From Acidovorax sp. T1 (GTDB taxonomy: Bacteria; Pseudomonadota; Gammaproteobacteria; Burkholderiales; Burkholderiaceae_C), in NCBI RefSeq assembly GCF_002176815.1, contig NZ_CP021648.1:2860001-2924000 (forward strand): a stretch of DNA of 64,000 nt. Reading direction: 5' to 3'. This document shows positions 1 to 64,000 of the stretch, in pieces; position 1 is the stretch's first letter; every line of letters begins with the position of its first letter. Position numbers and translations under genes: made by a program. The notes below the pieces were generated by a model that was given only the letters and a program-made list of their open reading frames with translations, was not told the origin of the DNA and did not search any database.

Positions 1-384
1 CGCATTCTCATCGTGCGCGGCTGCGCCGCAGGGGCGGCGCCCGGCTCCGGCCAAGGCCGGGACTGGCTGGCGCGCCAGATCGAGCAGGCCGGCGCCACGG
101 TGGATTTCGTGGTGGCCTACACCCGCGGCGCCCCGCAGCTCACGCCCGAACAGACCGCGCTGGCCCATGCGGCCGCAGGCGACGGATCGTGGTGGCTTTT
201 GAGCAGCTCGGAGGCCCTCACGCACCTGGCCAGCGCCGCGCCGGGCCTTCCGCTGCAAGCAGCGCGCGCCCTGGCCACGCACCCGCGCATCGCGCAAGCC
301 GCACGCGCCGCCGGATTTGGCCACGTACAGGAATGCCGACCTGCATTGGAGGACGTGGTGGCCTCGATAGAATCGGCGGCATGA
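1..384 (+). CDS. hemD: Uroporphyrinogen-III synthase, C-terminal part (cut by window start)
   Basis: The visible 127 residues are the C-terminal half of HemD, which cyclises hydroxymethylbilane to uroporphyrinogen III in the cytosol (haem, sirohaem and cobalamin route). The frame is open from base 1; a strand of the type RILIVRG is followed by a loop and helix, and the segment WLLSSSEALTHL fits the HemD motif where a Ser or Thr precedes the second domain core. HemD is poorly conserved, so the call leans on the neighbours: the stop overlaps the start of hemX in ATGA, and hemY follows, the usual proteobacterial hemD-hemX-hemY order. The N-terminal half lies outside the window. Confidence 0.88.
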   Translation, partial: RILIVRGCAAGAAPGSGQGRDWLARQIEQAGATVDFVVAYTRGAPQLTPEQTALAHAAAGDGSWWLLSSSEALTHLASAAPGLPLQAARALATHPRIAQAARAAGFGHVQECRPALEDVVASIESAA

Positions 385-1505
385 GCCCCGAGCCCCATAC
401 CGACCCGTCCGTCACAGCCGCCCCAGGCACACCGGTGACCGCTGCCGTGCCCGGCGCTGGCTCGGCGACAGGCGTCGCACCCACCGCAACGCCGCGGCAC
501 ACCGGCACTTACCTGCTGGGCGCGGTGGCCATGGCCGCGCTGGTCAGCAGCGGGCTGTTGTGGCAAAAGCTGAACACCATCCAGGAGCAGCTCGCGCGCC
601 AGTCGGCCGACTCCGGGGCCCAGGCCATCGAGGCACGCACCATGGCACGCCAGGCCGAAGAGCTGGCGCGCGACACCGCTGCCCGCCTGTCCGTCACAGA
701 AGCCCGTGTGGGCGAAGTGGCGCTGCAGCGCAGCCAGCTCGAAGAACTGATGCAAAGCCTGTCGCGCTCGCGCGACGAGAACCTGGTGGTCGATATCGAA
801 TCGGCCATTCGCCTGGCGCAGCAGCAGGCCCAGCTCACCGGCAGCCTCGAGCCCCTGGTGGCCGCCCTCAAAAGCGCCAACCAGCGCATCGAGCGCGCCG
901 CCCAGCCCCGCCTGGCCCCCGTGCAGCGTGCCATCGGCCGCGACCTGGACCGTCTCACCCGTGCCACAGTGACCGACACCGCCGGCCTGCTGGCCCGCCT
1001 CGATGACCTGGTGCGCCAGGTCGACGAGCTGCCCGTGCAAAACGCCGTGGCGCTGGCTGCGGCCACACGCCGCCTGGCCGCCACCGCGCCCGCTGCGGCC
1101 ACTCCGGATGCCGCGGCGCAGGGCGCACAGCCCTGGTGGCAAACCACGCTGCAACGCAGCTGGGAAGTGGTGCGCGACGAGGCCCGCAACCTGGTGCGCG
1201 TGAGCCGCATCGACCAGCCCGAGGCCATTTTGCTGGCGCCCGAGCAGACTTTCTTCCTGCGCGAGAACCTCAAGCTCAAGTTGCTCAATGCCCGACTGGG
1301 CGTTCTGGCGCGCCAGTTTGAATCGGCCCGCGCCGACCTCACCGCCGCCACGGCGGCGCTCAACAAATATTTCGACCCCGCCTCGCGCCGCACCCAGGCG
1401 GCAGCCGCCGTGCTGCAAACCGCCCAGGCCAGCATGAAGGCCGCCGAGCTGCCGCGCCTGGACGAAACCCTTTCCGCACTGGCCACGGCCGCTGCGGGTA
1501 GATGA
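381..1505 (+). CDS. hemX: HemX-family membrane protein
   Basis: 374 residues. HemX proteins are often labelled uroporphyrinogen-III C-methyltransferase, but this family lacks the SAM methyltransferase fold and its role is unsettled. What is seen: a Pro/Thr/Ala-rich cytosolic N-terminus (about 1-38), one membrane segment (about 42-62, ending SSGLLWQKL), then a long Ala/Gln/Arg-rich periplasmic region predicted as coiled coil (about 65-260) and the conserved C-terminal HemX block with WEVVRDEARNLVRVSRID and LLAPEQTFFLRENLKLKL. The ATG at 381 was chosen because it overlaps the hemD stop (ATGA) and directly precedes the membrane anchor; an upstream in-frame start would run deep into hemD. Translational coupling to hemD is likely. 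Confidence 0.9.
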   Translation: MSPEPHTDPSVTAAPGTPVTAAVPGAGSATGVAPTATPRHTGTYLLGAVAMAALVSSGLLWQKLNTIQEQLARQSADSGAQAIEARTMARQAEELARDTAARLSVTEARVGEVALQRSQLEELMQSLSRSRDENLVVDIESAIRLAQQQAQLTGSLEPLVAALKSANQRIERAAQPRLAPVQRAIGRDLDRLTRATVTDTAGLLARLDDLVRQVDELPVQNAVALAAATRRLAATAPAAATPDAAAQGAQPWWQTTLQRSWEVVRDEARNLVRVSRIDQPEAILLAPEQTFFLRENLKLKLLNARLGVLARQFESARADLTAATAALNKYFDPASRRTQAAAAVLQTAQASMKAAELPRLDETLSALATAAAGR

Positions 1506-1506
1506 T

Positions 1507-1625
1507 GAAGCTCCCCCTGAGTCGCTTCGCGCCTTCCCCCTCTCTCGCTTCGCTGCGCGAGGCGGGAGGGGGACGCCCCCAGCGCGGCGGGGCGGCCCTT
1601 GCGCGGGGGCACTGGCCTGCGCTGC
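1507..1625. repeat. GC-rich dispersed intergenic repeat, copy 1
   Basis: About 119 bases between hemX and hemY. It reads CCCCCTGAG, then CGCTTCGCGCCTTCCCCC, a GGGAGGGGGACG block and GGGGCGGCCCTTGCGCGG. The same string of blocks occurs at 25009-25112 and, 3' half only, at 43620-43680. It contains pairing C-rich and G-rich arms, so it can fold. It separates hemX from hemY by 162 bases, although the two are usually nearly adjacent. Confidence 0.8.
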
Positions 1626-1667
1626 GCCCGTTTCACCGGCCGGCGCGCAGCGCTTTGGACTACTGAT

Positions 1668-2945
1668 ATGCGTGCTGCACTTTGGCTTTTGGCGTTGTTT
1701 GGCGTGGCCGTGGCTGCGGCCCTGTTTGCGGGCAACAACCAGGGCACCGTCACGCTGTACTGGCCCCCCTATCGCATCGACCTGTCCCTGAACATGGTCG
1801 TTTTGCTGCTGGTGGGCGGCTTTATTACGGTGTACACGGCGCTGCGTGCGCTGGCCGCCATGCTCGAATTGCCCCACCAGGCCCGCCGGTGGCGCGTTCA
1901 GCAAAAAGAGCGCGCCATGCACGGCGCCATGCTCGATGCCTTGACGCACCTGCTTGCCGGTCGCTTCATCCGCTCGCGCAAGGCGGCCCTGGCCGCACTG
2001 ACCCAGGAAGAAGCGCTCACCGCCGCCAGCGAAAAGGTGCCTCACGGCCACCACCTGAGGGCGCTGGCGCACATGGTGGCCGCCGAGAGCTCTCATGCGC
2101 TGCAGGACCGCCCCACGCGCGACCGCCATTTGCAACAGGCCCTGGACCAGGCCCCGGCAGGCGGCACTGCCCAGGAGCAAGAGCTGCGCGACGGCGTGCA
2201 GATGCGTGCTGCGCGCTGGCACCTCGACGACCGCGATGCCGGCACAGCCCTTGAGCGGCTTGCCGCCCTGCCGCAGGGCGCCGCCCGGCGCACGCTGGCG
2301 CTGCGCATCAGGCTCAAGGCCAGCCGCCTGGCACGGCAGACCGAGGACGCGCTGGACACCGCGCGCCTGCTGGGCAAGCACCATGCCTTCTCGGCGGACG
2401 CAGCCCAGAGCATCGTGCGCGGCCTGGCCACCGAGCTCGTCAGCAACGCGCATGACACGGCCCAGCTGCAACAGATCTGGCTGCAACTGGAGCCATCCGA
2501 GCGCACCATGCCGGAGCTGGCCATCCACGCTGCCCAGCGGCTGGCAGCCCTCGGCGGCGAATCGGCGCAGGTGAGGGCCTGGCTTCTGCCGGCGTGGGAA
2601 CGCATGGTGACGCTGCCCGACGCACTGCCCGACCACCATGCGCTCAAGCTGGTCCGCACCCTCGAATCAGGCATGGACACCCTGGACGCCACCTGGCTGG
2701 CCCGCCTCGAATCCGCGCAACTGGCCAATCCGCGCGACGCCCGCCTGCAATACCTGGCGGGCGTGGCCTGCCTGAAACGCGAACTGTGGGGCAAATCGCA
2801 GCAATTGCTGACCCAGGCCACCACGCGTTTGCCCGATGCCAGCCTGCGCGCCAGTGCCTGGCGCCATCTTGCCGAACTGGCAGAACAGCGCAATGACGGT
2901 GAGGCCGCCGCCGCAGCCTGGAAAAAGGCCGCGCTCGCGCATTGA
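1668..2945 (+). CDS. hemY: HemY-type TPR membrane protein
   Basis: 425 residues. The proteobacterial HemY (unrelated to the Bacillus oxidase of that name) is an inner-membrane protein with tetratricopeptide repeats; its exact part in haem synthesis is unproven. Seen: two N-terminal membrane helices (about 3-22 and 41-62) separated by the family hallmark around NNQGTVTLYWPPYRIDLS, then an Ala/Leu-rich helical region with repeated TPR-like spacing to the end. ATG 1668 gives the expected membrane N-terminus starting MRAALWLLALFG; upstream in-frame starts lie in the repeat at 1507-1625. A rho-independent terminator follows at 2964. Confidence 0.9.
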   Translation: MRAALWLLALFGVAVAAALFAGNNQGTVTLYWPPYRIDLSLNMVVLLLVGGFITVYTALRALAAMLELPHQARRWRVQQKERAMHGAMLDALTHLLAGRFIRSRKAALAALTQEEALTAASEKVPHGHHLRALAHMVAAESSHALQDRPTRDRHLQQALDQAPAGGTAQEQELRDGVQMRAARWHLDDRDAGTALERLAALPQGAARRTLALRIRLKASRLARQTEDALDTARLLGKHHAFSADAAQSIVRGLATELVSNAHDTAQLQQIWLQLEPSERTMPELAIHAAQRLAALGGESAQVRAWLLPAWERMVTLPDALPDHHALKLVRTLESGMDTLDATWLARLESAQLANPRDARLQYLAGVACLKRELWGKSQQLLTQATTRLPDASLRASAWRHLAELAEQRNDGEAAAAAWKKAALAH

Positions 2946-2963
2946 AGCAGCACTGACGCAAGG

Positions 2964-2990
2964 GGCCGACACCGTCGTTGTCGGCCTTTT
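2964..2990 (+). terminator. Rho-independent terminator after hemY
   Basis: Stem GGCCGACA / TGTCGGCC with a 7-base loop followed by TTTT, 18 bases downstream of the hemY stop. Confidence 0.75.
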
Positions 2991-3201
2991 CCCTGGTGGC
3001 TCGCGGGTGCAGAGCATTGGGGAACTTTGAGCGTAGACACTCACTCAGTTCAGTAATTTTGAACTAAGCCGTCAATTCCCCTGAAGCCCGCGAGCGCCGT
3101 GGCTTCATAAACTTGAACCTTCGATCCACCACGCCTGAAGGCCCCGCTTGCGCACCACCCGCAACTTGGGGTTCCAGGCCTCTTTCACTGCCTTCACCGA
3201 A

Positions 3202-3777
3202 ATGCACCGTTCCCATCAAGGCCAGGCCCAGACCGCCCCGCGCTACACCCGCACCGCCATGCTGCTGCACTGGCTGCTGGGCATGGCGCTGATCGCCCTG
3301 TTTGGTGTCGGCCTGTACATGGCCGATTTGCCGTTTTCGCCCCAGCGCCTGAAGCTCTACAACTGGCACAAGTGGGCGGGTGTCAGCATCCTGGCGCTGT
3401 CGTTGCTGCGCCTGGCATGGCGGCTTGTGCATCGGCCACCGCAGTTGCCGGTACAGGTGGAAAAAGCCATGCCCCGATGGCAACAACTGGCGCACCACGG
3501 CGCGCACCACCTGCTGTACCTGCTGTTTTTCGCCGTGCCCTTGCTGGGCTGGGCCTACAGCTCGGCGGCGGGCTTTCCCCTCGTGCTTTTCGGGCTTTGG
3601 CAATTGCCCGACTTCGTTGCTGCCAGCCCAGAACTGGCCGATGCCCTGAAACCGCTGCACAAGCTCAGCGCATTGGCCATGGCCGCTCTTGTGCTGGTGC
3701 ATGTGGCGGCTGCGCTCAAGCACCATTTCATTGACCGCGACGGGCTGCTGCTGCGCATGCTGCCGGGCCGCCGCTGA
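3202..3777 (+). CDS. Cytochrome b561 family protein
   Basis: 191 residues. Predicted di-haem b-type cytochrome of the inner membrane that passes electrons, possibly from quinol, to a periplasmic acceptor. Four hydrophobic helices are visible with haem-ligand type histidines: LLHWLLGMALIALFGVGLYM, YNWHKWAGVSILALSLLRLAW, HHLLYLLFFAVPLLGWAYS and HKLSALAMAALVLVHVAAALKHH. Start at 3202 was chosen because it gives the usual short N-terminus before helix 1; an in-frame ATG at 3148 would add 18 residues of unlikely composition. The gene is followed after 33 bases by two yceI genes, and b561-YceI is a recurrent pairing in Proteobacteria, suggesting a shared operon. Confidence 0.9.
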   Translation: MHRSHQGQAQTAPRYTRTAMLLHWLLGMALIALFGVGLYMADLPFSPQRLKLYNWHKWAGVSILALSLLRLAWRLVHRPPQLPVQVEKAMPRWQQLAHHGAHHLLYLLFFAVPLLGWAYSSAAGFPLVLFGLWQLPDFVAASPELADALKPLHKLSALAMAALVLVHVAAALKHHFIDRDGLLLRMLPGRR

Positions 3778-3810
3778 TCACCGTTGCCCAACCCATCAGG
3801 AGTTTCCCCC

Positions 3811-4386
3811 ATGCAGATTGCTTCCTTCTTCTCCGCCCTGGCCCTGGGCAGCACCGCCTTGCTGGCCGCCACCCCTGCGCTGGCGCAGCAAAAACTGGTG
3901 CCCGCCCAGAGCGAAGTGCAATTCACCGCGCGCCAGATGGGCGTGCCGCTGCAAGGCCACTTCAAGAAGTTTGATGCACAAGTCAACTTTGACCCCGCCA
4001 AACTGGCCACCAGCAAGATCGCCTTCACGGTGGACACCGGCAGCGCCACCCTGGGCTCGCGCGAAACCGATGCCGAGCTGCCCAAGCCCGCATGGTTCAA
4101 CGTGGCCAAGTTCCCTCAGGCCCAGTTCGCGTCTTCCGCCATCAAGGCGCTGGGCGCGGGCAAATATGAAGTGGCCGGCACGCTCACCATCAAAGGCAAC
4201 GCACAGAACGTGGTGGTGCCGGTGACGCTGGCACAAAGCGGCGCCACCACCACAGCCACCGGCACGCTGCCGCTCAAGCGCCTGGCGTTCAAGATCGGCG
4301 AGAACGAATGGGCCGACACCTCGATGGTGGCCGACGATGTGCAGGTGAAATTCAAGCTCGCGCTGACTGGCGTGGGCAAGCTTTGA
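3811..4386 (+). CDS. YceI family periplasmic protein (first copy)
   Basis: 191 residues. YceI proteins are periplasmic lipocalin-like beta barrels that bind polyisoprenoid or fatty-acyl ligands. Seen: a signal peptide of about 24 residues ending ATPALAQQK, then LVPAQSEVQFTARQMGVPLQG and the barrel with the SATLGSRETDAELPKPAWF segment and VTGTL-like repeats. A good ribosome site (CAGGAG) sits 8 bases before ATG 3811. It lies between the b561 gene and a second yceI gene, with which it shares only fold-level similarity, so these look like old paralogues rather than a recent duplication. Confidence 0.92.
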   Translation: MQIASFFSALALGSTALLAATPALAQQKLVPAQSEVQFTARQMGVPLQGHFKKFDAQVNFDPAKLATSKIAFTVDTGSATLGSRETDAELPKPAWFNVAKFPQAQFASSAIKALGAGKYEVAGTLTIKGNAQNVVVPVTLAQSGATTTATGTLPLKRLAFKIGENEWADTSMVADDVQVKFKLALTGVGKL

Positions 4387-4438
4387 TCGATTTTTTCTAT
4401 TCCCCCCGTTTCCCCAACCTTTTTTTCAGGAGTTTTCG

Positions 4439-5011
4439 ATGCGTAAATCCCTCTTCGCCCTTGCTGCCACCGCCGTGCTGGCCACTACCGCCCACGCAGC
4501 CCCCGCCACCTACGCCATTGACCCCACGCACACCTTTGCCACCTTCGAGATCGGCCACTTTGGCGCCTCGGTGAACCGCGGCCGCTTTGACAAGAAAGAA
4601 GGCACCGTGCAGTTCGACAAGGCCGGCAAGAGCGGCAAGGTCGAGATCACGTTCGACGTTGCCTCGATCAACACCGGCACCGCTGCTTTTGACAAGCACC
4701 TGCAAAGCAACGAACTGCTGGACGCAGCAAAGCACCCCACGGCCAAGTTTGTCTCGGACAAGTTCCACTTCAACGGCGACAAGCTCACGGCTGTGGACGG
4801 CCAGCTGACGCTGCTGGGCAAGACCCAGCCCGTCACGCTCAAGGCCAACCAGTTTGCCTGCTACGAGAACCCCATGCTCAAGCGCGAAGTGTGCGGTGGC
4901 GACTTTGAAACCACCATCGACCGCACGGCCTTTGGCGTGAACTACGGCATCGACTGGGGCTTCCCCAAGAACGTGCGCCTGGTGCTGCAGATCGAAGCCG
5001 TCAAGCAATAA
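4439..5011 (+). CDS. YceI family periplasmic protein (second copy)
   Basis: 190 residues with a signal peptide ending TTAHAAPAT followed by the classic YceI opening YAIDPTHTFATFEIGHFG, the RGRFDKKEGTVQFD strand pair, HPTAKFVSD, and a C-terminal TAFGVNYGIDWGFPKNVRL. It contains two cysteines near the end (ACYENP and EVCGG). This copy is closer to the Escherichia coli YceI pattern than the first. It is 52 bases downstream of the first copy with its own AGGAG site and ends at a strong terminator, closing the b561-yceI-yceI unit. Confidence 0.93.
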   Translation: MRKSLFALAATAVLATTAHAAPATYAIDPTHTFATFEIGHFGASVNRGRFDKKEGTVQFDKAGKSGKVEITFDVASINTGTAAFDKHLQSNELLDAAKHPTAKFVSDKFHFNGDKLTAVDGQLTLLGKTQPVTLKANQFACYENPMLKREVCGGDFETTIDRTAFGVNYGIDWGFPKNVRLVLQIEAVKQ

Positions 5012-5038
5012 ACTCCGGGCCCCTGCGGGGCTGATGCA

Positions 5039-5072
5039 GGCGCCCTACCCCACCGGGGCGGGCGCCTTTTTT
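5039..5072 (+). terminator. Rho-independent terminator after yceI pair
   Basis: GC-rich stem GGCGCC(CTACCCC) / (GGGGCG)GGCGCC followed by six T. Located 28 bases after the second yceI stop and just before the SDR gene. Confidence 0.85.
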
Positions 5073-5093
5073 CTTCACTTTCGAGGCACTCTC

Positions 5094-5882
5094 ATGCACA
5101 TTGATCTCTCCGGAAAAACCGCCGTCGTCACCGGTGCCAGTTCGGGCATTGGCCTGGCCATTGCGCGTGGGCTGGCCCAGGCCGGCGCCCGCGTGACCCT
5201 GAGCGCCCGCGATGCCGGACGCCTGAACGCCGCCGTGGCCGCCTTGCAGGCCGAAGGGCTGCAAGCCCAGGGCATTGCCGCCGACCTGGCCACGGCAGCG
5301 GGCTGCCAGGCCCTGATCGCGGCGCTGCCCGACACCGACATCCTGGTCAACAACCTGGGCATCTACGGCACGCAGGATTTTTTTGCCATCAGCGATGCCG
5401 ACTGGGAAAACTTCTTCCAGACCAATGTGATGAGCGGCCTGCGCCTGTCGCGCCACTACGCGCAGGGCATGAAGGCACGCGGCTGGGGCCGCATCCAGTT
5501 TATCTCCAGCGAATCGGCCGTCAACATCCCGGCCGACATGGTGCACTACGGCGTCAGCAAGTCGGCCGTGCAGGGCCTGTCGCGCGGGCTGGCCAAGGTG
5601 CTGGCGGGCAGCGGCGTCACGGTCAACACCATCCTCCCCGGCCCTACGCGCACCGAAGGCGTGGTGGACTTCATGGACAACCTGGCGCGCGAACAAGGCA
5701 TTACGGTGGCCGAGATGGAAGTGCGCTTCTTCCGCGAAAACCGCCCCTCCAGCCTGATTGGCCGCTTTGCCACCCCCGAAGAAGTGGCCAACCTGTGCGT
5801 CTATACCGCCTCGCCCCAGGCCAGCGCCACCACCGGCGCGGCCCTGCGCGTGGAAGGCGGGATTGTCGAGAGCATTCTTTGA
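5094..5882 (+). CDS. SDR family NAD(P)-dependent oxidoreductase
   Basis: 262 residues. Classical short-chain dehydrogenase: cofactor motif TGASSGIGLA (about 13-22), NNLG strand (about 88), catalytic Ser in FISSESAV and the Tyr/Lys pair in HYGVSKSAVQGL. The C-terminal part carries the GRFATPEEVANLCVYTASP and GAALRVEGGIV blocks seen in the 3-oxoacyl-ACP reductase (FabG)-like branch; the substrate is unknown. Start at 5094 places MHIDLSGKTAVVTGA at the N-terminus; an upstream ATG at 5034 would begin inside the terminator hairpin. It appears monocistronic. Confidence 0.9.
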   Translation: MHIDLSGKTAVVTGASSGIGLAIARGLAQAGARVTLSARDAGRLNAAVAALQAEGLQAQGIAADLATAAGCQALIAALPDTDILVNNLGIYGTQDFFAISDADWENFFQTNVMSGLRLSRHYAQGMKARGWGRIQFISSESAVNIPADMVHYGVSKSAVQGLSRGLAKVLAGSGVTVNTILPGPTRTEGVVDFMDNLAREQGITVAEMEVRFFRENRPSSLIGRFATPEEVANLCVYTASPQASATTGAALRVEGGIVESIL

Positions 5883-5951
5883 TCAGGCACCTGCGGCGCA
5901 CCAGGCACCGTGGTGCGATGGGCGCGCCGCAGACGACTTAGACACTCCGTA

Positions 5952-5995
5952 TTTGATAGCTGCTGGCGCTTGCTTATCAAGCGCCAGAGACCAAA
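5952..5995. repeat. AGCGCTT-type intergenic palindrome, copy 1
   Basis: TTTGATAGCTGCTGGCGCTT, spacer GCTTATC, then AAGCGCCAGAGACC. Inverted arms TGGCGCTT / AAGCGCCA. Member of the family repeated about thirteen times between genes of this window. Confidence 0.85.
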
Positions 5996-6116
5996 AACAC
6001 CCAAAATGGCGCGGCGCTGCCGGTCTGTGCGGGCAGGCCGGTAAAATCAACGCATCCCGCCCCCAGTCAACCTGACAGCATCCTTTGGGGATGCCGTTTT
6101 CATTTGCGATCCCGCC

Positions 6117-9086
6117 ATGAGCGACACCACTGCACAACCCGGCCTCGACAGCCTCTCCAAGTCCTTCGAACCCGCCGCCCTGGAAGCCCACTGGGGCCCC
6201 GAGTGGGAGCGCCGCGGCTACGGCGCGGCGGGCTTTCGCGGCACGGGTGCTCCCCAGGCGGGCGAGCCGGCCTTCTCCATCCAGCTGCCGCCACCCAACG
6301 TGACGGGCACGCTGCACATGGGCCATGCGTTCAACCAGACCATCATGGACAGCCTCACGCGCTACCACCGCATGCGGGGTTTCAACACGGCCTGGGTGCC
6401 AGGCACCGACCACGCCGGCATTGCCACGCAGATCGTGGTGGAGCGCCAGCTGCAGGAGCAAGGCATCAGCCGCCACGACATGGGCCCCACGCCCCCCGAG
6501 GCGCGCAAGAACTTTGTGAGCAAAGTGTGGGAGTGGAAAGAAAAGTCGGGCAACACCATCACCACGCAAATGCGCCGCATGGGCGACAGCGTGGACTGGA
6601 GCCGCGAATACTTCACCATGGACGACAAGCTCAGCAAGGTCGTCACCGAAACCTTCGTGCGCCTGTACGAACAGGGCCTGATCTACCGCGGCAAGCGCCT
6701 CGTGAACTGGGACCCCAAGCTCCAGTCCGCCGTATCCGACCTGGAAGTCGAAAACGAAGAAAAAGACGGCTCGCTGTGGCACATCGCCTACCCGCTAGTA
6801 GACCCTGATGGAAGCCTTGCGGCTTCGGGCTCGGGCCAGCTCGTGGTGGCCACCACGCGCCCTGAAACCATGCTGGGCGACGTGGCCGTGATGGTGCATC
6901 CCGAGGATGAGCGCTACAAGCACCTGATCGGCCAGATGGTCAACCTGCCGCTGTGCGACCGCCAGATCCCCGTGATTGCCGATGACTACGTGGACAAGGA
7001 ATTCGGCACCGGCGTAGTCAAGGTCACGCCCGCGCACGACCAGAACGACTATGCCGTGGGCCAGCGCCACAAGCTGCCCATGATCGTGGTGCTGACCCTG
7101 CAAGCCACCATCAACGAGAACGCCCCCGCCAAGTACCAGGGCATGGACCGCTTCGTGGCCCGCAAGGCCGTGGTGGCCGACCTGGAAGCCATCGGCGCGC
7201 TGGTCGAGGTGAAGAAGCACAAGCTCATGGTGCCGATTTGCACCCGCACCGGCCAAGTGGTCGAGCCCATGCTGACCGACCAGTGGTTCGTAGCCATGAG
7301 CAAGGTGTCAGACCAGGACCCCACCGGCAAGAGCATCGCGCAAAAGGCCATCGACGCGGTAGCCACCGGCCAGGTGAGCTTCGTGCCCGAGAACTGGGTC
7401 AACACCTACAACCAGTGGATGAACAACATCCAGGACTGGTGCATCAGCCGCCAGCTGTGGTGGGGCCACCAGATTCCAGCCTGGTACGACGAAGACGGCA
7501 ACGTGATCGTGGCCCGCAACGAAGCCGAGGCCCAGGCCAAGGCGCCGGGCAAGCAGCTGCGCCGCGACGAGGACGTGCTCGACACCTGGTATTCGTCCGC
7601 GCTGGTGCCCTTCAGCACCATGGGCTGGCCTGAAGCCGTTCGGGCTGAGCCTGTCGAAGCCGGAGCCCACGCTTCGACAAGCTCAGCGCGAACGGGTGTT
7701 TCGGATTTCGACCTGTACCTGCCCAGCACCGTGCTGGTCACGGGCTACGACATCATCTTCTTCTGGGTCGCCCGGATGATCATGATGACCACGCACTTCA
7801 CCGGCCGCGTGCCGTTCAGGCATGTCTACATCCACGGCCTGGTGCGCGACGCGCAGGGTAAAAAGATGAGCAAGAGTGAGGGCAACGTGCTCGACCCCGT
7901 GGACCTGATCGACGGCATTGCGCTGGAGCCCCTGCTCGACAAGCGCACCACCGGCCTGCGCAAGCCCGAGACCGCGCCCACCGTGCGCAAGAACACGCAA
8001 AAGGAGTTCCCCGAGGGCATTCCAGCCTATGGCGCCGATGCGCTGCGTTTCACCTTCGCAGCCTTGGCCAGCCTGGGCAGGTCTATCAATTTTGATAGCA
8101 AGCGCTGCGAAGGCTACCGCAACTTCTGTAACAAGCTCTGGAACGCCAGCCGATTCGTGCTGATGAACTGCGAGGGTCAGGACTGCGGCCTGCAAGAGCA
8201 CACCAAGGAGCAATGCCAGAGCGGCGGCGCGTTCGAGGGCTACCTGGACTTCAGCCAGTGCGACCGCTGGATCAGCTCGCAACTGCAAAAGGTCGAGGCC
8301 GAAGTGGCCAAGGGCTTTGCCGAGTACCGCCTCGACAATGTGGCCAACACGGTCTATGACTTCGTCTGGAACGAGTTCTGCGACTGGTACCTGGAAATCG
8401 CCAAGGTGCAGATCCAGACTGGAAACGCCGCCCAGCAACGCGCCACGCGCCGCACGCTGATCCGCACCCTCGAAGCCATCCTGCGCCTGGCCCACCCCAT
8501 CATTCCGTTCATCACAGAAGAACTGTGGCAAAAGGTGGCGCCTGTGGCAGGTTTGAAAGGCGAGTCGGTCAGCATTGCCCGCTACCCCCAGGCCCAGCCC
8601 GAAAAAATCGACGAGGAATCCATCGCCCACATGGGCCGCGTCAAAGCTCTGGTGGACGCCTGCCGCGCCCTGCGTGGCGAGATGAACGTGTCGCCCTCCA
8701 CCCGCCTGCCGCTGTATGTGGTGGGCGACACCGACTTCATGCGCGGCGTGGCCCCGGTGCTGCAGGCCCTGGCCAAACTGAGTGAAGTGAAAGTGTTTGA
8801 CGACGAAGCCGCCTGGGCCGCCGCCGCACAGGCCGCCCCCGTGGCCGTGGTGGGCGAAGCTCGGCTGGCGCTGTACATGGAGATTGACGTGGCCGCCGAG
8901 AAGGCCCGCTTGTCCAAGGAAATCGCCCGCATCGAAGGCGAAGTCGCCAAGGCCAACAACAAGCTCTCGAACGAAGCCTTTGTGGCCAAGGCCCCACCGG
9001 CCGTGATCGACCAGGAAAAGAAGCGCATCGCTGACTTCGGCGCCACGCTGACCCGCCTGCGCGACCAGCTGGGCCGCCTGGGCTGA
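6117..9086 (+). CDS. valS: Valyl-tRNA synthetase with a repeat-encoded insert
   Basis: 989 residues; class I synthetase charging tRNA-Val, with editing of Thr. Seen: HIGH-type motif in [12 protein letters not shown] (about 61-72), editing domain with [15 protein letters not shown] motif in [10 protein letters not shown] (about 581-590), anticodon-binding domain, and the C-terminal coiled coil [19 protein letters not shown]. It is longer than the Escherichia coli enzyme (951). Residues about 507-526 (bases 7636-7695) between STMGWPE and the next conserved block ([19 protein letters not shown]) are encoded by a palindromic REP-like element read in frame. A second extra stretch ([14 protein letters not shown], about 704-717) is ordinary in composition. 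Essential gene, so the insert must be tolerated. Confidence 0.97.
7636..7695. repeat. REP-like palindrome inside the valS coding sequence
   Basis: Left arm 7636-7660 begins CCGTTCGGGCTGAGCC and ends TGTCGAAGC; right arm 7671-7695 begins GCTTCGACAAGCTCAGC and ends GCGAACGG. The arms match at 23 of 25 positions around a 10-base loop. This TTCGACA-GCTCAGC-CGAACGG sequence is a well-known extragenic palindrome type in Beta- and Gammaproteobacteria. Here it is 60 bases long, an exact multiple of three, and open in frame. Confidence 0.9.
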
Positions 9087-9183
9087 CAGAACAAAAGTGA
9101 AGGGCCGGGCAGCTCTGGCCTGACACTTGCATATCCACGACGACCACAACACCCCGAATCCCTGTCTTCACTCAAGGAGTCTC

Positions 9184-10071
9184 ATGACTGTTGCCACCAC
9201 CGTTCGCAAAGCCGTATTTCCCGTCGCTGGCCTGGGCACCCGTTTTCTGCCCGCCACCAAGGCGTCTCCGAAGGAAATGCTGCCCGTGGTTGACAAGCCG
9301 CTGATTCAGTACGCTGTGGAAGAGGCTTATGCCGCTGGCATCCGCCACATGATCTTCGTGACCGGCCGCAGCAAGCGCGCCATCGAAGACCATTTCGACA
9401 CGGCGTATGAGCTGGAGGCCGAACTCGAAGCCGCCGGCAAGAAGGAACTGCTGGCGCTGGTGCGCTCCATCCAGCCCGACGACATGGACTGCGCCTTTGT
9501 GCGCCAGCCCCGCTCGCTGGGGCTGGGCCACGCCGTGTTGTGCGCCGAGCCGCTGGTGGGCAAGGAGCCCTTTGCCGTGCTGCTGGCCGACGACCTGATG
9601 GTGGGCCCCCCAGGCGGCCAGCCCGTGCTGGCCCAGATGGCCACCGCCTTCCGCCAGCAAGGCCGCTCGGTCATCGCGGTGCAGGAAGTGCCGGAAGACC
9701 AGGTCCACAAATACGGCATCGTGGCCGGTGAATCCGCTGGCGGCCCGCTGATCCGCATTGAACGCATCGTGGAAAAGCCCAAGGCCGATGTCGCCCCCTC
9801 GCGCATGGGCGTGGCCGGCCGCTACATCCTCACGCCCGGCGTTTTCGACGAGATCCGCAACCAGCCACGCGGCGTGGGCGGCGAGATCCAGCTCACCGAC
9901 GGTATCGCCCGCCTGATGCAGCACGAAGCCGTGTACGCCTTCCAGTACGAAGGCAAGCGCTACGACTGCGGCAGCAAGGAAGGTTTTTTGGAAGCGACGG
10001 TGGAACTGGCTTTGCAGCACCCTCAGGTGGGCAAACACTTCCGTGAATATCTGAAAAAGCTGGCGCTGTAG
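9184..10071 (+). CDS. galU: UTP--glucose-1-phosphate uridylyltransferase
   Basis: 295 residues. Makes UDP-glucose from UTP and glucose 1-phosphate for exopolysaccharide, LPS and sugar-nucleotide routes. Seen: nucleotidyltransferase signature [20 protein letters not shown] (about 11-30), [14 protein letters not shown], the LLADDLM metal-site region and [11 protein letters not shown], length typical of bacterial GalU. Start 9184 follows an AAGGAG ribosome site by 6 bases; the longer frame from 9127 has no such site. It lies 97 bases after valS. Confidence 0.96.
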
Positions 10072-10140
10072 TTCGCCCCGGGCCAGGGCACTGCGTACGA
10101 CACCTGTTGACGCAGCCCTGTGGATACTGATTCTTCTTTA

Positions 10141-10192
10141 TAGCCAAATTGGCCTCTAGCCCTTATCCATCAAGCGCCAGAAGCTATCAAAG
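10141..10192. repeat. AGCGCTT-type intergenic palindrome, copy 2
   Basis: Reads TAGCCAAATTGGCCTCTAGC, CCTTATCCATC, AAGCGCCAGAAGCTATCAA. It ends two bases before the AAGGAG ribosome site of the Sir2 gene, so the repeat forms that gene's leader. Confidence 0.85.
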
Positions 10193-10203
10193 AAGGAGCA
10201 CCC

Positions 10204-11253
10204 ATGCCCAAAACACCCCACGACCCGCTGTACTACCACGCCCGCCGGGCCGTGCTGCACGCCAACGATACCGGCATCTCCCACCTGCAGCGCCGCCTGC
10301 GCATTGGCTACCAGCACGCCATCGACCTGCGCCACGCCCTGCGGGGTGACGTGCTGGAGCACCAGGCTGACACCGACACCTGGCACATCCGCGCTGAGGC
10401 CGACCGGCACACCGACTTCCTGCTCGAAGAAAAACTGGCCCAAGCCGCACGCCTGATCGGCAGCGCCAAGGCCCTGGTCATTGCCGCAGGCGCGGGCATG
10501 GGCATTGACTCGGGCCTGCCGGATTTTCGGGGCGACGAAGGCTTTTTGCGCGCCTACCCCGCGCTGGGTCGGCAAGGGCTCTGCTTTCAAACCATCGCCT
10601 CGCCCCCGGCGTTTGAACAGGTCCCCTTGACCGCTTGGGGCTTCTACGGCCACCGGCTCAATCTGTACCGCGCCACCGCGCCACACGCCGGGTTTGGGGT
10701 GCTCCACGCCTGGGGCCAGCGCATGGCGCAGGGCTGCTTCGTCTTCACCAGCAACGTCGATGGGCACTTTCAAAAAGCGGGTTTTCCCACGGCCCGCGTT
10801 CATGAATGCCACGGCTCCATCCACCGCCTGCAATGCACGGCCCATTGCAGCGGCGAGATCTGGCCCACGGCCCACCTGCACCCGCAGGTGGACGAAGCCG
10901 CTTGCCAGTGGCAGGGCGAACTGCCCCACTGCCCACGCTGCGGCGCGCTGGCGCGGCCCAATGTGCTGATGTTTGACGACCGGCACTGGAACGACACCCG
11001 CAGCCAGCAGCAGCGCATGCTGCTCGACATGTGGCTGGACAGCACCACCGCCCCGCTGGTGATCGAAATCGGCGCTGGCCGCGCCGTGCCCACCGTGCGC
11101 AACTTCACCCGGCGCATGCAGCAGCGCGGCAGCGCGCTGGTGCGCATCAACCTGCGCGAGGCCAGTATTCACAACCCGGATGCGATTGAGATTGCGCTGG
11201 GGGCGCGAGAGGCGCTGGAGCGGATTCAGCAGCACCTTGCGGCTGATATATGA
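10204..11253 (+). CDS. Sir2-family NAD-dependent protein with N-terminal FtsK-gamma-like domain
   Basis: 349 residues. Sir2 proteins hydrolyse NAD, either for protein deacylation or, in several anti-phage systems, to deplete NAD. Residues about 1-60 resemble the FtsK gamma winged helix: DPLYYHARRAVL, then ISHLQRRLRIGYQHA aligns with the ISxVQRxxRIGYNRA core. Residues about 80-345 are Sir2: GAGMGIDSGLPDFRG, TSNVDGHF, ECHGS with the catalytic His, zinc-type cysteines CTAHC and CPRC, and a GAGRAVPTVRNF loop near the C-terminus where GTS is usual. An AAGGAG site precedes ATG 10204. Zinc cysteines and the catalytic His favour a working deacylase; the DNA-binding-type domain is unusual. It lies 168 bases upstream of the AAA+ operon on the same strand and may be a separate unit. 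Confidence 0.85.
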   Translation: MPKTPHDPLYYHARRAVLHANDTGISHLQRRLRIGYQHAIDLRHALRGDVLEHQADTDTWHIRAEADRHTDFLLEEKLAQAARLIGSAKALVIAAGAGMGIDSGLPDFRGDEGFLRAYPALGRQGLCFQTIASPPAFEQVPLTAWGFYGHRLNLYRATAPHAGFGVLHAWGQRMAQGCFVFTSNVDGHFQKAGFPTARVHECHGSIHRLQCTAHCSGEIWPTAHLHPQVDEAACQWQGELPHCPRCGALARPNVLMFDDRHWNDTRSQQQRMLLDMWLDSTTAPLVIEIGAGRAVPTVRNFTRRMQQRGSALVRINLREASIHNPDAIEIALGAREALERIQQHLAADI

Positions 11254-11271
11254 ATCGGTCGCGTCGGCACA

Positions 11272-11322
11272 TCAAAATTGATAGCTGCCAGCGCTTTACA
11301 GCAAAGTGCTGGAGCCTCAAAT
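11272..11322. repeat. AGCGCTT-type intergenic palindrome, copy 3
   Basis: ATCAAAATTGATAGCTGCC, AGCGCTTTACAGCAAAGTGCT and GGAGCCTCAAAT. Lies between the Sir2 gene and the AAA+ operon, starting 19 bases after the Sir2 stop. Confidence 0.8.
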
Positions 11323-11421
11323 CACCTAAAACTCTCGCGCTGCCCGCCACAACACCTGCCAGCGACACAAGTCGTCGCACCCCTGCGGATGATCACTCCT
11401 GTCACCCAAAGGAGCATCTGC

Positions 11422-13497
11422 ATGGCCTACCGTCACCCTCGCCCCCCCACCAAGCAGGCGCCCCACATTGCACTGTGGATGCTGCGCCTGATCACCTCGC
11501 ATGAAGTCCTTCGCCGCTTCGTGTGCAAGGACGACTTTGGCCGCGACGACATCGCCTACGCCCTGGGTCTGGACCACTGGATTGACCCCGAAGACCGCCC
11601 TTTCAACCCCCAGGCGGTGCGCGCCGAGCTGTACCAGCAGCTGAGCAAGGCCCAGCGCGCATGCGCCCAACAGCCCCTGCCCGCCCTGCTGCAGGACAAC
11701 GTGCAGCGGCTGGCCGCGCTGGTGGGGCTGAGCGCGGTGGATGCGCGCATCCTGGCGTTTGCCGTGTGCCTGCACAACGAGCCCATGCTGGACGAAACGG
11801 CCGACATGCTGGAGCAACTCACCACCACCCAGGTCATCAAGACCGTGGCCATGCTGCTGGATCTGCCCGATGCGCAGGTGCGCCAGGCGCTGGGCAGCCA
11901 GGGCCTGCTGGCGCGCTCGGGTCTGGTGGTGGTGGACCGCAGCGGATCAGGGCGCCTCAAGTCCAAGCTGGAGATGCTGTCGCACACCTTCGCCGACCAG
12001 ATGGTGTCCACCGACGCCGACCCCATCCACCTGCTGCGCGGCAAGATCCAGCCCGCCGCGCCGGGGCATCTTGCGCTGACCGACTACGGCCACATAAAGC
12101 CTACGCTGGACATCGTGCGCCCCTGGCTGCACCACGCGCAATGCTCACAGCGGCGCGGGGTCAACCTGTACGTGCACGGCGCGCCCGGCACGGGCAAGAC
12201 CGAGCTCGCGCGCGCCCTGGCGCAAGACCTGGGCTGCGATCTGTTTGAGGTGGCCAGCGAGGACGATGACGGCGACCCGATCAGTCCGGTCAACCGCCTG
12301 CGCGCCTTCCGCGCCGCGCAGAGCTTTCTGGCACAGCGCAAGGCGCTGCTGCTGTTTGACGAGGTGGAAGACGTGTTCCACGACAGCCCGCTGGAGCGCG
12401 GAACTGCCCAGTCGCACAAGGCCTGGCTCAACCGCATGCTAGAGGACAACCCCGTGCCCACGCTGTGGCTGTCCAACACCGTCGCCGGGATGGATGCCGC
12501 CTTCATCCGCCGCTTCGACATGGTGTTCGAGCTGCCCGTGCCGCCGCGCAGCCAGCGCGCGCGCATCGTGCAAGCGCATTGCGGCGACCTGCTGGATGCC
12601 CCGCGCCTGGCCCGCGTGGCCGACGCCGAGCACCTGGCCCCCGCCGTGGTCGCCCGCGCCAGCACCGTAGCCCACGCCATCGAAGCCGAGGTGGGCCGCG
12701 CGGCCAGCGCCAGCGCCTTCGAGCACCTGGTCAGCCACACGCTGCAAGCCCAGGGCCACCGCCCGCTGCCGCGCCATGACGCCAACCGCCTGCCCGAGGT
12801 GTATGACCCCGCCTTTCTGCACGCCGACGCCGACCTGGCCGCGCTGGCACAAGGCATTGCGGCCACGCGCAGCGCCCGCCTGTGCCTGTACGGCCCGCCG
12901 GGCACGGGCAAGACCGCCTTTGGCCGCTGGCTGGCCGAGCAGCTGGACATGCCGCTGCTGGTGCGCCGCGCGTCCGACCTGCTGTCGATGTACGTCGGCG
13001 AGGCCGAGAAGAACATCGCCCGCGCCTTCCGCGAAGCCGAAGACGACGGTGCGCTGCTGCTCATCGACGAGGTGGACAGCTTTCTGCAAGACCGCCGGGG
13101 CGCCCAGCGCAGCTGGGAGGTGACACAGGTGAACGAAATGCTGACGCAGATGGAGAGCTTTGCGGGCGTGTTCATCGCCAGCACCAACCTGATGGACGGG
13201 CTGGACCCCGCCGCGCTGCGCCGCTTTGACCTGAAGGTGAAACTGGACTACCTGCGCGCCCCCCAGGCCTGGGCGCTGCTGCAGCGCCACTGCGTGCAGC
13301 TGGGGCTGGCTGCGCCCAGCGCTGCGCTGCGGACGCGTTTGGACCGCCTGCACCAGCTCACGCCCGGTGACTTTGCCGCAGTGCTGCGCCAGCAGCGGCT
13401 TCGCCCACTGCCCAGCGCCGATGCGCTGGTGGCTGCACTGGAGGCCGAATGCGCGCTGAAGAGCGGCGAGGCGCACCAGCGCATCGGATTCGTCTGA
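11422..13497 (+). CDS. Tandem AAA+ ATPase
   Basis: 691 residues, family not recognised beyond AAA+. An N-terminal helical region (1-235) is followed by two ATPase modules. Module 1: Walker A GAPGTGKTE (about 253), Walker B LLLFDEVED (about 311), sensor-1 Asn in WLSNT, IRRFD arginine (about 364). Module 2: Walker A GPPGTGKTA (about 491), Walker B LLLIDEVDS (about 549), sensor Asn in ASTN, LRRFD (about 601). Both modules look catalytically intact; module 2 resembles the Vps4/proteasome-ATPase class, including the MYVGEAEKNI pore-loop region. Start 11422 has an AAAGGAG site 7 bases upstream; the ATG at 11389 does not. First gene of a five-gene operon; likely a remodelling or unfolding motor, substrate unknown. 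Confidence 0.85.
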   Translation: MAYRHPRPPTKQAPHIALWMLRLITSHEVLRRFVCKDDFGRDDIAYALGLDHWIDPEDRPFNPQAVRAELYQQLSKAQRACAQQPLPALLQDNVQRLAALVGLSAVDARILAFAVCLHNEPMLDETADMLEQLTTTQVIKTVAMLLDLPDAQVRQALGSQGLLARSGLVVVDRSGSGRLKSKLEMLSHTFADQMVSTDADPIHLLRGKIQPAAPGHLALTDYGHIKPTLDIVRPWLHHAQCSQRRGVNLYVHGAPGTGKTELARALAQDLGCDLFEVASEDDDGDPISPVNRLRAFRAAQSFLAQRKALLLFDEVEDVFHDSPLERGTAQSHKAWLNRMLEDNPVPTLWLSNTVAGMDAAFIRRFDMVFELPVPPRSQRARIVQAHCGDLLDAPRLARVADAEHLAPAVVARASTVAHAIEAEVGRAASASAFEHLVSHTLQAQGHRPLPRHDANRLPEVYDPAFLHADADLAALAQGIAATRSARLCLYGPPGTGKTAFGRWLAEQLDMPLLVRRASDLLSMYVGEAEKNIARAFREAEDDGALLLIDEVDSFLQDRRGAQRSWEVTQVNEMLTQMESFAGVFIASTNLMDGLDPAALRRFDLKVKLDYLRAPQAWALLQRHCVQLGLAAPSAALRTRLDRLHQLTPGDFAAVLRQQRLRPLPSADALVAALEAECALKSGEAHQRIGFV

Positions 13498-13524
13498 CAC
13501 AATTTGCAACGAAAGCCCGCCGCT

Positions 13525-15009
13525 ATGCGCACTCTATCCAAATCCAAACTGCTCGCCTTCCGCCAATGCCCCAAGCGCCTGTGGCTCGAAATCCACGCGC
13601 CGCAGCTGCGCGAGGACTCTGGCGCCACGCTGGCCAACTACGCCACGGGGCACCAGGTGGGCGACATTGCGCGGCAAATCTACGACCCGGCGCAGCACGG
13701 CCAGCTGATCGACCCTCAGGTCGAGGGCTTTGACGAGGCCTTTGCGCGCACGCAAACCCTGCTCCGCGCACGCCAGCCCATCTTCGAGGCAGGCTTTCGT
13801 GCCGAAGGCGCGCTGGCCTTTGCCGACGTGCTGCTGCCTGCGGGCAAGCAATGGCGCATGGTGGAGGTCAAGTCCAGCACCAGCGTAAAGGACTACCACC
13901 GCGACGATGTCGCCGTGCAGGCCTTTGTGGCCCGGGCCTGCGGCGTGCCGCTGCGCTCCATCGCGCTGGCGCACGTCGACAACAGCTGGACCTACCCCGG
14001 CGACGGCGACTACCAGGGCCTGCTGGTGGAGGCCGACCTGACCGACGAGGCCTTCGCCCGCACCGGCGAAGTGCGTGGCTGGATTGCCGACGCCCAGGCC
14101 GTGGTGGCGCGCAAGAAGGCGCCTCGCACTGTCACCGGCGCGCAGTGCAGCGAGCCCTACGAATGCGGTTTTCTCGCCCACTGCCAGAGCCAGGAGCCCC
14201 AGGCCGAACACCCCGTACACTGGCTGCCGCGCCGTGGCAACGCGCTCAAGGCTCACATCGAAGAGCACGGAATCAGCGAGCTGCGCGACGTACCTGACAA
14301 TCTGCTCAACCCGATACAGCAACGCGTCAAGGCCGCCACCATGTCGGGCCAGGCCTTCTTCGACCAGCCCGCCACCGCACAGGCCCTGGCCGCGCACAAG
14401 CTGCCGGGCTACTTCATGGACTTTGAAACCATCCAGTTCGGCGTGCCCCTCTGGAAAGGCACACGGCCCTACCAGCAACTTCCCTTCCAGTTCAGCGTGC
14501 ACCGCCTGGGGCGCACGGGGCGGGCCACACACCAGGCCTTCCTCGACCTCTCCGGCGGCAACCCATCGCTGGCTTTTGCCCAGGCCCTTGTTGCAGCCTG
14601 CGGCGAACGCGGCCCGGTGTTTGTCTACAACGCCGCGTTTGAAACCACCCGCATCCGTGAACTCGCTGAACGCCACCCCCGCCTGGCCACCGCGCTGCGG
14701 GCCATCAACGATCGCGTGGTAGACCTGCTGCCCATCGCCCGCCAGCACTACTACCACCCCAGCCAGCAAGGCAGCTGGAGCATCAAGGCCGTGCTGCCCG
14801 CCCTGTGCCCTGAATTGCACTATGACGCTCTCGACGGCGTGCAGGACGGGGGGGCGGCTCAGCAGGCATACCTGGAGGCGATCACACCCGCCACCAGTGC
14901 GCCGCGCAAAGCCGAATTGGAACGTCAACTGCTGGCATACTGCAGCCTGGACACCTGGGCCATGGTACGGCTGTGGAGCGCATTCACCGGCCAGCCCGTT
15001 CGAGACTGA
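13525..15009 (+). CDS. DUF2779 protein: RecB/Cas4-like Fe-S nuclease fused to RNase H-like exonuclease domain
   Basis: 494 residues. N-terminal half: C15 in FRQCPKRLWLE, a PD-(D/E)xK core with FADVLLP (Asp about 99) and MVEVKSS (Glu114, Lys116), then three more cysteines in CSEPYECGFLAHC (about 208, 214, 220). One early Cys plus three late ones is the pattern of Cas4/AddB-type Fe-S nucleases. C-terminal half (DUF2779): YFMDFETIQF (Asp-x-Glu), FVYNAAFETTRI, RVVDLLPI and LAYCSLDTWAMV resemble the acidic motifs of DnaQ/RNase H-fold exonucleases. Inferred role: DNA or RNA degradation. Starts 27 bases after the AAA+ gene and ends 4 bases before the WYL gene. No CRISPR array is nearby, so Cas4 function in adaptation is unlikely. 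Confidence 0.85.
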   Translation: MRTLSKSKLLAFRQCPKRLWLEIHAPQLREDSGATLANYATGHQVGDIARQIYDPAQHGQLIDPQVEGFDEAFARTQTLLRARQPIFEAGFRAEGALAFADVLLPAGKQWRMVEVKSSTSVKDYHRDDVAVQAFVARACGVPLRSIALAHVDNSWTYPGDGDYQGLLVEADLTDEAFARTGEVRGWIADAQAVVARKKAPRTVTGAQCSEPYECGFLAHCQSQEPQAEHPVHWLPRRGNALKAHIEEHGISELRDVPDNLLNPIQQRVKAATMSGQAFFDQPATAQALAAHKLPGYFMDFETIQFGVPLWKGTRPYQQLPFQFSVHRLGRTGRATHQAFLDLSGGNPSLAFAQALVAACGERGPVFVYNAAFETTRIRELAERHPRLATALRAINDRVVDLLPIARQHYYHPSQQGSWSIKAVLPALCPELHYDALDGVQDGGAAQQAYLEAITPATSAPRKAELERQLLAYCSLDTWAMVRLWSAFTGQPVRD

Positions 15010-15013
15010 CTCC

Positions 15014-16006
15014 ATGCCCCAACGCCCCGATACCCTCGAAACCGTCCTGCTCGCCGTGGAACTGCTGCGCCGCATCCCGCGCGGACGCAAGATCACCGCC
15101 AGCGAGCTGCACCGCCAGCTCAAGGACGCCGGCATGGAGCGCAGCGAACGCACCATCCAGCGCCAGCTGGAAATGCTCAGCAGCCACTTCGAAATCGAAC
15201 GTGACGAGCGCAGCAAACCCTACGGCTATCGCTGGTTAGAACGCGCCCAGACCCTGGCCGTGCCACACCTCACGCCCCACGAATCACTACTGCTGCAACT
15301 GGCCGAGGAGCACCTCAAGCACCTGCTGCCCGCACGGCTGATGCAATCCATGGACGGCTTCTTCAGCCAGGCCCGGCGCAACCTGGGCGACGACAGCCAG
15401 GGCCACGGCACCCAGTCCACCCGCCTGGCCCGCGAATGGCCGCGCAAGGTGCGCGTGGTGGCCACCAGCCAGCCACTGCTGCCGCCCGCCATCCCGTCCG
15501 GCGTGCTAGAGGAAGTGAGCGAGGCGCTGTATGCCAACCGCTGGCTGGAGCTGGACTATCAAAATGCCGCAGGCAAACGAAAGTCCATCAAGGTCATGCC
15601 CCTGGGCCTGGCCCAGCAAGGCCCGCGCCTGTACCTGGTGTGCCGGTACGAAGACTTCGACAACGAACGCAGCCTGGCGCTGCACCGTATTCGCAAGGCG
15701 CAGGCATCCACGCTAACGTTCGCGCGCCCGGTGGAATTTGACTTGCAGAAATATGACGACGATGGGCGGTTTGGGTTTGGGGAGGGGCAGCAGGTGCGGC
15801 TGACGTTCTGCATTGAAAACGAGGCAGGCTTTCACCTGCGGGAGACACCCCTATCGAAAGACCAGCACGTGCAGGATCACAACGATGGATGGATGGAAAT
15901 CACTGCCACCGTGGTGGACAGCGCGATGCTGGACTGGTGGTTGCGGGGATTTGGGACCGCGGTCACCGATGTGCGCAAGATGACTTTGAATACCGAGGAA
16001 AAGTAA
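15014..16006 (+). CDS. WYL-domain transcriptional regulator
   Basis: 330 residues. N-terminal winged helix (about 5-75: LETVLLAVELLRRIPRG, then SERTIQRQLEMLSSHFEIER), a middle linker, and a WYL domain (about 170-235) with ANRWLELDYQ, IKVMPLGLAQQGPRLYLVCR and SLALHRIRKA, followed by a C-terminal WCX-like extension ending WWLRGFGTAVTDVRK. WYL proteins bind ligands, probably nucleic acid or nucleotide, and many repress defence operons. Here the gene sits inside the operon, 4 bases after the DUF2779 gene and 4 bases before the DUF262 gene, so it probably senses something and controls its own operon. Start 15014 is supported by the short spacing. Confidence 0.9.
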   Translation: MPQRPDTLETVLLAVELLRRIPRGRKITASELHRQLKDAGMERSERTIQRQLEMLSSHFEIERDERSKPYGYRWLERAQTLAVPHLTPHESLLLQLAEEHLKHLLPARLMQSMDGFFSQARRNLGDDSQGHGTQSTRLAREWPRKVRVVATSQPLLPPAIPSGVLEEVSEALYANRWLELDYQNAAGKRKSIKVMPLGLAQQGPRLYLVCRYEDFDNERSLALHRIRKAQASTLTFARPVEFDLQKYDDDGRFGFGEGQQVRLTFCIENEAGFHLRETPLSKDQHVQDHNDGWMEITATVVDSAMLDWWLRGFGTAVTDVRKMTLNTEEK

Positions 16007-16010
16007 AAAG

Positions 16011-17723
16011 ATGAACTACAAACTGGAATACAAGCCCGTGGGCTTCGGAACGGACCCTGATACCAAGCAGCAAAACCAAGGGCTTACCGGAACATTTTTT
16101 ATACCGGCATACCAGCGCGGTTACCGCTGGACAGAAGATGAAGTCCAAAAGCTGCTGACCGACATCTGGGAAAGCGCCATGAACGAAACCAGGCACTACA
16201 GCTTGCAACCTATCGTGATCAAGAAACGTAGTGACGACAACTGGGAACTGATCGACGGACAGCAACGGCTCACCACGTTGTGGCTGATCTTCAACTACAT
16301 GCATAAAAGCGGCTATCGGCGCTCTGGTGCTGCCTATCACCTGGAATACGAAACGCGCCCAGGCAGCCGCGACTATCTACAAACACTGGATGCACAAAAG
16401 GCTCTGGAAAACATCGACTATTTCCACCTGAGAGGCGCGCATGACGCGATCGAGAAGTGGTTCGACAACAGGGCCAGCACCGACCAAGCCAAAGAGGCAC
16501 TGATCCTTCGAATCTATGGCTATCTCTCTGACTCGGTGCGCGTCATCTGGTACGAAGTGCCAGAAAAAGAGGCGCCCATCCCCCTCTTCACCCGCCTGAA
16601 CCAAGGTCGCATTCCACTGACCGACGCCGAGCTTCTCAAGGCAGTCTTGCTAACACACGTTTCCAAGAACCACAAGGGGCGCGAAAGCGAAATCGCCGCG
16701 CAATGGGACGGCATGGAGCGCGACTTGCAGCGCCCCGAAATCTGGGCCTTCGTCGCAGGCAACGTGCAGAACGGCGCACGTCATGGCACCCGCATCGGCT
16801 TGCTGTTCGACACCCTGGCACAGCCGGAAAGACCCAGCGACAGCAAGCCCCCGCCATACCACACATTCGACACGCTGCGTTCGCAGGCCGAAAGCAGCGG
16901 CCTGAAGTTTTGGGGAAAGGTGGAAAAACTGCACGCCCAGATTCTGGGCTGGTTCGAGGAGCCGCGCTGGTACAACAAGATCGGCTTTTTGGTGGCCTGC
17001 GGAGTATCCATTGGCAAGATCCAAAGGCAAGCCCTCGACAGCAACAAAAATGCTTTTGACGACTGGTTGGACGAGCAGATTAAAGGCACCTTGAAGATCA
17101 ACGCAAGCGCGCTGGACGAGCTGAGCTACGAAAACAACGCCGCAGCCCTTCAGCGCGTGCTGCTGCTGTTCAACGTGCAAATCTGCCGCGAGCGATTTCC
17201 GTTTGAGAAACATGTGGGGCAGGCATGGACACTGGAGCACATCCACGCTCAGAACGCCCAAGACCTGACCCGTGCCGATCAATGGAAATCATGGCTACAG
17301 GAGCATCGCAATGCCCTGGAAGCCATCCAGATTGACCGTGCTGCAATGGCACTGCTCGACGAGATCGACGGCGCCATCCCGGCGGTGGAGGAACGCGGCT
17401 TTGGCGAGCGGTTTCGCGACCTGGCGGGGCGGATACAAAAGGCACTGACCCCTGATGATGAAGGCGCTGACCACACCATCGCCAACCTGGCCCTGCTGTC
17501 CCACAAAGTCAATGCCGAACTGAGCAATGCCGTGTTCGAGGTCAAGCGGCAAAAGGTGGTCGATAGCGACAAGCGCGGGGACTACATCCCGGCGGCCACC
17601 CGCAACGTTTTCCTGAAGTACTACACCCCCGCAGGCAATATGCAACCCCATTTCTGGGGCGCAGCGGACAAGGCTGAGTACCTGCAAGCCATCAAAGACA
17701 AACTGAAACCCTACCTGCCATGA
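16011..17723 (+). CDS. DUF262 protein with C-terminal HNH-like (DUF1524) domain
   Basis: 570 residues. N-terminal DUF262 (ParB/sulfiredoxin-like NTPase) with FFIPAYQRGYRWTEDEV (about 30-46) and the signature ELIDGQQRLTTLWL (about 80-93), and RLNQGRIPLTDAELLKA (about 196-212). The C-terminal part has TLEHIHAQNA (about 407), matching the LEHIxPQ histidine motif of DUF1524 HNH nucleases, although Pro is replaced by Ala. This is the architecture of GmrSD-type modification-dependent endonucleases, SspE and relatives. It may cut modified or phage DNA using NTP. The start is 4 bases after the WYL stop; the stop overlaps the start of the next gene in ATGA. Confidence 0.9.
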   Translation: MNYKLEYKPVGFGTDPDTKQQNQGLTGTFFIPAYQRGYRWTEDEVQKLLTDIWESAMNETRHYSLQPIVIKKRSDDNWELIDGQQRLTTLWLIFNYMHKSGYRRSGAAYHLEYETRPGSRDYLQTLDAQKALENIDYFHLRGAHDAIEKWFDNRASTDQAKEALILRIYGYLSDSVRVIWYEVPEKEAPIPLFTRLNQGRIPLTDAELLKAVLLTHVSKNHKGRESEIAAQWDGMERDLQRPEIWAFVAGNVQNGARHGTRIGLLFDTLAQPERPSDSKPPPYHTFDTLRSQAESSGLKFWGKVEKLHAQILGWFEEPRWYNKIGFLVACGVSIGKIQRQALDSNKNAFDDWLDEQIKGTLKINASALDELSYENNAAALQRVLLLFNVQICRERFPFEKHVGQAWTLEHIHAQNAQDLTRADQWKSWLQEHRNALEAIQIDRAAMALLDEIDGAIPAVEERGFGERFRDLAGRIQKALTPDDEGADHTIANLALLSHKVNAELSNAVFEVKRQKVVDSDKRGDYIPAATRNVFLKYYTPAGNMQPHFWGAADKAEYLQAIKDKLKPYLP

Positions 17724-20068
17724 ACACGCCACACAGCGACAGCACCCACACCAGCCTGGCCCAACTGTTCAGCCAGCCCATCAACGGGTTGCAGGTGCAG
17801 GCCATCGAAATCCCCCTGATCCAGCGCGACTACGCACAAGGCCGCAACAGCCCGCAGGTACAGCAGATTCGCGGACGTTTCATCACCAGCTTGTGCGACG
17901 CTCTAGACAGCCCCGGCGGGATCGACCTGGACTTCGTGTTCGGTGACGTGGTGGTAATAGAGCACGGCACGCAGAAAGTGCCCACGCTGTACCCGCTGGA
18001 CGGCCAGCAGCGCCTGACTACATTATTTTTGCTGCACTGCTATCTGGCCTGGCATACCGGCGAAACCGAAGGGGTTCGTCAGCCTTGGCACGCCTTCAGC
18101 TACGCCACCCGCCCCAGCGCGCGGGCGTTCTGCGAGTTTTTGACTGTATGCCGCCCCAGCATGGCGCAAGGCCCTGTGTCCACATGGCTGAAAGACCAAG
18201 CCAGCTACCTGCCCACCTGGAAGCACGACCCCACCATCCAGGGCATGCTGGTCATGCTGGACGCGTTACATGAGCGGTATTGCCAGGACTCAACGGAAAA
18301 GCTGCGCGCACACTGGCAGCGGCTGACCGACCCGACCCATCCAGCCATCCGCTTTCATCTGCTGCCCATTCAGAGCAAGAGCGAGAACAACACCCTGTAC
18401 GTGAAGATGAACTCACGGGGCAGGCCGTTGACCGATTTCGAGAACTTCAAGGCCGAGCTGGAAGCGCTGATGCGCGACGACCCTGCCATCCCCGCAGAAA
18501 CCAAGCGCACGTTCTCTGACAAGATCGATACGATCTGGGCCGACCTGTTCTGGCACTACCGGGGCGACAACCACCTGATCGACGAAGAGTTCATGCGCTA
18601 CCTGCGTTTTCTGGCCGAAGTGCAGGCTTGGAAGATCGGCAAGAAAGACGTCAATCAGTCCCAAACCGACCGGCAAGCACTGGCCGAGCTGGCCGGATGC
18701 CTGCTAGCCGACATGAACTGGACGGTGCGCGCGCTGGATATCTGGGCCGGTATAGGGCCCGACAGTATCAAACCCTTGTTCGAGCAACTTTTCACCCGCA
18801 CCGAAGGGCCTGCCACGCAGCCTCTGCGCATGTTCAATTTCAGGGATTTCAACGAAAACCGCATCGGCGTGGATCTCTTTCACGCCTGCTGCGAGAGCTA
18901 CGGCAAAAGCCGCCCCTGGAGCTTGCCGCACACCCTGCTGCTCTATGGGGTGCTGCGCGCGCACATGGAATTCGTGCCTTTAGACACCCTGCGCCCGCGC
19001 CTACGCCTGCTGCGCAATCTAATCGAGGCATCGCGTGTTGAGATCCGCACCGACAACATGCCCAGGCTACTGGCCGAGGTGTATGGCATCGTCGTCGGAA
19101 AAACGCTGGCTGAAATCAAAACATTCAACCAAGTACAAGTGCGCAACGAGCAGGACAAGCAAGCCCTCCTAGACATCCATCCCACGTTGCGGGATACCAT
19201 GCACCGGCTGGAAGACCATGTACTGCTGCGTGGCGGATTGACGGCGTTCAACCTTGACCCCGCGCAGAACCCCGCCACCTTTGAAGCCCGCGCCCTGCAG
19301 TTCGCCATCTTGTTTAATCCGCCCCACACGCCTTACAGCTTGGCCAGCGTGGCTCTGCTGGCCAAGCGCAATGATGGCCGGGGCTATATGCGCAGTTCCG
19401 GCCACCGCCTGACCTACCTGGGCGCGCCCAGACAACAGCAAGCAGGGCTATGGGAAGACCACTGGCGCGCTCGGCGCAACGAGCATCCCCACCCCAGTTC
19501 TACCGCGCTATTGGCCCTGCTGGACTGCATGGCGGCAGGGCAGCCGCCGCAATCCGTCGTCGATGCGTTTCTGGACGACCCCCAGACCCCCAAAGACTGG
19601 CGCTACTACCTTGCAAAGTACCCAGCAATGCGCGGCGAACAACTTGAGTTTGCTGGCACCTACGTGGTGTCCCCAGACCCAGGCTATTCCCTGTGCATGC
19701 TCTACACCGACTCTTGCGACAACCGCAGCTACCACCACGACGCCTACCTTCTGGCACTGGCCACGCTCGCGCAAGTAACCCCAGCGAATGACCGTTGGCC
19801 CCGCTCCTTCTACGGCTACGAAGACAAGGCCCGCTACCTGGAGCTACTCGGCAGTCGCATCAAGATACGGTGCGTGGACGCTGGTTGGGAATTCAGCAAC
19901 ATCCCTGAAGACGCCGTGCAGCAGCAGGCGTTCAACGGTGTAGTGCAAAGCCACCCCCGCTATCAAAATCTGCTGTACGCCATACCCCAACACAATGGCA
20001 TCGACACCGAAGACCGGATCGAGCTGGGCGCGCAACTACTGCGGGACCTGATCGCAGTCGGGATGTGA
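17720..20068 (+). CDS. Large DUF262 protein without recognisable HNH domain
   Basis: 782 residues. DUF262 signatures: EIPLIQRDYAQGRN (about 32-45), LYPLDGQQRLTTLFLLH (about 91-107) and VKMNSRGRPLTDFENFKAEL (about 227-246). The remaining 500 residues are not recognised; no His-rich nuclease motif of the HNH kind is seen, though the C-terminus has TYLGAPRQQQ and EYxRRNEHPHPSS-like segments. Overlap of 4 bases with the upstream DUF262 gene implies coupled translation and probably a two-protein complex, with this partner as a sensor or regulatory NTPase. It is the last gene of the operon and is followed by a repeat copy. Confidence 0.88.
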   Translation: MNTPHSDSTHTSLAQLFSQPINGLQVQAIEIPLIQRDYAQGRNSPQVQQIRGRFITSLCDALDSPGGIDLDFVFGDVVVIEHGTQKVPTLYPLDGQQRLTTLFLLHCYLAWHTGETEGVRQPWHAFSYATRPSARAFCEFLTVCRPSMAQGPVSTWLKDQASYLPTWKHDPTIQGMLVMLDALHERYCQDSTEKLRAHWQRLTDPTHPAIRFHLLPIQSKSENNTLYVKMNSRGRPLTDFENFKAELEALMRDDPAIPAETKRTFSDKIDTIWADLFWHYRGDNHLIDEEFMRYLRFLAEVQAWKIGKKDVNQSQTDRQALAELAGCLLADMNWTVRALDIWAGIGPDSIKPLFEQLFTRTEGPATQPLRMFNFRDFNENRIGVDLFHACCESYGKSRPWSLPHTLLLYGVLRAHMEFVPLDTLRPRLRLLRNLIEASRVEIRTDNMPRLLAEVYGIVVGKTLAEIKTFNQVQVRNEQDKQALLDIHPTLRDTMHRLEDHVLLRGGLTAFNLDPAQNPATFEARALQFAILFNPPHTPYSLASVALLAKRNDGRGYMRSSGHRLTYLGAPRQQQAGLWEDHWRARRNEHPHPSSTALLALLDCMAAGQPPQSVVDAFLDDPQTPKDWRYYLAKYPAMRGEQLEFAGTYVVSPDPGYSLCMLYTDSCDNRSYHHDAYLLALATLAQVTPANDRWPRSFYGYEDKARYLELLGSRIKIRCVDAGWEFSNIPEDAVQQQAFNGVVQSHPRYQNLLYAIPQHNGIDTEDRIELGAQLLRDLIAVGM

Positions 20069-20086
20069 ATCTGAGCACATAGTTAC

Positions 20087-20130
20087 CAAAATAATAGCTA
20101 TCAGCGCTCGCCCATCATGGGCTAGCAACC
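20087..20130. repeat. AGCGCTT-type intergenic palindrome, copy 4 (diverged)
   Basis: AAAATAATAGCTATCAGCGC, TCGCCCATCATGG, GCTAGCAACC. Lies between the convergent DUF262 gene and tusA-like gene. Confidence 0.65.
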
Positions 20131-20147
20131 GGTTTAGCTTGCAACGC

Positions 20148-20381
20148 TTAGCGCCGCCGCAGAATGTGGATGTATTCCTCGCCCACCGTCTGCTGCTCCA
20201 CCAGCTCATTGCCCGTCTGCTTGGCAAACGCCTGAAAGTCCCGCAGAGACCCGCCATCGGTGGCCACCACCTTCAGCAACTGGCCGCTGGCCATGTCTGA
20301 CAGCGCCTTCTTGGCCTTGAGGATGGGCAGGGGGCAGTTAAGGCCCCGGGTGTCGATTTCTTTGTGAACGTCCATGGTCAT
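20148..20381 (-). CDS. TusA/SirA-family sulfur carrier protein
   Basis: 77 residues. TusA-like proteins carry persulfide sulfur on a conserved Cys for tRNA thiolation, molybdenum cofactor or other sulfur transfers. Seen: DTRGLNCPLPILKAKKAL with the catalytic Cys in the CPLP motif, followed by LKVVATDGGSLRDFQAFAKQTG and a C-terminal beta strand, matching family length. The ATG at 20381 overlaps the NUDIX stop in TGATG; an ATG six bases further in is an alternative. The overlap suggests translational coupling to the NUDIX gene. Which sulfur pathway it serves cannot be told; cysM lies further upstream on the same strand. Confidence 0.92.
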   Translation of the reverse strand: MTMDVHKEIDTRGLNCPLPILKAKKALSDMASGQLLKVVATDGGSLRDFQAFAKQTGNELVEQQTVGEEYIHILRRR

Positions 20382-20965
20382 CAATCCTTAGGCGGCGTCG
20401 CGACCGGGGCTTGGTCATCCAGCCCGCGGCGGCGCTCTGCATTTTCTTCGGCGGTAAAAAACACCGGCTCATGACCCCTGGTGCGCAGCCAGTCGGCCAG
20501 CGCATAGCCGGTGCCCGCAGGCCAGCACTTGAGGTCTGCCAGATCGTACAGCCGGTAGTCCACCAGCTCGGGCGACAACTGAACCTGCCCCGTGGCCACC
20601 ACATGGTAGGCAATGATGATCTGGTTCATGCGCAGGAACTCATACGCGCCCACCAGGGTGGTGGACTGCACGTCGAGGTTGGTTTCCTCCTTCACCTCGC
20701 GCGCAATGCCCTCCTGCGGCGACTCGCCCGCCTCCATGAAGCCGGTGATCAGCGCAAACATCTTGCCCGGCCAGGCCGCATTGCGGGCCAGCAGCACCTT
20801 GCCGCCCACCTCCACAATCGCCGCCAGCACGGGCGTGGGGTTGTTCCAGTGCGTCCAGCCGCAGGCGGGGCAACGCAACCGCTCTTTGTCACCGCCGTCT
20901 TCGGCCAGGGTGATGGGTTGCAGGGCGGTGCCGCAGTGCGCGCAGTGGCGGGTTTCGTAGTTCAT
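20381..20965 (-). CDS. NUDIX hydrolase with N-terminal zinc ribbon
   Basis: 194 residues. Hydrolyses a nucleoside diphosphate linked to another group; the substrate is not predictable. Zinc-ribbon cysteines: CAHC at 8-11 and CPAC at about 33-36 (so a four-Cys ribbon as in NudC-like proteins). NUDIX box: GFMEAGESPQEGIAREVKEE (about 74-93) with the REVKEE metal-binding glutamates. The C-terminal tail is polar. The upstream repeat (copy 5) begins 6 bases from the start codon, so the leader of this gene is repeat sequence. Operon with the tusA-like gene. Confidence 0.92.
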   Translation of the reverse strand: MNYETRHCAHCGTALQPITLAEDGGDKERLRCPACGWTHWNNPTPVLAAIVEVGGKVLLARNAAWPGKMFALITGFMEAGESPQEGIAREVKEETNLDVQSTTLVGAYEFLRMNQIIIAYHVVATGQVQLSPELVDYRLYDLADLKCWPAGTGYALADWLRTRGHEPVFFTAEENAERRRGLDDQAPVATPPKD

Positions 20966-20970
20966 ATACT

Positions 20971-21025
20971 ATTATTATGATAGCTGCTAGCGCTTAATAT
21001 ATAAGGGCTAGAGGCCAATTTCATC
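20971..21025. repeat. AGCGCTT-type intergenic palindrome, copy 5
   Basis: ATTATTATGATAGCTGCTAG, CGCTTAATATATAAGGGCTAG and AGGCCAATTTCATC. Fills most of the gap between the cysM 3' end and the NUDIX start. Confidence 0.82.
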
Positions 21026-21057
21026 AAAATATTGACGCCAACGATGGCTTGAGCGCC

Positions 21058-21960
21058 TCACGCAGGAAACACGCCGGTAGAGAGATAGCGGTCTCCCCGG
21101 TCGCACACGATGAACGCAATGGTGGCATTGCTCTCGCGCTGCGCGATCTGCTGCGCCACCCAGCAGGCGCCCGCCGCCGAAATGCCCGCAAAAATGCCTT
21201 CTTCGCGCGCCAGGCGGCGGCACATTTCTTCGGCGTCGTCCTGGCTCACATAAACCAGCTCATCGACCGCCGAGGCGTCGTAAATTTTGGGCAGATATTC
21301 CTGCGGCCACTTGCGGATGCCCGGAATGCGCGAGCCCTCTTGCGGCTGCGCCCCAATGATCTGGATGGCGGGGTTTTTTTCTTTCAAAAAGCGCGACACC
21401 CCCGTGATGGTGCCCGTGGTGCCCATGGCGCTGACAAAGTGGGTAATGCGCCCACCCGTTTGCTCCCACAGCTCGGGGCCGGTGGTTTCATAGTGGATGC
21501 GCGGGTTGTCGGCATTGCCAAACTGGTCCAGCACCTTGCCCTCGCCGCGCTTTTGCATGGCCTCGGCCAGATCGCGGGCGTGCTCCATGCCACCACTCTT
21601 GGGCGTCAGCACCAGCTCGGCACCAAAGGCCTTCATGGTCTGCGCCCGCTCAATCGACAGGTCTTCGGGCATCACCAGCACCATGCGATAGCCCTTGATG
21701 GCCGCCGCCATGGCCAGCGCAATGCCCGTGTTGCCCGACGTGGCCTCGATCAGCGTGTCGCCCGGGCGAATCTCGCCGCGCTCCTCGGCACGGCGAATCA
21801 TCGACAGCGCGGGCCGGTCTTTCACCGAGCCCGCAGGGTTGTTGCCCTCCAGCTTGCCCAGCACCACGTTGCCACGCTCGGCATGGCCTTGCGCCCCAAT
21901 GCGCTGCAGCGCCACCAGCGGCGTGTTGCCCACCGCATCTTCAATCGTCGGATATTTCAT
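21058..21960 (-). CDS. cysM: Cysteine synthase B
   Basis: 300 residues; PLP-dependent O-acetylserine sulfhydrylase that can use thiosulfate. Seen: TIEDAVGNTPLVALQR, the PLP lysine in NPAGSVKDRPAL (about 46-57), TSGNTGIALA (about 74-83), and GTTGTITGVSRFLKE. CysM features such as VGNTPLVxLQR, the RIPGIRKWPQEYLPKIYD segment and short C-terminus (CDRGDRYLSTGVFPA) favour CysM over CysK. Start 21960 gives MKYPTIEDAVGNTPL; the longer frame would run across the tRNA gene on the other strand. Divergent from tRNA-Leu. Confidence 0.95.
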   Translation of the reverse strand: MKYPTIEDAVGNTPLVALQRIGAQGHAERGNVVLGKLEGNNPAGSVKDRPALSMIRRAEERGEIRPGDTLIEATSGNTGIALAMAAAIKGYRMVLVMPEDLSIERAQTMKAFGAELVLTPKSGGMEHARDLAEAMQKRGEGKVLDQFGNADNPRIHYETTGPELWEQTGGRITHFVSAMGTTGTITGVSRFLKEKNPAIQIIGAQPQEGSRIPGIRKWPQEYLPKIYDASAVDELVYVSQDDAEEMCRRLAREEGIFAGISAAGACWVAQQIAQRESNATIAFIVCDRGDRYLSTGVFPA

Positions 21961-22001
21961 GCGCCCTACTGTGCCATAATTTGCGTCTTCACAAATTACC
22001 C

Positions 22002-22086
22002 GCCCGGGTGGTGAAATTGGTAGACGCAGGGGACTCAAAATCCCCCGCCGCAAGGCGTGCCGGTTCGATTCCGGCCCCGGGCACCA
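22002..22086 (+). tRNA. tRNA-Leu (anticodon CAA)
   Basis: 85 bases including encoded CCA. Acceptor GCCCGGG pairs with CCCGGGC before ACCA; D-arm GGTGAAATTGGTAGAC; anticodon stem GGGGA / TCCCC around loop CTCAAAA, giving anticodon CAA; long class II variable arm GCCGCAAGGCG; T-loop GGTTCGATTCC. The long variable arm and the anticodon identify leucine, reading UUG codons. Confidence 0.97.
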
Positions 22087-22091
22087 CAGAC

Positions 22092-22133
22092 AAGGCCGGT
22101 AGCTTCCATTAGCTACCGGCCTTTTTCTTTTTC
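22092..22133 (+). terminator. Terminator after tRNA-Leu
   Basis: Stem AAGGCCGGTAGCT / AGCTACCGGCCTT with loop TCCATT and a T-rich tail, 6 bases after the tRNA end. Confidence 0.88.
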
Positions 22134-22269
22134 CCTATGGCAAGCGGCTTTGACTAGTGCGCAGACGTGCGCCGAAATGTGCCGGAATCCGCGGATACGT
22201 GGGGGTACATTTGGGGGCACATGCCCGAAAAGCGGGGGCATCTGGTGGCACCCAGGCGCCACGGTGAGG
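22134..22269. other. Non-coding stretch downstream of tRNA-Leu, possible integration scar
   Basis: No gene seen. Contains two similar G-rich phrases, GGGGGTACATTTGGGGGCAC and GGGGGCATCTGGTGGCACC. Such phrases are common beside integrases that target tRNA genes, but no integrase coding remnant or direct repeat of the tRNA 3' end was found. Confidence 0.3.
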
Positions 22270-22488
22270 TCAGTTGCCCTGGCGCCGGATCAACTGCCGC
22301 CCCTGGGGGGTGATGGCCATTTCACCGCCCGCCTTCTTGCTGATGAGCCCCCACTCCAGCAGCCGCCCAGACAGGTGCTCTTTGAGCGCGCCGTCCTGGG
22401 TGATGACCTCACCCATCTCCAGCCGTTTGAGAACATCGATCTCGTCCACCGTAGGGTCGAAATGCGCTGCGTGGTAGGTGTTCGTCAT
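22270..22488 (-). CDS. Small conserved-type hypothetical protein
   Basis: 72 residues, family not recognised. Reads MTNTYHAAHFDPTVDE, then IDVLKRLEMGEVITQDGAL, a second helix ending LLEWGLISKKAG, and a strand-turn EMAITPQGRQLIRRQG. The pattern helix-helix-hairpin with a wing-like MAITPQGRQ resembles a small winged helix, so it could bind DNA; this is inference. A good ribosome site (GGAGATC) precedes the ATG at 22488. The frame remains open upstream but the additional residues look like intergenic sequence. Confidence 0.7.
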   Translation of the reverse strand: MTNTYHAAHFDPTVDEIDVLKRLEMGEVITQDGALKEHLSGRLLEWGLISKKAGGEMAITPQGRQLIRRQGN

Positions 22489-22643
22489 GGTTGATCTCCG
22501 GGTAGCCGTTGTGCATGCAACTGACGCCGCCAGATTAGACCGATGGCCTGCGCAACGCAAGCGCAGCCCACCAGAACCTGGCCCTGCCCATTGCACGGAC
22601 GCATGGACGTGCGTGCGGCCGCTGCGGGCCGGGGCAGCGCGCT

Positions 22644-23582
22644 TCAGGGTGCGGGCAAATCCCCCTTCGCCATGCCCAGCAGCCACTGCGCAAACGCCGC
22701 CAGCACCGGGGGCTGGGCCTGCGCGGGGCTGATGAGGTAGTAGGCACGCTCGCCACGCAGCGGGCGTGCGCAGGCCACCACCAGCTCGCCACTGGCCAGT
22801 TCAGCCTCGATGAGCAAGGGCGGGATCAGCGCCACGCCCATGCCATGCGTGGCGGCCACGGCCAGCATCGAGAACAGCTCGTAGCGCGGGCCATCCAGCG
22901 CGTGCGGCGCATTCACACCCATGGCATCAAACCACTGGCGCCAGCCGTAGGGGCGGGTGCTTTGCTGCAAAAGGGGCAGCCCGGCCAGCGCCTCGGCCGA
23001 CACGGGCTGGTGGGCCCGGCCCCGGCCACGCGGCGCGGCGGATTCGAGCAGGCGTGGGCTGCACACGGGCACCACGTCTTCGTGCATCAGCAACTGCGCC
23101 TGCACGCCCGGCCAGTGGGCCACCTGCTCGGGCGTGCCGGCATACAGCGCGGCGTCGAAAGTGGTGTCGGCAAACAGAAAGGGCCGCGTCTGGGTTTCGA
23201 TGTGCACCACGATGTCCGGGTGCTGCTGCGCCAGTTGCGGCAGGCGCGGGATGAGCCAGCGCGTGGCAAACGTGGGCACCGCCGCCAGCGTGAGCGTGCC
23301 GCCCTCGCCCTGGTGGGCCATCACATCGAGCGTGTCGCGCTCCAGCCCCTGCAGCCAGCGCGCCACCTGGCGGCCGTAGTGCGCGCCGGCGGGCGTCAGC
23401 ACCACGCCGTGGCGCGTGCGGCGAAACAGCTGCACGCCCAAAAATTCTTCCAGCGCCTGGATCTGGCGCGACACCGCGCTTTGCGTGAGCGAGAGCTCTT
23501 GCGCGGCGCGCGTGTAGCTCTCGTGCCGGGCGGCGACTTCAAAACAGGCCAGGGCCTGGGTCGATGGAATATTGCGGCGCAT
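22644..23582 (-). CDS. LysR-family regulator of the glutarate cluster
   Basis: 312 residues. N-terminal winged helix with STQALACFEVAARHESYTRAA and SLTQSAVSRQIQALEEFLGV (about 8-53), then a periplasmic-binding-like effector domain (about 95-300: PTFATRWLIPRLPQLAQQHP; VCSPRLLES). The wHTH resembles the GcvA-like branch. It is divergent from gcdH with a 218-base gap, the usual arrangement of a LysR regulator and its target, so it probably responds to glutarate or glutaryl-CoA. Start at 23582 gives MRRNIPSTQALACFE; the frame is open further upstream. Confidence 0.88.
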   Translation of the reverse strand: MRRNIPSTQALACFEVAARHESYTRAAQELSLTQSAVSRQIQALEEFLGVQLFRRTRHGVVLTPAGAHYGRQVARWLQGLERDTLDVMAHQGEGGTLTLAAVPTFATRWLIPRLPQLAQQHPDIVVHIETQTRPFLFADTTFDAALYAGTPEQVAHWPGVQAQLLMHEDVVPVCSPRLLESAAPRGRGRAHQPVSAEALAGLPLLQQSTRPYGWRQWFDAMGVNAPHALDGPRYELFSMLAVAATHGMGVALIPPLLIEAELASGELVVACARPLRGERAYYLISPAQAQPPVLAAFAQWLLGMAKGDLPAP

Positions 23583-23680
23583 GCTTGACTCGAACTCGTT
23601 AACGGCTCTCCACCCCAGGAAAGCCCATGCAACAAGTATTCCATACATGCCAAAAACGCATTTCTGGATGAAAAGAAGTC

Positions 23681-23704
23681 GCTTGCAGGCCTTGCGTGGC
23701 AAGC
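23681..23704. promoter_or_regulatory. Possible LysR operator in the gcdR-gcdH gap
   Basis: Inverted repeat GCTTGC ... GCAAGC separated by 12 bases (GCTTGCAGGCCTTGC then GTGGCAAGC), about 97 bases before the gcdH start. Position and symmetry suit a LysR site, but it lacks a clear T-N11-A consensus and is only a candidate. Confidence 0.3.
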
Positions 23705-23800
23705 CTACGATGCCCCCTCACGCAACAACGCCATGCGCAACCCGCATGACGCCAGGCGCCGCTTCATTGATTCCTTGATCTACCGACCGGAGACACCACC

Positions 23801-25006
23801 ATGGCCCACGCCGCTTTCCAATGGGATGACCCTTTCCTGCTCGACCAGCAACTCACCGACGACGAGCGCGCCATCCGCGACGCCGCCGCCGCCTATTGCC
23901 AGGACAAGCTGGCCCCCCGCGTGCTCGAAGCCTTCCGCCACGAGAAGATGGACACCACCATCTTCCGCGAGATGGGCGAGCTGGGCCTGCTGGGCCCCAC
24001 CATCCCCACACAGTACGGCGGCGCCGGCCTGAACTACGTTAGCTATGGCCTGGTGGCGCGCGAAATCGAGCGCGTGGACTCGGGCTACCGCTCCATGGCC
24101 AGCGTGCAAAGCTCGCTGGTGATGGTGCCGATCAACGAATTCGGCACCGAAGCGCAAAAGCAGAAATACCTGCCCAAGCTGGCCACGGGCGAATTCATCG
24201 GCTGCTTCGGCCTGACCGAGCCCGACCACGGCTCCGACCCCGGCAGCATGGCCACGCGCGCCTACAAGACGGCCGGCGGCTACAAGCTCAAGGGCAGCAA
24301 GATGTGGATCACCAACAGCCCCGTGGCCGACGTGTTCGTGGTCTGGGCCAAAGAGGTGAGCGAAGGCGGCGATGGCAAGGATGTGGTCGGCCCCATCCGC
24401 GGCTTCATTCTGGAAAAGGGCATGAAGGGCCTCACGGCACCCGCCATCCACGGCAAGGTGGGACTGCGCGCCTCGGTCACCGGCGAGATCGTGATGGACG
24501 ACGTGTTCGTGCCCGAAGAAAACGCCTTTCCTGAAGTGCAGGGCCTGAAGGGCCCCTTCACCTGCCTGAACAGCGCGCGCTTCGGCATCGCCTGGGGCGC
24601 CCTGGGTGCGGCCGAGTTCTGCTGGCACACCGCGCGCCAGTACACGCTGGACCGCAAGCAGTTTGGCCGGCCCCTCGCCGCCAACCAGCTCATCCAGAAA
24701 AAGCTGGCCGACATGCAGACCGAAATCACCCTGGGCCTGCAAGCCGCGCTGCGCGTGGGCCGCATGAAGGACGAGCACCAGAACGTGGTCGAAATCACCT
24801 CGCTGATCAAGCGCAACAACTGCGGCAAGTCGCTGGACATTGCCCGCATGGCGCGCGACATGATGGGCGGCAACGGCATCAGCGACGAGTTCGGCGTGGC
24901 CCGCCACCTGGTGAACCTGGAAGTGGTCAACACCTACGAAGGCACGCACGATGTGCACGCGCTGATTCTGGGCCGCGCGCAGACGGGCATTGCGGCATTT
25001 GCGTGA
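23801..25006 (+). CDS. gcdH: Glutaryl-CoA dehydrogenase
   Basis: 401 residues. FAD enzyme that oxidises and decarboxylates glutaryl-CoA to crotonyl-CoA in lysine/tryptophan/glutarate breakdown. Seen: acyl-CoA dehydrogenase fold with [16 protein letters not shown] (about 146-161), [59 protein letters not shown] and the catalytic Glu in [18 protein letters not shown] (about 378-395). The [10 protein letters not shown] and YEGTHD variants are typical of GcdH. GGAGAC ribosome site precedes the start. Divergent from the LysR gene and followed by a CoA transferase. Confidence 0.95.
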
Positions 25007-25008
25007 CA

Positions 25009-25112
25009 TCCCCCTGAGGCGCTACGCGCCTTCCCCCTTCTCTCGGCTTCGCCGGGAAGGGGGACGACGCCCTCGCTGCGGGGCGGCCCTTGCTCGGCGT
25101 CCCTGGCCTGGA
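25009..25112. repeat. GC-rich dispersed intergenic repeat, copy 2
   Basis: CCCCCTGAGGCGCTACGCGC, CTTCCCCCTTCTCTC, GGAAGGGGGACG and GGGGCGGCCCTTGCTCGG, the same blocks in the same order as at 1507-1625. Begins within 3 bases of the gcdH stop. Confidence 0.85.
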
Positions 25113-25152
25113 GACACGCCCAACTCATCCCTCATGCCCATCCCATACGTTT

Positions 25153-25205
25153 AGGCTGCTAGCGCTTGATATACAAGCGCTAGTAGCTATGAATTTAATA
25201 GCAAC
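25153..25205. repeat. AGCGCTT-type intergenic palindrome, copy 6
   Basis: GGCTGCTAGCGCTTGATATA, CAAGCGCTAGTAGCTATG and AATTTAATAGCAAC. Ends 9 bases before the CoA-transferase start, forming its leader. Confidence 0.9.
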
Positions 25206-25213
25206 CCAACTTC

Positions 25214-26485
25214 ATGATCACACCCTCCCCCAACGCTGGCGCCCTCGCTGGCATCAAGGTCCTCGACCTCTCCCGCGTGCTCGCCGGACCCTGGTGCACC
25301 CAGATGCTGGCCGACCTGGGGGCCGATGTGGTCAAGGTCGAGCGCCCCAGCGTGGGCGACGACACGCGCCAGTGGGGCCCGCCCTTTTTGAAGGACGCCG
25401 CCGGCAACAACACGAACCAGGCCAGCTATTTCACGGCCTGCAACCGCAACAAGCGCTCGGTGACCATCGACATGGCGACGCCCGAGGGCCAGGCACTCAT
25501 CAAGCAGATGGCGCAGCAGGCCGACATCGTGGTGGAGAACTTCAAGGTCGGCGGCCTCAGGCAATATGGCCTCGACCATGAGAGCCTGCGCGCGCTCAAC
25601 CCGCGCCTCATCTACTGCTCGGTCACCGGCTTCGGGCAAAGCGGGCCGTATGCCGAGCGCGCCGGTTACGACCTCATGGTGCAAGCCATGACCGGCATGA
25701 TGAGCATCACCGGCCGGGCCGACAGCGAACCCGGCGGCGGTCCGCTGCGCGTGGGTGTGGCGGTGATCGACCTGTTCACCGGCATCTATGCCAGCAACGC
25801 CATCCTGGCCGCGCTGCATGTGCGCGACAACGCAGCCACCGGCACCGGCCAGGGCCAGCACATCGACATGGCGCTGCTGGACGTGGGCATGGCCGTGCTG
25901 GCCAACCAGGCGTCGGGATTCCTCGCCACCGGCGAGGCGCCTGGCCGCATGGGCAACAGCCACCCGAGCCTGGCGCCCTACCAAGACTTTCCCACGCAGG
26001 ACGGCAACATGCTGCTGGCCATTGGCAACGACGGGCAGTTTCAGCGCTTTTGCGCCGCTGCCGGCCAACCCCAGTGGGCCGCCGATGCCCGCTTTGCCAC
26101 CAACACGCTGCGCGTGCAGCACCGCGCCGAACTCATCCCCGCCATGGAAGCCGTCACGCGCACGCGCACCACGGCCGCGTGGATTGCACTGCTGGAAGAC
26201 AAGGCCGTGCCCTGCGGCCCCGTCAACACCATTGCCCAGGCGTTTGACGACGCGCAGGTCAAGGCGCGCGGCCTGGCCGTGACGCTGCCGCGCTGGAAGA
26301 CGGGCGAGGCCGGCGACGGCGTGGCGCAGATCACCGGCGTGGCCAGCCCGCTGCGCCTGTCCAGCAACCCGCCGGTGCTGCGCAACGCGCCACCCGCGCT
26401 CGGGCAGCACACCGACGAGGTGCTGCGCGAACTGGGCCTGAGCGCGCAGGCCATTGCCGCACTGCGTGAGAGCAGAACCCTCTGA
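25214..26485 (+). CDS. CaiB/BaiF CoA transferase, probably succinyl-CoA--glutarate
   Basis: 423 residues. Class III CoA transferase; next to gcdH it most likely activates glutarate to glutaryl-CoA, as in the human SUGCT type and bacterial glutarate clusters. Seen: LAGIKVLDLSRVLAGPWCTQ (about 10-29), VIKVERP-like VVKVERPSVGDDTR, NRNKRSVTIDM, VENFKVGGLRQYGLD, VTGFGQSGPYAERAGYDLMV with the candidate catalytic Asp (about 156), and VPCGPVNT near 337. No clear ribosome site: the sequence before ATG 25214 is the end of a repeat. The function is inferred from neighbours. Confidence 0.9.
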   Translation: MITPSPNAGALAGIKVLDLSRVLAGPWCTQMLADLGADVVKVERPSVGDDTRQWGPPFLKDAAGNNTNQASYFTACNRNKRSVTIDMATPEGQALIKQMAQQADIVVENFKVGGLRQYGLDHESLRALNPRLIYCSVTGFGQSGPYAERAGYDLMVQAMTGMMSITGRADSEPGGGPLRVGVAVIDLFTGIYASNAILAALHVRDNAATGTGQGQHIDMALLDVGMAVLANQASGFLATGEAPGRMGNSHPSLAPYQDFPTQDGNMLLAIGNDGQFQRFCAAAGQPQWAADARFATNTLRVQHRAELIPAMEAVTRTRTTAAWIALLEDKAVPCGPVNTIAQAFDDAQVKARGLAVTLPRWKTGEAGDGVAQITGVASPLRLSSNPPVLRNAPPALGQHTDEVLRELGLSAQAIAALRESRTL

Positions 26486-26509
26486 GAGGCACAGGGGTGA
26501 TGGAAACGA

Positions 26510-27703
26510 TCAACCCGCCGGCACCCCGCGAAAGCCCTCGCCCCAGCGCCAGAAGGCCATCGCACACCACGCCAGGCCCAGCGCCACCAAGGCACCGCCG
26601 ACCACACCGATGTGCTGCATGCCCCAATGCTGGCTGACCTGGCTGCCCAACAGGGCACCAGCCCCAATGCCGATGTTGAAAATGCCGGAGAACATGGACA
26701 TGCCCACATCCGTGGCATCGGCGGCCATGCGCAGCACCTTGGCCTGCATGGCCAGCGTGAAGCAGATCAGCGCCACGCCCCACACCGCGCAGACCATGTA
26801 CAGCGCGCCGATGGAACGCGTGCTGGCCAGCAAGACCAGCAAACACAGCGCCAGCGCCGCCAGCGCCAGCAACAGGAACCCGTTCGGAAAGCGCATGCCA
26901 AAGCGGCTGAACAGCAGACTGCCGCCCACGCCCATGCCGCCAAACAGCAGCAGCACCACGGTGGTGGTGTCGCCGCTATAGCCGGCAATGGTCTGCACCA
27001 GCGGCTCGATATAGCTGTAGGTGGTGAACTGCCCCGTCACCACGATGACCAGCAGCAGGTACAGCGACACCAGCGCCGGACGGCGCAGCAGCATGGGCAC
27101 GCTGGCCAGCGACCCGGCGTTCTGGCTGGGCAGCAGCGGCAGCCATTTGGCCAGCCCCAGCAGCACCACCGCCGCCACGCCGCCAATGGCCCAAAACGTG
27201 GTGCGCCAGCCCAGCCATTCGCCCACCACGCGCCCCAGGGGAATGCCCAGCACCATGGCCAGTGTCGTGCCCGTGGCCAGCAGGCTGAGCGCCTGCGCCT
27301 GTTTTCCCTGGGGTGCCACGCGCACGGCCAGCGAGGCGGTGATCGACCAGAAAATCGCGTGCGACAAGGCCACACCCACGCGGCTGAGCACCAGCACCGG
27401 AAAGCTCCAGGCAACGCCCGACAGCCCATGGCTGACGATGAACACCAGAAACACGCCCACCAACAGTTTTCGCCGCTCGACGCTCTTGGTCAGCAGCATG
27501 AAGGGCAAGGACGCCAGCGCCACGATCCAGGCATAGATGGTGAGCATCAGCCCCACCTGCTCCGTTGGCATGCCAAAGCTGCCGCCAATGTCGCTGAGCA
27601 GGCCGACGGGCACGAATTCGCTGGTGTTGAAAACAAAAGCCCCCAGGGCCAGGGCAATGACGGCCAGCCAGGCTTGGGTAGGACTGCGGGAAATGTTGGA
27701 CAT
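26510..27703 (-). CDS. sotB: MFS sugar efflux transporter, SotB-like
   Basis: 397 residues, twelve predicted membrane helices. The N-terminus [20 protein letters not shown] and [20 protein letters not shown] match the SotB/YdeA branch, which exports arabinose, IPTG and related sugars; [18 protein letters not shown] is the loop 2-3 region. Substrate is not certain. Start 27703 chosen to begin [15 protein letters not shown]; the track continues open upstream without a ribosome site. It converges with the CoA-transferase gene, 24 bases apart. Confidence 0.9.
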
Positions 27704-28033
27704 AAGGCAATGAAAAACGTGCCCCACCTCCTGCACGACTTCCTGCGCGGCCACGGGCATCCGCGTTGGTTATTGCAACTGCGGTGACGACTGCGGCGGC
27801 GCCCACGCGCAATGCCACGGCGCAACCGGCAAGGCTTGTCAGTGAAGGTTCAGGGTGGGGAGACAAAGAAGGCGCACAAAAAGTGCACGAACAGGGGGCA
27901 GGCATGCAACCTGCCCATGAATGCTGCACCGCACAACGCTTCGATTCTGGCATTTTCCAGCCTTGCGCGCTCGCGCTGCCGAAACACCATTTCTGCAGAC
28001 AAGGGCAGCGGGACTGAACGGTTCCGCCAGCCT
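27704..28033. other. Intergenic region between sotB and an unknown gene
   Basis: 330 bases. No convincing coding frame, RNA or terminator was seen. It holds the sotB promoter region (minus strand) and the 3' flank of the gene at 28034. Confidence 0.5.
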
Positions 28034-28528
28034 TCAGCGCGGCCGCTCAAAACCGCTCACCACCCACGCCTCGGCGCTGGCCACGGTCAACTTGAAGCCC
28101 GGCGACACCGGCACGCGCGCGACCTCTTCACCGTATTCGTCCTGTGCGTGCAGCGTAGCGGTCGCGCCTTCTTCGTCGGGCACGATGGCCAGCGCCACGC
28201 GCAGGCACTGGCCCTGCACCGTCACGGTGACGTTTTTGTTCAGTTGGGTATGCAGCTGCTGCTCGTGGCGGCGCAGCACTTCGCTGGCCGTCTTGACCAG
28301 GGTGTTGAAGGCCGACACATCCAGCGGCTTGGGGTTCTTCTTGTCGCGCCCCATGGTCCACGGCCCCACCAGCGCCGGCTCGGCCTCGCCCAGCAGCGTC
28401 ATGGCCACCGCCCAGCCATCGTCATCCTCGTTCTTAATGACCCGCGCCGTCCAGCGCCCATCGCTCCACAGGCGCGGTTCTTGAACGGGGGCGGGCGTGT
28501 CGGGGGTATCAGGGATGGCGTCGGTCAT
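28034..28528 (-). CDS. Hypothetical protein
   Basis: 164 residues, not recognised. After a Pro/Thr/Asp-rich start it has LWSDGRWTARVIKNEDDDGW and AVAMTLLGEAEPALVGPWTM, then MGRDKKNPKPLDVSAFNTLV, EVLRRHEQQLHTQLNKNVTV and a strand-rich C-terminus with TLHAQDEYGEEVARVPVSPG. No signal peptide or membrane helix, so probably cytosolic. Start 28528 gives MTDAIPDTPDTPAP. The next gene upstream, cheV, is divergent. No function can be proposed. Confidence 0.72.
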   Translation of the reverse strand: MTDAIPDTPDTPAPVQEPRLWSDGRWTARVIKNEDDDGWAVAMTLLGEAEPALVGPWTMGRDKKNPKPLDVSAFNTLVKTASEVLRRHEQQLHTQLNKNVTVTVQGQCLRVALAIVPDEEGATATLHAQDEYGEEVARVPVSPGFKLTVASAEAWVVSGFERPR

Positions 28529-28743
28529 GGGCACTGCGGCAGTTCTGGGAAAAGGCGCAGAGCATACGGCGGATTGCCACGGCCCCGCCCGCGCCCTGCA
28601 GCACAGCGCCACATGGCGGGGCTTTTTCCACCCATCCGGGGTGGCCCCGGCAGTATTTCTTCGCGCAGCCCGCTGTTTCAGGCGGTTCCATCGGTTCTGC
28701 TTCTAAAATTTGTAAAAGCGCGTATCCGCGCCAAGGACACTCC

Positions 28744-29703
28744 ATGCAAACCGTACAGCGAGATAGCGAAGAGCGCACCCACCTCACCGGCAACAACCAG
28801 TTCGAGCTCTTGCTTTTTCGCCTGGGCGCCGACAGCGCGCTGGGCCAATCCGAGCTGTTTGGCATCAACGTTTTCAAAATCCGTGAAATCGTTGCCATGC
28901 CCAGCATCACCCCCATCGCGGGCGCTGCGGCGCACTCGATGGGCGTGGTCAACCTGCGCGGGCAGATCATTCCGGTGCTCGACCTGCCGGCCATCATGGG
29001 CTGCACGCCCAAAACCGGGCTGAACATCATGCTGGTGACCGAATATGCGCGCACCACCCAGGCGTTTGCCGTGGAGTCGGTGGAAGACATCGTGCGGCTC
29101 GACTGGAAGCAGGTGCTGTCCGCCGAAGCCAGCGGCGCGGGCGGCAAGCTGGTGACCAGCATTGCGCGCCTGGATGGCAACACCGACGGCTCGCGCCTGG
29201 CGCAGGTGCTGGATGTCGAGGCCATCCTGCAGCTGGTGTCGCCGCCCGAAGGCAACCCGGTCGACGCCCAGAAAGTGGGCCCGCGCCTGGCGATGCAGCC
29301 CGGCACCATCATCCTTGCGGCCGACGATTCCTTTGTGGCCCGCTCGCTCATCGAGCAAGAGTTGCAATTGCTGCACGCCCCCTTCGAAATGGTCAAGTCG
29401 GGCCAGGAAGCCTGGGACCGCCTCAATGCCCTGGCCACCCAGGCCGCCGCCGAAGGCACAACCGTGCTGGACAAGGTGGCGCTGGTGCTGACCGACCTGG
29501 AAATGCCCGAGATGGACGGCTTCACGCTCACGCGGCACATCAAACAGGATGCGCGCTTTCAGGGGCTGCCGGTGATCATCCACTCGTCGCTGTCGGGCTC
29601 GGCCAACGAACACCATGTGCGCAGCGTCGGTGCGGACGGCTATGTGGCCAAGTTTGTGGCCGAAGACCTGGCCGGCGCCATCCGGCGCGTGCTGCCGGCA
29701 TAG
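28744..29703 (+). CDS. cheV: Chemotaxis protein CheV (CheW-REC)
   Basis: 319 residues. N-terminal CheW-like domain (about 15-165) with FELLLFRLG, LFGINVFKIREIV, MGVVNLRGQIIPVLDLP, then a receiver domain (about 190-318) with acidic pair ADDS, phospho-acceptor Asp in LVLTDLEMPEMDGF (about 251-253), Ser in IIHSSLSG and Lys in GYVAKFV (about 304). All receiver residues are present, so phosphorylation by CheA is expected; CheV couples receptors to CheA and aids adaptation. AAGGAC ribosome site upstream. It is alone, away from any che operon in this window. Confidence 0.95.
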   Translation: MQTVQRDSEERTHLTGNNQFELLLFRLGADSALGQSELFGINVFKIREIVAMPSITPIAGAAAHSMGVVNLRGQIIPVLDLPAIMGCTPKTGLNIMLVTEYARTTQAFAVESVEDIVRLDWKQVLSAEASGAGGKLVTSIARLDGNTDGSRLAQVLDVEAILQLVSPPEGNPVDAQKVGPRLAMQPGTIILAADDSFVARSLIEQELQLLHAPFEMVKSGQEAWDRLNALATQAAAEGTTVLDKVALVLTDLEMPEMDGFTLTRHIKQDARFQGLPVIIHSSLSGSANEHHVRSVGADGYVAKFVAEDLAGAIRRVLPA

Positions 29704-29741
29704 CCGGCAGGTGGCGCGCGATAATTGTTGGTCAAAAGTGA

Positions 29742-29792
29742 CCTTGGCGCTTACCAGACAAGCGCAAGCAGCTATATAAAATATAGCAATTA
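29742..29792. repeat. AGCGCTT-type intergenic palindrome, copy 7
   Basis: CCTTGGCGCTTACCAGACAA, GCGCAAGCAGCTATATAAA, ATATAGCAATT. Starts 39 bases after the cheV stop. Confidence 0.8.
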
Positions 29793-29975
29793 TCAGGCGC
29801 GCTTTGGCGCATCGGCTAAATCCTCGGGTCTGACAATGCCACGCGGCCCAGGCCCCATTGCCGCACGGGTAGTTGCACTGGTAGCTACACGGGCAGCGGC
29901 GTTGGTCATGGGGCCAGGTCAACCAAATGGTGTCGTCAGGCGTCTAATGGGCACGGCCGGTCCGTGAAGTTGTAA

Positions 29976-29996
29976 CGCCCCGCCGGGGCGCTTTTC
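29976..29996 (+). terminator. Hairpin with short T-run upstream of lipoprotein gene
   Basis: CGCCCC-GC-CGGGGCG followed by CTTTTC. Short but strong stem; probable rho-independent terminator. Confidence 0.55.
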
Positions 29997-30050
29997 AAGG
30001 GCTTTACGCAGCGGGCGGAACGCCTGCCGCAGCGCCAGAGTCTGACCACC

Positions 30051-30647
30051 ATGACATACCACCTTGCCCGCATTGTTTCTGCCGTTGCGCTTGCCGCGCT
30101 GGCCACGGGCTGCGCCGTGGTTCCTGGCGACCCTTACGACCCTTATTACACGCCCCAGCCGTCGGGCTATGGCGTGTATGAGCAGCCTGCCTATATCTAC
30201 GGCAGCCCACCGCGCGCCTACGGCTACCCGGTGGCCCCGCCACCCGGCTATTACGGGCGCCGCCACGACGACCGCAATGACTGGCGTGAACGCGAGCGGG
30301 CCCAGCGCGAGCGCGAGGCACAGCGCGAACGCGAAGCCCTGCGTGACCGGGAAGCCCACCGCGAACGCGAAGCCCGCCAGGCCCAGGATGCTCGCCGCGA
30401 GCAGGACGCCCGCCGGGACCGCGAGCGCGACCAAGCGCGTGAACAAGGCCGCCGCGAGCAGGCTCAGCGTGAGCAGGCCCAGCGGGATCACGGCAACCGC
30501 GATCAGGCCCAGCGCCCGCGCCGCGATGATGAACGCCGCCCGGCGGGCGACAACGCGCGGCAAAATCGCCCGGATCGCCCGGATCGCCCGGATCGCCCGG
30601 ACCAGCCGCGCTGGAGAGGCGACGCCCCGCGCGGCCAGGGCAACTGA
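30051..30647 (+). CDS. Arg/Glu-rich lipoprotein
   Basis: 198 residues. Signal peptide with lipobox LATGC (Cys at about 22), so the mature protein should be lipid-anchored. Then a Tyr/Pro-rich stretch (PGDPYDPYYTPQ; PPPGYYGRRHDDR, 27-70) and a long charged region of REREAQRE-type repeats (about 75-155), likely helical, followed by DRPDRPDRPDQP from nine-base tandem repeats. The stop codon TGA at 30645 is also the first base set of a long palindrome. Family not recognised; low-complexity envelope protein. Confidence 0.75.
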   Translation: MTYHLARIVSAVALAALATGCAVVPGDPYDPYYTPQPSGYGVYEQPAYIYGSPPRAYGYPVAPPPGYYGRRHDDRNDWRERERAQREREAQREREALRDREAHREREARQAQDARREQDARRDRERDQAREQGRREQAQREQAQRDHGNRDQAQRPRRDDERRPAGDNARQNRPDRPDRPDRPDQPRWRGDAPRGQGN

Positions 30648-30808
30648 GAGGCTGAGAATCTTTTGCGCATGCCCGCTCATCACGCCAAAACGCACCCGCT
30701 CGTCGTTGCAAATGCGCGCCATAGCCCGAGCTATGGCTGTGCTTTGCGCCTAGATCGGCTGCGTTGTGGCGCGCTGCTCGGACCCGCGCAAAAAACTCTC
30801 AGCCTCTG
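30646..30808. repeat. 163-base imperfect palindrome
   Basis: Outer arms GAGAGGCTGAGAATCTTTTG (from 30646) and its near complement GCGCAAAAAACTCTCAGCCT (ending about 30808); the arms continue inward through GCGCA.. / ..GCGC and ACGCA / TGCGT blocks to a centre GCCATAGCCCGAGCTATGGC (30718-30737). The whole element can form one long hairpin. It fills the gap between the lipoprotein and the DUF4124 gene. Confidence 0.8.
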
Positions 30809-30831
30809 AGGAACCCTGAAGGAAAACCACC

Positions 30832-31482
30832 ATGCCCCTCGTGCGCAATTGCCTGGTCGCCGCTGCGGCGCTGCTGTGTTTCGCCGCGCAGGCCCAGGTG
30901 CTGCGCTGCACCGACGCGCGCACCGGCCAGGTCACCTACACCGACGGCGCCTGCGCGGGCTCTGCATCGGTGCGCGAGGTCGAACCCCGCAAGACGCCGC
31001 AGGAAATCCAGCTGGAGCGCGAGCAAGCCACCGAGGCGCTGGCGCGCAAGCAGCAACAACTGCAGGCCGAGGCGGCTGCCCAGCAGATCGACGCCGACCG
31101 CGCTGCCCAACGTGAGAGGGATCTTGCGGCACGCACCGCTCGCCCGGCGGCGCGCGCGCAGGACTATGCGCGGTCAGCCGAGTGCGCCCGGTCGCGCCGC
31201 AACCTCGATGTCGTCATCAGCAGCACCAGCGGGACCTATGACCAGAACCTGCGCGTCGAAGCCGCGCAGCGCCAGGTAGACCTGGACTGCCTGGGCCCCG
31301 AGGCCTATGCCGAGGTGGAAAAAGCCCGCGCGGCCAGGCAGGAGACGGCCCCTGCGGTCGTGGTGGTTCCGCCGCGCCACCCGACCTACACCCGGCCCGG
31401 CCCACCGCCGCCACCGCGCAAGTTCACGCAGTGCAACGTGTTTCGCTGCTACGACAGCCAGGGCAACAGCTATCCACGCTGA
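30832..31482 (+). CDS. DUF4124-domain secreted protein
   Basis: 216 residues. Signal peptide ending LLCFAAQAQV, then a DUF4124-type segment VLRCTDARTGQVTYTDGACAG (two cysteines, about 24-42; KCxDxxGxxxYTD pattern), a Glu/Gln/Ala-rich coiled coil (about 60-115), and a Pro-rich C-terminus ending FTQCNVFRCYDSQGNSYPR. DUF4124 proteins are common, poorly characterised periplasmic proteins of betaproteobacteria. AAGGAAA ribosome site precedes the ATG at 30832. The frame starts 23 bases after the palindrome. Confidence 0.82.
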   Translation: MPLVRNCLVAAAALLCFAAQAQVLRCTDARTGQVTYTDGACAGSASVREVEPRKTPQEIQLEREQATEALARKQQQLQAEAAAQQIDADRAAQRERDLAARTARPAARAQDYARSAECARSRRNLDVVISSTSGTYDQNLRVEAAQRQVDLDCLGPEAYAEVEKARAARQETAPAVVVVPPRHPTYTRPGPPPPPRKFTQCNVFRCYDSQGNSYPR

Positions 31483-31500
31483 CAGCGCGGTGGTCAGGGA

Positions 31501-32451
31501 TCAGGCGCGCAGGCCTTGCGCCACGGTGGGGTAGCGCAGTCGCAGGCCCAGCTCGCCCAGCAACCGCTGGTTGTCAAGCCGGCGCGATTCGCTCATGAAG
31601 CTCAGCAGCATCACCGGCAGCGCATCCTGCGCCGTGCTGCGCGGCACCCGGGGCGGGCGCGGCAGGCCATACAGGTCGGCGGCCAGATCGAAATAGTCGC
31701 CCATCTTCATCTCACTGCGGTCGCTGGCGTTGTAAACCCGCTGGGGCTTGCCACGCCACAGCGCCGCCAGGCAGGCGCGCGCCAGGTCATCGGCATGGAT
31801 GTGGTTGGTGTACACGTCATCCTGCGCCAGCAGCACAGGGGTGCCCTTGCGCAGCCGCGCCTCGGGCGTGCCGCCCTCGCGGTCGGGTGCGTAGATGCCC
31901 GGAATGCGCAGGATGCTGGCGCGCACGCCGGCACGCCCCAGGTGGCGCACAGCGCGCTCGGCATTCACGCGGCGCTGGGCCCGCGGCGTGCCGGGCGCCA
32001 CGGTGCGGGTTTCGGCCACCCGCGCGCCCGCGCAGTCGCCATACACACCGCTGGTCGATGCATACACCAGCGACACGGGCAGGCTGCGCAGCCGCAAGGC
32101 CCGGGCCAGGGCCACGGTGCGCGGGTCGCGCCACCATGCAGTGCCGCCGCCACCTTCACCCGGTGGCGGGGCCAGGTGCACCACGCGCGTGGCCAGGCCC
32201 GACAGGCGGCGCAGTGTGGCGGTCTGATCGAGGTTGCCCACCAGCGGCGTCACCCCCTGCGCGCGCAGACTGCCCATGCGCCCGGCCTGCGAGGTCAGCG
32301 CCAGCACGCGCATGCGCCGCGCACCCGGCCCGGCCAGCAGGCTGCGCGCCACGCGCTGGCCCACATCGCCATAGCCCACGATCAGCAGGCGCTCGCGCCG
32401 AAAGCGCGAGGGCAGCGCGCCCAGCCCGCTGGCCAGTGCGACGGTGCTCAT
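31501..32451 (-). CDS. NAD-dependent epimerase/dehydratase (extended SDR)
   Basis: 316 residues. Rossmann motif LLIVGYGDVGQRVARSLL (about 20-37), VVHLAPPPGEG strand, catalytic-type Ser/Tyr in SLVYASTSGVYGDC, ILRIPGIYAPDREGG and HADDLARACLAAL. This is the YeeZ-like SDR branch in which the usual YxxxK is partly lost (VYGDC). Substrate unknown. Start 32451 gives MSTVALASGLGALPS before the nucleotide motif. Converges with the DUF4124 gene. Confidence 0.85.
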   Translation of the reverse strand: MSTVALASGLGALPSRFRRERLLIVGYGDVGQRVARSLLAGPGARRMRVLALTSQAGRMGSLRAQGVTPLVGNLDQTATLRRLSGLATRVVHLAPPPGEGGGGTAWWRDPRTVALARALRLRSLPVSLVYASTSGVYGDCAGARVAETRTVAPGTPRAQRRVNAERAVRHLGRAGVRASILRIPGIYAPDREGGTPEARLRKGTPVLLAQDDVYTNHIHADDLARACLAALWRGKPQRVYNASDRSEMKMGDYFDLAADLYGLPRPPRVPRSTAQDALPVMLLSFMSESRRLDNQRLLGELGLRLRYPTVAQGLRA

Positions 32452-32632
32452 TGCGCCCCCCGCCATGAACGGGCACGGCGCGCGCTGTGGCTCTGGCGCG
32501 CCGCGGGCGTGCCGGGCAGCCACACGCGGCGGCAGGCCTTTGCGCGGTTAAGGGAGTGATCAGGTTCTGAGGGCAAAATCGGGGCCATTCGCATGAAGAC
32601 AGCTTGAAGAATAGTCCAAGGATACCCACAAC

Positions 32633-33691
32633 ATGACCCGTGCCGAGACTGCCAACGCAGCGTTCCAGATCACCGTGCAACCCAGCGGCCGCGCATTCAG
32701 CGCCCAGGCCAACGAAGCCATTCTGGCCGCCGCCATCCGCAGCGGCGTGGGCCTGCCCTATGGCTGCAAGGACGGCGCCTGCGGCTCGTGCAAGTGCAAG
32801 AAGCTCAGCGGCGCCGTGCACCATGGCGCGCACCAGTCCAAGGCCCTGACGGCCGACGAGGAAGCCGCGGGTTTCGTGTTGACCTGCTGCGCCCACGCCC
32901 TGACCGACGTGGTGCTTGAATCGCGCCAGGTCACCGACGAAAGCGCCTACCCCATCAAGAAGATGCCGGTGCGCGTGGCCGCGTTCGAGAAAAAATCGCA
33001 CGACGTGATGCAGCTGCGCCTGCAGCTGCCCGCGGCCGACACCTTCCGCTACCACGCGGGGCAATACATCGAGTTCATGCTGCGTGACGGCGCGCGCCGT
33101 GCCTATTCGATGGCCAACGCCCCCCACACCCAAGCCGAGGCGCCGGGGCTGGAGCTGCACATCCGCCACATGCCGGGTGGCCTGTTCACCGACCATGTGT
33201 TTGGCGCGCTGAAGGAAAAAGAAATCCTGCGCATCGAAGGCCCGTTTGGCAGCTTTTTCCTGCGCGAAGACACGGACAAGCCCATCGTGCTGCTGGCATC
33301 GGGCACGGGGTTTGCGCCCATCAAGGCGCTGATCGAGCACATGCAATTCAAGGGCATCACGCGCCCCACCACGCTGTACTGGGGCGGCCGCCGGCCGGGC
33401 GACTTGTACCTGCACGACTGGATGCTGGCGCGCGCCGCAGAGATGCCCCATCTCAGCTATGTGCCCGTGGTGTCCGATGCCCTGCCCGAAGACGGCTGGA
33501 CGGGCCGCACCGGCTTCGTGCACCAGGCCGTGCTGCAGGATTTTGCCGATCTCTCGGGCCACCAGGTGTATGCCTGTGGCGCGCCCATCGTGGTGGACTC
33601 GGCACGCGCCGCCTACAGCGCCGAGCGCGGCCTGCCGCCCGATGAGTTCTTTGCCGACTCCTTCACCTCCGAGGCCGACAAGCACGGCTGA
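32633..33691 (+). CDS. CDP-6-deoxy-delta-3,4-glucoseen reductase-like ferredoxin-NAD(P)H oxidoreductase
   Basis: 352 residues. N-terminal 2Fe-2S ferredoxin domain (GCKDGACGSCKC, about 44-55, and TCCA about 84-87), then an FAD domain with RRAYSMANAPH and a NAD(P) domain with LLASGTGFAPIKALIEHMQ. This is the AscD/Hmp-type single-component reductase. It was named from the ascarylose pathway, but here no ascarylose genes are nearby, so the physiological acceptor is unknown. AAGGATA site precedes ATG 32633. A strong terminator follows. Confidence 0.88.
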   Translation: MTRAETANAAFQITVQPSGRAFSAQANEAILAAAIRSGVGLPYGCKDGACGSCKCKKLSGAVHHGAHQSKALTADEEAAGFVLTCCAHALTDVVLESRQVTDESAYPIKKMPVRVAAFEKKSHDVMQLRLQLPAADTFRYHAGQYIEFMLRDGARRAYSMANAPHTQAEAPGLELHIRHMPGGLFTDHVFGALKEKEILRIEGPFGSFFLREDTDKPIVLLASGTGFAPIKALIEHMQFKGITRPTTLYWGGRRPGDLYLHDWMLARAAEMPHLSYVPVVSDALPEDGWTGRTGFVHQAVLQDFADLSGHQVYACGAPIVVDSARAAYSAERGLPPDEFFADSFTSEADKHG

Positions 33692-33716
33692 ACCCGCCAG
33701 ATTGCGGGTGGATGGA

Positions 33717-33759
33717 GGCCGCTGGCATGCGGCCCATCGCTCCGGCCAGCGGCCTTTTT
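33717..33759 (+). terminator. Rho-independent terminator
   Basis: Stem GGCCGCTGG / CCAGCGGCC with an internal loop and TTTTT tail, after the reductase gene. Confidence 0.85.
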
Positions 33760-33794
33760 CAGGGCCAGCGCTCCGTTTTTTGCACAATGGAGCC

Positions 33795-34772
33795 ATGAAC
33801 CGCCGAAACATCCTTCTTGCAAGTGCCGCTGCCGCAGCGGTTTTTTCTTCTTCCCTGGCCATGGCGCAGGACGCGGGCGCGCCCATTCGCCTGATCGTTC
33901 CCTACGCCCCCGGCGGCCCGCTGGACATCACGGCCCGCGCGCTGGCCGAGCGGGTGCGTGACGCACTGGGCACGGTGATCATCGACAACAAGGGCGGCGC
34001 CGGCGGCAACATCGGTGCCGACGCGATCGCCAAGGCCGCGCCCGACGGCCTGACCATCGGCATCGCCGCCACCGCCACGCACGCCGTGAACCCCTGGCTG
34101 TACGCACACATGCCCTACGACGCCGCCAAGGACTTTGCCGGCATCACCCAGATGGTGCGCGTGCCCAACGTGCTGGTCATGAACGCCGAAAAGGCGGCAC
34201 GCCTGAAAATCAACACCGTGGCCGACCTAATCGCCTACGCCAAGGCCAACCCGGCCAAGCTCAACTACGGCAGCGGCGGCAATGGCAGCGCGGGCCACCT
34301 GGCGGGCGAGATGTTCAAGCAGCGCGCGGGCATTTTTGCCCTGCACATCCCCTACCGCGGTGGCAACCCGGCCCAGCTGGCGCTGCTGAGCGGCGAGGTG
34401 GACTTCAACATCGACAACCTGGCCACCGCCGCGCCCAACATCCGCGCCGGCAAGCTCAAGGCCCTGGCCGTGACCAGTTTGCAGGCCAGCCCGGCCCTGC
34501 CCGGCGTGCCGCCCCTGTCCAGCACCTTCAAGGGCTTCTCGATCGACACCTGGTGGGGCCTGGTGGCGCCCGCCGGCACGCCCAAGCCGGTGATCGCCAA
34601 GCTGAACAAGGCCTTCGTGGCGGCACTGAACGCCCCCGAAACCAGAACCCGTTTTGGCGCGCTGCTGGCCGAGCCCGTGCCCACCACCCCCGAGCAGTTC
34701 GACGCCTTCATGGCCAGCGAGCGCGCCAAATACCAATCGCTGGTGAAGGCCTCGGGCGCCAGGGTGGATTGA
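33795..34772 (+). CDS. Tripartite tricarboxylate transporter receptor (Bug family)
   Basis: 325 residues. Periplasmic ligand-binding protein of TctC/Bug type. Signal peptide ending SSSLAMAQDAG, then IRLIVPYAPGGPLDITARAL (about 31-50), VIIDNKGGAGGNIGADAIAK, the ligand-loop region HIPYRGGNPAQLALLSGEVD and a C-terminal VKASGARVD. Such receptors abound in Comamonadaceae and mostly lack an adjacent transporter, as here; the ligand is unknown. Start 33795 begins MNRRNILLAS. The region upstream is a terminator and the downstream gap holds repeat copy 8. Confidence 0.93.
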   Translation: MNRRNILLASAAAAAVFSSSLAMAQDAGAPIRLIVPYAPGGPLDITARALAERVRDALGTVIIDNKGGAGGNIGADAIAKAAPDGLTIGIAATATHAVNPWLYAHMPYDAAKDFAGITQMVRVPNVLVMNAEKAARLKINTVADLIAYAKANPAKLNYGSGGNGSAGHLAGEMFKQRAGIFALHIPYRGGNPAQLALLSGEVDFNIDNLATAAPNIRAGKLKALAVTSLQASPALPGVPPLSSTFKGFSIDTWWGLVAPAGTPKPVIAKLNKAFVAALNAPETRTRFGALLAEPVPTTPEQFDAFMASERAKYQSLVKASGARVD

Positions 34773-34823
34773 GGGATGGGCTGATCGCCATCCGGACAGC
34801 GGGTGGCGCCCATCGATTTGGAT

Positions 34824-34878
34824 GAAATAGGGCTGCAGCGCTTTATCCATAAGCGCTAGCAGCTATGTTTTCAGTAGC
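34824..34878. repeat. AGCGCTT-type intergenic palindrome, copy 8
   Basis: GAAATAGGGCTGCAGCGCTT, TATCCATAAGCGCTAGCAGC and TATGTTTTCAGTAGC. Lies between the Bug gene and folK 3' end. Confidence 0.88.
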
Positions 34879-34921
34879 GCCGCAGCACCGAAACACCGGA
34901 CTGCCGGGCGTTACGTACCGC

Positions 34922-35449
34922 CTAAAGCGCCCAGTCGGCGCCCTGCACCCGGTCGATGCGCTGCGCTGCCACGGCCGCCAGTTGCTGCGCTGGCACCAGC
35001 TCGGGCGCCAGCTCGGCCAGGGGATAGAGCACAAACGCGCGCTCGTGCAGGCGCGGGTGCGGCAGCGTGAGCGTGGGGGTGTTGATCACCTGGTCGCCAT
35101 ACCGCAGGATATCCAGGTCCAGCGTGCGCGGGGCGTTGCGGTAGGGCCGCTCGCGCCCGCCGGCCTGCTCGATCGCCTGCAGTTGCGCCAGCAAGGCGTG
35201 GGGCGCCAGGCTGGTGCCCAGCTGCACCACGGCGTTCAGATAGTCAGGCCCGCCCGCATCCACGGGGGCGCTGCCATACAGGGATGAAACGCGCTGCACC
35301 CGCGTGCCTGGCAAGGCCCCGATGGCCGACAGCGCGGCGCGCAAGGCAGCCTGGCGATCACCGAGGTTGGCCCCCAGGCCGATCCAGGCAGACACCGCCG
35401 CCAAAGCCCCAGGTGCAACGGAGGCCACAGCGGTGCTCTCACCCTGCAT
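34922..35449 (-). CDS. folK: 2-amino-4-hydroxy-6-hydroxymethyldihydropteridine pyrophosphokinase
   Basis: 175 residues. Transfers pyrophosphate from ATP to the pterin in folate synthesis. Seen: IGLGANLGDRQAALRAAL (about 23-40), SSLYGSAPVDAGGPDYLNAV, and the signature GGRERPYRNAPRTLDLDILR with HPRLHERAFVLYPLAELAP. 14 bases after pcnB on the minus strand; pcnB-folK is the standard order, last of the hda-HAD-pcnB-folK block. Confidence 0.96.
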   Translation of the reverse strand: MQGESTAVASVAPGALAAVSAWIGLGANLGDRQAALRAALSAIGALPGTRVQRVSSLYGSAPVDAGGPDYLNAVVQLGTSLAPHALLAQLQAIEQAGGRERPYRNAPRTLDLDILRYGDQVINTPTLTLPHPRLHERAFVLYPLAELAPELVPAQQLAAVAAQRIDRVQGADWAL

Positions 35450-35463
35450 CCCAAAATCTCCGC

Positions 35464-37053
35464 TTATTCGCCGGCGGCCGCGGAGGCCGCGCCTTCGCTG
35501 CTGCCGCCACCGGGTTTGCGACGGCGACGGCGGCGCTTCTTGGGCGCCTCGCCATCGGCCAGCGGCGCAGCGTCGTCGGGCAACCCTGCTGTGCTGGCCG
35601 CTGCATCACGGGGTGCAGACCCGGCAGCGGGAGCCGCGCGCGGCACGCGCTTGACCACGGGCTGGGCCTTCTGGCGCGCCTTTTGCTCTTCGCGGGCCTG
35701 GTCCATGAGGTCGTCACGGCGGTCATCGCTGGCGCTCTGGAAGTCCTGCCACCATTCGGCCAGAGCTTCTTCGACTTCGCCCACGTCGGCACGCAGGCGC
35801 AAGAAGTCGAATCCGGCACGAAAACGCAACTGGTCGACCATGCCAAAGGGCCCGCTGCCCACGCGCTTTTCAAAGCGCGGCTGCATCACCCAGATCTCGC
35901 GCATATCGGCGGCCAGCTTGCCGCGGCCCGACACGTCGCCGATGCGCTTGTCGAACACGTCGTCGATGGCGTCCTGCAGCGCGGGCAGCGGGTGCTGGCG
36001 CTGGTTCTGGCGCTCCAGCCAGCCCTTGTGCACGTCGTCCCACAGCACGCAGGCCAGCAGGAAGCTGGGGGCCACGGGCTTGCCTTCGCCAACACGGCGG
36101 TCGGTGTCGGTGAGGGCGGCATTCACGAAGGGCGTTTCGGCGCGCTCCACCACCACGTCCAGCAGCGGGTAGATGCCCTTGGCCATGCCCAGCTTCTTGA
36201 GCTGCTCGATGGTGGCAATGGCATGCCCCGTTTGCAGCAGCTTGAGCATTTCGTCGAACATGCGGCTTTGCGGAACCTCGGCCAGCAAGGCCTGCGACTG
36301 CACCAGGGGCGCTGCGGTCTTGGGTTCGATGGTGAAGCCCAGGGCGCCCAGCTTGGCGGCAAAACGCACGGCGCGGATGATGCGCACCGGGTCTTCGCGG
36401 TAGCGCGTGGCGGGGTCGCCAATCATGCGCAGCGTCTTCTTCCTGGCGTCCTGCAGGCCCTTGTGGTAGTCCACCACGATCTGGCTCACCGGGTCGTAGT
36501 ACATGGCGTTGACGGTGAAGTCGCGGCGCGTGGCGTCTTCGTCCTGCGGACCCCAGACATTGTCGCGCAGCACGCGGCCACTGGCGTCCACGGCATGCTG
36601 CATGCCCGAAAGTTGCGCCTTGCTGGTCTTTTCGTTGCCCGCCACCTGGCCCGCAGCAGCGTTGTCGAGGTAGGCACGGAAGGTCGATACCTCGATCACC
36701 TCATGCTCGCGCCCCCGGCCATGCACCACGTGCACGATGCGAAAGCGCTTGCCGATGATGAAGGCCCGGCGAAACAGGCCCTTGACCTGCTCGGGCGTGG
36801 CGTTGGTGGCCACGTCAAAATCCTTGGGGCGCAGGCCCAGCAGCAGGTCGCGCACGGCGCCACCCACGATGTAGGCCTCAAAACCCGCCTGCTTGAGCGT
36901 GGCCACCACCTCGGCGGCGCGGCGGTCCACCAGCTCGGGGTTGATGCCATGGACCGAGGCGGGCACCTCTTCACGCTTGCCGAAATGCGGCTTGCCGCCC
37001 GAGGTGCCGGGCGTGGATTTGCCGAGCAGTTTGTCGATGAACTTCTTGATCAT
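35464..37053 (-). CDS. pcnB: Poly(A) polymerase
   Basis: 529 residues. Adds poly(A) tails that promote RNA decay; closely related to CCA-adding enzymes. Seen: N-terminal AYIVGGAVRDLLLGLRPKD with the catalytic FDVATNATPEQV (about 64-84), TRRDFTVNAMYYD (about 167), the RNA-binding middle domain (YREDPVRIIRAVRFAAKLGA) and a long basic C-terminus rich in Lys/Arg/Pro (KKRRRRRRKPGGGSSEGAAS) of the kind that mediates membrane or RNA contact. Length and pcnB-folK order favour PcnB over a CCA enzyme. 14 bases before folK; 52 bases after the HAD gene. Confidence 0.95.
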   Translation of the reverse strand: MIKKFIDKLLGKSTPGTSGGKPHFGKREEVPASVHGINPELVDRRAAEVVATLKQAGFEAYIVGGAVRDLLLGLRPKDFDVATNATPEQVKGLFRRAFIIGKRFRIVHVVHGRGREHEVIEVSTFRAYLDNAAAGQVAGNEKTSKAQLSGMQHAVDASGRVLRDNVWGPQDEDATRRDFTVNAMYYDPVSQIVVDYHKGLQDARKKTLRMIGDPATRYREDPVRIIRAVRFAAKLGALGFTIEPKTAAPLVQSQALLAEVPQSRMFDEMLKLLQTGHAIATIEQLKKLGMAKGIYPLLDVVVERAETPFVNAALTDTDRRVGEGKPVAPSFLLACVLWDDVHKGWLERQNQRQHPLPALQDAIDDVFDKRIGDVSGRGKLAADMREIWVMQPRFEKRVGSGPFGMVDQLRFRAGFDFLRLRADVGEVEEALAEWWQDFQSASDDRRDDLMDQAREEQKARQKAQPVVKRVPRAAPAAGSAPRDAAASTAGLPDDAAPLADGEAPKKRRRRRRKPGGGSSEGAASAAAGE

Positions 37054-37105
37054 GGGTATGCAGTAAACAGATGGAGCGGCGCAAACATGCGGTCAAGGTG
37101 CGGTT

Positions 37106-37846
37106 TCAGGGTGCGGCATTCCGCGCGGGAGCGGGCTGCGCATTCTGGTTTGTGCCGGTCGGAAACAGGTCCAGTATGCGCCAGCCGCGCGCTTGCGCCA
37201 GCGCTCTGAGCCGGGCGTCGGGGTTGGTGGCAACGGGGTGGTTGACTTTTTCCAGGAGCGGCACGTCGTTCATGGAATCGCTGTAGAACGTGCTCTCCAC
37301 ATCCCCCCAGGAAAGCCGCCGCTCGGCCAGCCATTGTTCCATGCGCCGCACCTTGCCTTCGCGCATGGTGGGAATGCCGTCGATTTCGCCGGTGTACCAG
37401 CCCTGCGCATCGCGGGCCAGCTGCATGGCCAGCAACTGCTGAACCCCCAGGGCGTTCGCAATGGGCCGGGTGACGAATTCGTTGGTGGCGGTGATGATCA
37501 GCACATCATCGCCCGCCGCCTGGTGCCCGCGCAGCAGATCGCGCGCCTGCGGGTGGATGGCAGGCTCGATCACTTCGCGCATGAACTGGGCATGGGCGGC
37601 GGCGGCGGCCTCAGGCCCGCGCAGACGAACGGCCTCGATGGCAAAACGCACATAGTCCTGCACATCGAGCGTGTCGGCCTGGTAATGCGCGTAGAACTCG
37701 TCGTTGCGGCGCGCAAATTCGACCGGGTCGTTCCAGCCGATGCGGATGGTGAACTCACCCCACTCGTAGTCGGAGTCAATGGGCAGCAGCGTGTGGTCCA
37801 GGTCGAACAGCGTCAGCCGGGGACGATGGAGCGGGATATCAGTCAT
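37106..37846 (-). CDS. HAD-superfamily subfamily IB phosphatase
   Basis: 246 residues. SerB-like HAD IB hydrolase (TIGR01490 type). Motif I LTLFDLDHTLLPIDSDYEW (about 11-29), motif II with Thr in IITATNEF, motif III/IV YSDSMNDVPLL (about 185-195). Substrate unknown; the Escherichia coli-type relatives dephosphorylate small metabolites, and this gene is conserved between hda and pcnB in betaproteobacteria. The 45-base gap to hda and 52-base gap to pcnB fit one operon. Confidence 0.92.
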   Translation of the reverse strand: MTDIPLHRPRLTLFDLDHTLLPIDSDYEWGEFTIRIGWNDPVEFARRNDEFYAHYQADTLDVQDYVRFAIEAVRLRGPEAAAAAHAQFMREVIEPAIHPQARDLLRGHQAAGDDVLIITATNEFVTRPIANALGVQQLLAMQLARDAQGWYTGEIDGIPTMREGKVRRMEQWLAERRLSWGDVESTFYSDSMNDVPLLEKVNHPVATNPDARLRALAQARGWRILDLFPTGTNQNAQPAPARNAAP

Positions 37847-37891
37847 TGATTGTGTTGTGAAGTGCGCAGCATCGCCCCAGGGGGTTGTCCC

Positions 37892-38590
37892 TCATTCCGA
37901 CTCCAGCATGGCCTTGAGCAGCGGGATGGTGATGGCGCGCTGGGTGCGCAGCGCATAGGCATCGAGCTGTTCGAGCAGTTGCATGAGGCTGCCCAGGTCG
38001 CGCGAGAAGCGGTTGAGCATGAAGTCCATCACCTCGTCGCCCAGAAACACGCCCCGGGCATCGGCCTCCTGGCGCAGCACCGCGCGGCGGGCGGTTTCGT
38101 CGAGCAAATGCAGCTGGAACACATGGCCCCAGCCCAGGCGGCTGCGCAGGTCATCGCGCAGCGGCAGATCGGCCGGCGGCAGGTTGCCGGCCGCCAGCAC
38201 CCAGCGCGGTGCGCCGTTGGCGGGGCTGATGGCATTCACAAACCAGTTAAAAGCCATGGCCTGCTGGGCGGTGCTGTACAGGTGCACGTCGTCCAGAACC
38301 ACGGCGGCCCAGCGCTCGTCAAATTCGGCGGGCATGGCCACCGAGGCATCGAGCCAGCCCACGCTGGCGCCCTGGTCGCTCAGGGCCTGGTGCACCGCCT
38401 TGAGCAAGTGGGTCTTGCCGCTGCCCGCCTCGCCCCAGAGGTAGGTGGGCACGGGCGAGCGGGTGTCCTGCTGGCTGCCCTCGCCCACCCACAGCTGCAG
38501 ATGCTGCAGCGCGGCCTCGTTGGGGCCGGCAAAAAAACGCGCCAGCGTGGGCCCCGTCGCCAAGCCAATGTCCAGGGCCAGCTGTTTCAT
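37892..38590 (-). CDS. hda: DnaA regulatory inactivator Hda-like AAA+ protein
   Basis: 232 residues. Stimulates hydrolysis of DnaA-bound ATP with the sliding clamp to prevent re-initiation. Seen: the clamp-binding-type N-terminus MKQLALDIG, FFAGPNEAALQHLQLW, Walker A WGEAGSGKTHLLKA (about 53-66), Walker B region AAVVLDDVHLY, and sensor RDDLRSRLGWGHVF. The box MKQLALDIG is the QL-x-L-D clamp motif. Start 38590 gives that motif; the longer frame would cover the purM promoter. First gene of the hda block, divergent from purM. Confidence 0.92.
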   Translation of the reverse strand: MKQLALDIGLATGPTLARFFAGPNEAALQHLQLWVGEGSQQDTRSPVPTYLWGEAGSGKTHLLKAVHQALSDQGASVGWLDASVAMPAEFDERWAAVVLDDVHLYSTAQQAMAFNWFVNAISPANGAPRWVLAAGNLPPADLPLRDDLRSRLGWGHVFQLHLLDETARRAVLRQEADARGVFLGDEVMDFMLNRFSRDLGSLMQLLEQLDAYALRTQRAITIPLLKAMLESE

Positions 38591-38710
38591 GGCTGCAGCC
38601 CGCAGGCACAGGGGCAGGCGCAGGGTTGGATAACGGCAAACGGCATGGGCATGAAAGGCAAAACGGGGCAGGAAGTAAGGGTGAACGGAGGGTGCGCGGT
38701 GCGCACCCCG

Positions 38711-38730
38711 TAAAATCTGCGCAAATTTTA
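38711..38730. promoter_or_regulatory. Symmetric A/T element between hda and purM
   Basis: TAAAAT-CTGCGCAA-ATTTTA: an inverted TAAAAT that could give a -10 box on each strand for the divergent hda and purM. No clear -35 boxes were picked out. Confidence 0.35.
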
Positions 38731-38765
38731 GTCTGCCGCGCACGCTGGTCCGTGCCATCCCTGCC

Positions 38766-39842
38766 ATGAGCTCCTCTGCATCCACCCCCACCCCCCTGTC
38801 CTACAAAGACGCTGGCGTTGACATCGACGCGGGCGACGCCCTGGTCGAGCGCATCAAGCCGCTGGCCAAAAAGACCATGCGCGAGGGCGTTTTGGCCGGC
38901 ATCGGCGGCTTTGGCGCGCTGTTTGAAGTGCCCAAGCGCTACCAAGAGCCCGTGCTGGTGAGCGGCACCGACGGCGTGGGCACCAAGCTCAAGCTGGCCT
39001 TTGAATGGAACATGCACGACACCGTGGGCATCGACCTGGTGGCCATGAGCGTGAACGATGTGCTGGTGCAAGGCGCCGAGCCGCTGTTCTTCCTCGACTA
39101 CTTCGCCTGCGGCAAGCTCGACGTGGACACGGCCGCAGCCGTGGTGGGCGGCATTGCCAAGGGCTGTGAGCTCTCGGGCTGCGCGCTGATCGGCGGCGAA
39201 ACCGCCGAGATGCCCGGCATGTATCCGGCGGGCGAATACGACCTGGCCGGCTTTGCCGTGGGTGCGGTCGAAAAATCCAAAATTCTCACAGGCAAGGATG
39301 TGCAGCCCGGCGACGTGGTGCTGGGCCTGGCTTCGAGCGGCGTGCACTCCAATGGCTTCTCGCTGGTGCGCAAGTGCATCGACCGCGCCGCCGGCAACCT
39401 GCCCGCCACGCTGGACGGCAAGCCCTTCAAGCAGGCCGTCATGGAGCCCACCCGCCTGTACGTGAAGAACGTGCTGGCCGCGCTGGCCGCCCACCCGCAT
39501 TCGGCAGATGCCACCTCGCCCGGCGGCATCAAAGCCCTGGCCCACATCACCGGAGGCGGCCTGCTGGAGAACATTCCCCGCGTGCTGCCTGACGGCACCG
39601 CTGCCCACCTGCAAAAGGGCAGCTGGCCGCAGACCGAACTGTTTGCCTGGCTGCAGAAAACGGCGGGCATCGACGACATCGAGATGAACCGCACCTTCAA
39701 CAACGGCATCGGCATGGTGGTGGTGGTGGCTGCGGCCGCTGCCGACGCCACGGCCGCCACGCTGCGCGCCGCGGGCGAGCAGGTGTACGCCATTGGCACC
39801 ATCGCACCGCGCGGCGAAGGTGCCGCCGTGGTGGTGGGCTGA
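38766..39842 (+). CDS. purM: Phosphoribosylformylglycinamidine cyclo-ligase
   Basis: 358 residues. AIR synthetase of purine synthesis: converts FGAM to AIR with ATP. Seen: [21 protein letters not shown] (about 11-30), [32 protein letters not shown] region ([11 protein letters not shown], about 63-73), [41 protein letters not shown] and [13 protein letters not shown]. Full length. It stands alone, divergent from hda, 16 bases before the perM-like gene. Confidence 0.97.
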
Positions 39843-39858
39843 CGCCGCACGGGCCCCG

Positions 39859-40938
39859 ATGGCGCCGCGCTCCCGCTCCGACACCACGGCCATTGCACCG
39901 GCGGCACCCTCCCCCCGCCCTGCGACGCGCAGCATCGAGACCGCCAGCTACCTGCTGATGGCCGCAGCGCTGCTGCTGATCATGTGGCGCGGCTTGCTGC
40001 CCGGCCTGCTGTGTGTCTGCCTGGGCTTTCTGCTGACGCGGGCCTTCAGCGGCTGGTTCGCCCGGCTGGTTCGCCCGCCGTCCCACGCCAGCGTGCCACC
40101 GCGCGCCGCCCAGGTGGCAGCCGCCGCGCTGGTCATGCTCAGCCCGCTGGTGCTGCTGGCGGTGGGCCTGACGCAGTCGCGCAGCTATGTGGTCGAGCTG
40201 CCGCAGCAATACCGCGAGCTGCTGGACTACATGGCGCGCACGGTGCTGGAGCTGCGCCTGAAGCTGCCCCCCGACATGGCGGTGTACCTGCCCGAGGGCG
40301 CCGCCGAAATCCAACGCGCCATCGCCAGCTACCTGGGCGCCAAGGCCGGCGCGCTGGCCATGGCGGGGCGTGCCTGGCTGGCGGGCCTGCTGTTTGCCTA
40401 TGTCGGCCTGCTGATCGGGGCGCTGGCCGCCGTGCGCCCGCCCGGCCTGGCGCGCGGCCCGCTGGCGCAGCAACTGGCGCAGCGCATCAGCCGGTTCGGC
40501 GAGGCCTTCCGGCAAATTGTTGCGGCGCAGTTCTGGATCGCAGCCTTCAACACCCTGCTCACGGCCCTGTTCCTGCTGTTCGTGCTGCCGTACTGGGGCC
40601 TGCAATTGCCCTACACGCCGGTGCTGATCACCTTCACCTTCGTGGCCGGGCTGGTGCCCATCGTGGGCAACCTGCTGTGCAACGCGGTCATCACCATCGT
40701 GGGGCTGTCGGTGTCGCCCATGGCGGCGGCCGCCTGCCTGGGCTTTCTCATCCTGATCCACAAAGCCGAATACGTGATCAACGCCAAGGTGGTGGGCAGC
40801 CGCACGCAGATGGGCGTGTGGGAGCTGCTCAGCGTGATGTTCGTGGCCGAGGCGGTTTTTGGCCCGGCGGGGCTGGTGGCGGCGCCGCTGTTTTACGCCT
40901 ACCTCAAGAAAGAACTGGTGGCGGCGCGGCTGGTGTAG
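39859..40938 (+). CDS. AI-2E family transporter (PerM-like)
   Basis: 359 residues with about eight membrane helices and a large soluble loop. Seen: SYLLMAAALLLIMWRGLLPG (about 31-50), the loop with QQYRELLDYMARTVLELRL, helices AGLLFAYVGLLIGALAAVRP and WIAAFNTLLTALFLLFVLPY, TFTFVAGLVPIVGNLLCNAV and the C-terminal AEYVINAKVVGSRTQMGVWE of the AI-2E family. Role ranges from export to ion antiport; here unknown. The start was set at 39859, immediately after the purM stop, because the upstream ATG lies inside purM. Confidence 0.87.
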   Translation: MAPRSRSDTTAIAPAAPSPRPATRSIETASYLLMAAALLLIMWRGLLPGLLCVCLGFLLTRAFSGWFARLVRPPSHASVPPRAAQVAAAALVMLSPLVLLAVGLTQSRSYVVELPQQYRELLDYMARTVLELRLKLPPDMAVYLPEGAAEIQRAIASYLGAKAGALAMAGRAWLAGLLFAYVGLLIGALAAVRPPGLARGPLAQQLAQRISRFGEAFRQIVAAQFWIAAFNTLLTALFLLFVLPYWGLQLPYTPVLITFTFVAGLVPIVGNLLCNAVITIVGLSVSPMAAAACLGFLILIHKAEYVINAKVVGSRTQMGVWELLSVMFVAEAVFGPAGLVAAPLFYAYLKKELVAARLV

Positions 40939-40970
40939 CGGTAGCGTCGTGCGGGGACGCCAATACTTCA

Positions 40971-41020
40971 TTATTGATAGCACACGGCGCTTTATCCATA
41001 AGCGCCAGCGGCCATTTTTC
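40971..41020. repeat. AGCGCTT-type intergenic palindrome, copy 9
   Basis: TTATTGATAGCACACGGCGC, TTTATCCATAAGCGCCAGCG and GCCATTTTTC. Runs from 33 bases after the transporter gene to the esterase stop codon. Confidence 0.82.
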
Positions 41021-42103
41021 TTATATTTTCTTGAACTGCCGCGCCACAAATGCCCAGACCGGGGCTGACGCATCGGGGCCCGCCGGGTCGCTGTAAGGCA
41101 GGCCGGGCGCGCCGCCGCTCCAGGCGTGGCCCAGGCCCACGATTTCGCGCAGCGTGACCTGGATGCGGCCGCGCGCCTTGTACTCGGTCACCCGCACCGC
41201 ATGGCGCCTGCCACGTTGCAAGGTGCGCATCGGGCCGGCGCGCGCGCCCAGTGCCTCGGCCCACAGTTCGGCCGTGGCTGCCGCGTTGCGCACCGAGACC
41301 ACATGGTCCGCATCGCCATGCAGGATCAGCAAGGGGGGCAGTGGCGCAGGAACCGCCCCGTTGGCAGCCAGCGCCTGCGGCGGATCGGGCAGATGCGCTT
41401 CCCGGCGGCCATGCATGGCCGCCATGGCGGTGGCGGCGGATTCGGCCGAACCGGGTGCCACGCCCGAATGCATGGCCACGGCACAGAACCGCTCGGGGTA
41501 GCGCGCCGCCAGCAGCGCCGCCATGCTGCCACCGGCCGACAGACCCGCCACGGCCACACGGGCCAAGTCCACCGGGTGGCGGCGGGCCACCAAGTCGATG
41601 GCGGCCAGCAGGGTGGCCGCCTCGGCATCGGCTTTGCCGCTGCGGCGATCAAACCAGTTCCAGCAACCGTGGGCGTTGGCCACGCGTTCCTGCTCGGGAT
41701 AAAGCACCAGAAAGCGCTGGCGCACCGCCAGGCGGTTCATGCGCGAGCTGGCGGCCAGTTCGCGCCCCGTCTGGCCGCAGCCGTGCAGCATCACCAACAG
41801 GGGCAGCTTTTCGCCCGACCGCAACGCCAGCCCTGGCGGCACATACAGGTGAAAGCGCCGCGCCCCCGCCGGGCCGGGGGCAATGCCGGCAATCCACTCG
41901 CCGCTGGCAGGCAGCGGCTTGCGCGGTGTGCGCACGGCAGGCGCCGCTTTGGGCCGCGCGCGGGGCACCGCCACCGCCTTGGCACGCACCGGCTTGGCGG
42001 CAGCAGTTCGCACAGGCTTGGTGGCGCGCGCAAAAGCCTTGAGGTTGCGCCGATAGGCGCGCGTCAGAGCGGACAGCGAGAACAGGGGTGTGCGGCGGGA
42101 CAT
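41021..42103 (-). CDS. PHB depolymerase-type esterase (LpqC family)
   Basis: 360 residues. Alpha/beta hydrolase: oxyanion region LLVMLHGCGQTGRELA (about 106-121), nucleophile elbow VAGLSAGGSMAALLA (about 188-202), acid/His region LILHGDADHVVSV and GLGHAWSGG. The family hydrolyses short-chain esters, polyhydroxybutyrate or feruloyl esters. The N-terminus is Ala/Lys/Pro-rich (about 35-75) without a clear signal peptide, so an intracellular role is possible. Product call by fold; substrate unknown. Confidence 0.85.
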   Translation of the reverse strand: MSRRTPLFSLSALTRAYRRNLKAFARATKPVRTAAAKPVRAKAVAVPRARPKAAPAVRTPRKPLPASGEWIAGIAPGPAGARRFHLYVPPGLALRSGEKLPLLVMLHGCGQTGRELAASSRMNRLAVRQRFLVLYPEQERVANAHGCWNWFDRRSGKADAEAATLLAAIDLVARRHPVDLARVAVAGLSAGGSMAALLAARYPERFCAVAMHSGVAPGSAESAATAMAAMHGRREAHLPDPPQALAANGAVPAPLPPLLILHGDADHVVSVRNAAATAELWAEALGARAGPMRTLQRGRRHAVRVTEYKARGRIQVTLREIVGLGHAWSGGAPGLPYSDPAGPDASAPVWAFVARQFKKI

Positions 42104-42412
42104 GGGTGCGGGGTGTCATTCATCAGGGAAAACCCTGTCCACGATAGCAGCTTACGGGCCAGCGCGTCATTTACTCCTGATTCAGTAGCAGCCTGTGGCG
42201 AAGGCACCTACGTTCAACGCCTGTCGGGCGTTGAAATCAAACACCCAGCCATCGTGCTCCGGTGCCTTTGTCTGCACGGTTTTGGGCATTCCCCGTACTC
42301 TACGAACCAAAAATGGCGTGAATTGATCGATATTTGTCCGCTGCGGATTGGACGACAGCCTGTACCGTAGTCACGATAAGCGCTATCTCTATTTTATTGA
42401 GAAAGCATTTTT
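42104..42412. other. Intergenic region upstream of the isochorismatase gene
   Basis: 309 bases between divergent genes. It carries a 9-bp hairpin TTCAACGCC / GGCGTTGAA at 42213-42235 without a T-run and AT-rich sequence (GATATTTGTCC; TCTATTTTATTGAG) near the start of the 42413 gene, which probably holds its promoter. No gene or riboswitch recognised. Confidence 0.5.
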
Positions 42413-43000
42413 ATGAAATCATGTCTGATAGTGATTGACGCGCAGGAATCCTTCCGTCACCGCCCGTTTTTCACCGCGCAGGGCCTGCCGGCCTATCTGG
42501 CGGCACAAAACGCCCTGATAGCGGGCTGCGTGGCCCGCGGTGTGCCCGTGGTGCGCGTGCTCCACTGCGACGGCCCGGCCGTGCCGGCCAACCCCTTTTC
42601 CGCCGAGTCCGGCCAGGTGCGCCCGCTGGCCGGGCTGGCGACGTTTGACGCCGCCGCCACCTTCACCAAGTCGCGCCACAGCGCGCTGGTGGGAACGGGG
42701 CTGGAGGTGTGGCTCACGCAGCAGGGCATCGGCCGCCTCATCGTGAGCGGCATCCGCACCGAACAATGCTGCGAAACCACCACGCGCCACGCCTCCGACC
42801 TGGGCTGGCAGGTGGACTTTGTGACCGAAGCCACCCACACCTGGGACATGGTGCAGCTCGATGGCCAGCCCCTGCCCGCAGCCGACATCAAGGCCCGCAC
42901 CGCCACGGTGCTGCAAGGGCGGTTTGCCACACTGTGCACCGTGGCTGATGCCCTGGCCCGCTGCACCGCCAGCGAAGCCGCCACCGGCGCTGCCGCATGA
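42413..43000 (+). CDS. Isochorismatase-family cysteine hydrolase
   Basis: 195 residues. Catalytic Asp in VIDAQESF (about 8), Lys in TFTKSRHSAL (about 85) and Cys in VSGIRTEQCCETTTRHASDL (about 119-120). The family includes nicotinamidases and N-carbamoyl hydrolases; substrate unknown. The stop overlaps the start of the DJ-1 gene in ATGA, so the two are translated together. Confidence 0.88.
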   Translation: MKSCLIVIDAQESFRHRPFFTAQGLPAYLAAQNALIAGCVARGVPVVRVLHCDGPAVPANPFSAESGQVRPLAGLATFDAAATFTKSRHSALVGTGLEVWLTQQGIGRLIVSGIRTEQCCETTTRHASDLGWQVDFVTEATHTWDMVQLDGQPLPAADIKARTATVLQGRFATLCTVADALARCTASEAATGAAA

Positions 43001-43623
43001 CCGCCGCACCGCGCCCGGCCTCGCTGCAGGTGGCGATTCTGGTGTTTGACGAGGTGGAAGTGCTGGACCTGGGCGGCCCCTACGAGGTTTTCACCACGGC
43101 CACACGCATGCACCAGCGCCTGCAGCCGGGCGGCCCGGCCCTGTTTGCCGTGCAATGCGTGGCGCGCACCCTGCAGCCGGTGCGCGCCCGCGCCGGCCTG
43201 CAGGTGCTGCCCGATGCCGACTTTGCCACCGCATCAGCCCCCGATGTGCTCATCGTGCCGGGCGGCGTGGTGGATGCCGCCGCTGCCTGCCCCGCCACCC
43301 GGGCATGGGTAGCAGGTGCAGCGCAAGGGGCGCAGATCAGCGCATCTGTCTGCACCGGCGCCTTCATCCTCGCGGCAGCCGGCGTGCTGACGCAGGGGGC
43401 CGTTACCACGCACTGGGAGGATCTTGCCGATCTGCGCACGCGGTTTCCACACCTCGCGGTGCAAGAGAATGTGCGCTGGGTGGACCAGGGCGCGCGGGTT
43501 ACTTCGGCAGGCATCAGCGCCGGCATCGACATGTGCCTGCACCTGGTCGCACGCCTGACCGGCCTGCCGCTGGCCGAGCGCACCGCCCGCCAGATGGAAT
43601 GGCGCGCAGCGACAGCCCCTTGA
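42997..43623 (+). CDS. DJ-1/PfpI family protein
   Basis: 208 residues. DJ-1-like fold with VAILVFDEVEVLDLGGPYEVF (about 11-31) and the nucleophile elbow ASVCTGAFILAAAGVL (Cys at about 113), THWEDLADLRTRFP, and SAGISAGIDMCLHLVARLTG near the end. This branch is the isonitrile hydratase / GATase1-like group. Coupled to the isochorismatase and followed by a GlxA-type regulator of the same fold. Confidence 0.88.
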   Translation: MTAAPRPASLQVAILVFDEVEVLDLGGPYEVFTTATRMHQRLQPGGPALFAVQCVARTLQPVRARAGLQVLPDADFATASAPDVLIVPGGVVDAAAACPATRAWVAGAAQGAQISASVCTGAFILAAAGVLTQGAVTTHWEDLADLRTRFPHLAVQENVRWVDQGARVTSAGISAGIDMCLHLVARLTGLPLAERTARQMEWRAATAP

Positions 43624-43680
43624 GCGGCTGCGCGGCGGGGCGGCCCTTGCGCGGCGGCTTTGGCCTGGGCCGCGCCAGTT
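43620..43680. repeat. GC-rich dispersed intergenic repeat, copy 3 (3' half)
   Basis: TGAGCGGCTGCGCGGCGGGG, CGGCCCTTGCGCGGCGGC and TTTGGCCTGG, matching the last half of the repeat at 1507 and 25009. It overlaps the DJ-1 gene stop. Confidence 0.7.
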
Positions 43681-43713
43681 CCGTCACTGCGTAAATCAAA
43701 AAAAGGAAGATGG

Positions 43714-44706
43714 ATGCAAATGCCCCCCGCTCAAATCCACGTCGTCTTCGCGCTGCTGCCCGGTAGCCTCGTCCTAGACTGGGCGGGCCCGGCCGAAGCC
43801 TTGCGCATCGCCAACCAGGTGCTGCTGGCGCAGGGCCAGCCCGCACACTTTGCGCTGCACTTTGTCAGCCCCAGCCCGCAATCGGCCACCTCGGTGGGCG
43901 TGGTGCTGACGGGGCTGGCGCCTTTGCCTGCCACCTTGCCCACCCCCGCCTGGGTGGTGCTGGTGGGGCTGCCGGGGCAGCGCATTGATGTGGACCACGA
44001 CGACGCGCATGCACTGTTGCACTGGCTGCGCGGCCTGCGGCTGGCCAGTGGGCGGCTGGAGCTGGTCACGGTGTGCGCCGGCGCCGTGCTGGCCGCGCAT
44101 GCCGGGTTGCTGGCGGGCCGGCGTGCCACCACGCACCACCAGCACCTCGACGAGCTGACCGCCGCGGAGCCCCGCTGCGACGTGGTGAGCAACCGCGTCT
44201 TCGTGGCCGACGGACCGCTGCACAGCAGCGCGGGCGTGACCACGGGCATCGACCTGATGCTGCAGCGCATTGCCGACACCTGCAGCCCCGCCGTGGCAGC
44301 CCAGGTGGCGCAAACCATGGTAGTGGCATTGCGGCGCGGCCCCCACGACCCCGAACTCTCGCCGTTTTTGCACCACCGCAACCACCTGCATGCCGCCTTG
44401 CACCGGGTGCAGGACGCCGTGGGCCAGCAGCCCCAGGCCGCCTGGAACGTGCCGGCCATGGCGCAGGTGGCGCACACCTCGCCCCGCCATCTGACGCGGC
44501 TGTTTCTGGAACATGCGGGCATCGCCCCGCTGCAGTATCTGCGCCGCATCCGCCTGGCCGCTGCCGAGGCGGCGCTGCGGGCCGGGCACAACGTCACCCA
44601 GGCGGCAGCGCTGGCGGGGTTCAGTTCGGACACGCAATTGCGCCGGGCCTGGCACCATTTCGGGCAACCGGGCACGCCATCGGAGGGCGGAAGCCGGGCG
44701 CGTTGA
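43714..44706 (+). CDS. GlxA-type AraC-family regulator with DJ-1-like domain
   Basis: 330 residues. N-terminal DJ-1/PfpI-like sensor domain (IHVVFALLPGSLVLDWAGPA, LELVTVCAGAVLAAHAGLL with a Cys) and C-terminal AraC helix-turn-helix (about 250-320: VAHTSPRHLTRLFLEHAGI; QYLRRIRLAAAEAAL; AALAGFSSDTQLRRAWHHF). It probably controls the two upstream genes. Start 43714 follows AAAAGGAAGATGG; an in-frame ATG two codons later is an alternative. Confidence 0.9.
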   Translation: MQMPPAQIHVVFALLPGSLVLDWAGPAEALRIANQVLLAQGQPAHFALHFVSPSPQSATSVGVVLTGLAPLPATLPTPAWVVLVGLPGQRIDVDHDDAHALLHWLRGLRLASGRLELVTVCAGAVLAAHAGLLAGRRATTHHQHLDELTAAEPRCDVVSNRVFVADGPLHSSAGVTTGIDLMLQRIADTCSPAVAAQVAQTMVVALRRGPHDPELSPFLHHRNHLHAALHRVQDAVGQQPQAAWNVPAMAQVAHTSPRHLTRLFLEHAGIAPLQYLRRIRLAAAEAALRAGHNVTQAAALAGFSSDTQLRRAWHHFGQPGTPSEGGSRAR

Positions 44707-44838
44707 GCGCCGAAGCAGCACCGCCCAAACCCCTGCGCCAGGCGTTACCATTTGCGGGCGCAGACTGCACCGGTCACGCACGGCCACCCCAAGCCCTGGG
44801 CGAGCCGCCATCCCAAAAATACCCAGGAGACACAAGAC

Positions 44839-45237
44839 ATGACCATCCTCGTCGCATACGTACCCCGCCCCGAGGGCCGGGCCGCACTGGACAAGGGCAT
44901 CGAAATCGCCAAGCGCCGCCAGGAACCCCTGATGGTAGTGAACGCCGGCCCCGGCGGCCAGCAGGAAGACGCCTCGCTGGCCGCCGGCTTCGAGGTGGAG
45001 CGGGTGGAAGAGCTGTTGGCCGCGCAAGGCATCACCGCCGAGTTCAAGCAGTTCGTGCGCGGCAAGAGCGCCGTGGATGAAATCAACGACCTGGTGGAGT
45101 CGCGAGACATCTCCGTGCTGGTGATCGGACTGCGCAGGCGCACCGCCGTGGGCAAGCTGATTTTGGGCAGCGTGGCCCAGGAACTGTTGATGACGGTGTC
45201 CTGCCCCGTCCTGTGCGTCAAGGCTGCGGGCGCCTGA
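44839..45237 (+). CDS. Universal stress protein family
   Basis: 132 residues. USP fold: TILVAYVPRPEGRAALDKGI, then LVIGLRRRTAVGKLILGSVA with the ATP-binding G-2x-G-9x-G(S/T)-like element and a C-terminal CPVLCVKA. Probably binds nucleotide and acts in stress survival. AGGAGAC ribosome site before ATG 44839. It ends at the bidirectional terminator shared with sirB1. Confidence 0.9.
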   Translation: MTILVAYVPRPEGRAALDKGIEIAKRRQEPLMVVNAGPGGQQEDASLAAGFEVERVEELLAAQGITAEFKQFVRGKSAVDEINDLVESRDISVLVIGLRRRTAVGKLILGSVAQELLMTVSCPVLCVKAAGA

Positions 45238-45241
45238 CAAT

Positions 45242-45290
45242 TTGCTATTTAATCAATAGCAAAAAGCGCTTGCCTGGCAAGCGCTTTTTG
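45242..45290. repeat. AGCGCTT-type intergenic palindrome, copy 10
   Basis: TTGCTATTTAATCAATAGC followed by AAAAAGCGCTTGCC-TG-GCAAGCGCTTTTT. The second half is a near-perfect hairpin and acts as the terminator annotated below. Confidence 0.85.
45261..45289. terminator. Bidirectional terminator between usp and sirB1
   Basis: AAAAAGCGCTTGC..GCAAGCGCTTTTT, flanked by A-run and T-run, so it can stop transcription in both directions between the convergent genes. Confidence 0.85.
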
Positions 45291-45306
45291 CATTTCAGAC
45301 GTGCAT

Positions 45307-46158
45307 TCAGCTGCCGGCGCTGCGCAGGGCGCTGATCCGCTGGGCGATGGCAGCCACATCCAGCCCGTCTTCCACATGCGCCAGATAGGTCTGCAGATCG
45401 ACCACCGCCTGGGCCACGTTGCCGCGCTCGGCATGGGCCAGCCCGCGATCGCGCCATTCGCTCCAGGCCTGGGGCAGCAGCACGATCAGGCGGTCCTGCA
45501 CGGAGATCAGACGCTGCCAGTCTTCCTGCGTGCGGTGCACCTCCTTGAGGTTGCGCAGCATGCGCGCAATGATGTCGCGCGGGGTGGCCGCCTGCAAATA
45601 AAGGCCCAGCGGCACGTCGTAGTCATCCACCAGACCGCCCTGGCGCTTGTACGGCTCCAGCCGCTCGGATAGATCCTCCCGGCGGAGGGATTGCCCCGAC
45701 ACCGGGTCCATCACCACCTGGCCCTTGGGCAGCAGCACCTTGACCATGAAGTGCCCGGGAAACGCAATGCCGCGCGCCTGCAGCCCCAATCCCTGGGCCA
45801 GCTCCATCCACAGCACGGCCAGCGATATCGGGATGCCACGGCGCGTGCGCAGCACGGCATTCAGATAGCTGTTTTCCGGGTCGTAGTAATTGTTGACGTT
45901 GCCGGCAAAGCCCAGGTCGGCGAAGAAAAACTGGTTGAGCGTGCGCAGACGCTGCAACGCGGGTGCATCAGCAGACAAGCGGCGCTGCAAGCGCGCCAGC
46001 AATTGATCCACATCGCCCAAGAGCTGCTGCACATCCAGGTCGATGTATTCGTCCTGCGCCAGGCTGGCGGCGGCTTCTAGCAGCGGGAAATGCTCGTCGC
46101 TCTGCACCAGCGCGGCAAAATATTCCAGTGCGGTGGGGACGGAATAGCGGAGAGACAT
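45307..46158 (-). CDS. SirB1-family transglutaminase-like protein
   Basis: 283 residues. SirB1 fold (transglutaminase-like followed by TPR): YYDPENSYLNAVLRTRRGIP (about 92-111), SLAVLWMELAQGLGLQARGI, the AFPGHFMVKVL segment and MDPVSGQ, then a helical TPR-like C-terminus. Function unknown; in Escherichia coli relatives the gene is near prmC/kdsA. Converges with usp. Confidence 0.92.
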   Translation of the reverse strand: MSLRYSVPTALEYFAALVQSDEHFPLLEAAASLAQDEYIDLDVQQLLGDVDQLLARLQRRLSADAPALQRLRTLNQFFFADLGFAGNVNNYYDPENSYLNAVLRTRRGIPISLAVLWMELAQGLGLQARGIAFPGHFMVKVLLPKGQVVMDPVSGQSLRREDLSERLEPYKRQGGLVDDYDVPLGLYLQAATPRDIIARMLRNLKEVHRTQEDWQRLISVQDRLIVLLPQAWSEWRDRGLAHAERGNVAQAVVDLQTYLAHVEDGLDVAAIAQRISALRSAGS

Positions 46159-46235
46159 GAGAGGGTTGTACGGTGGGCGCTGCGCCGCGTCAAGCCACGG
46201 ACAGCGCGCGATCCCGGCTCATTTCCGAGCGGGCA

Positions 46236-47801
46236 TCAACGGCGCAGCATCTGGCGCAGCTTCAACCCGGCAGCCCACAGCGCACCAAAATACAGCGCCA
46301 CCGAAGCACACAGCACCAGGGCCAGCAAGAGCGCTCGCTGGCCGCTGTGCGAGCGCATCTGCACCCAGGGGAAATACTGCGCCGCCCACAGCAGCAACAC
46401 CGCCAGCAGGGCGCTGGCAGCCACCACCTGCAGGGCAAAGCGCGCCCATCCGGGCTGCGGCCGGTAACTGCCGCGGCGCAGCAGCCCCGCCAGCAACCAC
46501 AGCGCATTGACCAGCGCGCCCAGTCCGATCGACAGTGCCAGCCCCGCATGGGCCATGAACGGCACCAGGGCCACGTTGAGCAACTGGGTGATGACCAGCA
46601 CCGCAATGGCGATCTTCACCGGCGTGCGGATGTCCTGGCTGGCGTAATAGCCCGGCGCCAGCACCTTGATGGCCACCAGCCCCAGCAGGCCGGCCCCGTA
46701 ACCGGCCAGGGCGATGGCGATCTGGCCCACATCGCTGTCGAGCAAGGCGCCGTGGTGGAACAGCGTGGCCACCAGGGGCGTGGCAAAGGTCAGCAGCGCC
46801 ACGGCGCAAGGCACGGCCAGCAGCACCACGATGCGCAGGCCCCAGTCGAGCATGGCCGAGTAGCGCAGCGCATCGCCCGCGGCCTTGGCAGCAGCCAGCT
46901 GGGGTGTGAGCACCACGCCCAGCGCCACGCCCAGCAAGGCGGTGGGAAACTCCATCAGCCGGTCGGCGTAAAACAGCCAGGTGACGCTGCCCGGCGCCAG
47001 GTAGGAAGCGATCTGGGTGTTGATCATGAGCGATATCTGCGCCACGCCCACGCCCAGCAGCGCAGGCGCCATCAGCGTAAGGATGCGGCGCACGCCGGGC
47101 TCTGCCCAGGCGGCGCGCACAGCACCCCAGGTCACGCCGATGCGTGGCAACAAACCGAGGCGGTACAGCACGGGCACCTGCACCGCCAGCTGCAGCACGC
47201 CGCCCAGCATCACGCCCCCGGCCATGGCATAGATGGGCTCGATGCCACGGGCCGCCAGTTGCGGGGCGCCCAGCCAGGCCGCGGCGATCATGCACAGGTT
47301 CAACAGCACCGGCGTGGCAGCCGGCACGGCAAAGCGCTTCCAGGTGTTGAGCACGCCCGCCGACAGCGCCACCATCGACATGAAGCCGATGTAGGGGAAC
47401 ATCCAGCGCGTCATCAGCACGGCGGCGTCGAAGCTGGCCGGGCTCTGGCGCAGGCCGCTGGCCAGCAACCACACCAGAAGCGGCGCGCCCAGCACCCCCA
47501 GAATGCAAGTGAGCAGCAGCACCCAGGCCAGCACTGTCGCCACGCTGGCAATCAGCACGCGCGTGGCCGCCTCGCCATGCTGGGCCTTGGAGGCCGCCAG
47601 CACCGGCACGAATGCCTGGCTGAACGCGCCCTCGGCAAAAAGGCGCCGGAACAGGTTGGGAATGCGGAAGGCAACGTTGAAAGCATCGGTCAGCGCGTTG
47701 GCACCAAACATCGAGGCCATCAGGAGGTCGCGCCCCAGGCCCGTCACGCGGGAGGCCAGGGTCAGCAGGGAGACGGTGGAGGCAGCTTTGAACAGGGACA
47801 C
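46236..47801 (-). CDS. murJ: Lipid II flippase MurJ
   Basis: 521 residues, about 14 membrane helices. Flips lipid II to the periplasmic face for peptidoglycan synthesis. Seen: VSLFKAASTVSLLTLASRVT (about 1-20), RIPNLFRRLFAEGAFSQAFV (the conserved RFxxEG region), and MQARLGxxPR-like YRLGLLPRIGVTW. The start is the GTG at 47801: it gives the family N-terminus, whereas the upstream ATG at 47924 would add 41 residues of low-complexity sequence over the rpsT promoter. Divergent from rpsT. Confidence 0.93.
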   Translation of the reverse strand: MSLFKAASTVSLLTLASRVTGLGRDLLMASMFGANALTDAFNVAFRIPNLFRRLFAEGAFSQAFVPVLAASKAQHGEAATRVLIASVATVLAWVLLLTCILGVLGAPLLVWLLASGLRQSPASFDAAVLMTRWMFPYIGFMSMVALSAGVLNTWKRFAVPAATPVLLNLCMIAAAWLGAPQLAARGIEPIYAMAGGVMLGGVLQLAVQVPVLYRLGLLPRIGVTWGAVRAAWAEPGVRRILTLMAPALLGVGVAQISLMINTQIASYLAPGSVTWLFYADRLMEFPTALLGVALGVVLTPQLAAAKAAGDALRYSAMLDWGLRIVVLLAVPCAVALLTFATPLVATLFHHGALLDSDVGQIAIALAGYGAGLLGLVAIKVLAPGYYASQDIRTPVKIAIAVLVITQLLNVALVPFMAHAGLALSIGLGALVNALWLLAGLLRRGSYRPQPGWARFALQVVAASALLAVLLLWAAQYFPWVQMRSHSGQRALLLALVLCASVALYFGALWAAGLKLRQMLRR

Positions 47802-47917
47802 CGCAGGGAGTGTATTCGCTGCCCGTGCACTGCCCCGTGCACGGGCAGCGACGGCACTTGCGCTGATGCGTCCACTTACCCGCCCGCCGCTTCCCGAAGG
47901 GATGGCTTGACCGGGGC

Positions 47918-47946
47918 TGGGCACGCACGGCGGGCTGGGCTATAAT
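47918..47946 (+). promoter_or_regulatory. Candidate rpsT promoter
   Basis: TATAAT at 47941-47946 with TGGGCA 17 bases upstream. The -10 is consensus; the -35 is weak. 46 bases before the rpsT start. Confidence 0.55.
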
Positions 47947-47991
47947 CGTCGGCTTTGCTGGCATCATCCTCAGACACAAGGAAACACATCA

Positions 47992-48291
47992 ATGGCATCC
48001 GCTAAACCCAAGAAAAAGAACCCGCGCCTGGCGTCGGGCCGCAAGCGCGTCCGTCAGGACATCAAGATCAACGCCGCGAACACTTCGCTGCGCTCCAAAT
48101 ACCGCACAGCTGTCAAGAACGTCGAAAAGGCTGTTCTGGCTGGCGACAAGACCAAGGCGAGCGAACTGTTCGCCAAGATGCAGGCCGTGGTCGACACCGT
48201 GGCCGACAAGGGCATCTTCCACAAGAACAAGGCTGCTCGCGACAAGAGCCGTCTGTCTGCCAAGGTGAAAGCCCTGGCCCTGGCTGCCTGA
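47992..48291 (+). CDS. rpsT: 30S ribosomal protein S20
   Basis: 99 residues; primary 16S rRNA-binding protein of the small subunit body. Seen: [40 protein letters not shown] and [20 protein letters not shown], a highly basic helical protein of the expected length. AAGGAAA ribosome site before ATG. Divergent from murJ, terminator 74 bases downstream. Confidence 0.97.
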
Positions 48292-48364
48292 CCATCTTCA
48301 GGCAAACAGCCCGAACGGGTCATACCGTTCGCCGTTTGTAACGGGTGCGCTGCCAGCAACGAAC

Positions 48365-48388
48365 AAAACCGCCTCCGGGCGGTTTTTT
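48365..48388 (+). terminator. Terminator after rpsT
   Basis: AAAACCGCC-TCCG-GGCGGTTTT followed by TT. Strong stem with T-run. Confidence 0.88.
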
Positions 48389-48427
48389 CGTTGCTGGGCC
48401 GGTTTCTTCCGACGTGAAAGGCAGGGC

Positions 48428-48456
48428 AAAAAAACGGCCCCGAGATTCTGGGGCCG
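48428..48456 (-). terminator. Terminator after the DUF3579 gene
   Basis: On the minus strand CGGCCCC-AGAATCTC-GGGGCCG followed by seven T. Confidence 0.85.
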
Positions 48457-48476
48457 CGATGCCAACATTGCCGGTC

Positions 48477-48800
48477 TCAAGGCGTGGGCAGGGGCGGGTC
48501 GGGCAGCAGGCAGGCTTCAGCGACCTGCAAGTCGTTGTCACGCGCAAAGTTGATGACGAAGTCCCAGGCCATGGGCTCATGGTCGCGCAAATCGCTGTTG
48601 ACGACCACGCATTTCACTCCATTGAGCGTGGTCGGAATGCACCAGGGCGAGTAGCTCAGATGGCTGCCGGGCTTCGCTCCGCCAGGGCGAAAGCCGCTCA
48701 TCACACCGGCCAGCCGCTCGGCCCAGTCGCTGGGACGAAAGGTTTTCCCTGCGTGGGTGATGCCCTGAATGAAGACTTCTTTGGAGGTGGGGGAAACCAT
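48477..48800 (-). CDS. DUF3579 protein
   Basis: 107 residues. Reads EVFIQGITHAGKTFRPSDWA, ERLAGVMSGFRPGGAKPGSH, LSYSPWCIPTTLNGVKCVVV and NSDLRDHEPMAWDFVINFAR, the DUF3579 pattern found beside argD/argF in Burkholderiales. Function unknown. The start at 48800 (MVSPTSKEV) is preferred to the longer frame from 48839. Divergent from argD. Confidence 0.92.
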   Translation of the reverse strand: MVSPTSKEVFIQGITHAGKTFRPSDWAERLAGVMSGFRPGGAKPGSHLSYSPWCIPTTLNGVKCVVVNSDLRDHEPMAWDFVINFARDNDLQVAEACLLPDPPLPTP

Positions 48801-48868
48801 CGGGATGTGATAGATAGAGGGCTGATACCACAGGATCACTGCTTGCTACGCCGCGCCTCGCATTCTAA

Positions 48869-48882
48869 CTCTTATATAAGAG
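48869..48882. promoter_or_regulatory. 14-base perfect palindrome CTCTTATATAAGAG
   Basis: Lies in the divergent gap between the DUF3579 gene (start 48800) and argD (start 49032). Perfect symmetry and AT-rich centre suggest a regulator site; regulator unknown. Confidence 0.4.
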
Positions 48883-49031
48883 CTGGCCTGCCCCCTCACC
48901 CGCCAAGGCATTGCAGTGATGCGCAATCGTCATCTTCGGGCGCCTGCGCTCGCCCTAAAATCGTGCTTCGCTTTTTCAGGGCGCGACCAGCACGGGCCGC
49001 CCCCTTCACCCCACCGTCTGGAGTCCACTGC

Positions 49032-50228
49032 ATGACCGCTTTCATTGAGGCCGCCTCGCCCCACGTGATGAACACCTATGGCCGCGTGCCGATTGCGCTG
49101 TCGCACGGGCAAGGCTGCCGCGTGTGGGACGTGAACGGCAAGGAGTACCTGGATGCCCTGGGCGGCATTGCGGTGAACACGCTGGGCCACAACCACGCCA
49201 AGCTGGTGCCCGCCTTGCAGGACCAGATCGGCAAGATCATGCATTCGTCCAACTACTACCATGTGCCGGGCCAGGAGCAGTTGGCCACCCGGCTGGTGGA
49301 GCGCTCGGGCATGACCAATGTGTTCTTCTGCAACTCGGGCCTGGAGGCCAACGAGGCGGCGCTCAAGATCGCGCGCAAATACGGCGTGGACAAGGGCATC
49401 GCCAAGCCCGAGATCGTGGTGTACGAAAAAGCCTTTCACGGCCGCTCGATCGCCACCATGTCGGCCACGGGCAACCCCAAGATCCACAACGGCTTTGGCC
49501 CGCTGGTGGAAGGCTTCATCCGCGTGCCGCTCAACGACATCGACGCCATCCAGAAGGCCACCAAAGGCAACCCCAACGTGGTGGCCGTGTTCTTCGAGAC
49601 CATCCAGGGCGAAGGCGGCATCAACCCCATGCGCGTGGAATACCTGCAGCAGCTGCGCAAGCTGTGCGACGAGCGCGGCTGGCTCATGATGATCGACGAA
49701 GTGCAGTGCGGCATGGGCCGCACCGGCAAATGGTTTGCCCACCAGTGGGCCGGCATCGTGCCCGATGTGATGCCCCTGGCCAAGGGCCTGGGCTCGGGCG
49801 TGCCGATTGGCGCCGTGGTGGCAGGCCCCAAAGCGGCCGCCGTGCTGCAGCCGGGCAACCATGGCACCACCTTTGGCGGCAACCCTCTGGCCATGCGCGC
49901 GGGCAACGAAACCATCCGCATCATGGAAGAAGACGGCCTGCTGCACAACGCCGCCGTCGTGGGCGCTTACCTCAAGACCGCACTGCAACACGCGCTGGGC
50001 AGCCTGCCCGGCGTGAAAGAAGTGCGCGGCCAGGGCCTGATGCTGGGGGTGGAGCTGGACAAGCCCTGCGGCGCGCTGGTGGGCCGCGCGGCCGAGGCCG
50101 GCTTGCTGATCAGCGTGACGGCCGACAGCGTGATCCGCATCGTGCCGCCGCTGATTCTCACCACCGCCGAGGCCGACGAAATCGTCGCCAAACTCGCCCC
50201 GCTGGTCAAAACCCTGCTGGCGGAATAA
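49032..50228 (+). CDS. argD: Acetylornithine aminotransferase
   Basis: 398 residues. PLP enzyme of arginine synthesis. Seen: VWDVNGKEYLDALGGIAVNT, FFCNSGLEANEAALKIAR (about 97-114), KAFHGRSIATMSATGN, MMIDEVQCGMGRTG (about 220-233) and the PLP lysine in PLAKGLGSGVPIGAVV (about 250). Catalytic residues intact. GGAG site before ATG 49032. Followed 22 bases later by argF. Confidence 0.96.
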   Translation: MTAFIEAASPHVMNTYGRVPIALSHGQGCRVWDVNGKEYLDALGGIAVNTLGHNHAKLVPALQDQIGKIMHSSNYYHVPGQEQLATRLVERSGMTNVFFCNSGLEANEAALKIARKYGVDKGIAKPEIVVYEKAFHGRSIATMSATGNPKIHNGFGPLVEGFIRVPLNDIDAIQKATKGNPNVVAVFFETIQGEGGINPMRVEYLQQLRKLCDERGWLMMIDEVQCGMGRTGKWFAHQWAGIVPDVMPLAKGLGSGVPIGAVVAGPKAAAVLQPGNHGTTFGGNPLAMRAGNETIRIMEEDGLLHNAAVVGAYLKTALQHALGSLPGVKEVRGQGLMLGVELDKPCGALVGRAAEAGLLISVTADSVIRIVPPLILTTAEADEIVAKLAPLVKTLLAE

Positions 50229-50250
50229 GCCCGCCCGCAACGAGAGCGCC

Positions 50251-51171
50251 ATGAAACATTACCTGCAGTTCAACGACCTCACCGCCGACGAGTACACCTA
50301 CCTGTTCGAGCGCGCCGCGCTCATCAAGAAGAAGTTCAAGGCCTACGAAAAGCACCACCCGCTGGTGGACCGCACCCTGGCCATGATCTTCGAGAAGGCC
50401 AGCACGCGCACGCGCGTGAGTTTTGAGGCCGGCATGTACCAACTGGGCGGCAGCGTGGTGCACCTGACCACGGGCGACAGCCAGCTGGGCCGCGCCGAAC
50501 CGATTGAAGACAGCGCCAAGGTTATCAGCCGCATGACCGACCTGGTGATGATCCGCACCTACGAGCAAGCCAAGATTGAGCGTTTTGCCGCCAACTCGCG
50601 CGTGCCCGTCATCAACGGCCTGACCAACGAATACCACCCCTGCCAGATCCTGGCGGACATCTTCACCTTCATCGAACACCGTGGCTCCATCCAGGGCAAG
50701 ACCGTGGCCTGGGTGGGCGACGGCAACAACATGGCCAACACCTGGCTGCAGGCCGCTGCGCTGCTGGGCTTCAAGGTGCATGTGAGCACGCCTCGCGGCT
50801 ACGAAATTGATGAGAAATTGGCCGCAGGCGCAGGCGGGATAAGCGCCAGCAGCTATCAATTCTTTAGCAACCCGCTGGAAGCCTGCAAGGACGCGGACCT
50901 GGTCACCACCGACGTGTGGACCAGCATGGGCTACGAGGCCGAGAACGAAGAACGCAAGAAGGCGTTTGCCGACTGGTGCGTGGACGCCGAAATGATGGCC
51001 GCCGCCCAACCCGATGCCCTGTTCATGCACTGCCTGCCTGCGCACCGCGGCGAAGAGGTGGAGGCGGATGTGATTGACGGCCCCCAGTCCGTCGTCTGGG
51101 ACGAGGCCGAAAACAGGATGCACGTGCAAAAGGCCCTCATGGAGTACCTTTTGCACGGCCGGGTTGCATGA
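50251..51171 (+). CDS. argF: Ornithine carbamoyltransferase with repeat-derived segment
   Basis: 306 residues. Carbamoyl phosphate site EKASTRTRVSFEAGMYQLGG (about 44-63), ornithine site in HPCQILADIFTF and the MHCLPAHRGEEVEADVIDG region (about 264-282). Residues about 196-207 (between GYEIDEKL and FSNPLEACKDADLVTTDVW) are encoded by a repeat copy at 50836-50870. The enzyme length is normal for the family, so the repeat replaced, rather than lengthened, a variable surface stretch. Operon with argD. Confidence 0.96.
   Translation: MKHYLQFNDLTADEYTYLFERAALIKKKFKAYEKHHPLVDRTLAMIFEKASTRTRVSFEAGMYQLGGSVVHLTTGDSQLGRAEPIEDSAKVISRMTDLVMIRTYEQAKIERFAANSRVPVINGLTNEYHPCQILADIFTFIEHRGSIQGKTVAWVGDGNNMANTWLQAAALLGFKVHVSTPRGYEIDEKLAAGAGGISASSYQFFSNPLEACKDADLVTTDVWTSMGYEAENEERKKAFADWCVDAEMMAAAQPDALFMHCLPAHRGEEVEADVIDGPQSVVWDEAENRMHVQKALMEYLLHGRVA
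50836..50870. repeat. AGCGCTT-family repeat copy inside argF
   Basis: GGGATAAGCGCCAGCAGC, TATCAATTCTTTAGCAA. Matches the right half of the intergenic repeat (compare copies at 25153 and 53266) at about nine positions in ten. Read in frame as GISASSYQFFSN. Confidence 0.85.
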
Positions 51172-51253
51172 AGGCTGTACCTGCCCGCCCTATCCCGTAT
51201 TCCGCTAAAGCGCCTTGTGCCTGAGTGACTGAGGGCACGGCAAGCCCCCGGCA

Positions 51254-52414
51254 TTACGAGGCCGGAAGTGCGGGCGCTTTAACGCCCGCGGTCTCTGCCG
51301 CCGCAACAGCCTCTGCCACGCACACCCGGTTGCGCCCCTCGGCCTTGGCCTGGTAGAGCGCGCGATCTGCCAGGTCGATCAGCGCGGCCGGCGATATTGC
51401 GGCGTTGTCCGCGCAAGCCACCCCCACCGACAGCGTGACCCCGATCGGCTGGCCATCGACCAGCCAGCGCCGTTCGGCCACCTGCTGGCGCAAGGCTTGC
51501 GCTCGGTCCATGGCAGTTTGCAGCCCCATGCCAGGCAGAACCAGCAGAAACTCCTCCCCGCCATAGCGGCAGCAGATGTCGCTCGGTCGCATGGACTGCA
51601 GCAACAGAACCGCGATCTGGCGCAGGACATCATCCCCGGCGGCATGGCCGTGGCGGTCGTTGATCTGCTTGAAGAGGTCCAGATCGATCAGCAGCAGGGC
51701 CAGCGTGGCGCCCTCGCCCACGCAGTCGTCAAGCTCCCGCTTCAGTGCCGTGTTCAGGTAGCGGCGGTTGTACAGGCCGGTCAGAGGGTCGCGGTGGGCC
51801 TGCTCGGTCAGCTGGGTCTGCAAGGACTGGACAGCCTGCAACTGGCTTTGCAGCGCCGTTTCGCTCTGGCGCAGTCTGGCCCGCGTGGTGGTGAGTGCGA
51901 CGGTGCGGGAATTGGCGTCGCGGGCAAACAAGACCAGGTAGGACGACAGGCACAGGATGCTCAAGGCGCTGACGCGCAGCGAGGTGTCGGGGGTAAAGCG
52001 CCACCCGTCCACCGCCACCACCAGCACCGCCCCCGCGGCTGCGCATGCCAGTGCCTGCAGCATCCCCTTGAGCGCCCGAAAAGCAGTCATATTGATGCAG
52101 CCGCAAATGACCAGGGCATAACAAATCCAGAGCGGAAACCCCAGCGCCGCAGACCACAGGCCGAAACAGAAGTTGTCGAGCAGCAGGTTCTGGATTTCCG
52201 CTGCCAGCGGATCCCTGGCATGGCGGGCCCGCAGGTACACGGCATGCGGATACACCAGAAACTGCAGCACCATGAGCCCCCATGCCCAGGGGCCATAACC
52301 ATGCTCAAGGAAATGGACCGAAAGGACGACCACAAAAATCAGCCAGGACACGCTGCGATTGCGGTGGTTCATACGGACCACCCAGTGGGTCGGCGCGGCA
52401 GGTACGGCGGTCAT
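51254..52414 (-). CDS. MASE2-GGDEF diguanylate cyclase
   Basis: 386 residues. N-terminal MASE2-type membrane sensor (about 20-165: RNRSVSWLIFVVVLSVHFLE; YALVICGCINMTAFRALKGM), a short coiled coil (QSQLQAVQSLQTQLTEQAHR, about 195-215) and a GGDEF domain (about 215-375) with DPLTGLYNRRYLNTAL, LLLIDLDLFKQINDRHGHA and the active GGEEF (in CRYGGEEFLL). An RxxD inhibitory site (RPSD) lies five residues before GGEEF, so product inhibition is expected. Makes cyclic di-GMP. Start 52414 gives MTAVPAAPTHWVVR. Confidence 0.93.
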   Translation of the reverse strand: MTAVPAAPTHWVVRMNHRNRSVSWLIFVVVLSVHFLEHGYGPWAWGLMVLQFLVYPHAVYLRARHARDPLAAEIQNLLLDNFCFGLWSAALGFPLWICYALVICGCINMTAFRALKGMLQALACAAAGAVLVVAVDGWRFTPDTSLRVSALSILCLSSYLVLFARDANSRTVALTTTRARLRQSETALQSQLQAVQSLQTQLTEQAHRDPLTGLYNRRYLNTALKRELDDCVGEGATLALLLIDLDLFKQINDRHGHAAGDDVLRQIAVLLLQSMRPSDICCRYGGEEFLLVLPGMGLQTAMDRAQALRQQVAERRWLVDGQPIGVTLSVGVACADNAAISPAALIDLADRALYQAKAEGRNRVCVAEAVAAAETAGVKAPALPAS

Positions 52415-52624
52415 GGAGGTGGTGCGACGATGGCGGGAGAATCGCCCGTAAATGGGTACAAGGAGAGCCGTCCCGCTGGCGATCACCTCACGGTCAGGGG
52501 CCGAGACTGTTTCGCACTGTAACAACAAATTGGCGGGTAGGCCCGCACCGCAGCGCCCGGTTTTTTGCCCATGCGTTGCCATAAAGCGACACCACGAACG
52601 GCCCAGCGCGCTACCTTGTCGCCC

Positions 52625-53251
52625 ATGCAAAAGCTCTGGGACATATCCCCTCCTGTCCACCCCGGCACACCGGTGTTTCCCGGCGACACGCCCTACCAGC
52701 AGCAGTGGAGCGCCACCATCGCACCCGGCTGCCCGGTGAACGTGAGCGCCATCACGCTGTCGCCCCATGTGGGCGCCCACGCAGATGCGCCGCTGCACTA
52801 CGACGAGCGCGGCGCCGCCATTGGCGAGGTGTCGCTCGACGCGTTTCTGGGCCCCTGCCGCGTGGTCCACGCCATGGGCTGCGGTCCGCTGATCGAGTGG
52901 CGGCACATTGCCCACGCGGTGGACGCCACCCTGCCCCAACGGGTGCTGGTGCGCACTTATGCCAGCGCGCCCGCGCAATGGGATGCCCAGCTCACCGCCT
53001 ACGCCCCCGCAACCATTGAGCGCCTGGCCGACCGGGGCGTGCTGCTGGTGGGCATCGACACCGCCAGCATCGACCCGGCCGACAGCAAGACGCTGGACAG
53101 CCACCAGGTCATCCGCCGCCGCAACCTGCGCGTGCTGGAGAACCTGGTGCTCGACGACGTGCCCGAGGGCGACTACGAACTCATCGCGCTGCCCCTGAAG
53201 CTGACCACCGCCGATGCGTCGCCGGTGCGCGCCGTGTTGCGCGCGTTGTGA
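52625..53251 (+). CDS. kynB: Kynurenine formamidase
   Basis: 208 residues. Hydrolyses N-formylkynurenine. Cyclase-family motif SPHVGAHADAPLHYDERGAA with the metal ligands, DTASIDPADSKTLDSHQVIR and the C-terminal PLKLTTADASPVRAVLRAL. Start 52625 gives MQKLWDISPPVHPG. Next comes kynU, with repeat copy 11 between them. Confidence 0.96.
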   Translation: MQKLWDISPPVHPGTPVFPGDTPYQQQWSATIAPGCPVNVSAITLSPHVGAHADAPLHYDERGAAIGEVSLDAFLGPCRVVHAMGCGPLIEWRHIAHAVDATLPQRVLVRTYASAPAQWDAQLTAYAPATIERLADRGVLLVGIDTASIDPADSKTLDSHQVIRRRNLRVLENLVLDDVPEGDYELIALPLKLTTADASPVRAVLRAL

Positions 53252-53265
53252 CGCACTGATTTCGA

Positions 53266-53316
53266 GCATTTTTGGCATCTAGCGCTTATCCCATAAGCGC
53301 TAGCAGCTATCAAAAC
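53266..53316. repeat. AGCGCTT-type intergenic palindrome, copy 11
   Basis: GCATTTTTGGCATCTAGCGC, TTATCCCATAAGCGCTAGCA and GCTATCAAAA. Perfect CTAGCGCTTAT / ATAAGCGCTAG arms. Lies between kynB and kynU and ends 24 bases before the kynU start. Confidence 0.92.
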
Positions 53317-53339
53317 AGAAGTAACCGACCTGGACCGCC

Positions 53340-54662
53340 ATGACCATCACCCACCAAGACTGCCACGCCCTCGACGCGCAAGACCCGCTGGCACCGCTGC
53401 GCGCGCACTTCACGCTGCCACCCGGCGTGATCTACCTCGATGGCAATTCGCTGGGCGTGTTGCCCAAGGCCACCGCCGCCCGCGTGGCCGACGTGGTGAC
53501 GCGCGAATGGGGCACCGACCTCATCCAATCGTGGAACACCGCGAGCTGGTTCGACCTGCCCCAGCGCCTGGGCAACCAACTGGCACCACTGATCGGCGCG
53601 GGCAAAGACGAAGTGGTCTGCACCGACAGCACCTCCATCAACCTCTACAAGGTGCTGAGCGCCGCGCTGAACATCGCCCGCGAAGACAGCCCCACGCGCA
53701 AGCGCATCGTGAGCGAGCGCAGCAACTTCCCCACCGACCTCTACATTGCCGAAGGCCTGTGCAAGGAACGCGGCCTGGAGCTGGTGCTGGTGGAGCCCGA
53801 AGACATTGCCGCAGCCCTCACCAGCGACGTGGCCGTGCTCATGCTCACGCATGTGAACTACCGCACCGGCGCCATGCACGACATGGCCGCCATCACCGCC
53901 GCCGCGCACGCCCAGGGCATTTTGTGCGTGTGGGACCTGGCGCACAGCGCGGGTGCGGTGCCGGTCGATCTGAACGGCGCGGGCGCGGATTTCTCGATTG
54001 GCTGCGGCTACAAGTATCTGAACGGTGGCCCCGGCGCCCCGGCCTTTGTGTGGGTGCATCCGCGCCATGCCAGCCGCCCGGATTTGAAGTTCATGCAGCC
54101 GCTGTCGGGCTGGTGGGGCCACGCCGCGCCGTTTGCCTTCACGCCCGACTACCAGCCCGCGCCGGGCATCACACGCTATCTGTGCGGCACGCAGCCCATC
54201 ATCAGCCTGTCGGCCCTGCAGTGTGGACTGGATGTGTTCACCGCCGCGCAAAGCCTGGGCGGCATGGCCGCGCTGCGAACCAAGTCGCTGGCGCTCACCG
54301 ACCTGTTCATCAAGCTGGTGGAAGAGCGCTGCGCGGGCCACGGCCTGGGCCTGGCCACTCCGCGCGACCACGCCCGGCGCGGCTCGCAGGTATGCCTTAC
54401 AAAAGACACCGGCGCCTATGCCATCGTGCAGGCGCTGATTGCGCGCGGCGTGATTGGCGACTACCGCGCCGGGTCCGGTGCGGCTTCCGGTTCAGGCAAA
54501 GGCAATGGCGACACGGTGCACAAGGACATCCTGCGCTTTGGCTTCACGCCGCTGTACATCGGCTTCGAAGACGTGTGGAATGCCGTGGAACACCTGCGCC
54601 AGGTGCTCGACACAGCCGAGTGGCAGCGCCCCGAATTCAACCAGCAACACGCAGTGACCTGA
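53340..54662 (+). CDS. kynU: Kynureninase
   Basis: 440 residues. PLP enzyme cleaving kynurenine to anthranilate and alanine. Seen: [68 protein letters not shown] [14 protein letters not shown], and PLP lysine in [21 protein letters not shown] Gly/Ser-rich stretch (residues about 378-394: [16 protein letters not shown]) precedes the final [13 protein letters not shown] block and may be an insertion. Operon kynB-kynU-kynA. Confidence 0.96.
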
Positions 54663-54680
54663 CCGAGAAGGAACCCCGCC

Positions 54681-55568
54681 ATGTGCCCCTTTTCCCAAAA
54701 CCCTGCCAGCGAAACGCCCGCATCCGCATCTGCCCTGCCCGAATCCATCGTGCACGCCGAGCGCGCCCAGCTCGACTTCAGCCAGCGCATGAGCTACGGC
54801 GACTACCTGCAGCTCGACGCCGTGCTCACGGCGCAAAAGCCGCTGTCGCCCGCGCACGACGAAATGCTGTTCATCGTGCAGCACCAAACCAGCGAGCTGT
54901 GGATGAAGCTCATGCTGCACGAGCTGCGCGCGGCCACCGGCCACATCGCACGCGACGAGTTGCAGCCCGCGTTCAAGATGTTGGCGCGCGTCTCCAAGAT
55001 CATGGAACAGCTGGTGCACGCCTGGGACGTGCTGGCCACCATGACCCCGCCCGAATACAGCGCCATGCGGCCCTATCTGGGCAGCTCCAGCGGCTTTCAA
55101 AGCTACCAGTACCGCTGCATCGAGTTCGCCTTGGGCAACAAGAACCGCGCCATGCTGCAGCCCCATGCGCACCGCCCCGACCTGCTGGCCCAGGTGCAGG
55201 CCGCGTTCGAGGCGCCATCGCTGTACGACGAAGCCCTGCGCCTGCTGGCCCGGCGCGGCCTGGCGGTGCCCGCCAGCCACACCGACCGCGACTGGACCCT
55301 GCCCTACGCCGAGAGCGATGGGGTAGAGCGCGCTTGGCTCACCGTGTACCGCAACCCGCAGCAGCACTGGGACCTGTACCAGCTGGGCGAGGAACTCACT
55401 GACCTCGAAGACGCCTTTCGCCTCTGGCGCTTTCGCCATGTGACCACGGTGGAACGCATCATCGGCTTCAAGCGCGGCACGGGCGGCACCGGCGGCGTGA
55501 GCTACCTGCGCAAGATGTTGGATGTGGTGCTGTTCCCCGAGATCTGGAAGCTGCGCACCGATCTTTAA
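54681..55568 (+). CDS. kynA: Tryptophan 2,3-dioxygenase
   Basis: 295 residues. Haem enzyme converting tryptophan to N-formylkynurenine. Seen: [36 protein letters not shown] with the substrate-binding His region (about 62-81), [15 protein letters not shown] (about 131-145), the proximal haem region [20 protein letters not shown] (about 249-268). AGAAGGAA ribosome site upstream. 18 bases after kynU, so part of the kyn operon, whose products give anthranilate. Confidence 0.97.
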
Positions 55569-55570
55569 AA

Positions 55571-55627
55571 TTCAGGCCAAATTGGCCTCAAGCGCTTATG
55601 CAGCAAGCGCTTGAAGCTATCAAAAAC
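55571..55627. repeat. AGCGCTT-type intergenic palindrome, copy 12
   Basis: TTCAGGCCAAATTGGCCTCA, AGCGCTTATGCAGCAAGCGC and TTGAAGCTATCAAAAA. Nested palindromes: GGCCAAATTGGCC beside AAGCGCTT/AAGCGCTT arms. Between kynA and the MFS gene. Confidence 0.9.
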
Positions 55628-55741
55628 AGAGTTACACCACCGCGACAGCGCCCGCACGCGGCTGCGTGTAGGCTGCACACTGCACACAATGGCTGCCGTG
55701 CACCCGCGCAACCCACCCTGCTGAATCTCCCGCTTCATCCC

Positions 55742-57049
55742 GTGTCCTCTTCATCGCCCTCATCCGCATCCATCGCCGCCCAGCCCCACCCTGCGCCCCT
55801 GGGCCCCGTCCCGCCATCCCCGGGCACGCTGTGGTTCATGCTCCTGGCGCTGCTCTCGGCCTTTGCGCTGAGCCAGGCCTACCGCACCGTCACCGCCATC
55901 ATGGCCACGGGCCTGCAGGCTGACTTTGGCCTCTCGCCGGCGTCGCTGGGCGCGTTTGCCGGGTTGTTTGGCCTGTCGTTTGGTGTGACGCAGTTTTTCA
56001 TGGGCATTGGCATGGACCTGTATGGCCTGCGCCGCACCGTACTCAGCGCCTTTCCGCTGGCCATTGCCGGCGCCGCCGTGTCGGCCTGGGCGCCCAACTA
56101 TGGCTGGCTGATGTTCGGCCAGCTGCTCATTGGCGTGGGCTGCGCGCCGGCATTTTTGGCCTGCACGGTGTTCATTTCGCGGCATTTCCCCAGTTCGCGC
56201 TTTGCCTTCATGTCGGGCGTGGGCATGGGCGTGGGCGGGCTGGGCCTGCTGCTCACCGGCACGCCGCTGGCTTGGCTGGTGCAGCGCACAGGCTGGCGCA
56301 GCGGCTTTGTGCTGCTGGCGGGGCTGTCGGCGCTGGCCTGGCTCTTGATCTGGCGCTGCGTGCACGAGCCCGCGCTGCCCGGCCCGACGCCCGTGCGCGA
56401 GCGCTGGGGCACCGCCGTGCGCCGCTTTGGCGCGCTGTTCATGCTGCCGCACACGCTGGGCATTCTGCTGCTGGGCATGGTCGGCTACGCCTCGTTTCTG
56501 GCGCTGCGCGGCCTATGGATTGGGCCGATGCTGATCGACCGCTATGCATTCACGCTGGTCGAGAGCGGCAACATGGCCCTGGGCATGTCGCTGATTTCGC
56601 TGTTCACCCCCGCCTTTTTTGGCCGCATCGACCCCGGCCCGGCGCGCCGGCGCGCCTGGGTGGCCAACTTTTCGCTGCTGGTGGCCGCGCTCTACCTGAG
56701 CTTGGGGCTGGTGCACCACGCCATGCTGAACCTGGCGCTCGTGGTGTGCATTGCACTGGTGTCGGGCTATTCGGTGCTGCAGTATTCGGATGTGCGCTCG
56801 TCTTACGCGCCCGACCTGACCGGGCGCGCGCTGTCGGTGTTCACCATGGCCATGTTTCTGGGCGTGGGGCTGGTGCAATCGCTCACCGGCTGGGTCGCCA
56901 GCTGGGCGCAGGGCCAGGGGCTGGAACCCTACAGCGCGGTGATGGCCACGATTGCCGCGCTGCTGGCGCTGGGCTCCACCGCGTTCCGCTGGCTGCCGGC
57001 ATCGCCGCTGCTGCAGCAAGCCGGGGCGGTCGACAAAGAATCTGCATAA
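55742..57049 (+). CDS. MFS transporter
   Basis: 435 residues, twelve predicted membrane helices, e.g. WFMLLALLSAFALSQAYRTV, LGAFAGLFGLSFGVTQFFMG and GIGMDLYGLRRTVLSAFPLA (loop 2-3 of MFS). Branch and substrate not recognised; next to the kyn operon it could take tryptophan-related compounds, an inference only. Start set at the GTG 55742 (VSSSSPSSASIAA); the ATG at 55598 lies within repeat copy 12. Its stop overlaps the following repeat. Confidence 0.85.
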   Translation: MSSSSPSSASIAAQPHPAPLGPVPPSPGTLWFMLLALLSAFALSQAYRTVTAIMATGLQADFGLSPASLGAFAGLFGLSFGVTQFFMGIGMDLYGLRRTVLSAFPLAIAGAAVSAWAPNYGWLMFGQLLIGVGCAPAFLACTVFISRHFPSSRFAFMSGVGMGVGGLGLLLTGTPLAWLVQRTGWRSGFVLLAGLSALAWLLIWRCVHEPALPGPTPVRERWGTAVRRFGALFMLPHTLGILLLGMVGYASFLALRGLWIGPMLIDRYAFTLVESGNMALGMSLISLFTPAFFGRIDPGPARRRAWVANFSLLVAALYLSLGLVHHAMLNLALVVCIALVSGYSVLQYSDVRSSYAPDLTGRALSVFTMAMFLGVGLVQSLTGWVASWAQGQGLEPYSAVMATIAALLALGSTAFRWLPASPLLQQAGAVDKESA

Positions 57050-57106
57050 AAAAGCACTCAAGCGCTTATGAATAAAGCGCTGATAGCTATATTTTCAATA
57101 GCAATC
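57050..57106. repeat. AGCGCTT-type intergenic palindrome, copy 13
   Basis: AAAAGCACTCAAGCGCTTAT, GAATAAAGCGCTGATAGC and TATATTTTCAATAGCAATC. Lies between convergent genes and ends at the stop codon of the monooxygenase. Confidence 0.88.
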
Positions 57107-58313
57107 AGAGCGAACTGGCGCTGGAGCCGTCGCCCCGGTACAGCCAGGGCACGTCCAGCAGCCGCTCGCCCAGCAGGCGCAGCGACGCATCGCGCGCCCA
57201 GCGCACGGGGCCCGTGGCGTGAAAGATGCGGCCATTGCGGGTGGAGCGGGCCTGCACGCGCGCATTGCGCTGCCAGCGGTTGAGCGCATAGCGGGTCAGG
57301 CGCAGCGGCACCTCCAGGTCGTGCATGGCCAGCGCGCGCTGCAGCTCGGCGGCGTCTTCAATGGCCATGCCGGCGCCCTGCGCCAGATAAGGGCGCATGG
57401 GATGGGCGGCGTCGCCCAGCAAAGCCACCACGCCCCGCGCCATCTCGCCCGGCCCGCGCACGGGCGGGCGGTCGCACAGCGGCCACAGGCGCCAGCCAGC
57501 GCCCGCATCAACCACCCCGCGCACCACCTGCTGCAGCGCCGTGCAGGTGCCCGCCAGCGCGGCCTCCAGGTCGGCGCCATTGGCCGCGTGGTCCCAGTTT
57601 TCCAGGTCGTGCGGCGCGGGGCCCTGCACGATGACCACCAGGTTCTGCAACTCGCCCCGGCGCACGGGGTACTGCACCACATGCAGGCGCGGCCCCAGCC
57701 AGGCGGTGACGTCGCTGGTGCGCAGCGCCTTGGGCAGCGCATGTTGCGGCACCAGGGCGCGGTAGGCCAGGTGCCCGGTCACGCGCGGGCGCTGCTCGCC
57801 CAGCAGCTGCGTGCGGGTGCGGCTCCACAGGCCGTCGGCCCCCACCAGGGCATCGCCCTCCACCTCCTTGCCCCGGCTGGTGCGCACGGTCACCACGCCC
57901 TCGGCGTCGGTGAAGCGGTCGATCGCGTGGTCGAGATGAAATTGCGTGTCGGTGTATTTGCTGACGGCCGCCAGCAGCAGGCCATGCAGGTCGGCGCGGT
58001 GGACGGTGGCGTAGGCCGCGCCGTAGCGCTCTACCGCCGTGCTACCCAGCGGCATGGCCGCCAGCGCTTGGCCCGTGAGGGCGCTGCGCACCTGCAAACG
58101 CCCCGGAAATGCCGCCACATCCTGCAGCGGGCGCTGCAGGCCCCAGGCCTGCAGGCGGCGCACCACGTTGGGCCCCAGCTGCACGCCGGCGCCCACCTCG
58201 CTGAATGCGGCGGCACGCTCATACAAGCGCACCTCCCACCCGGCGCGCGAAGCCCCCAGGGCCGCAGCCAAACCGCCAATGCCGCCACCCGCGATTAACA
58301 CCTGTTTTCTCAT
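57105..58313 (-). CDS. FAD-dependent aromatic monooxygenase
   Basis: 402 residues. Class A flavoprotein: FAD motif VLIAGGGIGGLAAALGASRA (about 5-24), LVGADGLWSRTRTQLLGEQ (DG motif, about 156-174), and LLGDAAHPMRPYLAQGAGMA (GD motif, about 280-299). Resembles salicylate or 3-hydroxybenzoate hydroxylases. Beside kynU/kynA a kynurenine or anthranilate hydroxylase role is possible but not shown. Start 58313 gives MRKQVLIAGGG; converges with the MFS gene. Confidence 0.9.
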   Translation of the reverse strand: MRKQVLIAGGGIGGLAAALGASRAGWEVRLYERAAAFSEVGAGVQLGPNVVRRLQAWGLQRPLQDVAAFPGRLQVRSALTGQALAAMPLGSTAVERYGAAYATVHRADLHGLLLAAVSKYTDTQFHLDHAIDRFTDAEGVVTVRTSRGKEVEGDALVGADGLWSRTRTQLLGEQRPRVTGHLAYRALVPQHALPKALRTSDVTAWLGPRLHVVQYPVRRGELQNLVVIVQGPAPHDLENWDHAANGADLEAALAGTCTALQQVVRGVVDAGAGWRLWPLCDRPPVRGPGEMARGVVALLGDAAHPMRPYLAQGAGMAIEDAAELQRALAMHDLEVPLRLTRYALNRWQRNARVQARSTRNGRIFHATGPVRWARDASLRLLGERLLDVPWLYRGDGSSASSL

Positions 58314-58396
58314 GCCCGCATTGTGCCGCGCGCCGTCGGCGGGCAAGCGGGCGGGCAGGCGGGCGGGGCTTGCGCGTTCGAAAGACGCCCGGCCTC

Positions 58397-61327
58397 TCAG
58401 GCGCCCGTCAGCAGCTGCCGCAGCACGTACGGCAAGATGCCGCCCGCCTGGTAGTAGTCCACTTCGATCGGCGTGTCGATGCGCAGCGTGACCACCACTT
58501 CCTGGCGCGTGCCATCAGCGCGGTGAATGACCAGCGTGGCGTCGCTTTGCGGGGTGAGTGCGGTATCGGGCAGCACGTCGATGACCTCATTGCCCGTCAG
58601 GCCCAGCGACGCCCATGAATCACCCGCCTTGAATTGCAGCGGCAGCACGCCCATGCCCACCAGGTTGGAGCGGTGGATGCGCTCAAAACTGCGCGCCACC
58701 ACGGCCTTGATGCCCAGCAGCTGCGTGCCCTTGGCGGCCCAGTCGCGGCTGGAACCGGTGCCGTACTCCTCGCCGGCAAACACCACGGTGGGCGTCTTTT
58801 GCGCCATGTATTGCATGGCCGCGTCGAAGATGAACATCTTCTCGCCCTGCAACGGCCCCTCGTTCTGGAACACCGTGACACCGCCCTCTTCGCGCGAGCC
58901 GTCGGCCGTGGGCGCGATCATGAGGTTCTTGATGCGCACGTTGGCAAAGGTGCCGCGCATCATCACGTCGTGGTTGCCGCGGCGGGCGCCGTAGCTGTTG
59001 AAGTCGGCCTTTTGCACGCCGTGCTGCAGCAGCCATTGGCCGGCGGGCGAGCTTTCCTTGATGGAGCCGGCGGGCGAGATGTGGTCGGTAGTGATGGAGT
59101 CGCCAAACAGCGCCATGATGCGGGCACCCTGCACAGAAATCGGGTCATTTTGGCCTGTAGTGCCCGCCCCTTCTGCGCCGGCAGCTCCTTTTTCAAGAGC
59201 AAAATCGGCAAAGAATGGCGGCTCGGCGATGTAGGTGCTCGCGGGCCAGGTGTAGGTGTTTCCAGCCACGCCCTTGATTTTTTCCCACAGCTTGCCAGGC
59301 TCGGTCTTGACCTTGGCGTAGTTTTCGCGGAAGGCCTTGCCCTTCATGGCGAACTTCATGAGCGCGTAGATCTCGTCGCTGCTCGGCCAGATGTCGCCCA
59401 GGTAGATGTCCTTGCCGCCCTTGCCCTGGCCCACGGGCTCGGTCATCAGGTCCTTGAGCACCGTGCCGGCAATGGCATAGGCCACCACCAGCGGCGGGCT
59501 GGCCAGGAAGTTGGCCTTGAGGTTGGGGTGGATGCGCGCCTCGAAGTTGCGGTTGCCCGACAGCACGGCGGCGCACACCAGGTCGTTGCTGGTGATGGCC
59601 TCGTTGAGCTCGGGCGTCAGGTCGCCCGCGTTGCCAATGCAGGTGGTGCAGCCGTAGCCCGCCAGTGCAAAGCCAAGCTTTTCCAGATACGGCAACAGCC
59701 CGGCTTCGCGCAGGTATTCGGTGACGATGCGCGAGCCCGGCGCCAGCGAGGTCTTGATGTGCGGCTGCACCTTGAGCCCCGCCTTCACCGCCTTCTTGGC
59801 CAGCAGGCCAGCCGCCAGCAGCACGCTGGGGTTGCTGGTGTTGGTGCAGCTGGTGATGGCGGCGATCAGCACGTCGCCATTGCCGACTGTCAAGGCCTTG
59901 TCGGCATCGCCGGGCAGGTCGCACACCGAGACGGATGGGCTGTCATGCTGCGCCGTGGCCAGTGTCGGGCGGTTGCCCACCATTTCCACCACCGAGCGCG
60001 TGGCACCGGGTTGTGGCGCAGGCGCGTCCTCGGCCGGCCCCCCTTCGCCACAGCCGACCCGGTGGCGCTGCAGCAGGCGCTCGGCCGGCTGGTTGAAGCC
60101 GTTGTCGGCATTGGGCTTGCTGAACAGGTCGGCAAACTGGCCCGCCACCTTGCCCAGCTCAATGCGGTCTTGCGGGCGCTTGGGGCCGGCCAGGCTGGGG
60201 GTGACTTGCCCCAAGTCGAGCTTCACCACCTGCGAATAATCCACTTCGCCCGCCAGCGGCACGCCAAACAGACCCTGCGCCTTGAAATAGGCCTCGAAGG
60301 CTTCGATCTCGCCCTTGGTGCGGCCCGTGCCCTTGAAATATTCCATCGTCCGCTCATCCACGGGGAAGAAGCCCATGGTGGCGCCGTATTCGGGCGCCAT
60401 GTTGCCGATGGTGGCGCGGTCGGGCAGGGACAGCGTGCGCGTGCCCTCGCCAAAAAATTCGACGAACTTGCCCACCACCTTGTGCTGGCGCAGGATCTCG
60501 GTCACCGTGAGCACCAGGTCGGTGGCGGTGACGCCTTCGCGCAGCTGGCCGGTCAGCTCCATGCCCACCACATCGGGCGTGAGGAAGTACACCGGCTGGC
60601 CCAGCATGGCGGCCTCGGCCTCGATGCCGCCCACGCCCCAGCCCACCACGCCAATGCCGTTGATCATGGTGGTGTGGCTGTCGGTGCCGACCAGGGTGTC
60701 GGGGTAATACACACCATCGTTGCGCTTGTGCACGCCACGCGCGAGGTATTCGAGGTTGACCTGGTGCACGATGCCAAAGCCCGGCGGCACCACGCCAAAG
60801 GTGTCAAAGGCCTGCATGCCCCATTTCATGAATTCGTAGCGCTCGCGGTTGCGCTGGAATTCGAGCTTCATGTTCAGGTCGAGCGAGTTCTTCTGGCCAT
60901 AGTGATCGACCATGATGGAGTGGTCCACCACCAAGTCCACGGGCACCAGCGGTTCGATCTGCTTGGGGTTCTTGCCCAGCTTGGCGGCCACGCTGCGCAT
61001 GGCGGCCAGGTCGGCCAGCAGCGGCACGCCAGTAAAGTCTTGCAGCACCACGCGCGAGACGACAAACGGGATCTCGTCCTTGCGCGCAGCCTGGGGCGCC
61101 CAATTGGCGAGCTGCTGCACATGCTCGGCCGTGACCTTGCGTCCGTCGCAGTTGCGCAGCACCGATTCGAGCACGATCCGAATCGACACCGGCAGGCGGC
61201 TGATCTGCGGGAACTGCTTGGCCAGTGCGGGCAACGAATAAAACTGACCCGATTTGCCGGACGCGGTTTTGAAACGCTTGAGTGTGCTGGAAAAAGCGTG
61301 GCGGGCGGGCTTGGACGACGAGGCCAT
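58397..61327 (-). CDS. acnA: Aconitate hydratase with two inserted linkers
   Basis: 976 residues, longer than the 891-residue Escherichia coli AcnA. Interconverts citrate and isocitrate. Fe-S cysteines: [20 protein letters not shown] and [15 protein letters not shown]-terminal [20 protein letters not shown] and [20 protein letters not shown]. Two extra segments: about 418-465 ([10 protein letters not shown] through TAQHDSPSV) and about 711-727, the latter encoded by a decayed copy of the AGCGCTT repeat (59147-59196). GAGTTCTCC-type leader; start 61327 gives [13 protein letters not shown]. Downstream the monooxygenase is 83 bases away on the same strand. Confidence 0.95.
59147..59196. repeat. 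Decayed AGCGCTT-family repeat copy inside acnA
   Basis: ATTTTGGCCTGTAGTGCCCG, CCCCTTCTGCGCCGGCAGCT, CCTTTTTCAA. Compared with copy 2 (ATTGGCCTCTAGC...AAGCGCCAGAAGCTATCAAA) the block order is kept: TTGGCCT-TAG-GC...GCGCC-GCAGCT, with substitutions. In acnA it is read on the minus strand as an Ala/Gly-rich linker. Confidence 0.6.
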
Positions 61328-61512
61328 GGGAGAACTCCTTGAAGAAACAACGGGTCTGTAACGGGGTCTATTCTGGCAGTCCCCTGCGGGCGCGCAATGG
61401 TGGGGCCATGCAAATGGGCGCGAAACAGGCCTTGCGCCCTGCATTCGGCACTTGCAGCAATGACCTGTCTTGGTTGCGTGCCGTGGGTGCCATGGGTATT
61501 GCAGGCATGCAG

Positions 61513-61536
61513 CGAATCGAATCGAATCGAATCGAA
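61513..61536. repeat. Pentanucleotide tandem repeat (CGAAT, 4.8 copies)
   Basis: CGAATCGAATCGAATCGAAT followed by CGAA. Located 186 bases upstream of the acnA start (minus strand). Confidence 0.95.
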
Positions 61537-61830
61537 CGCCTGCGCCATTCCATTCAGGCCACCGCAGACCCTGCGCATTCAAGGCGAATAATTGTTGCCC
61601 GTGTAACTGTGGATTGCAATCAAAACAACGTGTCGCCAGACCCTTCCCTCACGCCACGAGGATATTGGGCACCCCCACCGACATCACCTCGTAAAAACCA
61701 GCAGAAACTGGCCATGGAATCGTTTGTTCCGGCCCATCATTTCACAGCCGAAGCCTGGCAAACCCTGGCACGCCTTTGCCATCCCGAGGCGCAAAAGCCC
61801 GCCATCCTCGGCATCGGAATGGCCACCCAT

Positions 61831-61859
61831 AAAAAAAGTCCGCCAAGGCGGACTTTTTT
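61831..61859. terminator. Bidirectional terminator after the H-NS-like gene
   Basis: AAAAAAAGTCCGCC-AA-GGCGGACTTTTTT. A and T runs on both sides; ends the hns-like transcript on the minus strand. Confidence 0.9.
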
Positions 61860-61878
61860 GAATGAATGCACACCCCGG

Positions 61879-62166
61879 TTAAATGGCAAACTGCTCACGG
61901 CTTTCGTTCTGGATCCACTTTGGTGGTTTGCCGCGGCCGGTCCAAGTCTGGCCGGTAGCGGGATTGCGGTATTTGGGGGCCACCTTGGAGCCAGCGCCGG
62001 CACTGCGCGCCCGGCCCGTGGGAAACACGTCTTGCGCTGTCAAACCAAACTCTGTCACCAGCGCACGAACCTGTGCAACCGCTTCCGAGAGCTCATTGCG
62101 CCGGGCTTCGTTGATTTTCTGCTCAAGGGCTTCACGCTGCTTCAGGAGTTCTTTGTAGCTGGACAT
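61879..62166 (-). CDS. H-NS histone-like family DNA-binding protein
   Basis: 95 residues. Short betaproteobacterial H-NS type: N-terminal coiled coil MSSYKELLKQREALEQKINE, then basic linker ending RARSAGAGSKVAPKYRNP and the DNA-binding ATGQTWTGRGKPPKWIQN (compare TWTGRGRxPKWI). The core TGRGKPPKW is the minor-groove AT-hook-like motif. Silences AT-rich or acquired DNA. Start 62166 is the first ATG of the family N-terminus; the longer frame lacks it. Confidence 0.93.
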   Translation of the reverse strand: MSSYKELLKQREALEQKINEARRNELSEAVAQVRALVTEFGLTAQDVFPTGRARSAGAGSKVAPKYRNPATGQTWTGRGKPPKWIQNESREQFAI

Positions 62167-62291
62167 GGTGTGTAACAAAAGTAATTGCGAAGGAGCCTGC
62201 ATTATAGGAATAATGCGCGCACTGTGCACGCAGCCTCCCATTAGCGGTCCATTCCACCCATCATTTTCGTCACGGGGGCCACGCTCAATAT

Positions 62292-63596
62292 TCAATCTTG
62301 CTCAACCTGGGGGTCCGGCTGCGCAAGCACCTTATCAATACGCTTGCCGTCCAGGTCCAGAATTTCGAATATCCACCCGGCACAGGCAATACGCTCGGCA
62401 ACTTCGGGCAAATGACCGGTTTCTGCCATCAACAAGCCTGCGAGCGTGTTATAGCGTCCCCGGTCTTCTTCGGGTAAATCCCGAATATCGAGCCTGGCCT
62501 TAAGTTCGGTCACGGGCATCAAGCCATCGAGCAGCCAGGTGCCATCGTCACGCCGGGTTGCCCATGCATCGGCGGATGCGCCCGGCTGCAATTCCCCGGT
62601 AATGGCTTCCAGCAAATCGCGCGGCGTCATGATGCCCTGCACCACGCCATATTCATCCACCACGAATACCATGCGCCCCGACCGCGCGCGAAACTGCTCC
62701 AGCAATTCCATCCCGCTCAGGGTTTCGGGCAGAAAGGCGGCGGGCTGCGCATACGACTCCACGCTGCCAGGCGCCTCGGGGCCCAGTTCCAGCATGCGCG
62801 CCACGCTGATCACGCCCACCACTTCATCGAGCGAACCCCGGCACACCGGGTACCAGGAATGGGCGCCACGGTCCCCGCCGGAGCCCGCCATGCGCAGGCC
62901 TTCAAGCACCGAGAGACCCGCATCGAGCCATTGCACATCGGTGCGCGGCACCATCAGCGACGTCAGCGGCCGGTCGTCCAGGCGAAACACGTTTTGCACC
63001 ATCTGGTGCTCGTGGTGCTCGATCACACCGGCATCACGTCCTTCTTCGAGGCTGGCGGCAATCTCCTCTTCAGTCACCATCCGGCCTGCGTCGTTGTCCA
63101 CCCGCAGCAGCTTGAGCACCCCCTGGGTGGACAGCGCCAGCAGACGCACGAAGGGCTTGGCGACCTGGGCCACCCAGGTCATGGGGCGCGCCACGAACCG
63201 GGCCACAGATTCCGGATACAGCTGGCCAATGCGCTTGGGCACCAGTTCGCCAAACACAATGGTGATGAAGGTAATGATGGTGACCACAATGGCCGTGGCG
63301 CTCACACTGGCCGCGCTCTCGGGAACGCCCAGGGTCTGCAGCCACAAGCCCAGATCGCTGCTGAAAGCGGCTTCGCCAATGATGCCGTTGAGCATGCCGA
63401 TGGAGGTAATGCCCACTTGCACCGACGACAGGAACTGCGTGGGGTTGTCGAGTAAGGTCAGGGCAGCCTGCGCGCCCTTGTCGCCACCCTCCGCCATGGC
63501 AACCAACCGGGATTTGCGGCTGGACGCCAAGGCCAGTTCCGACATGGCAAACACGCCATTGAGCAGCGTCAGCAGCGTGATCAGCAGAAAATCCAT
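62292..63596 (-). CDS. CNNM/CorC-type transporter with CBS pair
   Basis: 434 residues, often labelled hemolysin-related. N-terminal CNNM membrane domain with four helices (MDFLLITLLTLLNGVFAMSE, about 1-19; FLSSVQVGITSIGMLNGIIG; ATAIVVTIITFITIVFGELVPKR), then paired CBS domains (MVPRTDVQWLDAGLSVLEGL; VDEYGVVQGIMTPRDLLEAI) and a CorC C-terminal domain. Probably magnesium/cobalt efflux. Divergent from apaH. Confidence 0.93.
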   Translation of the reverse strand: MDFLLITLLTLLNGVFAMSELALASSRKSRLVAMAEGGDKGAQAALTLLDNPTQFLSSVQVGITSIGMLNGIIGEAAFSSDLGLWLQTLGVPESAASVSATAIVVTIITFITIVFGELVPKRIGQLYPESVARFVARPMTWVAQVAKPFVRLLALSTQGVLKLLRVDNDAGRMVTEEEIAASLEEGRDAGVIEHHEHQMVQNVFRLDDRPLTSLMVPRTDVQWLDAGLSVLEGLRMAGSGGDRGAHSWYPVCRGSLDEVVGVISVARMLELGPEAPGSVESYAQPAAFLPETLSGMELLEQFRARSGRMVFVVDEYGVVQGIMTPRDLLEAITGELQPGASADAWATRRDDGTWLLDGLMPVTELKARLDIRDLPEEDRGRYNTLAGLLMAETGHLPEVAERIACAGWIFEILDLDGKRIDKVLAQPDPQVEQD

Positions 63597-63620
63597 GAAT
63601 CAAAAGGTAAGAAGAACACC

Positions 63621-64000
63621 ATGGCACTTTACTGTATTGGCGACATCCAGGGTTGCGACAGCGCACTGGGGCGCCTGCTCGATCGGATCGGCTTTTCTGC
63701 AAGCCGCGATACCGTCTATCTTCTGGGCGACCTCGTCAACCGGGGGCCGGACTCCGCTGCCGTGCTGCGCCGCTGCATGGCGCACGGCGATGCCCTGCGC
63801 CCCCTGCTGGGCAACCATGACCTGCACCTGCTGGCAGCCGCCCATGGCGCCCGCAAACCCTCGCGGCGCGACACGCTGGCCAGCGTGCTCCATGCCCCGG
63901 ACCGCGATGCACTGCTGCAATGGCTGCGCCTGCAGCCACTGGCCCGCCAGCATGTGCACGGCGGACAGGCTTTGCTGATGGTGCATGCCGGCGTCCTGCC
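63621..64000 (+). CDS. apaH: Diadenosine tetraphosphatase ApaH (cut by window end)
   Basis: The first 126 residues are visible. Symmetrical hydrolase of Ap4A to two ADP. Metallophosphatase motifs ALYCIGDIQGCDSALGRLLD (GDxxG, about 2-21), LLGDLVNRGPDSAAVLRR (GDxVxRGP) and LLGNHDLHLLAAAHG (GNHD). The later motif HAG is near residue 122. Start 63621 is preceded by GGTAAGAAGA. The rest lies beyond the window. Confidence 0.95.
   Translation, partial: MALYCIGDIQGCDSALGRLLDRIGFSASRDTVYLLGDLVNRGPDSAAVLRRCMAHGDALRPLLGNHDLHLLAAAHGARKPSRRDTLASVLHAPDRDALLQWLRLQPLARQHVHGGQALLMVHAGVL

Follow-up and report, generated by a model that had tools for sequence, protein, structure and literature searches.

A candidate two-part anti-phage operon inserted between galU and tusA in Acidovorax sp. 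T1 combines a recurrent ATPase-nuclease-WYL core with a putative GrwAB-like cassette

Between galU and tusA in Acidovorax sp. T1, five open reading frames (A to E) all run on the forward strand at positions 11422-20068 of the window, the 64,000-nucleotide stretch of DNA analysed here, and are without internal stops by ORF reading. Gene A (11422-13497, +, 691 aa) has an ATG start with GGAG upstream and is followed by gene B (13525-15009, +, 494 aa), gene C (15014-16006, +, 330 aa), gene D (16011-17723, +, 570 aa) and gene E (17720-20068, +, 782 aa), with intergenic gaps of 27, 4, 4 and -4 bases. Coordinates and open frames thus agree with the five closely spaced same-strand genes that a first-pass annotation had described, although the gene caller was simple, so starts and unlabelled ORFs are rough. 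That annotation had also named housekeeping flanks (galU on one side, tusA and cysM on the other); galU, tusA and a PALP (cysM-like) gene serve us below as borders of an insert, but a SIR2-domain gene between galU and A had been missed (10204-11253, +, 349 aa; PF02146, 4.2e-17), with an FtsK_gamma-like N-terminus (PF09397, 8.8e-8). A promoter scan found 0 where 1.4 were expected. Searching for inverted repeats before A returned three pairs in one related locus (L010) and no operator-like repeats in the window, L005 or L006.

The SIR2 gene and A to E together make up an insert of ~10.08 kb (10071-20148, strand not applicable). galU and the PALP gene are ~11.0 kb apart in the window, ~6.6 kb apart in one relative (G002) and ~1.0-1.3 kb apart in most same-genus genomes that carry both on one contig. 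We drew the galU-tusA junctions from 16 of 23 same-genus relatives, and the insert was absent from 14 of these 16: homology to the window ends at 10031-10074 and restarts on the tusA side at 20148-20193, with 80-337 bases between. Of the two others, G002 carries another stretch of ~5.7 kb (LysR, sulfatase, TctC, TetR, MFS), and in G010 the contig ends short of tusA. Matches to gene E were found in 2 of 60 relatives, one being the genome of the window itself and the other G023, with a piece of 56 residues. These data support the horizontal acquisition of a block of defence-type genes. Relatives of the SIR2 gene adjoin B in one locus (L004) and lie directly after A in another (L154), and it is uncertain whether this gene, the first of the insert, has a part in the function of the operon.

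Gene A begins with an all-helical part, to which our searches assigned no relative, followed by two AAA+ modules (Pfam AAA PF00004 in 2 stretches, 1.7e-41, among the best 25 of 42 matches listed). Both modules are intact, as had been claimed, with the Walker A Lys, Walker B Asp-Glu, sensor Asn and Arg pair invariant in 19/19 rows of our alignment. An aromatic pore loop is the usual mark of a peptide-translocating ring. The second module carries one (Y524-V525-G526; 12991-12999, +), with Y/W/F, V/I/L and G in the three places in 19/19 rows, and no aromatic pore loop was seen at stretch 278-282 of the first module in the same alignment. With an AlphaFold-type model (mean pLDDT 85.4), the nearest folds in Foldseek were Rix7, Cdc48 and p97, and the nearest PDB sequences were a VCP-like ATPase and Cdc48. 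Because of the second-module pore loop and the fold search, A is better read as a p97/Cdc48-like protein unfoldase; the "motor" of the first-pass annotation is right as to the ATPase and would fit less well as a helicase. RNA_helicase and Viral_helicase1 do pass their Pfam cut-offs on the first P-loop of A (again among the best 25 of 42 matches listed), as do many P-loop families. Thirteen stand-alone paralogues of A (763-906 aa) form one group in a quick tree with several weak deep forks. In this tree the A genes paired with B are not a single clade (11 changes of label), which counts against the joint operon that we favour below.

Gene B is predicted to be a double nuclease, with a Cas4-like PD-(D/E)XK domain and a DUF2779 DEDD exonuclease domain (PF11074, 1.4e-40; 138.9 bits against a cut-off of 23.3). 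When we aligned the window with 48 of 63 B loci, C15, C208, C214, C220, D101, K116, D299, E301, E373, Y472 and D476 were invariant in 49/49 rows, E114 was kept in 47 rows and N369 in 45. The residues point to a PD-(D/E)XK site accompanied by four cysteines, which probably bind Fe-S, and to a separate DEDD site. The PD-ExK domain with four cysteines and the RNase H-like domain read from the letters in B, like the HNH-like motif read in one DUF262 protein, are upheld because the sites are intact in the alignments. An AlphaFold model of B (mean pLDDT 95.2) best matched Cas4 in Foldseek (8d3l, E 1.9e-5), then RecE and MGME1, with RNase T and ExoI weaker; with a sequence profile of B, Cas4 in the PDB was not significant (E 0.63). 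The fold would fit a CRISPR Cas4, but we set this candidate aside as no cas gene was found among the ten flanking proteins scanned. DUF2779 is described as RNase H-like family F.17, among presumed 3'-5' exonucleases, with an attached DUF83, PD-(D/E)XK-like domain (PMC3985635). A DUF2779 gene is also entered in a table of a Mycoplasma bovis transposon, and the family is therefore not confined to defence islands, a point against the reading favoured below.

Gene C encodes a predicted winged-helix regulator in which the WYL protein of the first-pass annotation is recognised by both a WYL domain (PF13280, 2.2e-11) and a WCX domain (PF25583, 6.3e-7). It shares 58-77% identity with 11 relatives in an alignment of 12, and a single-sequence search of the PDB with C gave no WYL match.

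Genes D and E both begin with a GmrSD_N (DUF262) domain (PF03235; 7.4e-32 in D and 2.9e-19 in E), followed in D by GmrSD_C (DUF1524; PF07510, 1.4e-6), with H410, N492 and N501 as its His and two Asn, and in E by a long C-terminal part. The motifs QR, DGQQR and FxxxN of D and its three DUF1524 residues are invariant in 13/13 rows, and QR, DGQQR and YxxxN of E in 14/14, the rows being hand-picked GrwAB-like pairs that leave out L216-L221 and other DUF262 families. GrwAB, published in 2025, is a type IV modification-dependent restriction system. GrwA is described as a DUF262 protein with QR, DGQQR and FxxxN followed by a DUF1524 domain with H431, N521 and N530, and GrwB as the second gene, with DUF262 and then unknown domains; variants of either protein abolish protection (PMC12137116). 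The system is reported to confer protection from phages whose DNA carries modified cytosine or 7-deazaguanine (PMC12409362). By architecture and motifs as published, D-E fits a GrwAB-like type IV restriction pair, with D as the GrwA-like and E as the GrwB-like member. Homologous pairs without A-B-C in the stretches shown are found on plasmids of Rhodococcus, Paraburkholderia and Peptoclostridium. The first gene of the Paraburkholderia pair is annotated in two pieces.

More relevant to the five genes as a set, we scanned for B and obtained 63 loci, which rose to 111 (105 distinct) with further genome regions and annotated plasmids. Of the 50 loci whose B has a profile score >=640 (here called close loci), 24 have A at up to 6 kb, 35 have C at up to 4 kb, 20 have both and 39 have at least one of the two; for the 29 close loci that are well flanked (>=3.5 kb on both sides) the figures are 15, 21, 13 and 23, the counts of C coming from a WYL profile that may also pick up other WYL proteins. 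Seven of the 29 have A-B-C in this order on one strand, and other loci have B-C with A behind, A on the opposite strand, or A-C-B. Across the order, 47 of 399 genomes had a B match at E<=0.001, of which we kept 38 stronger places in 36 genomes. A strong A (>=450 bits) was found in 13 genomes, and 12 of these also have B, with genomes counted as independent of one another. Of the 15 strong A places, 11 are no more than 12 kb from B, as are 3 of the 24 weaker ones. The A-B-C core is thus recurrent in proteobacteria, in several gene orders, and the conserved co-occurrence that had been expected is real for these three families. Several observations count against the reading favoured below: neither A nor C is near B in 6 of the 29 well-flanked close loci; the next group of 36 B loci includes 3 with A nearby and 17 with C; and in the most distant group of 19 the corresponding numbers are 3 and 2.

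The five families occur in the window's order only in the window and in L010 among the 105 distinct B loci, and we reject the five-gene set as a conserved unit. The defence operon of the first-pass annotation therefore stands as one co-directional, acquired operon of defence-type genes and falls as a conserved set of five. On its question of whether the genes are found mostly apart, D-E and A-B-C mostly are, whereas A, B and C are mostly together in the close clade. Partial versions are found as well. In L037 a split B is followed by C, D and E, with no A within 10 kb upstream, and L035 lacks C and combines A and B with a different DUF262 pair. L152, on a Pantoea plasmid, has A, a WYL gene, two hypothetical genes and an SNF2 gene without B, and L198 has A (read in two frames) and then a DUF262 gene, also without B. 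In a Diaphorobacter (L096), A-B-C is followed by genes on the opposite strand, against the favoured reading. L003 is not counted as a cassette-free core, because its similarity to the window stops 43 bases short of the end of C and the contig ends ~2.1 kb after C.

Exchangeable cassettes can occupy the slot 3' of the core. Some are DUF262 pairs, others consist of a single GmrSD-like protein, and a third kind is a PLD/helicase cassette with kinship to PDC-M27. Nine of the 50 close loci have a DUF262 gene no more than 5 kb away, always 3' on the strand of B (the window, L010, L018, L019, L022, L030, L035, L042 and L107), with L037 and its lower-scoring split B as a tenth; five of them have B and a DUF262 cassette without A (L018, L019, L022, L030 and L042). 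Pfam (PF03235) confirms DUF262 in the window, L018, L019, L035, L107 and the genome of L022, and in L010, L030, L037 and L042 it is assigned by similarity only. PLD and helicase genes lie within 9 kb, again 3', in 4 of the 50 (L007, L020, L024 and L097). These counts use DUF262, PLD and helicase profiles built partly from the loci then counted. Only gaps of a few bases separate the core from D-E in the window, L010 and L037. Against the favoured reading, helicase or PLD matches also fall outside the slot, 5' of B in L006 and on the other strand in L021 and L017.

In the order-wide set, 4 of 38 B places lie within 15 kb of a DUF262 gene against a Poisson expectation of 0.12 (3 of 37 without the window), the expectation using at least ~155 DUF262 places among the matches listed and assuming a mean genome of 3.6 Mb. 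Distant B lineages show such pairings again: L204 and L209 have B and then a U450-PLD-helicase cassette, and L208 and L213 have a DUF262 pair upstream of B. On contig 3300024272_003801 from IMG/VR, a collection whose contigs are viral by its own call, the DUF262 pair is followed by a Y-family polymerase gene, and B comes next. The L204 cassette matches PDC-M27A with its first gene (U450, 2.5e-18), ZacB (3.3e-14) and PDC-M27B (1.7e-9) with its PLD gene, and PDC-M27C (6.8e-78) with its helicase. The L024 helicase also matches PDC-M27C (3.1e-42), and the L007 cassette has a first gene without a match and a PLD gene similar to ZacB (4.8e-16).

GC content is 0.696 in A, 0.669 in B, 0.632 in C, 0.569 in D and 0.605 in E, and the nearest relatives disagree between B and D-E. 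For B, window and L037 share 81% identity against 73% between L010 and L037 (a 284-residue piece); in D and E the closer pair is L010 with L037, at 69 and 64% against 60 and 60%. These values fit an exchange of cassettes, as judged from the three sequences compared.

We believe, with somewhat more confidence than doubt, that the insert holds an acquired two-part anti-phage operon: modified DNA would be cut by D-E, then cleared and degraded by A and B. The first part would be the recurrent core A-B-C, perhaps with the SIR2 gene, and the second part D-E, acting as a GrwAB-like type IV restriction cassette. Recognition of modified DNA and NTP hydrolysis would fall to the DUF262 domains of D-E, and cutting to the His-Me (DUF1524) domain of D. 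D-E would make the first cuts in modified phage DNA. A, a p97-like ring ATPase, may thread proteins through its pore and so strip or remodel proteins on the cut DNA or in the effector complex; B, with its Cas4-like Fe-S PD-(D/E)XK site and its DEDD 3'-5' exonuclease site, could then degrade the DNA from its ends, and C may couple expression to nucleic-acid products. The anti-phage activity, the order of these steps and any joint action of core and cassette beyond a shared transcript are what we infer from gene content and neighbourhood.

Shared transcripts can arise in defence islands without a common mechanism, which speaks against the two-part operon. It is possible, though we think it rather unlikely, that two independent defence systems share one transcript, with A-B-C complete in itself and a GrwAB-like D-E behind it using its promoter. 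The D-E relatives that stand alone on plasmids, the A-B-C of L096 without a same-strand follower, and the differing composition and kinship of core and D-E would all be expected of two such systems. Against this, the slot is filled 3' and on the same strand in 9/9 DUF262 and 4/4 PLD-helicase cases among the close loci, gaps of a few bases are repeated in three loci, and the pairing returns in distant B lineages. Another reading, which we consider unlikely, would make A (and C) a safety or expression device: A would disassemble D-E or B complexes against self-damage, and the WYL protein would repress until infection, like BrxR in BREX islands. BrxR is described as a WYL repressor with 48% of its homologues beside defence systems (PMC9122601), the pore loop of A points to a protein substrate, and in L152 and L154, which lack B, A and a WYL gene accompany other defence cassettes. 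The five loci that pair B with DUF262 cassettes in the absence of A argue the other way, as does the lack of an operator-like inverted repeat before A in the window, L005 and L006.

Finally, A-B-C could be a set for DNA repair or housekeeping turnover of nucleic acids with D-E as a passenger. The presumed exonuclease activity of DUF2779, the many distant B genes without a profile-detected defence partner and the stand-alone paralogues of A speak for such a role, but we regard it as quite improbable given the strain-specific insertion at galU-tusA, the presence on 30 plasmid records and the repeated union with restriction-type cassettes. Returning to the two-part operon, a broader form of it is more speculative, and we hold it with more doubt than belief: A-B-C would be a general immunity chassis whose unfoldase, two-site nuclease and WYL sensor lend protein-clearing and DNA-degrading power to exchangeable cassettes (GrwAB-like, single GmrSD or PDC-M27-like), so that one core upgrades unrelated effectors.

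The analysis offers a named candidate mechanism, GrwAB-like type IV restriction, for half of the operon and isolates an uncatalogued unfoldase-nuclease-regulator trio. If the trio does aid its cassettes, this would explain the extra genes of some type IV and PLD/helicase systems and would connect phage DNA destruction with a p97-like protein unfoldase. Natural tests of which parts are needed are offered by loci without A (L004), B (L152, L198) or C (L035). The D-E half is not new because it matches GrwAB in architecture and motifs; of the novel five-gene system claimed at first, the A-B-C core and its modular use stand, and the operon as a whole does not. PADLOC 2.0 has no model for B beyond its sole match, a weak one to Cas4 at ~1e-3. 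No description of the trio was recognised in literature searched by title and start of abstract, a scope that leaves preprints and most subscription papers outside, PDC-M27 was not found in the literature searched, and DUF2779 is absent from passages of a BREX survey and the BrxR paper. As far as these searches show, the A-B-C core with its cassette slot is undescribed.

Compared with known systems, A shares two intact AAA+ modules and the second-module aromatic pore loop with p97/Cdc48, and its CDC48 family score (TIGR01243, 80.1 bits) is under the cut-off of 802.65. The best PADLOC and NCBIfam matches of A are IetA (8.3e-37) and IteA (1.4e-33). We nevertheless rejected IetAS, as A scores 116.6 bits against the IetA equivalog cut-off of 510 and no subtilase domain (IetS) was found in B-E or the ten flanking proteins scanned. 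B agrees with family F.17 in its above-cut-off PF11074 match, DEDD residues and N-terminal PD-(D/E)XK domain, and with Cas4 in the PD-(D/E)XK fold and four conserved cysteines, and differs from both in joining the two domains in one chain. PDC-M27, a PADLOC candidate, and Zac are related to the three-gene cassette that fills the slot behind A-B-C or B elsewhere, its PLD protein matching ZacB best. This cassette is not in the window, and neither B-E nor the SIR2 gene has a PLD or SNF2 domain by Pfam. TgvAB is described as two DUF262 proteins, one with DUF1524, as in D-E (PMC12409362), and GrwB and TgvA are described as mutually distinct. Settings of TgvAB and RloF-type DUF262 proteins (PMC12409362, PMC4619093) are resembled by two loci with distant DUF262 pairs beside type I R-M genes, one inside the row A - HsdM - HsdS - YhcG - DUF262 - DUF262 - HsdR (L156) and one behind HsdS...HsdR (L157), whereas the window's insert has no R-M gene. 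The likeness to GrwAB extends from the adjacent gene pair with an N-terminal DUF262 in both, overlapping by 4 bases in D-E, to the long unassigned C-terminal part shared by GrwB and E. The two Asn of the DUF1524 domain of D also lie nine residues apart, as they do in GrwA. D-E differs in following A-B-C in one operon and in having YxxxN in E where FxxxN is described.

The galU-tusA junction, which in the window holds the insert of about 10.08 kb (10071-20148) carrying a SIR2-domain gene and genes A-E, may be a general insertion spot, since the same junction in the same-genus genome G002 (locus L176, G002:C2:1140000-1147300) is occupied by an unrelated stretch of about 5.7 kb that encodes metabolic functions. 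At locus L003, a tusA-like segment (7605-7791) lies between galU and the tandem AAA+ gene A, and the A-B-C block is therefore on the opposite side of tusA from its position in the window. We also found a short interspersed repeat, ATAGCTNNNAGCGCTT, with 230 forward and 216 reverse copies in this strain's own genome (at most 1 mismatch), while the reversed pattern, searched as a control for this count in the same genome, gave 0 and 1 matches. Copies in the window include those at 10188 (reverse strand) and at 11279, 20092 and 20978 (forward strand), among others; one lies in the gap 5' of gene A and others lie close to both edges of the insert.

Behind the WYL regulator gene C, L008 (4640-6189) and L052 (12524-14005) carry another gene pair, encoding proteins of about 333-344 and 147-165 aa; Pfam searches returned no match for the first gene of the L008 pair or the second of the L052 pair. 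On IMGVR_UViG_3300024272_003801 (L208/L213), a contig classified as viral by IMG/VR itself, two paired DUF262 genes share a strand with genes for a Y-family DNA polymerase and a DUF2779 protein.

Elsewhere in the family and order, genomes carry stand-alone paralogues of the tandem AAA+ protein A (763-906 aa; L183-L193, L195 and L196), and none of the profiled partners was found near them. The SIR2-domain protein of the insert (10204-11253) has an FtsK_gamma-like N-terminus, and relatives of its gene lie directly 5' of the DUF2779 nuclease gene B in L004 and immediately behind A in L154; the L154 stretch comes from a plasmid and contains BREX-2 genes as well. A tandem AAA+ gene also heads a type I R-M gene row (L156:2074-16607), in which two paired DUF262 genes and one for a YhcG-type nuclease are also present.
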